NCBI GenBank assembly: GCA_025463265.1
Contig: JAOBWH010000059.1
Location: forward strand, 1 to 37,540
Direction: 5' to 3'
DNA from: Ilumatobacteraceae bacterium
Lineage (GTDB): Bacteria; Actinomycetota; Acidimicrobiia; Acidimicrobiales; Iamiaceae
Length of the DNA stretch: 37,540 nt
A program made the translations under genes and the position numbers. The notes below the pieces were generated by a model that ran no database searches, was not told the DNA's origin, and saw nothing but the letters and a program-made list of their open reading frames with translations. How positions within the stretch are numbered: position 1 is the first letter of the stretch; each line of letters begins with the position of its first letter. This document shows positions 1 through 37,540 of the stretch, piece by piece.

Positions 1-228
1 CAGACCGAGGAGACCTACGACATCGATGTCACCATGCACGGTGGAGGCGTCAGCGGCCAGGCCGGCGCCCTGCGCCTCGGCATCGCCCGGGCCCTCATCG
101 AGCTCGATCCCGAGCAGCGCGCGGCGCTCAAGCGGGCCGGGTTCCTGACTCGTGACGACCGCAAGAAGGAATCCAAGAAGTACGGCCTCAAGAAGGCCCG
201 CAAGGCCCCGCAGTACTCGAAGCGCTAG
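1..228 (+). CDS. rpsI: 30S ribosomal protein S9, C-terminal part
   Basis: This is the 3' end of rpsI; the reading frame is open from base 1, so the start lies outside the window. The 75 visible residues contain the conserved S9 segment [19 protein letters not shown], then [20 protein letters not shown], and end in the family's typical QYSKR tail, which reaches the tRNA in the ribosomal P site. S9 is a structural protein of the small subunit head. In actinobacteria rplM-rpsI is commonly followed by glmM, as here. A strong hairpin follows at 284-324. Identification is secure; only the N-terminal half is missing because of the window edge. Confidence 0.97.
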
Positions 229-283
229 GAGTCGGGCCCCGCACGTCGGGGTACAGGCACTCGCTCCGCTCCACAGCCGCCGT

Positions 284-333
284 CCTGGCGTGTGGCCCGC
301 ACGACGGTGCGGCCGCACGCCAGGTGTCGTTTT
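284..333 (+). terminator. Strong hairpin with short T-rich tail between rpsI and glmM
   Basis: Bases 284-302 (CCTGGCGTGTGGCCCGCAC) pair with 307-324 (GTGCGGCCGCACGCCAGG) around a GACG loop. This gives about 18 pairs with one G-T wobble and one bulged C, followed by TGTCGTTTT. It looks like an intrinsic terminator for the rpsI operon. It ends only 14 bases before the glmM ribosome binding site, and I see no promoter in between, so it may instead act as a leaky terminator or attenuator for glmM. Confidence 0.6.
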
Positions 334-354
334 CGCCGGAGGACCACAGGTCGC

Positions 355-1695
355 ATGACGTTGAAGTTCGGCACCGACGGGGTGCGGGGGGTGGCCAACC
401 GGGAGCTCACGCCGGAGCTGGCGCTGACGTTGGGGCGGTCGGCGGCCCGCGTGCTCGGGGGCAGTCGTTGGGTGATCGGCAGCGACACCCGCCGCTCGGG
501 GCCGCTCCTCGCCGCGGCGCTGGCCTCGGGGCTGGCGTCGGAAGGCGTGGAGGTGGTCGACCTCGGGGTGCTGCCCACCCCCGGTGTGGCCCACATCTCG
601 GCGGTCGACGGGGTGGCTGCGGCCATGATCTCGGCGTCCCACAACCCGTTCGGCGACAACGGCATCAAGCTGTTCTCCGCCGGCGGGCTCAAGCTGTCCG
701 ACGAGCTCGAGGAGCGGCTGGAGCTCGAGCTCACCGCGCTCAGCGGGCAGGGCGACCCCCGCCCTCGCCCGACGGGGTCCGAGGTCGGCACCATCACCAC
801 CGACCACGGCGCCATCGATCGGTACCGGCGCTTCCTCGCCGAGGACGTCGTCCCGCCCGGGTCGCTCGCCGGCCTGACCGTCGTGCTCGACGGTGCCAAC
901 GGCGCAGCGGCCGAGCTGGCCCAGGGAGTGTTCGAGGCGCTCGGCGCCTCGGCCGTGGCCATCCACATCGATCCCGACGGGATCAACATCAACGAGGCGT
1001 CCGGCTCCACGCACCCCGAGGCGCTCCAGGCCGCCGTCCTCGCCCACGGGGCCGACGTCGGCCTCGCGTTCGACGGCGACGCCGACCGGGTGCTCGCGGT
1101 GGACGCGGCGGGGGAGCTCGTCGACGGCGACCAGATCATCGCCATCTGCGCCATCGACCGGCACGAGCGGGGCAAGCTCACCCACGACACGGTCGTGGTG
1201 ACGGTCATGAGCAACCTCGGGTTCCGGCAGGGGATGGCCGCGCACGGGATCGAGGTGATCACCACGGACGTCGGCGACCGCTACGTGCTCGAGGCGCTCG
1301 ACGAGGGCAAACACTGCCTCGGCGGCGAGCAGTCCGGCCACGTCATCTTCCGCGACCTGGCCTCCACCGGCGACGGCATGCTCACCGGCATCGCGCTCTT
1401 GTCGGTCATGGCTCGTCAGGAGCGCTCGCTCGCCGATCTGGCGACGGTGGCGATGACCCGGCTGCCGCAGGTGCTGGTCAACGTGCGCACGGCGCGGCGG
1501 GACCCCGGTCTGGTGAAGAAGCTCGGGCCCGATGTGGCCGCGGCCGAGCAGCGCCTCGGCGAGCGGGGCCGGGTCCTGCTGCGCCCCAGCGGCACCGAGC
1601 CCGTGATCCGGGTGATGGTCGAGGCGCCGACCCACGAGGAGGCGGCGGAGATCGCTGGGCACCTGGCGGCGGTGGTCACCACGCTCGGCGCCTGA
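355..1695 (+). CDS. glmM: Phosphoglucosamine mutase
   Basis: The enzyme converts glucosamine-6-phosphate to glucosamine-1-phosphate on the route to UDP-GlcNAc and peptidoglycan. The protein has 446 residues, normal for GlmM. It shows all four alpha-D-phosphohexomutase signatures: N-terminal KFGTDGVRGVAN; the phosphoserine loop SASHNP with the reactive serine at about S95; the metal loop FDGDADR; the sugar-binding GGEQSGH; and the C-terminal phosphate-binding RPSGTEPVIRVM. The ATG at 355 is chosen because the family's N-terminus (MTLKFGTDGVRG) begins there and GGAGGA lies at 338-343. The longer frame from 292 runs into the upstream hairpin and has no homology. It is followed by a convergent gene ending at 1733; glmS comes after that gene. 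Confidence 0.96.
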   Translation: MTLKFGTDGVRGVANRELTPELALTLGRSAARVLGGSRWVIGSDTRRSGPLLAAALASGLASEGVEVVDLGVLPTPGVAHISAVDGVAAAMISASHNPFGDNGIKLFSAGGLKLSDELEERLELELTALSGQGDPRPRPTGSEVGTITTDHGAIDRYRRFLAEDVVPPGSLAGLTVVLDGANGAAAELAQGVFEALGASAVAIHIDPDGININEASGSTHPEALQAAVLAHGADVGLAFDGDADRVLAVDAAGELVDGDQIIAICAIDRHERGKLTHDTVVVTVMSNLGFRQGMAAHGIEVITTDVGDRYVLEALDEGKHCLGGEQSGHVIFRDLASTGDGMLTGIALLSVMARQERSLADLATVAMTRLPQVLVNVRTARRDPGLVKKLGPDVAAAEQRLGERGRVLLRPSGTEPVIRVMVEAPTHEEAAEIAGHLAAVVTTLGA

Positions 1696-1732
1696 AGACC
1701 GGCCGGGGTCTCGGCCCGCCAGCCAGCCTCGC

Positions 1733-2551
1733 TCAGCGCTGGTGGTACGAGGACAAGAGCCCCTGCGAGCGATCGCTGATCTCGCCCCACGGCATGTCCC
1801 ACGTGGGGGCCTTGCCCTCGGGGAGGCTGATCGAGGCCGGGCAGCTGGTGTCCTGGGAGACGACGAAGTGCTCCGTGCCGACGAGCTTGCCGGTCTTGGC
1901 CTCGACGATGTTCAGGTCGACCTCGGTCTCGCTGATGCGCTGCATGATCACGCGGCCCTCCGTCGTGAAGTACTCGCACTGCTCGTAGTAGCCGTTGGGC
2001 TCGGCGGCGATGCACCCCAGCAGCTGCACGCGGTTGAGCCCGATCCCCTCATCGCTCGCCGTCGCCCCCGCCACCAAGGGGAAGGGGTCGGGCGCGAACG
2101 TGTCGCCGGCTCCCACGATGGCGCCGTACGCCGCCGCGTCCCGGCGGACGTGGGCGGGGGCCTTCTCGGCGGGCACGCCCTGGGAGCAGACCTTGCCGAG
2201 CGTGGCCCGTCGGTCCTCGGGCGGCGTCGTCGTCGTGGACTCGACGGCGTAGATGTTGGTCAGGCTCCGCTTCTTCGGAGCAGCGTCCTGCTTCTCGTCG
2301 TCCGCCGGCTTGAGGGCGAAGGCGAGGGCGGCGATGACGCCACCGATCACGACGACGATCAGGACCATGGTCCCGCACCCGCTGAGCGGGTTGCGGCGGA
2401 TCGGCTTCACGGGCTGGAGGGGCGCGGCGCCGTAGGCGCCGTGGCCGCCGTAGAGGTTCGGCGTGGGTGCCCCGGTGGGGGCGATCGGCTCTGCGGGCCG
2501 GGGTCCGGTCGGTCGCCACGGCTCTGCCGGCCGCGGTGGTTCCTCCGTCAT
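1733..2551 (-). CDS. Proline-rich, single-pass membrane protein of unknown function
   Basis: I do not recognise a family. The 272-residue protein has a proline-rich N-terminal region (about residues 1-50, with repeated PxxP and RPAEP motifs), a basic patch PIRRNP, and one membrane segment at about residues 61-80 (TMVLIVVVIGGVIAALAFAL). A hydrophilic domain of about 190 residues with four cysteines follows, which should lie outside the cell. The pattern (Pro-rich cytoplasmic tail, one helix, Cys-containing exterior domain) is common in actinobacterial cell-envelope proteins. GGGGAGGG about 6 bases before the ATG supports the start. A TACGCT box lies about 35 bases upstream. It sits between glmM and glmS on the opposite strand, convergent with glmM and divergent from glmS, so it is not part of their operon. 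Confidence 0.8.
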   Translation of the reverse strand: MTEEPPRPAEPWRPTGPRPAEPIAPTGAPTPNLYGGHGAYGAAPLQPVKPIRRNPLSGCGTMVLIVVVIGGVIAALAFALKPADDEKQDAAPKKRSLTNIYAVESTTTTPPEDRRATLGKVCSQGVPAEKAPAHVRRDAAAYGAIVGAGDTFAPDPFPLVAGATASDEGIGLNRVQLLGCIAAEPNGYYEQCEYFTTEGRVIMQRISETEVDLNIVEAKTGKLVGTEHFVVSQDTSCPASISLPEGKAPTWDMPWGEISDRSQGLLSSYHQR

Positions 2552-2687
2552 CTGCGGCCCTCCCCCGACTCACCGACGTCTGCGTGGCAGCGTAGTGGTC
2601 GGGGGCACGTCGGGTCCTGCCGCCGGCTCTCCCCTGGTCAGCGGCGGTGGGCGACGGCCCCCGGGGCGGGCGCCGAGCCCGGACCGG

Positions 2688-2693
2688 TACGAT
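2688..2693 (+). promoter_or_regulatory. Putative -10 box (TACGAT) for glmS
   Basis: TACGAT fits the actinobacterial TANNNT -10 form and lies in the divergent gap before glmS. Transcription would begin near 2700 and give a leader of about 48 bases containing the GGAGGAA site at 2736-2742. No convincing -35 element is seen. Confidence 0.4.
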
Positions 2694-2747
2694 GGGCCGG
2701 TCCCGGACGACCCGGGGCACTCTGCCCGTGTCCCCGGAGGAACCCAG

Positions 2748-5700
2748 ATGTGCGGCATCATCGCCGTCGTCCGTCGTCGCAGCGCCCGCTCGGCGCCCAC
2801 GTCGGCTGAGCTGCTCACGCTCCTCGACGGAGCCGCGGACGCCCTGCGCGACGCGCCGTCCGACGGGCTCGACGGCGCCCTGGCCCGGGTGGCCGAACGG
2901 GTGGAGTCGGTCGACCGCCTCCTGCGGGGGACCCCGGGCATCGCCGCCCTCCTCGGAGACCGGAACCTGACCCCCGCCATCGACCGTGCCGGGGCCGACA
3001 TCGCCGCAGCTCTGGCCGAGCGCGAGGGCGCCCTGGACGACGACCCGTCGGCCACGGCGGCCCTCGAGTCCATCAACGCTGCGGTCATCCGCCTCAAAGA
3101 CGCCCTCTGGGCGGTCCAGCGCGACCGGCTCCCCACCGCCCGGGCCGTGGCCGACCTGGCGGGTCCGACGCCCAGCCCGTCCACCACCGATGCGTTCGCC
3201 TCGGTGCAGGCGGCGCTCAGCGCCATCGATCGCCTCGAGGTGCGCGGCCGCGACTCCGCCGGGTTGATGCTGCTCGTCCACGGACACGGGCTCGATCTGA
3301 CCGATCAGGCCGTCGCCGCCCTGCTGGCCGAGCGCGACGACGACCCGCTGTTCACGGCGGGCGCGGTCCGCGTCACGCCCGAAGGCCACCTGAGCTTCGT
3401 CTACAAGGCGGCCGCCGAGATCGGCGAGCTCGGCGACAACACGGCCGTGCTCCGGGCCGCCATCCGCGACGACGCCCTCCTGCACCTGGCCACGGCGTCC
3501 GAAGGCGCCGAGGTCACGGTCCTCGGCCACACCCGCTGGGCCTCCATCGGGATCATCTCCCAGCCCAACGCCCACCCCATGAACTCCGACGAGGTCGGTT
3601 ACCTCGGCGGGCCGTACGTCACCGCTGCGCTCAACGGCGACGTCGACAACTTCGCCGATCTCAAGGTCAGCGACGAGCTGCGCATCGCGGCGGAGATCAC
3701 CAGCGACGCCAAGGTGATCCCCACCCTCGTCTCGCGCCGCCTCGCCGCCGGCGACGGAGCGGTCGACGCCTTTCGGCAGTCGGTCCGCCGCTTCGACGGG
3801 TCGGTGGCCATCGCCGCCAACGTCGCCAGCGCGCCGAACCGACTCCAGCTCGCCCTCCGGGGCAGCGGCCAGGCCCTCTACGTCGGCCTCGACGAGGACC
3901 TGTACGTGGTCGCCTCGGAGCCCTACGGCGTCGTCGAAGACGCCACGAGCTACCTCCGGCTCGACGGCGAGACCCCGGCCGACCCCACCAACCCGTCGGC
4001 CTCCCGCGGCCAGGTCGTGGAGCTCGACGCCGCCCTGGCGGGCACCGTTGAGGGCGTCCGCCGGTTCTCCTACGACGGCACCGAGCTGCCGTTCGAGGAA
4101 TCGGAGCTGGTGACCCCCGAGGTCACCACGCGCGACATCGATCGCGGTTCGTACCAGCACTTCCTCCTCAAGGAGATCGAGGAGGCGCCGGGCTCGTTCC
4201 GCAAGACCCTCCGCGGGAAGATCGCCGCAGACGGCGACCTGCTGCGGGCCTCGCTCGGCGATGCCACGCTGCCGCGCTCGGTCCGAAACGACCTGCGGTC
4301 GGGCCGCATCACCCGGGTCAAGGTCATCGGCCAGGGGACGGCGGCCGTCGCCGGCCAGAGCCTCGGCCGGGCGCTGGCCGCCGAGCTGGCGGCCACGGAG
4401 GTGCGGGTCGAGGCCCTGCCGGCCACGGAGCTGTCGGGGTTCTCGCTCCTCTCCGACATGTCCAACACGCTCATCATCGCCATCAGCCAGTCGGGCACCA
4501 CCACCGACACGAACCGCACGGTCGACCTGGTGCGGGCCCGCGGCGCCAAGGTGATCGCCATCGTCAACCGCCGCGCCAGCGACCTCACCGACAAGAGCGA
4601 CGGCGTGCTCTACACCTCGGACGGCCGCGACGTCGAGATGAGCGTGGCGTCCACCAAGGCGTTCTACGCCCAGATCGCCGCCGGCTTCCTGCTCGCCATC
4701 GCCATCGCCCAGGAGGTCCCGGGGACCGAGGAGCGGGCGTCGGTCCGCCACGAGATCCTCACCGGGCTGCGCGACCTGCCGGCGGCCATGGAGGAGACGC
4801 TCGCCCGTCGCCCGGCCATCGCCGAGGCCGCCCAGGAGCTGGCGCCCTCGCGCCGCTACTGGGCCATCGTCGGCTCGGGTGACAACCGGGTCGCGGCGGA
4901 GGAGATCCGCATCAAGCTGTCGGAGCTCTGCTACAAGGCCATCGCCTCGGACGCCATCGAGGACAAGAAGCACATCGATCTGTCGTCGGAGCCGCTGATC
5001 CTCGTTTGCGCCGCCGGCCTCATGGGATCCAACGCCGACGACGTGGCGAAGGAGGTGGCCATCTACCGGGCTCACAAGGCCACGCCGATCGTCGTCGCCA
5101 CCGAGGACGAGGACCGCTTCAGCGCCGCGCTGCGCGTCCTCACGGTCCCGAGCGTCCACACCCGCCTCGCCTTCGTGCTGACCACGGTCGTCGGCCACCT
5201 GTTCGGCTACGAGGCCGCGCTCGCCATCGACGCCCAGGCCCGCGGCCTGCGCGAGGCGCGGGGTGCCATCGAGGATGCCATCTCCAGTCCCGCCGTCGCC
5301 GACGTGGACCGTCTGCTCGCCGATCTGCGCCCGAGCTTGGAGCCGGTGGCGGCCCGCTTCCACGACGGCCTCCGCAGCGGGGCGTACAACGGCAGCCTGG
5401 AGGCCGGCACCGCCGTCCGCCTGGCGTCGATGTTCCGCTACGCCACCGGCATCGCCCCCCTCGACGCCTACCAGGTGGAGCACGGCCGAGTGGGCACGCC
5501 GAGCGTCGTGATCGAGGACCTCACCGCGGCGCTCACCGGCGCCATCGAGGAGCTCACCCGGCCCGTCGACGCCATCAAGCACCAGGCCAAGACGGTCACC
5601 GTGGGCATCTCCCGGTCCGACGAGAGCCTGCTCGACATCGCGCTGGTGCAGGCGGCCCTCAACGCCGGTGCCGCCCGCGACCGCCTCAGCTACAAGGCGC

Positions 5701-6209
5701 TGCGGACCCTGGCCGGCCTCGACGCCGCCATCGACGACGTCGTGGGCTACACGCGCTACCGGATCGAGGGCGACGTGGAGGAGGGCGAGGCCACCATCGT
5801 CGTGGTCGACCGGGGCGGCATCGCCCGCGACCTCCCCCAGCGCACCGAGCGCAACCCGCTGCTGCGCGGCACCAAGCACCGCGTCGCCACCGAGCGTGAG
5901 GTCACCGTCGCCGTCGGGCGCAGCGACGGCCGCACGCTCGTGCTCATCCCCGAGGTCAAGGGCACCCAGTGCACCGGCATCACCCTGCTGCACTGCCGGT
6001 TCGCCGATGAGCTCGCCGCGGGGCGCATGCGGTCGGTCCTCGAGGCCTACCGAGGGCGCTACGCCGCGCTCAAAGACGCCGTCACCGAGACCGAGCCCAC
6101 GTTCCGCGACGACCTCCTCGGGACGCTCCCACCCATCGAGATCCTCACCACGCCGGTCAACGTGCTGGCCGACCGCTGGCGCTCGTCGGATGATGGGCCG
6201 GTCGCGTGA
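2748..6209 (+). CDS. glmS: Giant glutamine-fructose-6-phosphate aminotransferase (GlmS) with three large insertions/extensions
   Basis: GlmS makes glucosamine-6-phosphate from fructose-6-phosphate and glutamine. The start at 2748 is fixed by MCGII (Cys2 becomes the N-terminal nucleophile) and GGAGGAA at 2736-2742. The protein is 1153 residues; the usual length is about 610. Visible order: Cys2; a helical insert of about 140 residues; RGRDSAG (166-172); HTRWASIG (R263, W264); NAH (H276); NG at 296-297; D320; first SIS domain with SQSG at 580-583 and VASTKAF at 633-639; second SIS domain with K723, E726 and H742, matching E. coli K485/E488/H504. Then comes an insert of about 150 residues, the C-tail motif AKTVTVG whose K948 matches E. 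coli K603, and about 200 further residues with no family I know. The glutaminase motif RWATHG reads RWASIG. Matches to E. coli numbering are from memory. The catalytic residues are retained, so I infer a working synthase. Confidence 0.93.
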   Translation: MCGIIAVVRRRSARSAPTSAELLTLLDGAADALRDAPSDGLDGALARVAERVESVDRLLRGTPGIAALLGDRNLTPAIDRAGADIAAALAEREGALDDDPSATAALESINAAVIRLKDALWAVQRDRLPTARAVADLAGPTPSPSTTDAFASVQAALSAIDRLEVRGRDSAGLMLLVHGHGLDLTDQAVAALLAERDDDPLFTAGAVRVTPEGHLSFVYKAAAEIGELGDNTAVLRAAIRDDALLHLATASEGAEVTVLGHTRWASIGIISQPNAHPMNSDEVGYLGGPYVTAALNGDVDNFADLKVSDELRIAAEITSDAKVIPTLVSRRLAAGDGAVDAFRQSVRRFDGSVAIAANVASAPNRLQLALRGSGQALYVGLDEDLYVVASEPYGVVEDATSYLRLDGETPADPTNPSASRGQVVELDAALAGTVEGVRRFSYDGTELPFEESELVTPEVTTRDIDRGSYQHFLLKEIEEAPGSFRKTLRGKIAADGDLLRASLGDATLPRSVRNDLRSGRITRVKVIGQGTAAVAGQSLGRALAAELAATEVRVEALPATELSGFSLLSDMSNTLIIAISQSGTTTDTNRTVDLVRARGAKVIAIVNRRASDLTDKSDGVLYTSDGRDVEMSVASTKAFYAQIAAGFLLAIAIAQEVPGTEERASVRHEILTGLRDLPAAMEETLARRPAIAEAAQELAPSRRYWAIVGSGDNRVAAEEIRIKLSELCYKAIASDAIEDKKHIDLSSEPLILVCAAGLMGSNADDVAKEVAIYRAHKATPIVVATEDEDRFSAALRVLTVPSVHTRLAFVLTTVVGHLFGYEAALAIDAQARGLREARGAIEDAISSPAVADVDRLLADLRPSLEPVAARFHDGLRSGAYNGSLEAGTAVRLASMFRYATGIAPLDAYQVEHGRVGTPSVVIEDLTAALTGAIEELTRPVDAIKHQAKTVTVGISRSDESLLDIALVQAALNAGAARDRLSYKALRTLAGLDAAIDDVVGYTRYRIEGDVEEGEATIVVVDRGGIARDLPQRTERNPLLRGTKHRVATEREVTVAVGRSDGRTLVLIPEVKGTQCTGITLLHCRFADELAAGRMRSVLEAYRGRYAALKDAVTETEPTFRDDLLGTLPPIEILTTPVNVLADRWRSSDDGPVA

Positions 6210-6286
6210 TCATCGTGGCCCTCGTGTTCGCCGCTGCGCTCGTGATGATCGTCATCGCCTTCGTGAACAACCGCCGCGAGCGGTGA
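6206..6286 (+). CDS. Tiny 26-residue membrane peptide between glmS and acpS
   Basis: A GTG overlaps the glmS stop (GTGA, 6206-6209) and opens a 26-codon frame ending in TGA at 6284-6286. The product is a hydrophobic helix (VALVFAAALVMIVIAFV) followed by the charged tail NNRRER, the form of a single-pass membrane microprotein with its C-terminus inside. The 4-base overlap with glmS suggests translational coupling, and acpS starts only 7 bases later. No homologue is recognised. It could be chance, but a clean hydrophobic helix with a basic end exactly filling the gap between two coupled genes makes a real peptide plausible. Confidence 0.45.
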   Translation: MIIVALVFAAALVMIVIAFVNNRRER

Positions 6287-6293
6287 CGGCACG

Positions 6294-6659
6294 GTGATCG
6301 GCATCGGGGTCGACCTCGTCGAGGTCGACCGCATGCGCACCGTGCTGGCCCGCACGCCCACCATGGTCGAGAAGCTGTTCACGCCCGGGGAGCGGGCCTA
6401 CGCCGAGGCCGCCCACGACCCGACCGAGCGCTACGCCGCCCGCTTCGCGGCCAAGGAGGCCGTGCTGAAGGCCCTGGGCGTGGGCCTCGGCGCCGCGGAC
6501 TGGCACGACATCGAGGTCGTCCGCAGCGATCGCGGTGCCCCGGGTCTCGTGGTCACCGGCCGGGCGCTCGCCCTCGCCGACGCCGCGGGGGTGTCTCGCT
6601 GGCTGCTCACCTTGACCCACACGGAATCGATGGCCGAAGCCATCGCCGTCGCCCTCTGA
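6294..6659 (+). CDS. acpS: Holo-[acyl-carrier-protein] synthase
   Basis: AcpS transfers the 4'-phosphopantetheine arm from CoA to a serine of acyl carrier protein, activating it for fatty acid synthesis. The 121-residue protein has the usual length and both signatures: N-terminal IGIGVDLVEVDR with the metal ligand D7, and RFAAKEAVLKALG with E55, which with D7 binds magnesium. The C-terminus LTHTESMAEAIAVA matches the family's SHxxxxAxA strand. The GTG at 6294 gives the expected MIGIGVDLVE start. It lies 7 bases after the small membrane peptide and 84 bases after glmS, so it is very likely co-transcribed with glmS. It faces the F420 reductase gene tail to tail. Confidence 0.95.
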   Translation: MIGIGVDLVEVDRMRTVLARTPTMVEKLFTPGERAYAEAAHDPTERYAARFAAKEAVLKALGVGLGAADWHDIEVVRSDRGAPGLVVTGRALALADAAGVSRWLLTLTHTESMAEAIAVAL

Positions 6660-6719
6660 GCCGATCGCTCCCGTCGCGGCCCGCCCGCCTGGCTGCGGTC
6701 CGATCTCGGGTCTGAGGTC

Positions 6720-7115
6720 TCAGGCGCGGCCGAGGATCCGGTCGACGTGGATCTCGATGGCGACGCGGTCCTCGCGCTCGCCGGGCTGGCGGTAGCGGGC
6801 GGCGTAGCCGTCGACGGCTGCGGCGACCCGGGAGGGGTCGTCGGTGACGGTGGCCGCCCCTTCGAGCGACAGCCAACGGCCGCCATCGATCTGGCAGAGG
6901 ACGGCGCGCCCCCCGGGGGCCGCCGCGACGTTGCGCGCCTTCTTGCTGGCGGCCCGGGTGATGATGCGGGCGGTCTGATCGTGAGGGGAGTAGCTGAACC
7001 CCACGGCGACGACGTGGGGCGTGCCGTCGGGGCGGAACGTCGTCAGCGACGCCAGGTGGTACTCGGCCAGGAACGATCGCACATCGTCGGAGAGGTCAAC
7101 AGGATCGAGCGACAT
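6720..7115 (-). CDS. F420-dependent biliverdin reductase-like protein (Rv2074 type, PPOX split-barrel fold)
   Basis: The 131-residue protein belongs to the pyridoxamine-phosphate-oxidase-like split-barrel fold, in the branch that uses the deazaflavin F420. It closely follows what I recall of M. tuberculosis Rv2074, reported as an F420H2-dependent biliverdin reductase: LSDD near the start, then PHVVAVGFSY, ARIIT, SKKARN, GRWLSLEG, YAARYRQP and a final strand ending RILGRA. Such proteins act in the cytosol as small dimers. Two in-frame ATGs occur, at 7124 and 7115; I prefer 7115 because AGG lies 9 bases before it, but 7124 would only add three residues. It is convergent with acpS and sits 89 bases downstream of the SGNH lipoprotein on the same strand. 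The biliverdin substrate is inferred from similarity; another F420-linked reductase is possible. Confidence 0.82.
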   Translation of the reverse strand: MSLDPVDLSDDVRSFLAEYHLASLTTFRPDGTPHVVAVGFSYSPHDQTARIITRAASKKARNVAAAPGGRAVLCQIDGGRWLSLEGAATVTDDPSRVAAAVDGYAARYRQPGEREDRVAIEIHVDRILGRA

Positions 7116-7204
7116 GGCGCCCATCCTGCCCGACCGGGTCGGTCGGACGGGTGCCCTCCACGGCGATCCGACGTCGGTCCGACGCGGAAGGCCCGGCGGC
7201 GACC

Positions 7205-7903
7205 TCAGGTCCCGGCGGGCTTCGGGCAGGCGGCGACGCCGGTCCAGAGGACCTTGGTCCAGGCGTCGGCTGCGGCTTCGTCGACGATGCGGTCCGGTGT
7301 GCTCGGTGCGCCGTCGGCGAGGTGGATCCCGTCGTCGACGGTGAGGGCGGGCTGGGCGAGCGCCACCGCGCCCCAGTCGGCCACGACGGTGGGCTGGCCC
7401 GTGGCCCTGCGGTCGGCGGCTGCGGTGCGCATCGCGGCGCGGGCCGCCTTGAGGTCGGCCCGGTACGTGGCGGTCACCGTCGGCTTGTCGGCGTGTCCGG
7501 GCAGCACGAGCACGACGCAGGTCGTCGTGGACGGCAGGGCCATCAGCGCACGGAGCTCCCGGTCGTCGGCGCTGTTCCAGCCGCCGTCGACCGGGCCGGC
7601 ATCGTTGGTGCCGAGGGCGATCACGAGGATGGCCGGACGGGCGGCCGCCACCCGCTTGCGCTGGGCGGCCATCACGTCGGGGAACCCGATCCCCGGCTTC
7701 AGGTCCAACACGACGTTCGAGCCCTTGGGCGAACCGGCCAGGAACTCGGTGGGCCGGCCCCAGTTGGCCTGGAACGCCAGGGAGTCGCCGACCACGTCGA
7801 TCGTGCCGGCCTTCGGGGTGGGCGCACAGCCGGTGAGCCCGGTGGTCGCCGAGACGGCGAGGAACCCCGAGACCAGGGCGGAGACGGACCACCTGCGCAG
7901 CAC
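7205..7903 (-). CDS. SGNH/GDSL hydrolase-like lipoprotein
   Basis: The 232-residue protein begins with a signal peptide and the lipobox LTGC (lipidated Cys26), so it should be anchored outside the cell membrane. The mature part shows the SGNH hydrolase blocks: GDSL with the nucleophile at about S41, the oxyanion block GTNDAG, and the C-terminal DDGIHL that supplies the catalytic Asp and His. Such enzymes remove acyl or acetyl esters from lipids or wall sugars; the substrate here is unknown. The GTG at 7903 is chosen because it gives a normal signal peptide (MLRRWSVSALVSGFLAV). The longer frame to 8026 would run through the start of the divergent cyclase gene. It is divergent from the cyclase with an 80-base gap. 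Confidence 0.85.
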   Translation of the reverse strand: MLRRWSVSALVSGFLAVSATTGLTGCAPTPKAGTIDVVGDSLAFQANWGRPTEFLAGSPKGSNVVLDLKPGIGFPDVMAAQRKRVAAARPAILVIALGTNDAGPVDGGWNSADDRELRALMALPSTTTCVVLVLPGHADKPTVTATYRADLKAARAAMRTAAADRRATGQPTVVADWGAVALAQPALTVDDGIHLADGAPSTPDRIVDEAAADAWTKVLWTGVAACPKPAGT

Positions 7904-7970
7904 CCGCCCATGCTCGCGGCTGGCGGGCGACGGTGCGCAAACGAGCCGCGCTAACTGTGGCAAGCAGTCG

Positions 7971-7976
7971 TAGGAT
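7971..7976 (+). promoter_or_regulatory. Putative -10 box (TAGGAT) giving a near-leaderless cyclase mRNA
   Basis: TAGGAT ends 7 bases before the ATG at 7984. In actinobacteria the first transcribed base lies about 6-7 bases after the -10 box, so the mRNA would begin at or one base before the start codon. No Shine-Dalgarno site with normal spacing is needed. One of several similar arrangements in the window. Confidence 0.45.
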
Positions 7977-7983
7977 GCCGACG

Positions 7984-10900
7984 ATGACCTGTTCGGCATG
8001 CGGGGCCCTGGCAGCGGACGACGCACGATTCTGCGCGTCGTGCGGCCGACCGCTGCGCAGCGTCGAGGACGAGCGTCGGGTCGTCACGGTCCTGTTCGCC
8101 GACCTGGTGGGCTTCACCTCGCTGTCGGAACGGCTCGACCCCGAACGGGTGAAGAACCTGGTGGATCGCTGCTTCGACCGGCTGGCCGAGGACGTCACCA
8201 GCTTCGGCGGGCAGGTCGACAAGATCGTCGGCGACGCGCTCGTGGCCCTGTTCGGCGCCACCACGGCGCACGAGGATGATCCCGAGCGTGCCGTCCGAGC
8301 CGCCCTGCGGATGCAGGCGACGCTGTGCGAGGAGGCCGAGATCATCGCCCAGGACCTCCAGATGCGCGTCGGCATCAACACCGGCGAGGTGCTGGTGGGG
8401 GCCATGCGCGCCGCCGGATCGGTCACCGCGATGGGCGACGTCGTCAACACGGCCAGCCGCCTCCAGACCAGCGCCCGGCCCGGTGAGGTGCTCGTCGGCC
8501 CGGCCACCTACGCCGCCACCCACCACACCATCGCCTACGAGTCCCGGGGCCTGCTCGACGCCAAGGGCCGCGACGAGCTCGTGGAGACCTGGGTCGCGGT
8601 GGCGCCCACCCTGCCGCCGGGGTACCGCGCGCGCCGCGTCGACGTTCCGCTCATCGGCCGGGCGGCGGAGCTCGGGCTGCTCAACACGGTGATCGACAGC
8701 TCCATCCGCAACGACCGGGCGATGCTGGCCCTGCTCGTGGCCGATGTGGGCATAGGCAAGAGCCGCCTCGCCGATGAGGTCGCCGCTGCTGCTGCCAGCG
8801 CGCACGGCGCCATCATCCGCGAGGGTCGCTGCGTGCCCTACGGGGAGGCCAACGTGTGGTGGCCGGTGGCCGACGCCCTCCGCCCCGCCCTCGAGGTGCC
8901 CGAGGGCGCGTCGGCCGACGACGCCCGCACCGCGGTGCGCGGTGCCGTCGCCGAGGTGATGGAGCGCCGCACCACGGACCCGGAGGTCCAGCGCACGGCC
9001 GAAGGGCTGCTCACCCTGTTGGGCTACGACCCGCCGATCGAAGCCGAGCCGACCACGGTCCGCCAGGAGGCCGGTCGGGCGCTCAGCGCCTACGCCGCCG
9101 CCTCCGCCCGCCACCGCCCGCTCATCCTGCAGATCTCGGACCTGCACTGGGCCGACGAATCGGTGCTGTCGCTCATCGACGACGTGTTCAGCGCGATCCA
9201 CCACTGCCCGGTGGTCGTGCTGGCCACCGCCCGCCCGGCGCTGCTGGACCAGTGGACGCCCCGCCACGGCCGTCACAACTCGCTCACCCTCCACCTCGAC
9301 CCGTTGGGTCGGGAGGCCACGGGTGAACTGCTCGAGCACCTCGTCGGCGCCCCGGTGCCCGAAGCGGTGGCCGCCGCGCTGTTCGACCGCAGCGGCGGCA
9401 ACCCGTTCTTCCTCGAGGAGCTGGTGAGCCTCCTCGATGGCGAGGCCATGGCCGAGCCCGGCCGGGTGGCCACCCTGCCCGACACGCTGCGGGGGCTGGT
9501 GGCGGCGCGCCTCGACGACCTCACCCCCGCGCAGCGCGGCGTGCTCCAGGACGCCAGCGTGATCGGCCAGCGGGGCCCGATGCTGGGCCTGCGGGAGATG
9601 GGCCGGAAGCTGCGGGTCGGCGTCGACATCGACCTGGCCATGGCGGACCTGGTGGCCGACGAGATCATGGAGGTCGACGGCGAGCTCTGGTCGTTCCGCT
9701 CGGACCTCGTGCGGGAGGTCGCCTACCAGACCATCACCAAGGCCGAGCGGGCCACGTGCCACCTCGGCATCGCCTCGTTCATCGAGGAGAAGGCCGCCGA
9801 CGTCGACCCCCGCCCGCCCTGGGTGGTCGATCAGCTGGCCCACCACTACGGCGCTGCGGTGGCTCTGGCTTCGGAGCTCGGCCCCAACGCCCGCACCGAC
9901 GCCTTCCCCGCCGACCTCGCCGCCCGGGCCCGCCGCTGGGTCACCGAGGCCGCGGACCGAGCCCGTCGCGACCAGGCCCTGCCGGCGTCGATCCGGCTGT
10001 ACACGCAGGCGCTCGACCTCCTGGGCGATGTCGACGCAGCGGGAACGCCCGCCGCCGACGTGGCTGAGGCCATCCGCATCCACCTGGCCCGATCGAGCGC
10101 GGCGGCCGAAGGCTGGGAGCTGGCGCTCGGCCGCACCGACGCGGAACGGGCCTACGCCCTCGCCGAGGCGGCCGGCGATGGGGCCGGTGCGGCCCGGGCG
10201 CTCATCGCCCGCGGCTCCATCGAGCAGAAGGAGGGCGACGTCGACGCCGCCGTCGCCACCATGTCCACCGCGGCCGAACGGTTCCGGGAGATGGGGGACC
10301 TGGGCGGGCTGGGCGAGGCGCTGCGCCGACGCGGCATGGTCGAGATCTTCGGCAGCCGGATCCTCGATGCCGAGCTCTCGGCCGAAGCGGCGATCGCTGC
10401 GTTCGAGGAGGTCGACGATCGCGCCGGTCAGGCCTGGGCGTCGCAGAACCTCGCATGGACGGCGTTCATCAGCGGCCGCCCCGACGAGGCGGACCGCCGG
10501 CTCCAGGTGGCCATCGAGATGTTCAGCGACCTGGTCGACACCCAGGGCCTGGCGTGGAGCCTCGGACTGCTCGCCTGGGTCCGGTTCCAGCAGGGCCGCG
10601 TCGCCGAGGCGCAGGCGCTGGGGGAGCAGGTGCTCGACGAGGCCCGCGCCCGCAGCGACCCGTGGGCGACGGCGATGATGGTGATGCTCGTGGCATCGGT
10701 CCGCCTGTGGGCGGGCCGCACGGACGAGGCCGTCACCATGGCCGAACAGGCGCTGCGCACCTTCACCAGCCTGGGCGATCGCTACGGCTCGACCCAGGCG
10801 TCAGCCGTGCTCGGCCGGGCCCTGGTGATGGCGGGCCGCATCGAGGAGGGCTTCGCCCTGCTGGTCAAGGCCGGGACCACCGAGTCCACCGACGGCCGCC

Positions 10901-11523
10901 CGTCCGATGGCGACGGCATGCAAGCGCGCTTCGCCCGGCTCGCGGCCTCCCTGCAGGTGGGCGAGCCGCACCGGGGAGCATCGGTGCTCGAGGAGATCGA
11001 GGTGCTGGCGGTGGCCGGGATGGGGGGCGACGATGCGGCGGCGGCGATCGCCGCGGCTGCGCTGATGGCGGGCGACATCGCCGCTGCGGAAGCGCACCTG
11101 GCCGAGGCCCGCACGCAGGACCGCGACCCCAACGTCATGGCCGTCCAGGCGCTCACCGCAGCGGCGGCAGGGACGGGCGGGGCCGCCGCCATCGCCGACC
11201 GGATCGACGACGCTTCGGGCGCCACCTACCTCGACCGGGCCATGGCCAACACGGCCGCCGCGCTCGAGGCCGCAGCCGGCGATGCGGGCGCAGCGGAGGC
11301 GGTGCGCCGTCTGTCCATCGCCCGCGCTGCGGTGCAGCCCACCGAGGACCGGGTCGCGAAGGCCGTGGTCGAGCTCGGCGCCGCCGCCATGTCGAGCCGG
11401 CTGGCCCTGCCCGAGGCCGAAGAGGACGCCGCCCGTGCCGAGCACCTGGTCGCCAAGCTCGGCATCGATCCGGCCGGTTGGAACCAGGTCTTCGCCCTCG
11501 CCACCCGCGCCGTCCCCACCTGA
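7984..11523 (+). CDS. Class III adenylate cyclase-like regulator with zinc ribbon, AAA/STAND-type ATPase and TPR region
   Basis: The 1179-residue protein has a modular layout. Residues 3-21 form a zinc ribbon (CSAC...CASC). Residues 33-160 are a class III nucleotide cyclase domain with metal-binding D40 (FADLVGFT) and D84 (GDALVALFG), the ATP-selecting pair K80 and D152, and transition-state N155 and R159 (GDVVNTASR). All catalytic residues are present, so cyclic AMP synthesis is plausible. From about 222 (PLIGRAAEL) an ATPase module follows, with Walker A ADVGIGKS (K259) and a Walker B region ISDLHWADES. The C-terminal half (about 650-1150) is alanine-rich and helical with TPR-like pairs. 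Such proteins sense unknown signals through the ATPase/TPR part. The start at 7984 is preferred by its TAGGAT box; ATG 7975 would add three residues. Confidence 0.9.
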   Translation: MTCSACGALAADDARFCASCGRPLRSVEDERRVVTVLFADLVGFTSLSERLDPERVKNLVDRCFDRLAEDVTSFGGQVDKIVGDALVALFGATTAHEDDPERAVRAALRMQATLCEEAEIIAQDLQMRVGINTGEVLVGAMRAAGSVTAMGDVVNTASRLQTSARPGEVLVGPATYAATHHTIAYESRGLLDAKGRDELVETWVAVAPTLPPGYRARRVDVPLIGRAAELGLLNTVIDSSIRNDRAMLALLVADVGIGKSRLADEVAAAAASAHGAIIREGRCVPYGEANVWWPVADALRPALEVPEGASADDARTAVRGAVAEVMERRTTDPEVQRTAEGLLTLLGYDPPIEAEPTTVRQEAGRALSAYAAASARHRPLILQISDLHWADESVLSLIDDVFSAIHHCPVVVLATARPALLDQWTPRHGRHNSLTLHLDPLGREATGELLEHLVGAPVPEAVAAALFDRSGGNPFFLEELVSLLDGEAMAEPGRVATLPDTLRGLVAARLDDLTPAQRGVLQDASVIGQRGPMLGLREMGRKLRVGVDIDLAMADLVADEIMEVDGELWSFRSDLVREVAYQTITKAERATCHLGIASFIEEKAADVDPRPPWVVDQLAHHYGAAVALASELGPNARTDAFPADLAARARRWVTEAADRARRDQALPASIRLYTQALDLLGDVDAAGTPAADVAEAIRIHLARSSAAAEGWELALGRTDAERAYALAEAAGDGAGAARALIARGSIEQKEGDVDAAVATMSTAAERFREMGDLGGLGEALRRRGMVEIFGSRILDAELSAEAAIAAFEEVDDRAGQAWASQNLAWTAFISGRPDEADRRLQVAIEMFSDLVDTQGLAWSLGLLAWVRFQQGRVAEAQALGEQVLDEARARSDPWATAMMVMLVASVRLWAGRTDEAVTMAEQALRTFTSLGDRYGSTQASAVLGRALVMAGRIEEGFALLVKAGTTESTDGRPSDGDGMQARFARLAASLQVGEPHRGASVLEEIEVLAVAGMGGDDAAAAIAAAALMAGDIAAAEAHLAEARTQDRDPNVMAVQALTAAAAGTGGAAAIADRIDDASGATYLDRAMANTAAALEAAAGDAGAAEAVRRLSIARAAVQPTEDRVAKAVVELGAAAMSSRLALPEAEEDAARAEHLVAKLGIDPAGWNQVFALATRAVPT

Positions 11524-11580
11524 CCGACGGCCCGGCCCGTCCACCTGCGGGTCGACAGGTCGCAGGTCGCTCCCACCGGA

Positions 11581-11626
11581 GACGCGACGGAGGGCGGCCC
11601 TGGTTGCGGACCGCCCTCCGTGGCGT
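11581..11626. terminator. Long hairpin between convergent genes (likely bidirectional terminator)
   Basis: GACGCGACGGAGGGCGG (11581-11597) pairs with CCGCCCTCCGTGGCGTC (11610-11626), 17 bases per arm with a single mismatch, around a 12-base loop. It lies in the 153-base gap between the cyclase (ending 11523) and the peroxiredoxin gene (ending 11677 on the other strand). There is no T tract on either side, so it may end transcription weakly or stabilise both 3' ends. Confidence 0.55.
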
Positions 11627-11676
11627 CGTGTGCTCGGCCGGACCGGCCAGGGGGAAGGCGGGTCCGGGCGGCGCGA

Positions 11677-12315
11677 CTACTTGTTGGGCTGGGGGGTGAG
11701 CCGCAGGTACGGCTTCTTGGCCTCCCACCCGGCGGGGAACAGCTCCTTGGCGTCCTCGTCCGACACGGCCGGGACGATGATGACGTCTTCGCCCTGCTTC
11801 CAGTCCACCGGGGTGGCGACCTTGTAGCCGGCGGTGAGCTGCAGGGAGTCGATCACCCGCAGGATCTCGTCGAAGTTCCGCCCGGTGGAGGCCGGGTAGG
11901 TGAGCGACAGCTTGAGCTTGTTGTCCGGGCCGATCACGAAGACCGAGCGGACGGTGGTGGTGTCCGAGGCGTTCGGCTGGATCATGTCGTAGAGGTCGGC
12001 GACCTTCTTCTCGCTGTCGGCGATGAGCGGGAAGTTCAGCTCGCTGCCGGTGACGTCCTTGATGTCCTGGGCCCAGCCCTCGTGGCTGTCCGAGGTGTCG
12101 ACGGAGATGCCGATGACCTTCACGTTGCGCTTGTCCCACTCGTCCTTCAGCGCGGCGACCCGGCCGAGCTCGGTGGTGCAGACCGGGGTGAAGTCCTTCG
12201 GGTGCGAGAACAAGATCGCCCAGCTGTCGCCCTTCCACTCGTGGAAGTTGACGGTGCCTTCGGTGGTCTCGGCGGTGAAGTCGGGGGCGTCGTCGCCCAG
12301 GCGCAGCTGTGCCAT
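11677..12315 (-). CDS. 1-Cys peroxiredoxin (Prx6 type)
   Basis: The enzyme reduces hydrogen peroxide and organic hydroperoxides in the cytosol. The 212-residue protein has the Prx6 layout: thioredoxin-fold core with the peroxidatic motif DFTPVCTTE (C46, with T43 in the active-site loop), the arginine of TTVRSVF, and a long C-terminal arm ending in WEAKKPYLR, which is typical of the Prx6/1-Cys group. I see no second cysteine at the position of the classical resolving residue. The ATG at 12315 follows AAGGA with a 7-base spacing. A TAGGTT box at 12358-12363 (minus strand) could be its -10 element and would give a short leader. It has its own promoter and is separated from the transporter upstream by 124 bases. 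Confidence 0.93.
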   Translation of the reverse strand: MAQLRLGDDAPDFTAETTEGTVNFHEWKGDSWAILFSHPKDFTPVCTTELGRVAALKDEWDKRNVKVIGISVDTSDSHEGWAQDIKDVTGSELNFPLIADSEKKVADLYDMIQPNASDTTTVRSVFVIGPDNKLKLSLTYPASTGRNFDEILRVIDSLQLTAGYKVATPVDWKQGEDVIIVPAVSDEDAKELFPAGWEAKKPYLRLTPQPNK

Positions 12316-12357
12316 TGGAGGTTCCTTCTGAGGTGGAGCTTGTGGTGTGGAGTGGTC

Positions 12358-12363
12358 AACCTA
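12358..12363 (-). promoter_or_regulatory. Putative -10 box (TAGGTT) for the peroxiredoxin gene
   Basis: On the minus strand TAGGTT lies about 42 bases before the ATG at 12315, leaving room for a leader of roughly 35 bases that contains the AAGGA ribosome site. No clear -35 element is seen at 17 bases. Confidence 0.35.
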
Positions 12364-12439
12364 GTCGGCCGGCCCTGAATTCCCGACCAACCCCATCAGG
12401 TATTCGGCGAGAGGTCAAGGGCGCAGCTGGGGCCTCGGG

Positions 12440-13534
12440 TCACTCGGTCCAGATGTCGTCGTCGACGTCGACCACCGGGACGGTGCCGGTGATGTCCGCG
12501 TAGTTCGGGTCGTTGGCGTCGATGTAGCCCGTGTGCTCCTCGACGAAGCGGCCGACGCGGTGGTCGTCGTGCACGTCCGGCTCCACGAAGATGAGCCGGG
12601 CGGCGGGCACGCCCGCCCGGATGCTGCGCTCGACGCGGTCGATGGCCGCCGCCACCTCGGGCACGGCCAGCTCGTGCACGAACTCGACCTTCGTGCCCAC
12701 CAGCAGCTCCTCGGGGCCCAGGTGCTCCGTGCGGAGGTGGATGACCCGGATCACGTCGGGCTCGATCTCGATGGCGGCACGGATCGCCTCCACGTCCTTG
12801 CGCGACGCGCCCTCGCCGATGAGCAGGCTCTTCATCTCGACCACCAGGACCATGGCGATGATCACCAGCAGGATGCCGATGGCCAGCGAGCCGTAGCCGT
12901 CCCAGCGGCCGTCGTCGGTGAGGACCGAGGCGGCGATGCCGCCGATGGCCAGCACGAGGCCGATGAGGGCGCCGAAGTCCTCGAGCAGGACCACCGGCAG
13001 CTCGGGCGCCTTCGCCCGGCGGATGTACTGCCAGAAGCTGGCCTCGCCCTTGACCTTCCCGGCCTCCTTGACGGCGGTCCGGAACGACAGGCCCTCGGCC
13101 ACGATGGCGAAGCCCAAGATCCCGAACGCCCACTGCGGGCTGTCGATGGGCTCCGGGTGCTCGATCTTGTGGAGCCCCTCGTAGATGGCGAACAGGCCGC
13201 CCAGGGAGAACAGCACGAGCGCGACGACGAAGCTCCAGAAGTACCGCTCGCGCCCGTACCCGAACGGATGCTCCTCGGTGGCGGCCTTCTTGGCCCGCTT
13301 GCCGCCGAGCAGCAGCAGCCCCTGGTTGCCGGAGTCGGCGACCGAGTGGACGCCCTCGGCCAGCATCGAGGAGGACCCCGTGACCGCGAAGCCCGCGAAC
13401 TTGGCCACGGCGATGGACAGGTTGGCCGCCAGGGCGGCGATGACCGCCTTGGTCCCATGGCCGTGCGCCGCGGTCTCCTCGGCGTCGATCACGTCCTCTT
13501 CGTCGGGCTTCTGGTGGCGGGGCTGCTTGGCCAT
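12440..13534 (-). CDS. Cation diffusion facilitator (CDF) metal transporter, ZnT9-like branch
   Basis: The 364-residue membrane protein should export divalent metal ions in exchange for protons. About six membrane helices are visible between residues 28 and 236, followed by a cytoplasmic C-terminal domain (about 245-364). The metal-site motifs are H63xxxD67 (HSVADSGNQ) in helix 2 and E185-D186 (LLEDFGALIG) in helix 5. The conserved HPFGYGRERYFWSF follows helix 2. The ED in helix 5, instead of the HD or DD common in zinc exporters, points to the ZnT9/COG0053 variant whose substrate is less certain. The ATG at 13534 gives MAKQPRHQKP and a short acidic/His N-terminus. The frame is open further upstream, but that would overlap the divergent gene. 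No good ribosome site is seen. Confidence 0.9.
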   Translation of the reverse strand: MAKQPRHQKPDEEDVIDAEETAAHGHGTKAVIAALAANLSIAVAKFAGFAVTGSSSMLAEGVHSVADSGNQGLLLLGGKRAKKAATEEHPFGYGRERYFWSFVVALVLFSLGGLFAIYEGLHKIEHPEPIDSPQWAFGILGFAIVAEGLSFRTAVKEAGKVKGEASFWQYIRRAKAPELPVVLLEDFGALIGLVLAIGGIAASVLTDDGRWDGYGSLAIGILLVIIAMVLVVEMKSLLIGEGASRKDVEAIRAAIEIEPDVIRVIHLRTEHLGPEELLVGTKVEFVHELAVPEVAAAIDRVERSIRAGVPAARLIFVEPDVHDDHRVGRFVEEHTGYIDANDPNYADITGTVPVVDVDDDIWTE

Positions 13535-13637
13535 GGGGGTGGAGAGGCTCCAGGGTCGGGGTCGCTTCCCAGGGTACGGGGCCGGCTCCCCCGTCGATTG
13601 GCAGGGGTGGACCCGGCCGTGCTGGTAGACCGGCAGC

Positions 13638-15107
13638 GTGTGGATCTTCGTGACGGGAGCGTTGGCCATCGGGCTCGGGTTCGCCTGCCTGTCGAGCTGG
13701 CGGAAGAAGTGGGTCATCGACGACACCCCGACATCGACGTGTCGGGGCGTGTTCGTGGGCCGCAACGAGGTCGTCGGCCAAGCGGTGCCGCTCTACGAGC
13801 CGATCGTGACGCCGTTCTCGCAGACCCCGGCGGTGTGGTTCAGCTGGGACCTCGAGCGCTGGCAGAAGTCCGGTGACAACAGCAGCTGGGTCACCCAGGA
13901 GTCGCGGCAGACAGCAGCGCCGTTCTGGCTCCAGGACGACACCGGCCGGGTGCTGGTGCGCCCCCGAGGCGCCGAGCTCGAACCGGTGCAGACGCTGTGC
14001 GAGAAGCTCGACAGCAGCTTCGCCCCGCCCTACAGCCGCTGGCAGCTGCGCCAGTGGGTGCTGATGGGGGAGGACACCACCGAGCGCATGCAGAGCCTCA
14101 CAGACGCCAGCTTCCTGGAGGCGCCCAGCGACGGCGGCGGGTTCTTCAACAGTGCGCCCGACACCGTCAGCCCCATCTCGAACCTCAGCGGGAAGTGGCG
14201 CATCACCGAGAAGGTCATCGCCGCGGGCGCGCCCATCTACCTCCTCGGCACGGCGGCGCCCCGCACGGACGGGCCGGGCCTGGAGTTCGCCGGGAGCGCC
14301 GGCGACCTGTTGGTCTCCACCAAGTCCGAGGAGCAGGTGGCCAAGTCGAGCGGATGGTCGGCCCGTCTGTGCGGCCTCGGATGCCTGCTGCTCTCCGCAG
14401 TGTTCGTCGGTGCCGCATCCGACGCCGTGTTCGACGAGGTCAAGTGGTTCCTCATCGTCTGGACGCTCGGCTTCGAGGTGGGGATCTTGTTCCTGCTGAC
14501 CCTGCAGCGGAACTACAACCGCCAGGTCGAGGTGAAGGAGCAGGCCGCCAAGGCGTGGTCGCTCATCGACGTCAGCCTCCAACGCCGGTCCGAGCTGATC
14601 CCCAACCTCGTCGAGGTCGTCAAGCAGTACACGAAGCACGAGCGCGAGGTGCAGGAGGCGGTCGCGGAGCTGCGAGCGGTCCCCGAGAAGCCCCCGACCG
14701 AGGAACTGCCCAGCGACGCCACCCTCGAAGGCGCCCAGAACACCGACCGCGGGCTCAAGTCGGCCGCCAAGACCACGGTGGCGCTGGCCGAGGACTACCC
14801 GGACCTCAAGGCCAGCCAGGTGTACCTCGACCTCCAGCTGCGCATCGCCGACGCCGAGGAGTCCGTGGCGTCGTCTCGGCAGTTCTACAACGACGCCATC
14901 GAGGTGCTCCGGACCCGGCGCTCCCAGTTCCCGGGCAGCCTCTTCGCCCGCTTCGTCGAGGTGCCCTCCTGGAAGCTCTTCGAAGCCGAGGAGGCGGCGA
15001 CGTTCGTCCCGTCGGTCGCCATCGCTCCCAGCGCCGCGCCCACCCTGGACCCCGCCGCCGCCGCCCCGGCGACGCCGCCGGATCCGCCGGGCGCGTCGAC
15101 GTTCTGA
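13638..15107 (+). CDS. GIDE-domain/LemA-domain fusion membrane protein
   Basis: The 489-residue protein joins two families. After an N-terminal membrane segment, residues about 30-235 resemble the GIDE (MULAN-type) domain: RGVFVGRNEVVGQAVPL, later PFWLQDDTGRVLV, and WRITEKVIAAGAPIYLLGTA. There is no RING finger, so no ubiquitin-ligase role is implied. Two membrane segments follow at about 243-259 and 268-285. Residues about 288-440 are a LemA domain with WSLIDVSLQRRSELIPNLVEVV and FYNDAIEVLRTR. The tail is rich in Ala and Pro. The LemA part is helical and should face the cytosol or periplasm next to the membrane; its role is unknown. The GTG at 13638 sits 6 bases after TAGACC, a degenerate leaderless-type box. 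It is divergent from the CDF transporter. Confidence 0.85.
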   Translation: MWIFVTGALAIGLGFACLSSWRKKWVIDDTPTSTCRGVFVGRNEVVGQAVPLYEPIVTPFSQTPAVWFSWDLERWQKSGDNSSWVTQESRQTAAPFWLQDDTGRVLVRPRGAELEPVQTLCEKLDSSFAPPYSRWQLRQWVLMGEDTTERMQSLTDASFLEAPSDGGGFFNSAPDTVSPISNLSGKWRITEKVIAAGAPIYLLGTAAPRTDGPGLEFAGSAGDLLVSTKSEEQVAKSSGWSARLCGLGCLLLSAVFVGAASDAVFDEVKWFLIVWTLGFEVGILFLLTLQRNYNRQVEVKEQAAKAWSLIDVSLQRRSELIPNLVEVVKQYTKHEREVQEAVAELRAVPEKPPTEELPSDATLEGAQNTDRGLKSAAKTTVALAEDYPDLKASQVYLDLQLRIADAEESVASSRQFYNDAIEVLRTRRSQFPGSLFARFVEVPSWKLFEAEEAATFVPSVAIAPSAAPTLDPAAAAPATPPDPPGASTF

Positions 15108-15123
15108 TCGTTCGGTCGAACGA
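15108..15123. promoter_or_regulatory. 16-base perfect inverted repeat TCGTTCG-GT-CGAACGA
   Basis: The palindrome begins directly after the stop codon of the GIDE-LemA gene and lies about 37 bases upstream of the cold-shock gene's -10 box. It is followed by AAAAAG. On the minus strand it is preceded by T runs, so it is unlikely to terminate plus-strand transcription. An operator for the cold-shock gene or a small 3' hairpin are both possible. Confidence 0.35.
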
Positions 15124-15159
15124 AAAAGAACGAAATGCCATGACCTGCGGGAAATGCGG

Positions 15160-15165
15160 TAGGGT
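15160..15165 (+). promoter_or_regulatory. Putative -10 box (TAGGGT) for the cold-shock gene
   Basis: TAGGGT with ATGACC about 14-16 bases upstream as a possible -35 element. Transcription would start near 15172 and give a leader of about 67 bases before the ATG at 15239, in keeping with the long leaders of cold-shock genes. Confidence 0.45.
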
Positions 15166-15238
15166 GGTGTCCACGTGAGCGAGATCGTTCGCGTGCACCG
15201 TGGTCGCAACGGCCTCGGTCGAACACCCAAGGATAAGC

Positions 15239-15439
15239 ATGACCACAGGCACCGTAAAGTTCTTCAACGCTGAGAAGGGCTTCGGATTCATCTCTCGGGA
15301 GCAGGGCGACGACGTGTTCGTCCACTTCTCCAACATCGCCGGCGACGGCTACAAGTCCCTCGATGAGGGCCAGAAGGTCGAGTTCGACGTGGCCCCCGGC
15401 CGCAAGGGCGAAGAGGCCCAGAACGTTCGCGTGATCTGA
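15239..15439 (+). CDS. Cold-shock protein (CspA family)
   Basis: The 66-residue protein is a single cold-shock domain that binds single-stranded RNA and DNA and melts RNA structures in the cytosol. It begins [14 protein letters not shown] and carries RNP1 (KGFGFI) and RNP2 (VFVHF), then the conserved C-terminus of the fold ending VRVI. The ATG at 15239 is preceded by AAGGA at 15229-15233 with 5 bases of spacing, and matches the family start. The longer frame from 15200 has no homology and would swallow this ribosome site. It is a single-gene transcript: promoter-like TAGGGT upstream and a strong intrinsic terminator 18 bases downstream. Several Csp paralogues are usual, so no specific symbol is given. 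Confidence 0.96.
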
Positions 15440-15456
15440 TCACGTCTTCGGACTGA

Positions 15457-15497
15457 GACGAGCCGCCGGCCTTCGGGTCGGCGGCTCGTCTGTTTTT
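15457..15497 (+). terminator. Intrinsic terminator of the cold-shock gene
   Basis: GACGAGCCGCCGGCC (15457-15471) pairs with GGTCGGCGGCTCGTC (15476-15490), 15 pairs with one G-T, around a TTCG tetraloop. It is followed by TGTTTTT. This is the clearest rho-independent terminator in the window. It also separates the convergent gene ending at 15516. Confidence 0.92.
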
Positions 15498-15515
15498 GGG
15501 GTGAGCCTCGCAGCG

Positions 15516-16703
15516 TCAACCAGGGGGAGCGAGGCGGACGATGTTGCCGTCCTGGCTGAGCACGTAGGGCTCGCCGCCGGCATCGGCGGCGAACGACACC
15601 GGATGGCTCACGTCGACGCCCAGGTCGAGCTCCTGGTCGAGGGTGCCGTCCTCGGCCAGGCGGACCGCCCGCAGCCGCCCCGCGCAGTAGTCGGCGAACA
15701 GGTAGGCGCCCTCGAGCGCCGGAATGGCCTTGCCCCGGTACACGAACCCGCCGGTGATGGAGCAGTTGCCGTTCTGGTGCGGGTACTCGAACACGGGCGG
15801 AACGGCTGCGTCGGGCCGACGCCCCTCGCCATCGAGGTAGGGCTCGGAGCCCTCGTAGCCGCTCCAACCCAGGTTGGTGCCTTCGATCCCGTCGGCCGGC
15901 AGGCGATCGATCTCCTCGACGGCGTTCTGCCCGACGTCGCCGATCCAGAGGCTGCCGTCCGTGTCGAACGAGAACCGCCACGGATTGCGGATGCCACTGA
16001 CCACGATCTCGGGATCGCGGGTCTCGGAGTCGATGCGGATCATCTTGCCGAGGTAGGTGTCGGGATCCTGGGCCCGGTTCCCCGGATCGTCGGCGGCCCC
16101 GCCGTCGCCGAGGCCGAGCCACAGCTGATCGTCCGGCCCGAACACGATGTGCCCCCCGTTGTGGTTGCTGAAGGGCTGGTCCTGCTCGAAGACCACCGAG
16201 CGGCTCGTCGTGATGACCTCGTCGCCCGCCAGCTCGTAGGACACCACCTGCGTGTTGCCTGCGGGATCGGTGTAGCTGACGTAGAGCTTGCCGCCGTCAG
16301 GGGAGAAGGCGATGCCGAGCAGGCCCCGCTCGGCATCGGTGGTGGTCTGGTCGGAGATGTCGAGCGCGTAGTCGCCGGCGGGGCTCAGCGAGGCCCCGTC
16401 GTCGCCGACCTCGAGGCGGCGGATCCGACCGGCGCGCTCGGCCAGCCACAGGTGCCCGTCGTCGCCGGGGCGCTGCACCAGATCGATGGGCTCGTGCACC
16501 GACGCCGCCATCACCGTGTCCACGAGCGGGCCGTCGGCGGGTGGCTCGCCGCTCTCGTCGGTGGTGGACGTGGCCCCGCCCACCTGGGTGACCGACGGCG
16601 GGGCCGTCGGACTGCTGTCACCGCCGTCGCTGCCGCAACCGGCCAGAGCGCCGGTGACGAGCAGCGCGACTCCGATGAGACCGATCCGCCGGTGCAGCTG
16701 CAT
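15516..16703 (-). CDS. PQQ-dependent sugar (glucose/sorbosone) dehydrogenase-like lipoprotein
   Basis: The 395-residue protein carries a signal peptide with lipobox LAGC (Cys23) and a short Ser/Thr/Pro-rich linker, so it should be tethered on the outer face of the membrane. The rest is a six-bladed beta-propeller of the soluble glucose dehydrogenase/sorbosone dehydrogenase type (PF07995). The conserved blocks are ERGLLGIAFSPD, SNHNGGHIVFGPD, LWLGLGDGG, GIRNPWRFSFD, IGDVGQN and NLGWSGYEG. Such proteins oxidise aldose sugars using PQQ, or bind sugar without known catalysis. No PQQ synthesis gene is in the window, so the cofactor and activity are open. The ATG at 16703 gives a normal signal peptide MQLHRRIGLIGVALLV. 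It stands alone between two convergent or divergent neighbours. Confidence 0.9.
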   Translation of the reverse strand: MQLHRRIGLIGVALLVTGALAGCGSDGGDSSPTAPPSVTQVGGATSTTDESGEPPADGPLVDTVMAASVHEPIDLVQRPGDDGHLWLAERAGRIRRLEVGDDGASLSPAGDYALDISDQTTTDAERGLLGIAFSPDGGKLYVSYTDPAGNTQVVSYELAGDEVITTSRSVVFEQDQPFSNHNGGHIVFGPDDQLWLGLGDGGAADDPGNRAQDPDTYLGKMIRIDSETRDPEIVVSGIRNPWRFSFDTDGSLWIGDVGQNAVEEIDRLPADGIEGTNLGWSGYEGSEPYLDGEGRRPDAAVPPVFEYPHQNGNCSITGGFVYRGKAIPALEGAYLFADYCAGRLRAVRLAEDGTLDQELDLGVDVSHPVSFAADAGGEPYVLSQDGNIVRLAPPG

Positions 16704-16859
16704 CCCGGCATGGTGGCACGGTCGCCGCTGCCGTGCGCCATCGTTTGTGCTCGCTGCCGGCGAGCCTGATGAGTCGCAAGGCTAGGAAACAGCCGGAAAA
16801 GCGGTGAGAGTGCGGATGCCGTCCCGTCCGGGGCGGAACCGACGAAGGAGCGCCGCCCC

Positions 16860-17312
16860 ATGTCCCCCCGCCCTCGAACCCGACCCGTCCTCACCGCAGC
16901 GACCGGCCTCGGCCTGGTCGTCCTCCTCGTGCTCGGCGCCGCAGCCTGCAAACCCGGCGCCAGTCCCCAGAACTGGCGGTACAACACCGTCCGCCAGGCC
17001 CACTCCACCGCCACCTTCGGCGCCCACCACGACGTGAAGTACCGCTACAACGGCCGCCGCATCGAGGTCCTCAAGCACAAGTGCGCCGCCGACAACTGGT
17101 ACTCCGGCCTCCGCTACACCGGACGTTGCACGGCGATTCCGCGCAACGGACGTCTCGAGGTCCGGTGGGAGTGGATCTAGGCGAAGGGCTCCCCGCCCAT
17201 CGCTCGCAGCCAGACCTACCGGGGCCGCTACAACGTCTCGCAGTCCGGCAAGATCACCCGGCTGGACTCAGGTTCCGTCCTCGCTCTTCCCTGCAACAAG
17301 TTCAAGCCCTGA
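16860..17312 (+). pseudogene. Small secreted protein interrupted by an in-frame amber codon
   Basis: The ATG at 16860 follows AAGGAG (16845-16850). It encodes a signal peptide (arginines, then GLVVLLVLGAAAC, Cys30), and the frame runs to a TAG at 17178-17180, giving 106 residues. The same frame then stays open for 43 more codons to TGA at 17310. The stretch after the TAG keeps the composition of the part before it (Tyr/Arg/Asn-rich beta-like sequence such as TYRGRYNVSQSGKITRL, one Cys). It looks as if the original gene was about 150 residues long. Either this is a recent nonsense mutation, a sequencing error, or read-through of the stop. I recognise no family. The truncated protein could still be secreted. 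Confidence 0.6.
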
Positions 17313-17326
17313 CGACACCGGTGCCG

Positions 17327-17365
17327 GCCGGTGGTCCGCTTGACTCGTCTGGCGGAACCACCGGC
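17327..17365 (+). terminator. Hairpin between the interrupted gene and gtrA
   Basis: GCCGGTGGTCCGC (17327-17339) pairs with GCGGAACCACCGGC (17352-17365) with a single bulge, around a 12-base loop. There is no T tract. It lies 15 bases after the extended frame of the interrupted gene, and it is a plausible weak terminator. Confidence 0.45.
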
Positions 17366-17383
17366 CCCTAGCATCGGGGGGTC

Positions 17384-17923
17384 GTGAGCAAGTACCACCC
17401 CAAGGCCCTCTGGGCTCAATCCAAGACCGAAGGCGGGCAGCGGGCGATCCGCTACACCGCCACGTCCGTGATCTGCGTGGTCATCACCCAGGTGCTGATC
17501 ATCGTGTTCATGAACGTGGTCCACATCAACGTGATCAAAGGGGTCAAGCGCCCCGTCCAGGCGAACCTCGCTGCGACGATGCTGACATCGGTCCCGGCGT
17601 TCATGCTCAACAAGTACTGGGTCTGGGGCAAGCGGGGGAAGGCCCACCTCCGGCGGGAGGTCCTGCCGTTCTGGCTGTTCACGGTGGCGGGCTGGATCGT
17701 GTCCACGTTCATGGTTGCCTTGGTCTCGAACCTCGCGGGGGACAACGAGACGGAGAAGACCATCTTGGTCATGGCGGCCAACATCATGGGCTTCGGCACG
17801 CTGTGGATCGTGAAGTACATCTTCTTGGACAAGATCATGTTCGGCCCGGATCACCACACGCCGTACGACGAGGACATCGAGCTCGAAGAGGCGGGCATGG
17901 AGCCCGACCTCAAGCACGTCTGA
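17384..17923 (+). CDS. GtrA-family membrane protein
   Basis: The 179-residue protein shows the GtrA layout (PF04138): four hydrophobic helices, the first preceded by RAIRYTATSVICVVITQ. Between helices 2 and 3 it has the family motif FMLNKYWVWG. The C-terminal tail is acidic (DEDIELEEAG) and should be cytoplasmic. GtrA proteins are thought to flip lipid-linked sugars across the membrane during wall or glycan assembly. The GTG start at 17384 gives MSKYHPKALW; a TAGCAT lies 9 bases before it. A methyltransferase gene follows after 7 bases, so the two are probably one transcript. The substrate is unknown; the glycosyltransferase operon 2 kb away is a possible functional partner, by inference only. 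Confidence 0.87.
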   Translation: MSKYHPKALWAQSKTEGGQRAIRYTATSVICVVITQVLIIVFMNVVHINVIKGVKRPVQANLAATMLTSVPAFMLNKYWVWGKRGKAHLRREVLPFWLFTVAGWIVSTFMVALVSNLAGDNETEKTILVMAANIMGFGTLWIVKYIFLDKIMFGPDHHTPYDEDIELEEAGMEPDLKHV

Positions 17924-17930
17924 TCCGGCC

Positions 17931-18581
17931 GTGACCGACGCCATGACCGTCATGCCCGATGATCTCCGGGCGGCTGCCGTCGCCGCTCGCGGCTTCATGC
18001 CCACCGATGAGGGTGACGCCCTGTGGTCCGCCGCCAACGAGGCCACGGCCGCGGTGGCGGATCAGCCGCTCCTCGAGGTGGGCTCGTACTGCGGCAAGTC
18101 GACCATCTGGCTCGGTGCAGCCGCGCAGGCCGCCGGCACCGTCCTGTTCGCCCTCGACCACCACCGGGGCTCGGAAGAGAACCAGGCCGGGTGGGAGCAC
18201 CACGACGCCGATCTGGTCGATCAGGCCATCGGGCGCATGGACACGTTGCCGACGTTCCGCCGCACCGTGTTCGATGCCGGGCTGGAGTCGTCGGTCGTGG
18301 CGCTCGTGGGCGACTCGCCCACCCTCGGACGGTTCTGGACGACGCCGCTGGCGTTCCTGTTCATCGACGGCGGGCACGGCCACGACCCGGCGCACCGGGA
18401 CTACGAGCTGTGGACCCCGCACGTCTCACCGGGCGGCACGCTCTGCATCCACGACGTGTTCCCGAACCCCGACGATGGCGGTCGGCCGCCGTACGAGATC
18501 TACCTCCGGGCGCTCGAGGACGGCTTCACCGAGCGCCGAGCCGTCGGCTCGCTCCGCGTCCTCACCGCCCCCGCTTCCTGA
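17931..18581 (+). CDS. Class I SAM-dependent methyltransferase (Methyltransf_24 type)
   Basis: The 216-residue protein carries the Rossmann methyltransferase blocks: motif I LLEVGSYCGKST, the acidic strand end ALDHH that would bind SAM ribose, FLFIDGGHGHD, and the WTPHVSPGGTLCIHDVF strand-loop typical of the Methyltransf_24 family (often sugar or small-molecule O-methyltransferases or class-switch-like proteins). The GTG at 17931 lies 7 bases after the gtrA stop; ATG 17943 is an alternative start, four residues shorter. Close spacing suggests co-transcription with gtrA. It converges on the prenyltransferase-like gene with 78 bases between. The methyl acceptor cannot be told from the sequence. 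Confidence 0.87.
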   Translation: MTDAMTVMPDDLRAAAVAARGFMPTDEGDALWSAANEATAAVADQPLLEVGSYCGKSTIWLGAAAQAAGTVLFALDHHRGSEENQAGWEHHDADLVDQAIGRMDTLPTFRRTVFDAGLESSVVALVGDSPTLGRFWTTPLAFLFIDGGHGHDPAHRDYELWTPHVSPGGTLCIHDVFPNPDDGGRPPYEIYLRALEDGFTERRAVGSLRVLTAPAS

Positions 18582-18659
18582 ACCCGACTCGCCTCGGGTC
18601 GCTCCTGCCCCTCCGCCAGCCGCTCGGTGACCGGAATGTGCGGGAGCCGGGTGGGGTGC

Positions 18660-19739
18660 TCAGTCGTTGATGGAGGCGTCTTCGTCGCTGATGTCGATCA
18701 GGGGCGGGAGGACCGCGTCGTGATCGGTGAACAGCGCGCTGGTGGGGCCTTCGCCCCAGAGGCCGTCGGCGCCCAGCACCACCGCGGCAGCGGTGTAGGT
18801 GGACTGCTCGTCGGCAGGGAAGTGCGCCAGGTCCGGGTAGACGGTCCCGGTCCAGTAGCGGCCGCCCTCGACCCGGTACTGCTGGATCCACGAGAAGAGC
18901 TGCTGGGCGGTCTCGCGCTCGCCGACGGCGAGGTGGGCGAGGAGGCACTCGCAGGTCTCGGCGACGGTGATCCACGGCCGGTCCTTGACGCAGCGGACGC
19001 CTCGCCCGTCGTCGATGAACGTCTCGTAGCGGTCGGCCAGGCGGGCCCGGCCGGCTTCACCCAAGATCACGCCGCCGAGGACCGGGTAGTACCAGTCCAT
19101 GGCCCAGCGGTGCTTGGGCGCGAACGCGTCGGCCTCCTGGTGGCGGATCACGTAGGCGAGCTTGGCGGCGGACAGCTCCCAGTCCGGGCGCTCGTGGCCG
19201 AGCAGCTCGGCGAGGGCGATGGCGCAGCGCAGCGAGTGGCAGATGCTCGACGAGCCGGTGAGCAGGGCGAAGGGCCAGGGGGTGCCGTCGGCGTGGCGGG
19301 CCCAGAGGATCTCACCGCGGGGCTGCTGGAGCTCGAGCACGTAGTCGATGGCCTTCTCGACCACGGGCCACAGGGCTTCGGCGAAGCCGCGGTCCTCGGT
19401 GAGGAGCCAGTGGTGCCAGACGCCGGCGGCGACGTAGGCGACCACGTTGAGGTCGAACTTGTCGTCCTCGACGCCGTCTTCGACGTAGTACTGGTGCCAG
19501 GCGCCGTCGGGGCGCTGGAGGCCGACCAGCCAGTCGTAGGCCCGCTCGGCTTCCTCGACGCGGCCCCCGAGGGCCAGCGCCATGGCGGCCTCGACGTGGT
19601 TCCACGGGTCGGCGTGGCCGCCGGGGTACCAGGGGATCATGCCGTTGGGCAGCTGCCACTCGGCGATGGCGTCGACGGTGGCCTGGACCTCCGCGGCGGT
19701 GATCACGCCGTCGACCTCGGGAACGGTGATGTCAGCCAC
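18660..19739 (-). CDS. Prenyltransferase-like alpha/alpha-barrel protein
   Basis: The 359-residue protein is rich in Trp and His. It shows repeated helical-hairpin motifs of the alpha/alpha toroid seen in terpene cyclases, protein prenyltransferase beta subunits and some glycosidases: QLPNGMIPWYPGG, VGLQRPDGAWHQYY, ELQQPRGEILW and YRVEGGRYWTGTVY. Database entries for similar proteins are usually called prenyltransferase, but no DDxD or zinc site is evident, and the true reaction is unknown. It is the last gene of a minus-strand operon: its start overlaps the preceding methyltransferase gene by 8 bases (19732-19739), and a glycosyltransferase lies before that. The tight trio suggests a joint role in making or modifying a sugar-containing lipid or wall component. 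Confidence 0.75.
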   Translation of the reverse strand: MADITVPEVDGVITAAEVQATVDAIAEWQLPNGMIPWYPGGHADPWNHVEAAMALALGGRVEEAERAYDWLVGLQRPDGAWHQYYVEDGVEDDKFDLNVVAYVAAGVWHHWLLTEDRGFAEALWPVVEKAIDYVLELQQPRGEILWARHADGTPWPFALLTGSSSICHSLRCAIALAELLGHERPDWELSAAKLAYVIRHQEADAFAPKHRWAMDWYYPVLGGVILGEAGRARLADRYETFIDDGRGVRCVKDRPWITVAETCECLLAHLAVGERETAQQLFSWIQQYRVEGGRYWTGTVYPDLAHFPADEQSTYTAAAVVLGADGLWGEGPTSALFTDHDAVLPPLIDISDEDASIND

Positions 19740-20475
19740 CGACGGCCTCCGCGACCTTGGCCGGTTTGCGGGCGTAGAGCACGAGGCTCTTGCCGAGGAC
19801 GGGGTTGAGCGCCTTCTCGGTCCACCGGGTGAGCTTGGGCGCCTTCATGATGTCCCAGGTGAGGAGCTTGAGGTAGGCCTGCACCAGCCGGTTGTCGTCG
19901 TTGGTGGGGCCGACGGCGCACTTGAGCCACCAGTACGGGGAGTGCAGGGCGTGGGCGCGATGGGTGCCCTCGGGGACGAGCCCGGCGGTGGTGAAGCGGT
20001 TCTCCAGCTCCACCCCGGTGAAGATCCGGACGTGGCCGCCCGGCACGAACGGGGCGTGGTACTCGTCGGAGAGCGCCCAGCAGATCCGCTCGGGGAGGAA
20101 CGAGGGCACGGTGACGGCGAGCAGCCCGCCCGGCTTGAGGACCCGGGCCAGCTCGGCGGCGGCGGCGCTGTCGTCGGGGATGTGCTCCATGACCTCGGAG
20201 CAGATGATGACGTCGAAGGTGTCATCGCCGAACGGCAGGCCGGTGCCGTCGCCGTTGACCGTGGCCCAGTGGGTCCCGGCGGGGGCCTCCCCGGCCTCCT
20301 GCATGGCCTGGAACAGCCCGGAGCAGTCCTTCAGGTCCGCGAGGGAGTAGTCGAGGGCCACGATGTGGGCGCCTCGGCGGTACACCTCGAACGCGTGGCG
20401 GCCGGCACCGGCACCCATGTCCAGGACCAGGTCTCCGGGCTTGAGCCCCAGGCGGTCGAACTCGACGGTCAACAT
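19732..20475 (-). CDS. Class I SAM-dependent methyltransferase
   Basis: The 247-residue protein has a clear Methyltransf_11-type fold: motif I VLDMGAGAGRHAFEVYRRG, the acidic ribose-binding end VALDYS, DGTGLPFGDDTFDVIICSEVMEHI, and LARVLKPGGLLAVTVPS. The C-terminal 90 residues carry LHSPYWWLKCAVG, an aromatic segment that may touch the membrane or a lipid substrate. It starts 17 bases after the glycosyltransferase stop and its own 3' end overlaps the prenyltransferase-like gene by 8 bases, so translation is likely coupled. The acceptor is unknown; a glycan made by the neighbouring glycosyltransferase is a reasonable inference. Confidence 0.87.
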   Translation of the reverse strand: MLTVEFDRLGLKPGDLVLDMGAGAGRHAFEVYRRGAHIVALDYSLADLKDCSGLFQAMQEAGEAPAGTHWATVNGDGTGLPFGDDTFDVIICSEVMEHIPDDSAAAAELARVLKPGGLLAVTVPSFLPERICWALSDEYHAPFVPGGHVRIFTGVELENRFTTAGLVPEGTHRAHALHSPYWWLKCAVGPTNDDNRLVQAYLKLLTWDIMKAPKLTRWTEKALNPVLGKSLVLYARKPAKVAEAVGG

Positions 20476-20492
20476 GGCAGTGGTCCGTCCGC

Positions 20493-21749
20493 TTACTTCT
20501 GCGCCAGGCGGGCGCGGTACTCGTCGACGGTCTTCTCGGCGGTGTGGCGCCAGCTCCAGTGGTCGATGACCCGCTGGCGACCGGCGAGGCCGACCTTGCG
20601 GCCGATCTCGGGGTGGTCGAGCACGTAGGCCAGCTTGACGGCGAGGGCCTCGCTGTCGCCGGGGGGCACGAGGAAGGCGGTCTCGTTGTCGGGGCCGACG
20701 ACCTCGGGCACAGCACCGCCGGTGGTGGCGACGAGCGGGATGGCGCAGCTCATGGCCTCGATGGCCGGGAGCGAGAAGCCCTCGTACAGCGACGGCACGA
20801 CCGCGATCTCGGCCTCGGAGTACAGCTCGACGATGCGCTCGTCGGACACCCCGGACACGAAGGTGACGGCGTCGGCCAGGCCGAGCTCATCGATGGTGCG
20901 GGCCGACTCGCCGCCCGGCTTGGCCTTGCCGATGACGGTGAGGGTGATCTCGGGCCGTTCGGTGCGCAGCTTGGCGACCGCCTCGAGCAGGTAGCGCAGG
21001 CCCTTCATGGCCACGTCGGCGCTGGCCGTGGTGATGAACATGCCGGGCTTTCGCTCGACGCCCTCGACCGGCAGGAACATCTCGGGATCGACGCCAACCG
21101 GCACGATGTGCATGCGGTCGGTGTCGACCTTGTGGTCGGTGTGGATGTCCTTGAAGGAGTTCTCCGACACGGTGATGACCCGCTTGAGACGGCGGGCGAC
21201 CTCGGTCTGCATGTCGACGAAGGCGTACCAGCGGCGCAGGTTCAACTTCTTGAAGAAGCCCTGCGCGTGCTCGATCTCGAGGCGGCGGTCCACCGTGATG
21301 GGGTGGTGGATCGTGGCGATGACCGGCAGGCCCGCCTGCTCGATGGCGAGGAGGCCGAAGCCGAGCGACTGGTTGTCGTGGACGATGTCGAACTCGTCGG
21401 TGCGGTGCTTGAGCTCGTCCCAGGCGCGCAGGGTGAACGCCAGCGGCTCGGGGAAGGTGCCGAACGTGAAGGCGCTGACCTCCACCCAGTCCTTCCAGTT
21501 CTTGAGCTCCCAGAGACCGGGCTGGCGCATCGGGAAGTAGTCGTTGTAGATCTGCAGGCTGGGCAGCTCGACCAGCGGGACACGGGGGTCCAGCTCGGGG
21601 TACGGGGGACCGCCGAAGACGGTCACCTCGTGGCCCAGGTCCACCAGCGCCTTGGACAGGTGGCGGACGTAGATGCCCTGGCCACCGCAGTGGGGTTTGC
21701 CCCGGTAGGCGAGGAGTGCGATGCGAAGGGGACGGTCAGCTGAGGCCAT
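20493..21749 (-). CDS. Glycosyltransferase family 4 (GT-B fold)
   Basis: The 418-residue protein is a retaining GT-B glycosyltransferase. The N-terminal domain begins RIALLAYRGKPHCGGQGIYV, with the glycine-rich acceptor-side loop, and contains HDNQSLGFG and ATIHHPI. The C-terminal domain has the nucleotide-sugar signature with two glutamates, PSLYEGFSLPAIEAMSC (EX7E type). It should act at the cytoplasmic face of the membrane, using a nucleotide sugar. It is the first gene of the trio with the methyltransferase and the prenyltransferase-like protein. The ATG at 21749 is the start of homology; GAAAGG lies 11-16 bases upstream. A 16-base inverted repeat (21773-21788) sits in its leader/promoter region. 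The donor and acceptor cannot be named. Confidence 0.9.
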   Translation of the reverse strand: MASADRPLRIALLAYRGKPHCGGQGIYVRHLSKALVDLGHEVTVFGGPPYPELDPRVPLVELPSLQIYNDYFPMRQPGLWELKNWKDWVEVSAFTFGTFPEPLAFTLRAWDELKHRTDEFDIVHDNQSLGFGLLAIEQAGLPVIATIHHPITVDRRLEIEHAQGFFKKLNLRRWYAFVDMQTEVARRLKRVITVSENSFKDIHTDHKVDTDRMHIVPVGVDPEMFLPVEGVERKPGMFITTASADVAMKGLRYLLEAVAKLRTERPEITLTVIGKAKPGGESARTIDELGLADAVTFVSGVSDERIVELYSEAEIAVVPSLYEGFSLPAIEAMSCAIPLVATTGGAVPEVVGPDNETAFLVPPGDSEALAVKLAYVLDHPEIGRKVGLAGRQRVIDHWSWRHTAEKTVDEYRARLAQK

Positions 21750-21772
21750 GAGAGCACCAGCCTTTCGGGTTG

Positions 21773-21788
21773 TTGACCACCGGGTCAA
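21773..21788. promoter_or_regulatory. Inverted repeat TTGACC-ACCG-GGTCAA upstream of the glycosyltransferase operon
   Basis: Perfect 6-base arms around a 4-base centre, 24-39 bases before the ATG at 21749. On the minus strand the TTGACC arm could double as a -35 element. This is the size and place of a dimeric repressor site, but I cannot name the regulator. Confidence 0.4.
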
Positions 21789-21839
21789 GCGAGCGTTCGC
21801 CCGAGCGTCGGTGCAACCGGCGGGAAACCGACCGGATTC

Positions 21840-21857
21840 CCTGGCACCCGTGCCAGG
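21840..21857 (-). terminator. Hairpin just downstream of lnt
   Basis: CCTGGCA and TGCCAGG pair around CCCG (21840-21857 with outer bases), 3 bases after the lnt stop codon on the minus strand. There is no T tract. It may be a weak terminator between lnt and the glycosyltransferase operon. Confidence 0.35.
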
Positions 21858-21859
21858 CG

Positions 21860-23416
21860 TCACGGCCCGATCGGGCGGCGGCGGCGGGTGCTGAGCCAGG
21901 CGAGGGCCCAGGCGCCGGCGAGCAGGAGCGCGGCGATCACCCGGGTGGGGGTGTCGCCGAAGCGGGTGTACCAGGTGAACCCGGTGCGCAGGGGCACGGC
22001 CTGGTGGCGGACCGCCCGCTCCTTGGTGGCGGTGCGCTGCTCGACCTTCCCCTCGGGGCTGACGAACGCGCTGAAGCCGGTGGGCGCCACCTGCACCAGC
22101 CAGCGGCCGTTCTCGATGGCCCGCAGCCGGGATGAGGCGATCTGCTGGGTCTGCACGAACGTGCCGGTGTAGGTCGACCCGTTGGTGGGGTTGTAGATGA
22201 CCTCGCCGCCCGCCTCCACCGCAGCTCGCGCCCGGTGGCCGAAGAACACCTCCCACGAGATGGTGGTGGCGAGCGGAGCGGCGTCGGTGCGGAGCAGCCC
22301 GGACTGGTGGGAGGTGGTGGCGTCGCGTGCGGCGAGGGTGTCGGGGGCCACCTTCTCGATGAGGGAGCGGAACGGCACCCACTCGCCGAAGGGCACCCGC
22401 TGGACCTTCACGTACCGGTCGCCCCAGTTGCCGGCCGCATCGAGGACCTGCTGCGAGTTGCGGAAGTTGACGTCGTCGATCCCTTCGACGGTGCCCACCG
22501 ACAGCGGTGCGCCGAGGCGCCGGGCCAGGGCCTGGAGCTCGGTGCCCTCCTTGGCGTCCTGCACGTCGAAGTCGGTGTCGACGACGTTCTCGGGCCACAG
22601 CACCAGGTCCATGCCGTCGGGCACGTCCTCGCTGGCTCGGAGGTGGCGCTCGAACACCTTGCGCCGGTCGGTGTTGATCGCCCGGGTGCCCTGGGGGCCG
22701 CCGCCCTGCACGAACGCCACCTGGATCTCCTCGCCCGTGGCCTCCCCCCTGGGCGCCACGAGTGCGAGGCCGACGACCGCCGCACCAGCGAGCACGAGGG
22801 CGCCCGCCTTGCGCCAGTCCCGGGCGATCGCGGCCGACAGGGCGACTCCGATGGCCACCGTGACCGCCGCGATGGCGAGCACGCCGCCGATCCGGGCGAC
22901 CGGCGCCAGCGGCCCGGCGACCTGGCCGACCGCCAGGAGCGAGAGCGGGACGCCGCCGAAGGGCCAGGCCGTGCGGAGCGACTCGCACAGGACCCACGCG
23001 CCGATGAGCCCGAGCGCCCGGCCGGCGTGAGGTGGGACCAGGGTGCAGAACGCCCCGACGAGGAAGCCGAAGAACACCACGGCGAGGACGTAGCCCGGCG
23101 CGGTGAGCTGGCTCATCCAGAAGATGGTCGGGGTGAACAGGGTCCAGCCGAGGACCGAGCCCCGGAACAGCCGCTGCTTCCAGGTGGTGGCGGCGAGGAG
23201 CCGGTCGAGCAGGACGATGCCGCCGAACGCCAGCGGCCACCAACCCCACGGGGGCAGGGAGGCGGCGATGAGCAGGCCGGCGGCCACGGCGCGGACCGAA
23301 GGGCGCCCCACCAGGCCGCGGATGCCGGCCGGGCCGCCGACCGGGTCGGGGGCCGGCTCGGCCTCGGAGCCAGCGGCGCCGTCGTCGGCCGCAGCGGTGG
23401 TGGGGGTGTCGGACAT
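21860..23416 (-). CDS. lnt: Apolipoprotein N-acyltransferase homologue with Ser in place of the catalytic Cys
   Basis: Lnt adds the third acyl chain to the N-terminal cysteine of lipoproteins at the outer face of the membrane. The 518-residue protein has about six N-terminal helices (PPWGWWPLAF near the first, LRTAWPFGGVP later), then a nitrilase-like domain and a last helix near the C-terminus. In the nitrilase domain the catalytic Glu is E276 (LWPENVVD), the Lys K337 (VKVQRVPFGE) and a second Glu E345. The position of the nucleophile (ICYE in E. coli, C387) reads ISWE, with S387 encoded by TCG at 22256-22258. The usual NDAWFG block is also altered (NPTNGSTYTG). The fold assignment is firm; activity is uncertain because nitrilase-type enzymes need the Cys. 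The start MSDTPTT is taken as the ATG at 23416. Confidence 0.85.
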   Translation of the reverse strand: MSDTPTTAAADDGAAGSEAEPAPDPVGGPAGIRGLVGRPSVRAVAAGLLIAASLPPWGWWPLAFGGIVLLDRLLAATTWKQRLFRGSVLGWTLFTPTIFWMSQLTAPGYVLAVVFFGFLVGAFCTLVPPHAGRALGLIGAWVLCESLRTAWPFGGVPLSLLAVGQVAGPLAPVARIGGVLAIAAVTVAIGVALSAAIARDWRKAGALVLAGAAVVGLALVAPRGEATGEEIQVAFVQGGGPQGTRAINTDRRKVFERHLRASEDVPDGMDLVLWPENVVDTDFDVQDAKEGTELQALARRLGAPLSVGTVEGIDDVNFRNSQQVLDAAGNWGDRYVKVQRVPFGEWVPFRSLIEKVAPDTLAARDATTSHQSGLLRTDAAPLATTISWEVFFGHRARAAVEAGGEVIYNPTNGSTYTGTFVQTQQIASSRLRAIENGRWLVQVAPTGFSAFVSPEGKVEQRTATKERAVRHQAVPLRTGFTWYTRFGDTPTRVIAALLLAGAWALAWLSTRRRRPIGP

Positions 23417-23506
23417 CAGCCGATGAGTCTGGCCCACCGGGGGCACCAGGCCGCAGTCGCTGCGAGGGCACCGGAGGCGCAGCCCGCCCAGCGGTCGGGC
23501 CGTCGC

Positions 23507-23512
23507 TAGGGT
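23507..23512 (+). promoter_or_regulatory. Putative -10 box (TAGGGT), 6 bases before an ATC start
   Basis: TAGGGT-N6-ATC: the first base of the mRNA would be the A of ATC at 23519. The TAG of the box is itself an in-frame stop, so the coding frame cannot extend further upstream. Confidence 0.45.
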
Positions 23513-23518
23513 CGCGCC

Positions 23519-24796
23519 ATCGCCGCCGCCGCTCCCTCCGACGAGGCCCGACCGGTCGGCGCCTGGGCCGGCGGCCTGGTGGTGCTCGGCGTGGCGGCGG
23601 TCGCGGCCGCGGCTGCCTGGCACACCACCGCCGACCTCAGCCAGCAGCAGGTGCTGGTGGAGGCCCTCTCGCACGGCCGTCTCGCCGATGCGTTCGCCGG
23701 TGCACCGCAGACGTCGGGGCCGGGGTTCGGGCTCTTCGCCCTGCCGTTCTTCCTGGTCGCCCGGGTCCCGCTCGGCACCGATGACGCCTACTTGCTCGCG
23801 TCGCTCGCCGCGCTGGCGGCCCTCGTCCCGGCGGCCGTCGCGGCCTGCCGTGCCGTGGGCGTGACCGCCCGCTCCTGGGGGGAGGTGGGCCGGGTGGCGG
23901 CCATCGTCGGTGGGGTCCCGGTGCTGTCGTGCTACTGGGAGGCGTTCCATCCGGCGGACGTGCTGGCCGTGGCGGCGAGCCTGGCGGCGTTCGCCACCTG
24001 GTCGCGGCGGATGACCGGGGCGACCGCGGCCCTCTTGGGCTTCGCGCTGGCGACGCGCCAGTGGGCGGTGATCGTCGTCGCCGTCCTCGTGGTGCTCGCC
24101 GACCGAGCGGACCGGGTCCGGCTGGCCATCGGGTCGGTGGTGGTCGCCGCCGCCCTGCTGATCCCGTTCGTCGTCGCGAACCCGACCGACACGATGGCGA
24201 CGCTGGCCGCCAAGCACGTGGGCCGCTTCCCGTTGACGGCGCCCGGCATCGTGGCCGCTAGCGACTCGGCGCTGTTCCTGCTCAGCCGGTACCTGCCGCT
24301 CGCGCTGGCCGCCGGCCTGTGCCTCTGGCTCGTGCGGCGCGTGCCGGGCGGGGCCGTGGCCGTGCCGGAACTGGCGGTCGCGGCGCTGGCTGCGGGCCTG
24401 CTGCTGCGGCCGCTCGTCGACCCAGCGGGCTTCACCTACTACCTGGCCCCCGGCTTGGCGTTCCTGGCCCTGGTGCGCCCGGCCTCGTGGAGCTGGCCGG
24501 TGCTGACCGTCGGGTTCGGGGTGGCGCTGCTCGTCCGGCGCGAGCTCTCGTGGCGGTTCCCGACGTTCTCGGGCTTCGAGGGGCCGATGGCGGGGGGTGC
24601 GGCGATCGACGCCGGCGACCTCCAGGCGGTCGGCGCGCTGCTGTCGGTTGCCGAGACCCTGCTGGTGGCCGCGATCATCGCCGCCTGCCTCCTCCGCCTC
24701 CGTGCCCTCAGCTCGACGGTGGGAGGCGGGTCATCCGCCGAGCGCGCGGCGGGTGGGCCAGGTCACGCCGAGGCCGGCGACGGCCTCCTCGGCTGA
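23519..24796 (+). CDS. Polytopic membrane protein, GT87/DUF2029-like (probable ATC start)
   Basis: About 9-11 hydrophobic helices, and a layout resembling polyprenol-phosphate-mannose-dependent transferases (GT-C, GT87 type): a first helix, an external loop with HTTADLSQQQVLVEAL and GPGFGLFALPFF, and a motif FHPADVLAVA that may hold the catalytic Asp. FALATRQWAVI and DPAGFTYYLAPG come later. The function is inferred weakly. The frame is closed by TAG at 23507. The first ATG/GTG/TTG codon is GTG 23579, which would cut into the first membrane helix (WAGGLVVLGVAAV). An ATC at 23519, 6 bases after TAGGGT, would add 20 residues and restore the helix. GTG 23579 is the conventional alternative. The 3' end overlaps the hemY gene by 66 bases. 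Confidence 0.7.
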   Translation: MAAAAPSDEARPVGAWAGGLVVLGVAAVAAAAAWHTTADLSQQQVLVEALSHGRLADAFAGAPQTSGPGFGLFALPFFLVARVPLGTDDAYLLASLAALAALVPAAVAACRAVGVTARSWGEVGRVAAIVGGVPVLSCYWEAFHPADVLAVAASLAAFATWSRRMTGATAALLGFALATRQWAVIVVAVLVVLADRADRVRLAIGSVVVAAALLIPFVVANPTDTMATLAAKHVGRFPLTAPGIVAASDSALFLLSRYLPLALAAGLCLWLVRRVPGGAVAVPELAVAALAAGLLLRPLVDPAGFTYYLAPGLAFLALVRPASWSWPVLTVGFGVALLVRRELSWRFPTFSGFEGPMAGGAAIDAGDLQAVGALLSVAETLLVAAIIAACLLRLRALSSTVGGGSSAERAAGGPGHAEAGDGLLG

Positions 24797-26212
24797 CCGG
24801 ATGCACGCCGGGACGCCGACGCCGCGCAGGAACATCCCGGCGACGGCGATGGGGGCACCCGCCAGCGAGGCGTCGACCTGGTCCATCCGGTCGAGGTGCC
24901 CGGGCGCGTACTGCGGGAAGGACCGCAACCAGCGGCCGATGCGGAGGTCCGTGGGGGCGCCGGTGACGCCGACGATGCGGTCGAGGTCGGCGAGCACCTG
25001 CTCGGTGAGCTGGTGGTCGTCGAGGTCGGCGAAGCGCACGTCGCCGCTGCGGCCCACGGAGGTCCGCAGGATGACGTCGTCGCGGACGGGGTCGCGCAGC
25101 TGGGCCCACTTGGAGGTGGCGTAGGAGACGGCGGTGACGAGCATGCCCTGATCACGGGGGACCAGGCAGCCGCTCGCCCCGCTGGTGTCGCCGAGGCTGG
25201 ACCGCTCGAAGGCCATCGTCACCATGGCGATCGACGAGTGGTCGATGGTGCTCAGGATGGACGACGCGTCCGGAGCCGCTTCGGCCAAGAGCGGGCCGGC
25301 GGCGTGGGCCGGACAGGTGACGATGACGGCGTCGACGTCGAGCGTGCTGCCGTCGTCGAGGGCGACCAGCACCCGTTCGGTGCCCGGTGCGGAGCGCCGC
25401 TCGATGGCGTCGACCCGCCGGCCCTCGCGGATGTCCACGCCCGGCATCAGCGCGACCAGGGCGTCGATGAGGCGGGCCATGCCGCCGATCGGCGTCGCGA
25501 AGATCGGCGGCTCCGGCGCCGCCTGGCCGACCGCGCTCCCGACGTCGCCCGCCCCGGCTGCGGCTGCGGCTGCGGTGACCCGCTGGCGCTGGGCGAGGCA
25601 GGAGCGGATGAGGCTCGGGTCACCGGACCTGGCGGCGGCGTCGAGCTGCGGGACCACGGCCGCCAGGCTCATCCCCGCGGTGTCGCCGGCGTTGATGCCG
25701 CCGAGCAGCGGGTCGATGAGGTGGTCGACCACCTCATCGCCGAGCCGGCTGCGGAGGTAGGGGCCCACCGCGACGTCGTCGCCCGCCACCTGGGGGTCGG
25801 CCGGACCGGGCGGCAGGGTGAGGTCGGCCCGCGCCCGCTCGACGCCGGCCGCCGAGACGATGCCGCTGGCCGCGAGGGCGTCGAGGTCCGTGGGGACTCC
25901 CATCACGTGACCGCCCGGGAGCGGCTTGCGGACGCCGTCGAGGAAGAGGTGGGCCGTCCGCTCCGCCGGCGAGATGAGCTCGCCGTCCACCTCCAGGTCG
26001 TGGCACAGAGCGAGCGCCCACGGGACCCGCAGCAAGAAGGCGTCGGCCGTCTCGTCGACCGGACGGCCGGCCACGACGGACGTCTGGAGCTTGCCGCCGA
26101 GCCGGTCCGGTTCGATGACGGTCACGTGCACGCCGCCCTGGGACAGCCGGTACGCAGCGGTGAGGCCGGTGATGCCGCCGCCCACCACCACGACGTGATC
26201 AGGACGCGTCAC
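24731..26212 (-). CDS. hemY: Protoporphyrinogen/coproporphyrinogen III oxidase (HemY/CgoX type)
   Basis: This FAD enzyme removes six electrons from the porphyrinogen ring. In actinobacteria the HemY homologue usually acts on coproporphyrinogen III (CgoX). The 493-residue protein has the N-terminal FAD-binding motif VVVVGGGITGLTAAYRLSQGG, the HemY block PLLGGINAGD, PIGGMARLIDAL, and the C-terminal FAD segment IAVAGMFLRGVGVPACIRSAEEA, which closes the family. The GTG at 26212 is chosen because MTRPDHVVVVGGG is the family start; it lies 20 bases after the hemH stop. It is the last gene of the hemE-hemH-hemY operon. Its 3' end overlaps the convergent membrane protein by 66 bases. Confidence 0.92.
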   Translation of the reverse strand: MTRPDHVVVVGGGITGLTAAYRLSQGGVHVTVIEPDRLGGKLQTSVVAGRPVDETADAFLLRVPWALALCHDLEVDGELISPAERTAHLFLDGVRKPLPGGHVMGVPTDLDALAASGIVSAAGVERARADLTLPPGPADPQVAGDDVAVGPYLRSRLGDEVVDHLIDPLLGGINAGDTAGMSLAAVVPQLDAAARSGDPSLIRSCLAQRQRVTAAAAAAGAGDVGSAVGQAAPEPPIFATPIGGMARLIDALVALMPGVDIREGRRVDAIERRSAPGTERVLVALDDGSTLDVDAVIVTCPAHAAGPLLAEAAPDASSILSTIDHSSIAMVTMAFERSSLGDTSGASGCLVPRDQGMLVTAVSYATSKWAQLRDPVRDDVILRTSVGRSGDVRFADLDDHQLTEQVLADLDRIVGVTGAPTDLRIGRWLRSFPQYAPGHLDRMDQVDASLAGAPIAVAGMFLRGVGVPACIRSAEEAVAGLGVTWPTRRALGG

Positions 26213-26232
26213 GCCGTCACCGCTGCACGGCG

Positions 26233-27219
26233 TCAGCGCGCCGGCGCGACGGGGGAGAGGGGCACGAGGGCGGCGATGCGGGCGGCCAGGGCGGCCAGCA
26301 CCGTCTCGTCGTCGTTGAGCACCCGGGTGCGGGCGAAGGCGATGCCGACCTCGTCGGCGATCCGCTGCGCCTCGATGTCGAGGTCGTAGGCCACCTCGAG
26401 GTGGTCCGACACGAACCCCTGCGGGCACACGAGGATGCCCGCCACCTCGTGGGTGTTCGCCCGGTCGCGGATCACCTCGAGGATGTCGGGCCCGCGCCAC
26501 GGCTCGGGCGTGGCGCCGGCGCTCTGCCACGCCATGGACCACCGGGGGTCCTCGAGCGACGACGGGCCATCGATGATCCCCCGGTGGCGGATCTTCGCCA
26601 AGGCGGCCGCCGCCTCAGCCGACGCCCGGAGCTCGTCGGGGTAGGGGTCGCCGGCGAGCACCCGCTCGGGCAGCGAGTGGGCGGTGAACACGACCTCGGT
26701 GCGGGCGGGCAGCCCGCGGAGCCCGACGGCGACCGCCCCAGCGAGGAAGGTCCGGTACTCGGCGAGGTCGTGCCAGCGCTCGATGCCGGTGGCGGTCAGG
26801 CCGGCTTCGGCGGCGGCGGCAGCCACCCGCGCCTGGTACTCGCCCACGCTGAAGCCGGAGAAGTGGGGTGCGAGCACCACGCCGATGACCGAGGAGACGC
26901 CCTCGGCGGCGAGGGCGGCCACGCCGTCCTCGATGAACGGCGCGGCGTGCTTCTGCCCGAGGGCGACGACGAAGCGGCCGGGCTGCAGGCGCTCCAGCGC
27001 CGCGGTGATGGTGGCCACCTGCTCGGCGGTGCGCGCGGCAAGCGTCGACGTGCCGCCGAGCGCGTCGTAGCGCATCTGGAGGTTGGCCAGCTGCTCGGGC
27101 GTCGGGGGCCGGCCCCGGCGGATGTGCGTGTAGTACGGCTCGACGTCGGCGGGCGTGGCCGGCGTGCCGTAGGCCATCACCACGACGCCGACTCGGCGGT
27201 CGGCCGGGACGGCGCTCAT
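26233..27219 (-). CDS. hemH: Ferrochelatase (coproporphyrin type, CpfC)
   Basis: The enzyme inserts ferrous iron into a porphyrin; with a HemY/CgoX partner and an actinobacterial host the substrate is most likely coproporphyrin III. The 328-residue protein has VVMAYGTP near the start, [24 protein letters not shown], the catalytic histidine in TAHSLPER (H181), [11 protein letters not shown], and [18 protein letters not shown] with the catalytic Glu E275. C265 appears to be its only cysteine, so the [2Fe-2S] cluster known from several actinobacterial ferrochelatases cannot form. Its ATG (27217-27219) overlaps the hemE stop in an ATGA arrangement, which indicates translational coupling. Confidence 0.94.
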
Positions 27220-28253
27220 GCGACGGTGCCCTCGGCGTGCACCAGCTCGACGACCTGCTCGAGGACCCCGGGGTCGGTGTCGGGGAGCACCCCGTGGCCG
27301 AGGTTGAAGATGTGGCCTCGGTGGCCTCCCGCACGGCGCAGCACATCGCGCGACCGCTCGAGGGCGACGTCGGCGCCCGCCAGCACCGCGACCGGGTCGA
27401 GGTTGCCCTGGAGCGCGGTGCGATCGCCGAGGCGGGTGCGTGCGTCGTCGAGGTCCATGCGCCAGTCGACCCCCATCACGTCGGCCCCGGCGTCTCGCAT
27501 GTGGGTCAGCAGCTCGCCGGTGTTGACCCCGAAGTGGATGCGGGGGACCCCCGTGGAGGCGATGCCCTCGAGCACCTTCCTCGACGCCGGCTGGACGTAC
27601 CTCACGTAATCCGACGGAGAGAGGGCGCCGGCCCACGAGTCGAACAGCTGGACGGCGGACGCTCCGTTGGCGACCTGGCTGCGCAGCGAGGCGAGCGCCA
27701 GGTCCGCGAGCCGGTCGAGCAGCGCGAACCACAGCTCCGGCTCGGTGTACATGAGCGCCTTGGTGTGCTCGTAGGTGCGGCTGGGGCGACCCTCGACGAG
27801 GTACGACGCCACCGTGAAGGGCGCGCCGGCGAAACCGATCAGCGGCACGTCGCCCAGTTCCCGCACCAGGTTGCGGACCGTCTCCAGCACGTAGGGCGTG
27901 TCGGCCTCGGGGTCGAGCGGGCGGATGCGCTCGAGGTCGTCCTTCGAGCGGAAGGGTTGCTCGACGACGGGGCCCACCCCCGGGGCGACATCGACGCCGA
28001 AGCCGATGGCCTCGATGGGCGTGACGATGTCCGAGTAGAGGATGGCGGCGTCGGTCCCGTAGCGGCGGACGGGCTGGAGGGTGATCTCGGTGGCGAGGTC
28101 GGGGGTGCGGATCGCCTGCACGATCGAACCCGTGCCCCGGATGGCGCGGTACTCCGGCAGCGACCGCCCGGCCTGGCGCATGAACCACACCGGCACCCGG
28201 TCGTGGGGCTCGCACCGGCAGGCACGGAGGAACGAGGCGTCGGCGCTGACCAT
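27216..28253 (-). CDS. hemE: Uroporphyrinogen decarboxylase
   Basis: The enzyme removes four carboxyl groups from uroporphyrinogen III to give coproporphyrinogen III. The 345-residue protein has the signature [16 protein letters not shown] near the N-terminus, [45 protein letters not shown] and, at the C-terminus, [13 protein letters not shown], all typical of UroD. The ATG at 28253 ([12 protein letters not shown]) is chosen. GTG 28262 is an in-frame alternative, but it overlaps the TAGCGT box that ends 7 bases before the ATG. It is the first gene of the haem operon and is coupled to hemH by a 4-base overlap. Confidence 0.95.
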
Positions 28254-28260
28254 CGCGGTC

Positions 28261-28266
28261 ACGCTA
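28261..28266 (-). promoter_or_regulatory. Putative -10 box (TAGCGT) for hemE
   Basis: On the minus strand TAGCGT is followed by 7 bases and the hemE ATG at 28253. This would give a transcript with a leader of zero or one base for the haem operon. Confidence 0.42.
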
Positions 28267-28479
28267 CCGGCGTCCCTCGGCCCGCCCCCAAGCCCCGGCG
28301 GCGTCCGTGACGACGAACCGAAGCCGAACCGCGCACGAGGGCCGCTCGGGCCGATCGCACGGCGGCGCACCCGCACCCGGGGAACGCCAGGTCAGGGGCC
28401 GGAGCCGGCGGGATGGGCCGGATGGCCCGTTGGTGCCACTCACCCTCATGAGTGAGTGCGACGATCCGATCCATGGGGT

Positions 28480-28683
28480 GTGGACAAGACGACGGAACGA
28501 GCGATCCTCGACCTGCGGGCCGGGCTGGACGAAGCCGACCAGGCCGAGTTCGAGTCCGATCTGCGCCTGGCGTTCTCGCTGCCGTCCGATCGACGGGACC
28601 TCGCCTTGACCCGGGTGGTGCGCTCGTGGGAGTCGCGCCGCGAGCTCCAGGCGGTCCCCGAGGCCCCGAGCTGGCTCAGCTGA
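28480..28683 (+). CDS. Small acidic protein, possibly DUF6247-like
   Basis: The frame from GTG 28480 gives 67 residues; GTG 28456 would add eight. The sequence is helical: DKTTERAILDLRAGL, DQAEFESDLRLAF, then LTRVVRSWESRRELQ and APSWLS at the end. The pattern (AIL..L, a middle FE..L..A, a tryptophan helix with R-R-L, and a final P..W) resembles the small actinobacterial DUF6247 proteins, whose role is unknown. The match is by eye and tentative. A 6-base inverted repeat (CACTCA...TGAGTG, 28437-28454) lies just upstream. Codon usage is like the neighbours. Another small acidic gene follows 43 bases later on the same strand. Confidence 0.65.
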   Translation: MDKTTERAILDLRAGLDEADQAEFESDLRLAFSLPSDRRDLALTRVVRSWESRRELQAVPEAPSWLS

Positions 28684-28714
28684 CCCTCCGCACCCCGGCC
28701 GGCGCCCCGGGTGG

Positions 28715-28720
28715 TTGGAT
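28715..28720 (+). promoter_or_regulatory. Putative -10-like box (TTGGAT), 6 bases before ATG
   Basis: TTGGAT-N6-ATG has the same spacing as the TANNNT-N6-start arrangement seen at other genes here, with T at the second position. It supports the ATG at 28727 over the TTG at 28715. Confidence 0.3.
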
Positions 28721-28726
28721 GCGGGG

Positions 28727-28990
28727 ATGCGCCGCTCGATCGATGACCACCCCTTCGACCCCTCGCTCGACCCGGTCGTGGCCGACGACCCGGATCTGAC
28801 GCCGGTCTCGTGGGCGATCGCCATCGCCGACGACTACGACGACGCCGAACCGCGCGTGGTGCTCACCGTCGACGAGATCGGCCGGCCCGGCGAGGGGCTC
28901 GTCGCCCACCTGCTCCCGGCCGAGGCCCGACGGATCCGCTTGGCCCTCCGCGACGCCCTGAAGCAGATCGGCGAGGACACCGGGTCGTGA
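28727..28990 (+). CDS. Small acidic protein of unknown function
   Basis: The 87-residue protein starts MRRSIDDHPFDPSLDP and has an acidic, Asp-rich first half (VADDPDLTPVSWAIAIADDYDDAEP). Two strand-like segments (RVVLTVDEIG, GLVAHLLP) and a C-terminal helix AEARRIRLALRDALKQIGED follow. The helix with its small-residue strand resembles the C-terminal part of several short actinobacterial proteins (AEARRLxxALxxAL), whose function is not known. I do not recognise a named family. It follows the 67-residue protein and precedes helD; the 168-base gap to helD holds a tandem repeat. Coding is supported by the position, third-base GC bias and sensible amino-acid make-up. Confidence 0.7.
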   Translation: MRRSIDDHPFDPSLDPVVADDPDLTPVSWAIAIADDYDDAEPRVVLTVDEIGRPGEGLVAHLLPAEARRIRLALRDALKQIGEDTGS

Positions 28991-29004
28991 CGGGTTCGTG
29001 ACCG

Positions 29005-29052
29005 GGCCCCGAACCGGCGCGAGCACCCGGCCCCGAACCGGCGCGAGCGCCC
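29005..29052. repeat. Two-copy 24-base tandem repeat
   Basis: GGCCCCGAACCGGCGCGAGC plus four bases occurs twice in direct tandem (29005-29028 and 29029-29052) with one difference (ACCC against GCCC at the end). It lies in the non-coding gap between the small acidic gene and helD. Confidence 0.9.
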
Positions 29053-29102
29053 GCCGCGCCCCGCGCCCAGCCCGACCGGTCGGAACGAGGGTGGGCGGGG
29101 CT

Positions 29103-29108
29103 AAGCTT
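29103..29108 (+). promoter_or_regulatory. Putative -10 box (TAAGCT) for helD
   Basis: TAAGCT lies 50 bases before the ATG at 29159. Transcription from about 29115 would give a leader that includes a CCCC/GGGG hairpin near 29117-29132. No typical ribosome site is present; AGGA lies about 14 bases from the ATG. Confidence 0.35.
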
Positions 29109-29158
29109 TCGAATCCCCCGATTGGGGTTTCGTCGACCTCAGGACCGCACCAGCACCC

Positions 29159-31267
29159 ATGGCGATCCATCCCGACCTCGCCGCCGAGCAGGCCTACATC
29201 GATCGTGCCTACGACTGCCTCGATGAGGCGCGCACCTCGGCGAACCGGCTGAAGGGCATGGTGGAGGTCGGCGCGGGCGGCACCGAGCAGGCCCGCTTCG
29301 AGCGCGAGGTCATCTTCGACACGGTGGTCCACCGCCTGACCCAGCTCCAGCTGGGCGACGCCTCGCTGCTGTTCGGGCGCATCGACCGCGAGCAGGACGC
29401 CGGAGGGGAGACCTTCTACATCGGGCGCATGGCGGTGTCGGACCGGAACCAGGAGCCGGTCGTGGTGGACTGGCGGGCTCCGGTCGCGGAGCCGTTCTAC
29501 CGGGCCACCGGCCGCCAGCCCATGGGCATCGCCCGCCGGCGCTACTTCGCCACCCGGGGCCGTCAGCTGCTCGGCATCGAGGACGAGCTGTTCGGCGAGC
29601 ACGCGCTCGACCTCGGCGAAGGCGCTGGGCTCCAGGGCCACGGCACCCTCATCGCCGCCCTGGAGACGGCCCGGTCCGGTCGCATGGGCGACATCGTCGC
29701 CACCATCCAGGGCGAGCAGGACGAGATCATCCGCGCCCCGCTCCCCGGCGTCCTCGTGGTGCAGGGCGGGCCGGGCACCGGCAAGACCGTCGTCGCGCTG
29801 CACCGTGCCGCCTACCTCCTCTACACGCACCGCTTCCCGCTCGAGGACCAGGGCGTGCTCGTCGTGGGGCCCAACCGCCTGTTCCTCGCCTACATCGAGC
29901 AGGTCCTGCCGTCGCTCGGCGAGTCCGGGGTGGAGCTGGCCGTGCTCGCCGATCTGGTGGACGGCGTCGCCATCCGCGGCCGGGACCGGGAGGCCGTCGC
30001 CCGGCTCAAGGGCCACGAGGTCATGGCCAAGGTGCTCGCCAAGGCGGTCCGCGACCGCAAGCGCGCCCTCCGGTCGCCGCTGCGCCTCGGTCTCGGGCTC
30101 CAGACGCTGTCGCTGTCGGTGTCGGTCTCGGCCGACATCGTCCGCGACGCCCGCCGCCGCTTCCGCCACCACAACGCCGGGCGCCGCTTCGTCGAGCGCG
30201 AGGTGGCGTTCCACCTCGCCGAATCCTCCCGCACGCCCCTCGATCCTGCGGAGGTCTGGCGCCAGGTCCGCCGGCACCCCGATGTGCGCGCCGCGCTCGA
30301 GGAGATGTGGCCGGTGCTCACCCCGGCGCAGCTCCTCCACGACCTGTTCGGCTCCAGGGCCCTGCTGTACCTCGCCGCCGGCCGCCTCCTGCCCAAGGAC
30401 CGGATCGAGCTGTTGCACCGGCCCCGGTCGGGCTCGGTCGACGAGGTGGTCTGGACCCACGACGACGTCCCGCTCCTCGACGAGGCCCGCGCCCTGCTCG
30501 GCCCCAAGCCCCGCCGGCACAAGCGCGAGGACGACGAGATCCGCACGTACGGCCACATCGTCATCGACGAGGCCCAGGACCTGTCTCCGATGCAGCTCGG
30601 GATGATCAGCCGCCGATCGCTCAACGGCTCGCTCACCGTCGTGGGCGACATCGCCCAGTCCACCGGTGCGTGGGCGCACGCCGACTGGCACGAGATCCTC
30701 TCGCTGCTCCCGAACCGCCGGCCGCCGCGCCGCGAGCAGCTGACGGTCGGCTACCGGATCCCCGGACCCAACATGGATCTGGCCGCCCGGGTGCTGGCCC
30801 GCTCGGCGCCCGATCTGCTCCCGCCGAGGTCGGTCCGCCAGGACGGTCGTCCACCGCAGTTCGTCCGGGTCGACGGCGGCCAGCCGCTCGGGCCGTCCAT
30901 CGCCCAGGCGGTGCGCGACGAGATCGCCGCGGTCGACAACGGCAACGTGGCGGTCATCTGCCCGGCGTCGCGCGTCGACGAGTGCTCGGCCGCGCTCACC
31001 GCCGTCGGCATCGACCACGGGGTGGCCATCGAACAGGGCCTGAACCACCAGGTCACCGTGGTGCCCGTCGGCATCGTCAAGGGCCTCGAGCTCGATGCCA
31101 CGGTCGTGGTCGACCCGGCCGGCATCCTCGACGAGGAGGCGCAGGGCATGCGGGCGCTCTACGTGGCGCTGACCCGTGCCACCAAGCTGCTCACGGTCGT
31201 CCACGTCGGCGATCTGCCCGACGTCTTGGCCACCGTCGACGCCCCCCGCCCCCAGCCCGTGGCCTGA
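29159..31267 (+). CDS. helD: HelD/HelR-like RNA-polymerase-associated UvrD-family helicase
   Basis: The 702-residue protein is a superfamily-1 ATPase of the HelD group, which in Gram-positive bacteria pulls stalled RNA polymerase off DNA and in some actinobacteria (HelR) protects it from rifampicin. The N-terminal arm holds a coiled-coil-like stretch (AAEQAYIDRAYDCLDEARTS). The conserved FYIGRMAVSD, VVDWRAPVAEPFYRAT and RRRYF precede Walker A GGPGTGKTVVALHRAAYLLY (K209). Later come VIDEAQDLSPMQ (D470, E471), VVGDIAQSTGAW, GYRIPGPNM and ALYVALTRATK, the full UvrD set. The length fits class II HelD of actinobacteria. I see no rifampicin-associated element upstream. It converges with the DtxR-type gene, with 30 bases between. 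Confidence 0.9.
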   Translation: MAIHPDLAAEQAYIDRAYDCLDEARTSANRLKGMVEVGAGGTEQARFEREVIFDTVVHRLTQLQLGDASLLFGRIDREQDAGGETFYIGRMAVSDRNQEPVVVDWRAPVAEPFYRATGRQPMGIARRRYFATRGRQLLGIEDELFGEHALDLGEGAGLQGHGTLIAALETARSGRMGDIVATIQGEQDEIIRAPLPGVLVVQGGPGTGKTVVALHRAAYLLYTHRFPLEDQGVLVVGPNRLFLAYIEQVLPSLGESGVELAVLADLVDGVAIRGRDREAVARLKGHEVMAKVLAKAVRDRKRALRSPLRLGLGLQTLSLSVSVSADIVRDARRRFRHHNAGRRFVEREVAFHLAESSRTPLDPAEVWRQVRRHPDVRAALEEMWPVLTPAQLLHDLFGSRALLYLAAGRLLPKDRIELLHRPRSGSVDEVVWTHDDVPLLDEARALLGPKPRRHKREDDEIRTYGHIVIDEAQDLSPMQLGMISRRSLNGSLTVVGDIAQSTGAWAHADWHEILSLLPNRRPPRREQLTVGYRIPGPNMDLAARVLARSAPDLLPPRSVRQDGRPPQFVRVDGGQPLGPSIAQAVRDEIAAVDNGNVAVICPASRVDECSAALTAVGIDHGVAIEQGLNHQVTVVPVGIVKGLELDATVVVDPAGILDEEAQGMRALYVALTRATKLLTVVHVGDLPDVLATVDAPRPQPVA

Positions 31268-31297
31268 CCCGGGACCCGCAGACCGGGCCCGGCGGGC

Positions 31298-31966
31298 TCA
31301 GCCGTCGGCGACGAGGATGCGGGCGCTGGCGAACGAGCCGACGCCGACGTGGCGGCCGTCGATCTCCACCGTGGTGGTGCCGTCCGGCGAGCTGGCGGTG
31401 ACCGTGCCGGTGTGACCGGGCTGGATCGATGCGTCCTCGAGGAACTCGAGGAGCCCGGGGGTGAACTCCAGCGCCTCGGGGATCCGCATCACGGTGAAGC
31501 CGTCGCCGACGCCGAGGTCGGAGAGCGCCACCGTGTCCGGCGCCTTGTACGCGGTCCCCGGGATGGGGTTGCCGTGCGGGCAGGTGGTCGGGTCGTCGAG
31601 CAGCCGGATGATGGCGGCCTCGACGGCGTCGGAGATCACGTGCTCCCAACGCCCGGCCTCGGTGTGGGCGTCGGCCCAGGAGAGGCCCAAGATGTCCGTG
31701 AGGAGGCGCTCGGCCAGGCGGTGGCGGCGCACCACGCGCTCGGCCAGCACGGAACCCGACTCGGTGAGGCGGATCGTCCGGTCGATCTCGACGAGGCCCT
31801 CGCTCTCCATGCGGCGGGTCATCTCCGAGACGGCGGGCCGGGAGACCTGGAGGCGCTCGGCGATGCGGGCCTGGATCACCTCGACGTCATCCTCGTGCAG
31901 CTCGAAGATCGTCTCGCAGTACTCCTCGAACGCAGGGTGGTACTCACGGGATTGGAACTCGGCCAC
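31298..31966 (-). CDS. DtxR-family metal-dependent repressor (IdeR/MntR type)
   Basis: The 222-residue protein has three parts: a winged-helix DNA-binding domain (about 10-70, with QARIAERLQVSRPAVSEMTRRM), a metal-binding dimer domain (about 75-140) and a C-terminal SH3/FeoA-like domain. Metal-site motifs are RHRLAERLL, EAGRWEHVISDAVE and CPHGNPIPG, the last with the Cys and His used by DtxR and IdeR. It should bind iron or manganese and repress uptake genes; which metal cannot be told. The Cys in CPHG and the SH3-like domain favour the iron-type branch. The GTG at 31966 is 6 bases after TACCCT on the minus strand, a leaderless arrangement. It diverges from the Thr-rich lipoprotein with 60 bases between. 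Confidence 0.92.
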   Translation of the reverse strand: MAEFQSREYHPAFEEYCETIFELHEDDVEVIQARIAERLQVSRPAVSEMTRRMESEGLVEIDRTIRLTESGSVLAERVVRRHRLAERLLTDILGLSWADAHTEAGRWEHVISDAVEAAIIRLLDDPTTCPHGNPIPGTAYKAPDTVALSDLGVGDGFTVMRIPEALEFTPGLLEFLEDASIQPGHTGTVTASSPDGTTTVEIDGRHVGVGSFASARILVADG

Positions 31967-31972
31967 GGGCCG

Positions 31973-31978
31973 AGGGTA
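31973..31978 (-). promoter_or_regulatory. Putative -10 box (TACCCT) for the DtxR-type gene
   Basis: Minus-strand TACCCT-N6-GTG. The mRNA would start with the GTG itself. The box faces away from TAGGGT at 32015-32020, so the two promoters of the divergent pair sit within about 50 bases, and one protein could control both. Confidence 0.45.
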
Positions 31979-32014
31979 CTGCTTCGACCGTCGGTTGGCG
32001 TCTCCCTGGTCACG

Positions 32015-32020
32015 TAGGGT
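32015..32020 (+). promoter_or_regulatory. Putative -10 box (TAGGGT) for the Thr-rich lipoprotein
   Basis: TAGGGT-N6-ATG (32027). A leaderless mRNA is expected; there is no ribosome binding site in the six bases CCGGCC between box and start. Confidence 0.5.
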
Positions 32021-32026
32021 CCGGCC

Positions 32027-32701
32027 ATGCGCAAGCTCATCGCCGTGTCGTGTGCCCTGACCTTCGCCCTCGTCGCCGCCGGCTGCGGGTCGTCGGGCGG
32101 CTCGGACGGGTCGGGCAGCACCACGACCACCACGAAGGCGTCGGCGACCACGACCACCACGAACACCACGAAGGGGTCGGCGACCACGACCACCACCGAC
32201 GCGTCCGAGACCACCACCACCGTGGCCGGTGACGACGGCGGGGACCCGGGCGACGCCGACGGGTACGCCGCATCGCTCGTCACCAGCCTGACGTCCGGCT
32301 CGAAGGAGAACGGCGATCTGGTGATCACCGAGGAGCAGGCCGAGTGCGTGGCGCCGAAGATCGTCGAGCTCGTCACCGTCGAGGGCTTCACCGAGGCGGA
32401 CATCTCGGTCGACGACGCCGCAGCGTCCGGCTTCGACCCGGAGGACCTCGGCCTCGACGAGGGCCAGGGCCAGGAGCTCTTCGATGCGTTCGGGGCCTGC
32501 GACGTGGACCTGGTCGCCCAGTTCGCCGAATCGATCACCATCGGGCTCGACGACGAGCAGGCCGCGTGTGCCGCCGAGAACGTCGACGCCGGGCTGGTGG
32601 AGGCCCTCCTCGTCAAGAGCTTCAGCACGGGGGAGTCCGACGCCGAGTTCGACGCCGTCCTCGCCGACCTCGAGACCACCTGCCAGCTGCCCACCAACTG
32701 A
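32027..32701 (+). CDS. Thr-rich-linker lipoprotein with a duplicated domain
   Basis: The 224-residue protein has a signal peptide with lipidation site LVAAGC (Cys20), then a Gly/Ser stretch and a threonine-rich linker with the repeats KASATTTTT, KGSATTTTT and DASETTTT. The remaining 150 residues are acidic and appear to hold two related halves: the first has TEEQAECVAPKIVE and ends LFDAFGACDVDL, the second has DDEQAACAAENVD and ends VLADLETTCQL. Each half has a Cys near both ends, suggesting one disulfide per repeat. Thr-rich linkers on lipoproteins are common in Acidimicrobiia. I recognise no function. It should be anchored on the outer face of the membrane. Confidence 0.85.
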   Translation: MRKLIAVSCALTFALVAAGCGSSGGSDGSGSTTTTTKASATTTTTNTTKGSATTTTTDASETTTTVAGDDGGDPGDADGYAASLVTSLTSGSKENGDLVITEEQAECVAPKIVELVTVEGFTEADISVDDAAASGFDPEDLGLDEGQGQELFDAFGACDVDLVAQFAESITIGLDDEQAACAAENVDAGLVEALLVKSFSTGESDAEFDAVLADLETTCQLPTN

Positions 32702-32742
32702 GGTCGCGGGGTCGTCCCGGTCTCGCTGTCACCGCGCCTCCG

Positions 32743-32748
32743 TAGGCT
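32743..32748 (+). promoter_or_regulatory. Putative -10 box (TAGGCT), 6 bases before the ATC start of lhr
   Basis: TAGGCT-N6-ATC (32755). The TAG is an in-frame stop, so lhr cannot begin upstream of it; the spacing is the same as at 23507 and 32015. Confidence 0.5.
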
Positions 32749-32754
32749 CCGGAG

Positions 32755-35700
32755 ATCGCTGCGCTCGACCTCTTCTCGCCTCCTGTCCGGGACTGGTTCT
32801 CCACCTCGTTCCCCGCGCCCACCAAGGCGCAGGAGGAGGGGTGGCCCGCCATCGCGTCGGGTGAGCACACGCTCATCTTGGCCCCCACCGGCTCGGGCAA
32901 GACGCTCACCGCCTTCCTGTGGGGCATCGACCGGTTGCTCACCACGCCGCCGCCGGACCCCAAGGCCGCCACCCGCCTGCTGTACATCTCGCCGCTGCGC
33001 GCCCTCGCCGTCGACGTCGAGAAGAACCTCCGAGCCCCGTTGGTGGGCATCGCCCACGCCGCCGAGCGCGCCGGCCACCCGGTCCACGTCCCCACGGTCG
33101 GGTCCCGCACCGGCGACACCCCGGCCGATGAACGGCGGCGCCTGGCCCGCAACCCGCCGGACCTGCTGATCACCACGCCCGAGTCCCTCTACCTCATGCT
33201 CACCTCGGCGGCGCGGGAGACGCTCGTCAACGTCGAGGCGGTGATCATCGACGAGATCCACGCGCTCGCCGCCACCAAGCGCGGCTCGCACCTCGCGCTC
33301 ACGCTCGAGCGGCTGGAGCAGCGCTGCGCCCAGCCGCCGCAGCGCATCGGGCTGTCGGCCACGCAGCGGCCCCTGGAGGAGATCGCCACGTTCCTGGGCG
33401 GGTTCGAGGCCCCCGGGAAGCGTCGGCCGGTCACGGTGGTCGACGCCGGGATGCGCAAGCCGCTCCACCTCGAGATCATCGTTCCGGTCGAGGACATGGG
33501 TGCGCTGGGCACCGTGATCGAGGGTCCCGTCGGCGGCGGCCCGGCCGCCGCCGGACCGGTCCGCCGGTCGATCTGGCCGGCCATGCACCCCAAGCTGCTG
33601 GAGCTGGTGCAGGAGCACCGGTCGACGCTGATCTTCGTCAACGCTCGCCGCCTCGCCGAGCGGCTCGCCACCCGGCTCAACGAGCTGGCGGCGGAGCAGG
33701 CCCAGCAGGCGGCGGGCACGGCGCCGGCCGACGGGGAGGCCGCCCGGTTCGCGTCGTCCGAGGCCATGGGTGCGCCGCCGGTGGACGTCGAGCTGGTGAA
33801 GGCCCACCACGGCTCGCTGTCCCGTGAGCGGCGCCTCATCATCGAAGACGACCTCAAGGCGGGCCGGCTGCGCGGTCTCGTTGCCACCTCGTCGCTCGAG
33901 CTCGGCATCGACATGGGGGCGGTCGACCTGGTGATCCAGGTCGAGTCGCCCGGCGCGGTGTCCCGGGGGCTCCAGCGGATCGGCCGCGCCGGCCACCAGG
34001 TGGGGGAGCCCAGCAAGGGGAAGATGTTCCCCAAGCACCGGGCCGACCTGGTGGAGGCGGCGGTGGTGGCCCAGCGCATGCACGACGGCCTCATCGAGCA
34101 CACGCGCTATCCGCGCAACCCGCTGGACGTCCTGGCCCAGCAGGTGGTGGCCTGCGTGGCGCTCGACGAGCTGAAGGTGTCCGACCTGGTGGCGCTCGTG
34201 CGCCGAGCCGCACCGTTCGCCGAACTCAGCGACGAGGTGTGGGAGGCCGTGCTCGACCTGCTCGCCGGGCGGTACCCGTCGGAGGAGTTCGCCGAGCTGC
34301 GGCCGCGGGTGGTCTGGGACCGGGGTGCCGATCTCATCCGCGGCCGGTCGGGCGCGCAGCGCCTCGCCGTCACCTCCGGCGGCACCATCCCCGACCGCGG
34401 CCTGTACGGCGTGTTCCTCCCCGACGGGACCCGGGTCGGCGAGCTCGACGAGGAGATGGTGTACGAGTCCCGGCCGGGCGAGACGTTCCTCCTGGGCGCC
34501 TCCACCTGGCGCATCGAGGACATCACCCACGAGCGCGTCATCGTCACGCCGGCGCCGGGCCAACCCGGCAAGATGCCGTTCTGGCACGGCGACGGGCCGG
34601 GGAGGCCGCTGGAGCTGGGCGCGGCGCTCGGCGAGTTCGTGCGGGAGATCCGGGCCCTGCCGCCGGCCGCCGCCATGGAACGCCTGCAGGAGCGCAACGA
34701 CCTGGACCCGTGGGCGGCGGAGAACCTGCTGGGCTACCTCGCCGATCAGGCCGACGCCACGGGAGCGGTCCCCGACGACCGCACCATCGTCGTCGAGCGC
34801 TTCCGCGACGAGATCGGCGACTGGCGGATCTGCGTGCTGTCGCCCTTCGGCGCCCAGGTGCACGCCCCGTGGGCGATGGCGCTGCGGGCTCGGCTCGCCG
34901 AGCGGTGGGGGATGGAGGTCGAGCTCATGTGGAGCGACGACGGCATCGTCTTGCGCCTCCCCGAGGCGGTGGACGAGCTGCCGACCGACGAGCTGCTCAT
35001 CGACCCCGACGAGATCGACGAGATCATCATCTCGATGCTGCCGGGCACGGCCCTGTTCGCGTCGCGGTTCCGGGAGGCCGCGGCTCGGGCGTTGCTCCTT
35101 CCCCGCCGACGTCCCGACCGGCGCACCCCGCTGTGGCAGCAGCGGCAGAAGGCGGCGGATCTGCTGGCGGTGGCGGCCAAGCACCCGAGCTTCCCGATCC
35201 TCCTGGAAGCCACCCGGGAGTGCTGCAACGACGTGTTCGACCTGCCGGCGCTGCGCGGGCTGCTGCGGGACCTCCGGTCCCGCAAGGTGCGCGTGGTCGC
35301 GGTCGACACGCCGCAGGCGTCACCCATGGCGCAATCGCTGCTGTTCGGGTGGATCGCCGTCTACATGTACGAGGGCGACGCCCCGCTGGCGGAGCGCCGG
35401 GCGGCGGCGCTCGCCCTCGACCGGGATCTCCTGCGCGAGCTGCTGGGGGCGGAGGAGCTGCGCGACCTGCTCGACCCGGAGGTGCTCGACAAGCTCGAGC
35501 TGGAGCTCCAGCGTCGGGTGGAGGGCCGGCTGGCCCGCGACGGTGACGAGGTCACCGACCTGCTGCGGGTGCTCGGCCCGCTCACCGAGGCGGAGCTGGT
35601 GGAGCGGTCCACGGACGCGCTGGCGGACGACCTGACCGCGGTGCTCGCCCAGCTGGCGCACGACCGGCGCATCATCGCCGTGGCGGTGGCCGGCGAGGAC

Positions 35701-37350
35701 CGCTGGGCGGCGTCGGAGGACGCCGGCCGCCTGCGCGACGCGCTCGGGTGCGCGATCCCCATCGGCCTGCCGGGCGTGTTCACGGACTCCGTCGACGCCC
35801 CGCTCGAAGGCCTGATCGTGCGCTACGGGCGGACCCACGGCCCGTTCCTGGACCGCGACGCCGCCGCCCGCCTCGGCATCGACGCGGCGCGGGTCCGACC
35901 CGTCCTCGACACCCTGGTGGCCGACGGCCGACTCGTCCGAGGCGAGTTCCGCCCGGGCGGCGCCGAGCGCGAGTGGTGCGACCCGGAGGTGCTCCGCCAG
36001 CTCCGCCGCCGCTCGCTCGCCGTCCTGCGCGCCGAGGTGGAGCCGGTGGACGGCGCCGCCCTCGGCCGCTTCCTGCCTGCGTGGCAGGGCGTCGGCCTCC
36101 CCCGGCGCGGCGTCGACGGCTTGGTCGAGGTCTTGGGCGTGCTCGCCGGCGCGTCGATCCCCGCTTCCGTGCTCGAAGCCGACGTGCTCCCCGCCCGCAT
36201 GGCGGACTACCGGCCGTCGGACCTCGACGCCCTCTGCACCGCCGGCGACCTCGTCTGGTTGGGGGCCTCGCCGCTGGGATCCACCGACGGCCGCGTGCGC
36301 CTCGTGTTCCGCGACCAGGTCGACCTGCTCGTCCCCGAGCCCGACCCTGAGGATCGGCCCGAGGGGCCGGTGCACGATGCCCTGCGCGCCCACCTCGCCG
36401 CGCGCGGCGCCTCGTTCTGGGCGGAGCTGGTGGGGGCGGCCGCCGCCGCCGAGGCGGACTACGACGAGGCCACGGTCCTGGCTGCGCTGTGGGACCTGGT
36501 GTGGGCCGGCGAGGTGACCAACGACTCGCTCGCTCCGCTTCGGGCGTTCGTGGCGTCGTCGAGCGGGCGCAGGTCCCGGGCCAGCTCGGCACCGCGCAGC
36601 CGTCCCCGCCCCGGCCGGCTCAGCCGCCTCGGACCGCCCACCGGGGCCGGCCGGTGGTCGCTGGTGGCGTCGCTGCGCGGCCCGCTGCCCGGTCAGGCCG
36701 CGCCGGCCACCACCGAGGTCGTGCACGCACGGGCCATGCAGCTGCTGGAGCGCTACGGCGTGCTCACGCGGGAGGCGGCGCTCGGCGAAGGGATCGTCGG
36801 CGGCTTCGCCGGCGTGTACCCGGTGCTGAAGGCGCTCGAGGAGCGGGGCACGATCCGACGGGGGTACTTCGTCGCCGGGCTCGGGGCGGCCCAGTTCGCG
36901 GTGCCCGGGGCCGTCGATCGGCTGCGTTCGGCCCGAGAGCCTCGGCGGACCGACGCCCTCGACGGTGCCGACGGGCGCGGCGGCCGGGACCCCGCGGACC
37001 TGGTGGTGCTCGCCGCCACCGATCCGGCCCAGCCCTACGGCGCGTCGCTGCCATGGCCCCCCACCGACGGCCGCCCGGCGCGGTCGGCGGGCGCGCTCGT
37101 CGTGCTCGTCGACGGCGAGGCCGCGGCGTATGTGGAGAAGGGCGGGCGCAGCCTGCTCACGTTCCCGGCTGCGGTGGTCGACGGACGTTGGCCCGAGGCG
37201 TTGGCTGCGCTCGTGCGCACCGGCCAGCGGCGTTCGCTGGAGATCGCCAAGATCGACGGTGGCCCCGCCCGGGAGTCGCCCCACGCCGACACGCTGCGGG
37301 CGGCCGGCTTCGGCGACGGCTACAAGGGCCTGGTCCTCCGCAGCCGCTGA
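32755..37350 (+). CDS. lhr: Large helicase-related protein Lhr (probable ATC start)
   Basis: Lhr is a DNA-translocating superfamily-2 helicase involved in DNA repair. The 1531-residue length matches full-length family members. Near the N-terminus are LFSPPVRDWF and FPAPTKAQEEGWPAIASG (Q-motif region), then APTGSGKT (K49), DEIH (166-169), GLSATQRPLEEIA, IFVNARRLAERL, VKAHHGSLSRERR, SLELGIDMGAVDLVIQ and GLQRIGRAGHQVG. The Lhr-specific winged-helix, beta-barrel and C-terminal regions follow (EVTNDSLAPLR, GRWSLV, ERYGVLTREAAL). TAG at 32743 closes the frame. No ATG, GTG, TTG or CTG occurs until TTG 32878, which would remove 41 conserved residues including the Q-motif region. ATC 32755, 6 bases after TAGGCT, is the only sensible start. 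A frameshift or sequencing error near the 5' end is the alternative. Confidence 0.92.
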   Translation: MAALDLFSPPVRDWFSTSFPAPTKAQEEGWPAIASGEHTLILAPTGSGKTLTAFLWGIDRLLTTPPPDPKAATRLLYISPLRALAVDVEKNLRAPLVGIAHAAERAGHPVHVPTVGSRTGDTPADERRRLARNPPDLLITTPESLYLMLTSAARETLVNVEAVIIDEIHALAATKRGSHLALTLERLEQRCAQPPQRIGLSATQRPLEEIATFLGGFEAPGKRRPVTVVDAGMRKPLHLEIIVPVEDMGALGTVIEGPVGGGPAAAGPVRRSIWPAMHPKLLELVQEHRSTLIFVNARRLAERLATRLNELAAEQAQQAAGTAPADGEAARFASSEAMGAPPVDVELVKAHHGSLSRERRLIIEDDLKAGRLRGLVATSSLELGIDMGAVDLVIQVESPGAVSRGLQRIGRAGHQVGEPSKGKMFPKHRADLVEAAVVAQRMHDGLIEHTRYPRNPLDVLAQQVVACVALDELKVSDLVALVRRAAPFAELSDEVWEAVLDLLAGRYPSEEFAELRPRVVWDRGADLIRGRSGAQRLAVTSGGTIPDRGLYGVFLPDGTRVGELDEEMVYESRPGETFLLGASTWRIEDITHERVIVTPAPGQPGKMPFWHGDGPGRPLELGAALGEFVREIRALPPAAAMERLQERNDLDPWAAENLLGYLADQADATGAVPDDRTIVVERFRDEIGDWRICVLSPFGAQVHAPWAMALRARLAERWGMEVELMWSDDGIVLRLPEAVDELPTDELLIDPDEIDEIIISMLPGTALFASRFREAAARALLLPRRRPDRRTPLWQQRQKAADLLAVAAKHPSFPILLEATRECCNDVFDLPALRGLLRDLRSRKVRVVAVDTPQASPMAQSLLFGWIAVYMYEGDAPLAERRAAALALDRDLLRELLGAEELRDLLDPEVLDKLELELQRRVEGRLARDGDEVTDLLRVLGPLTEAELVERSTDALADDLTAVLAQLAHDRRIIAVAVAGEDRWAASEDAGRLRDALGCAIPIGLPGVFTDSVDAPLEGLIVRYGRTHGPFLDRDAAARLGIDAARVRPVLDTLVADGRLVRGEFRPGGAEREWCDPEVLRQLRRRSLAVLRAEVEPVDGAALGRFLPAWQGVGLPRRGVDGLVEVLGVLAGASIPASVLEADVLPARMADYRPSDLDALCTAGDLVWLGASPLGSTDGRVRLVFRDQVDLLVPEPDPEDRPEGPVHDALRAHLAARGASFWAELVGAAAAAEADYDEATVLAALWDLVWAGEVTNDSLAPLRAFVASSSGRRSRASSAPRSRPRPGRLSRLGPPTGAGRWSLVASLRGPLPGQAAPATTEVVHARAMQLLERYGVLTREAALGEGIVGGFAGVYPVLKALEERGTIRRGYFVAGLGAAQFAVPGAVDRLRSAREPRRTDALDGADGRGGRDPADLVVLAATDPAQPYGASLPWPPTDGRPARSAGALVVLVDGEAAAYVEKGGRSLLTFPAAVVDGRWPEALAALVRTGQRRSLEIAKIDGGPARESPHADTLRAAGFGDGYKGLVLRSR

Positions 37351-37540
37351 CGGGGCGGCGGTGTGCTGGCGCTGACTGGCGGCCGGTGACCTGTGGCCGT
37401 GCCACTCATGAGGCGTTGCCGCAGGGCGGGGCGGGCGCGAACGTGCACGGAGCCGCTCGCCCGTGCACCGCCAGGGCCCCGTGTCCCCCGAGTTCCCTGG
37501 AGCCCTCCCGTGCCTGGCCGTCTCTCGTCCCCACCCTTCC
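37351..37540. other. Non-coding end of window
   Basis: After lhr there are 190 bases with no convincing gene. A frame open from ATG 37409 to the window end is Arg/Pro-rich without any recognisable motif. The one clear element is the hairpin at 37443-37468. Confidence 0.6.
37443..37468. terminator. Hairpin downstream of lhr
   Basis: GTGCACGG (37443-37450) and CCGTGCAC (37461-37468) form a perfect 8-pair stem with a 10-base loop, about 93 bases after the lhr stop. There is no T tract, so this is a candidate terminator only. Confidence 0.35.

Follow-up and report, generated by a model that had tools for sequence, protein, structure and literature searches.

GlmS is the first enzyme of cell-wall sugar synthesis, the point at which carbon and nitrogen are committed to the wall, and the normal enzyme is about 610 residues long. 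The stretch of DNA analysed here (the window, 37,540 nucleotides) contains an open reading frame with a GC3 of 0.94 whose product resembles GlmS but has about double that length. This raises the question of whether the protein is a genuine, working GlmS, and what its extra regions might do. Among the matches listed in a search of open-licence PMC literature, no title describes a bacterial GlmS of double length with a sensor-like tail.

Table 1. Positions of the large-form glmS gene, its regions and its neighbours in the window
Feature	Position	Strand	Basis
glmM (phosphoglucosamine mutase family; next pathway step), upstream neighbour	292..1695	+	Pfam PGM_PMM I-IV
Large-form glmS, complete CDS, 1153 residues + stop	2748..6209	+	translation; NCBIfam GlmS models; model superposition
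Cys2 codon, N-terminal glutaminase nucleophile (= E. coli C1)	2751..2753	+	C in 75/75 large forms
N-terminal insert, residues 10-148	2775..3191	+	E. coli GlmS alignment; AlphaFold secondary structure; few gaps, 78 aligned members
Glutaminase core, residues 149-460 (R263, W264, N296, G297, D320)	3192..4127	+	superposition, residue conservation
Isomerase core, two SIS domains, residues 461-830 (S580-S582, T585, K723, E726, H742)	4128..5237	+	Pfam SIS E 1.1e-17 for SIS1; superposition; residue conservation
Middle insert, residues 831-939, predicted helical, between SIS2 and C-tail	5238..5564	+	alignment, AlphaFold
Catalytic C-tail, residues 940-952 (VDAIKHQAKTVTV); K948 (= E. coli K603) at 5589-5591	5565..5603	+	11/13 positions >=95% conserved; K in 75/75
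C-terminal extension domain, residues 953-1153, PAS/GAF-like alpha/beta fold (predicted)	5604..6206	+	AlphaFold of 950-1153; fold matches
acpS (4'-phosphopantetheinyl transferase), downstream neighbour	6294..6659	+	Pfam ACPS E 7.4e-19

The catalytic core

The initial annotation proposed a GlmS of 1153 residues with extra regions, and this proves to be real: the reading frame, the core fold and the catalytic residues agree. The predicted model superposes on E. coli GlmS (1jxa_A) with a Z of 38.7 over 573 aligned residues (rmsd 4.8), a match that takes in the glutaminase and double-SIS fold. All the residues that had been equated with E. coli catalytic residues are at the positions given and align with E. 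coli K-12 GlmS. At the glutamine site C2 corresponds to C1, R263/W264 to R73/W74, N296/G297 to N98/G99 and D320 to D123; in the isomerase, S580-Q581-S582 corresponds to S347-Q348-S349, K723 to K485, E726 to E488, H742 to H504 and K948 to K603. Catalytic residues that fail to superpose had been named as evidence against the proposal; they were looked for in the alignment and did not occur.

These residues were counted in 75 large and 28 normal forms, leaving out three loci cut at contig ends, two with the start missing and one with no match. The 75 large forms are 1117–1183 residues long, and every one has both the glutamine-site set (the N-terminal Cys nucleophile, R73, W74, N98, G99 and D123, in E. 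coli numbering) and the isomerase set (S347-Q348-S349, T352, K485, E488, H504 and K603). The aligned residues are also identical in the 28 normal enzymes, except that position 347 is T in three of them. This conservation is consistent with an active core, as had been suggested. The reported change of RWATHG to RWASIG extends to the whole group: RWAS[V/I/M]G is found in 75/75 large forms, and all 28 normal forms have TH at positions 76–77. In addition, H493 and E495 of E. coli GlmS are lost in the large-form alignment. With these replacements, the kinetics of the large form may differ.

The two curated GlmS models (TIGR01135/PRK00331) match at E 1.5e-70 (238.3 of 381 bits) and 3.7e-66 (223.9 of 418.05 bits), far beyond chance, though below the curated cut-offs, and identity to E. 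coli GlmS is about 27%. The large form is thus a subfamily set beside, not inside, the curated models. Because it scores under their cut-offs, an essential enzyme may be overlooked or wrongly named when genomes of this large group of environmental actinobacteria are annotated.

The extra regions and the tail domain

All three large extra regions recur across the large forms. The helical insert of about 140 residues noted after the N-terminal strand is 139 residues long relative to E. coli GlmS. In the glutaminase domain it follows strand 1 and precedes helix 1, and it is predicted to be all-helical in the secondary structure of the full-chain AlphaFold model. The insert between SIS2 and the C-tail, initially put at about 150 residues, has to be corrected to 109, and the extension after AKTVTV, put at about 200, has 201. 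Alignment with E. coli GlmS reveals two smaller inserts as well, at residues 180–212 (33 residues) and 233–248 (16 residues). It should be pointed out that the aligner's pairing of E. coli E608 with D1149, inside the extension, is spurious.

Mean top-residue frequency is 0.96 in the C-tail, 0.68 in the glutaminase core, 0.66 in the tail domain and 0.46 in the N-terminal insert. By this measure the tail domain and the glutaminase core are conserved to about the same degree, and the N-terminal insert is poorly conserved. In the tail domain 31 of 195 positions are at least 95% conserved, and several of these are polar (R1003, Y1004, R1032, K1043, D1060, R1062, E1069). A profile search of the extra regions against solved proteins gave nothing convincing. 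Among the family alignments made, A2–A4 draw on 48 of the 58 rows of A1. For the N-terminal insert the top matches, at E 0.0053 and 0.035, were designed coiled coils and bundles, which any helical segment would be expected to match, and the profile likeness of the two helical inserts to large glutamate dehydrogenases (GDH) is not significant.

Modelled alone (residues 950–1153), the tail domain has an AlphaFold pLDDT of 91.4. Its best fold match is 7jsr_A, the large glutamate dehydrogenase L-GDH180 of M. smegmatis, with a Z of 8.8 that is barely above the 7–8 of no clear match (rmsd 5.1, 167 residues aligned, 16% identity; Foldseek E 5.1e-4). This is the only chain with a Z of at least 8 among the 989 aligned to the tail model. 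The next matches are GAF/PAS-like domains with Z 5.7–7.1, which may reflect simply a common arrangement. At the sequence level, 48 tail sequences of the 78 family members were scanned, and none matched a Pfam PAS or GAF model at E ≤0.1. Comparison by hhalign with the L-GDH180 region 174–368 (7JSR), taken as the PAS-type part of that enzyme, was not significant, either for 48 tails against 13 GDH sequences (16 loci less two short ones and one in the wrong frame; P 0.11) or for 85 of 95 tail rows against 33 GDH sequences (P 0.078).

A library of viral structures has no match to the tail domain at E 0.001. A profile match of the tail to the GTPase Der/EngA (E 0.35–0.5, over 44–104 of the profile), with a weak Pfam MMR_HSR1 match, was treated as chance; so was a match of 65 positions (E 7.6e-5) to a 432-residue frame in a genome that has a normal GlmS.

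On its predicted fold, the tail domain looks like a metabolite sensor. The suggestion that the extra regions carry feedback control, for example by UDP-GlcNAc, is favoured by this sensor-like fold; regulation itself we infer.

A possible mechanism of control

The C-tail of E. coli GlmS is described as held by an R331–E608 salt bridge (PMC8041777). In the alignment only 8 of 75 large forms retain R331, compared with 26 of 28 normal forms, all 28 of which have E608. The large-form chain runs 201 residues past V952, the point where E608 would end the normal enzyme. Judged from these residues, the E. coli-type lock is lost in the large form. It had been argued that an extension at this place must alter how the sugar site closes. 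Altered behaviour of the C-tail gains support because the E. coli lock is gone.

The reading favoured here, with moderate confidence, is that of a divergent, double-length GlmS subfamily in which the tail domain would exert allosteric control in cis. The enzyme would form glucosamine-6-phosphate (GlcN6P) from fructose-6-phosphate and glutamine by the usual two-site chemistry: Cys2 would hydrolyse glutamine, ammonia would be passed on, and E726/H742 together with the tail lysine K948 would carry out the isomerization. The C-tail, which is not the end of the chain and is without the R331–E608 salt bridge, would run into the folded PAS/GAF-like, sensor-type domain. A small molecule on this domain, with UDP-GlcNAc or an amino acid as candidates, would change the position or mobility of the C-tail; alternatively, subunit packing might be changed via the tail domain and the two helical inserts. 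Through this shift the C-tail would then control when the sugar site closes and how that site is coupled to the glutaminase. If this is true, a conserved sensor-like domain on a moving catalytic tail represents a natural experiment in gating GlmS.

The protein could instead be an ordinary constitutive GlmS whose inserts and tail are purely structural, serving oligomer formation or stability with no ligand bound. This is possible but less likely. Both large inserts are predicted helical, the N-terminal one is poorly conserved, no sensor family model matches the tail, and a review sets post-transcriptional control of bacterial GlmS against allosteric feedback in eukaryotes (PMC9272926). However, purely structural material does not readily explain a tail with the conservation and the polar positions described above, whose fold is best matched by sensor domains and which is joined directly to the part of the chain by which the sugar site is gated.

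Genomic context

Large-form glmS genes have a largely constant neighbourhood. An upstream glmM is present at all 61 loci with at least 4 kb of upstream sequence, and acpS follows at 57 of the 65 with at least 2 kb downstream. Both genes flank 45 of 51 large-form loci with enough flanking sequence and 12 of 20 normal-form loci; both forms of GlmS mostly occupy the same glmM-glmS-acpS slot. Rfam finds no glmS ribozyme or other element in the window at gathering score.

Pathway genes bear on the earlier idea of a second activity, here taken as a catalytic function of the tail in amino-sugar or nitrogen metabolism. The domain is conserved and large enough, and because GlmU is truncated in the window's own order, where its C-terminal part is missing, a pathway step there has no obvious enzyme. 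Shortened GlmU is also seen, however, in 12 of the order's 14 normal-form members, and in 33 of 34 large-form genomes outside the order a GlmU match above cut-off reaches at least model position 431. The shortening thus goes with the order and not with the form of GlmS. The tail's fold matches are mostly to sensor domains, no catalytic family convincingly matches it, and the libraries searched gave no hint of a second activity. A bifunctional enzyme is therefore very unlikely.

Distribution and replacement of the normal enzyme

Among 148 genomes of the host class, 57 have the large form, 83 the normal form, none both and eight neither. No GlmS passes the TIGR01135 cut-off in any of the 57. At 96% completeness, the window's genome shows no second GlmS, normal-size or otherwise: it has three TIGR01135 matches, and only the product of 2748–6209 spans the enzyme. 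The large form is thus the one glucosamine-6-phosphate synthase detected in this organism. Both forms occur together in a genome from another class, one with 5% contamination. In a plasmid collection 311 records matched, and in none did the match extend over 80% of the query.

Phylogenetically, the large forms are one clade (SH-aLRT 100) on a stem of 6.83 changes per column; this long stem puts the clade near two haloarchaeal GlmS sequences, with support of 88 only. Mapped on a tree of the neighbouring glmM (35 of 99 GlmM rows thinned out), the GlmS form changes five times, at least four of these on well-supported branches. The large form behaves as the housekeeping GlmS, replacing the normal one in the 57 class genomes sampled, and appears to stand in for it in many environmental actinobacteria. 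It is widespread, a point that the initial annotation had left for a database search.

The low identity, the scores under the curated cut-offs, the changed glutamine-loop residues and the long stem might also suggest a glutamine amidotransferase-isomerase whose substrate is a different sugar phosphate, the cell obtaining its GlcN6P in some other way. This is hardly credible in view of the replacement pattern, the position beside glmM and the repeated exchange of forms in one slot. NagB scores above cut-off in just two large-form genomes and gives weaker matches in 29 others out of the 57, and the pathway is in use, since 55 of the 57 have a strong GlmU-type match (E 3.4e-77 or better).

Finally, an assembly or gene-fusion artefact was a concern raised earlier, and the window is one contig of a 204-contig draft. 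This reading can be set aside as practically negligible: of the best 80 of at least 478 confirmed places in a genome-contig scan (Actinomycetota sampled), 77 have the whole form. They belong to different records, among them the complete chromosome of Aquihabitans sp. G128; the other three places are cut at a contig end.

Relation to known systems

With E. coli-type GlmS (TIGR01135/PRK00331) the large form has in common the checked catalytic residues, the glutaminase and two SIS domains, the C-tail motif AK[TS]VTV, the slot beside glmM and the status of sole copy. It differs in length, in its three large extra regions, in RWAS[VIM]G and the loss of H493 and E495, and in a C-tail that is internal and without the R331–E608 lock.

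Human GFAT-1 has PKA sites, and UDP-GlcNAc binds to its isomerase domain. The predicted large-form model matches the GFAT-1 core with a Z of 39.9, and thus the catalytic core is the same. GFAT-1 is described as ending at its C-tail (terminal Glu681), whereas the large form continues. In eukaryotic GFAT, UDP-GlcNAc is described as giving direct allosteric feedback (PMC9272926; PMC8041777).

L-GDH180 has the nearest solved fold to the tail domain and offers a parallel in that a sensor-type domain is added to an actinobacterial enzyme of nitrogen metabolism; the N-terminal segment of large GDH is proposed to hold metabolic sensors (PMC8175468). The L-GDH180 region is N-terminal and accompanied by ACT-like domains, whereas the GlmS tail domain is C-terminal and alone, with the low identity and non-significant profile match given above. 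A broader reading, offered tentatively, is that a metabolite-sensing graft on the C-tail would gate entry into amino-sugar synthesis, would have been exchanged repeatedly with the plain enzyme in one slot, and, with a sensor fold common to large GDH, would tie the supply of cell-wall precursors to nitrogen status.

GlmR (YvcK) of Bacillus subtilis is proposed to exert UDP-GlcNAc-sensitive control of GlmS activity (PMC7525490). It resembles the system considered here in being directed at GlmS, but is a separate protein rather than a fused domain. Strong GlmR/YvcK-type matches are found in 35 of 57 large-form and 49 of 83 normal-form genomes (in four of the 84 the match is partial or under the cut-off), and the normal-form figure becomes 49 of 56 once one family of small genomes is set aside. 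Loss of GlmR as a counterpart of the large form was considered; the distribution is lineage-bound and not decisive. With GlmR-type genes present in many large-form genomes, and with the product GlcN6P named in a review as an inhibitor of the bacterial enzyme (PMC9272926), other control of the large form may exist as well.

Catalytic core

The large, double-length form of GlmS is encoded in a frame with a third-position GC of 0.94, as in a real gene, and the window protein looks like a working GlmS. Seventy-five large forms (58 taken from 78 complete family members at less than 80% pairwise identity, and 17 of 19 further loci) were aligned with 28 normal GlmS proteins, one of them from E. coli K-12. 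In E. coli numbering, C1, R26, R73, W74, H86, N98, G99, D123, Q348, S349, K485, E488, H504 and K603 are identical in 75/75 large and 28/28 normal proteins, and the correspondence of catalytic residues proposed in the initial annotation is borne out. S347 and T352 are present in all 75 large forms; among the 28 normal proteins, S347 occurs in 25 and T352 in 26. The alteration of the RWATHG motif noticed earlier proves to be a signature of the whole set: T76 is S and H77 is V, I or M in 75/75, with TH in 28/28 normal proteins. Further signature changes are E351 to T, H493 to S or A, E495 to A, S or P, and G500 to E.

The curated models PRK00331 (E 1.5e-70) and TIGR01135 (E 3.7e-66) match residues 240 to 827, both scoring below their cut-offs. 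The runner-up family is NagB-II (E 2.7e-13), and a Pfam search recognises a single SIS domain. An AlphaFold model of the whole chain from 58 sequences (pLDDT 86.2, pTM 0.75) aligns within residues 2-829 with human GFAT-1 (6r4i_B; Z 39.9, rmsd 4.3, 583 aligned) and E. coli GlmS (1jxa_A; Z 38.7, rmsd 4.8, 573 aligned); in this single-chain model, pLDDT falls below 50 in places within the active-site loops and C-tail. The large form is filed here as a GlmS subfamily that is divergent, lies outside the curated models and has an undescribed sensor-like tail.

Extra regions

The helical N-terminal insert (139 residues) and the extension (201 residues) agree with the sizes first described, about 140 and about 200; the middle insert is 109 residues, not about 150. 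Conservation was taken as the mean frequency of the commonest residue per region over 75 rows. The N-terminal insert is loosely conserved at 0.46, and the middle insert has 0.61, the SIS part 0.75 and the C-tail 0.96. In conservation the tail domain (0.66) is nearly level with the glutaminase core (0.68).

Features of the large-form GlmS protein relative to E. coli GlmS, and of its gene and flanking genes
Feature	Position	Strand	Length	Remark
N-terminal insert	residues 10-148		139 residues	helical
Smaller insert	residues 180-212		33 residues	
Smaller insert	residues 233-248		16 residues	
Middle insert	residues 831-939		109 residues	helical
C-terminal extension	residue 953 to end		201 residues	
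glmM	292-1692	+		upstream neighbour of glmS
Large-form glmS	2748-6209	+	1153 residues	N-terminus MCGIIAVVRR
acpS	6294-6656	+		downstream neighbour of glmS

Distribution and probable exchange of the two forms

A search of genome contigs gave at least 478 confirmed relatives, and the best 80, which were kept, show 56-83% identity. Among these 80 are IMCC26207, a record that carries no MAG mark, and Aquihabitans sp. G128, represented by its complete chromosome; a few titled as Bifidobacterium, Thermoanaerobacterales or Acidobacteria are probably mislabelled MAGs. The protein is complete in 77 of the 80 loci (L041, L058 and L080 are cut). The unusual large GlmS first noticed is a real observation.

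Among 148 genomes of the class, TIGR01135 scores above cut-off in 83 (control: 14/14 positive) and the tail profile matches 57. No genome has both forms, and by our own reading of the two profile scans none of the 36 sampled families is mixed. Eight genomes have neither (sampled genomes G054, G057, G077, G093, G112, G128, G132 and G143), and seven of these belong to a small-genome family, f14, and are 70-87% complete. A contig-end piece of normal GlmS is present in G093, of that family; no such piece was found in G054 (95% complete). Across the phylum the tail profile matches 32 of 396 genomes, 22 in the class, nine in other classes and one, G414, whose match was judged to be chance. One of the nine, G187, also has normal GlmS; the two loci, L148 and L116, may not be a real pair, as contamination is given as 5%.

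The two forms share a chromosomal slot. Among the 80 loci, glmM lies upstream of large-form glmS in 61/61 with at least 4 kb upstream, acpS downstream in 57/65 with at least 2 kb downstream, and both in 45/51 with sufficient flanks. Within the class, a further set of ten large-form loci has glmM in 9, acpS in 7 and both in 7, and 20 normal-form loci have 17, 14 and 12, respectively. The slot is mostly different in other classes (glmM 0/4, acpS 1/9 where flanks suffice); one locus there, L114, has both genes, with an upstream flank too short for the count.

In a GlmS tree of 66 rows all large forms make one clade (SH-aLRT 100), whose stem measures 6.83 changes per column. Placed on a GlmM tree of 64 of 99 rows, including all 17 available normal-form rows, GlmS form requires five changes, at least four on starred branches. 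Both are quick trees without bootstrap. The simplest reading is that large and normal GlmS were swapped repeatedly within the slot, which argues that both do the same job. Against this, glmM itself may have moved, and the GlmM row of locus L113 is very long.

The tail domain and the C-tail

Residues 950-1153, modelled alone from 48 sequences (pLDDT 91.4, pTM 0.87), form four long strands with helices preceding, separating and following them. Foldseek against the PDB at E ≤0.001 gives a sole match, the 180-kDa glutamate dehydrogenase (GDH) of M. smegmatis (7jsr_A, E 5.1e-4). VIA-align places model residues 15-203 on residues 174-368 of that chain (Z 8.8, rmsd 5.1, 167 aligned), which are probably its PAS-type part; the other 49 rows among the matches listed (Z 5.7-7.1) are mostly GAF and PAS/Cache-type sensor domains. 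Comparison of the tail profile with two sets of GDH sequences of the phylum, the first of 13 and the second of 33, did not detect sequence homology (profile P 0.11 and 0.078), the best local match setting VVGYTRYRIEG of the tail opposite the GDH consensus fLGyreY. The likeness seen to the large GDH is one of predicted fold.

Lys603 of E. coli GlmS is described as participating in isomerisation (PMC9272926), and the E. coli C-tail is locked by a salt bridge between R331 and E608 (PMC8041777). In normal proteins R331 is retained in 26/28 and E608 in 28/28. The large form does not end at E608, the chain continuing through G953, and R331 is retained in only 8/75; the tail lock has thus given way to a folded domain. 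The packing of the tail domain, or the state of a putative ligand, may set the position of the C-tail, which would in turn affect, and perhaps gate, the sugar site. GlmS of B. subtilis is reported to be under the control of GlmR (PMC7525490). Among the titles and abstract openings listed in searches of open-licence PMC full texts, none describes a large-form GlmS.

TnsD of Tn7 is described as binding a conserved sequence where the coding region of glmS ends (PMC2918618). The C-tail codons (5565-5603) lie about 600 bases inside the large-form gene, and Tn7-type targeting there would therefore hit the tail domain.

Pathway genes and neighbours

A GlmU-type match of E 3.4e-77 or better is present in 55 of the 57 large-form genomes, the other two (G039 and G075) having weak matches; NagB is above cut-off in two, with weaker matches in 29 more. 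Most large-form cells thus have the GlmS-GlmM-GlmU route and lack any evident general replacement for GlmS.

In the window's order GlmU is shortened, covering about model positions 2-344 of 452; the missing C-terminal part is the one with the acetyltransferase active site. Examples are L206, in the window's own genome (G000:C37:35574-36635), and the loci L207 and L208, where the frame itself ends at the shortened end. This type is the best match in 21/23 large-form and 12/14 normal-form genomes of the order, the rest having no strong match; exceptions in length are genome G031, whose match ends at 240, and G002, whose match includes a read-through stop and ends at 362. Outside the order, 33/34 large-form genomes have a GlmU match above cut-off.

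Between glmM and glmS lies a 272-residue frame (1736-2551, minus strand) with gene-like codon bias (GC3 0.95), for which no Pfam match and no tblastn match at E 1e-4 among the other loci compared were found. Farther along the plus strand, 7933-11520 encodes a 1196-residue protein with an N-terminal zinc ribbon and adenylate/guanylate cyclase, AAA_16 and TPR domains, and 13638-15104 encodes a protein in which a GIDE (E3 ubiquitin ligase-type) domain is combined with a LemA domain.
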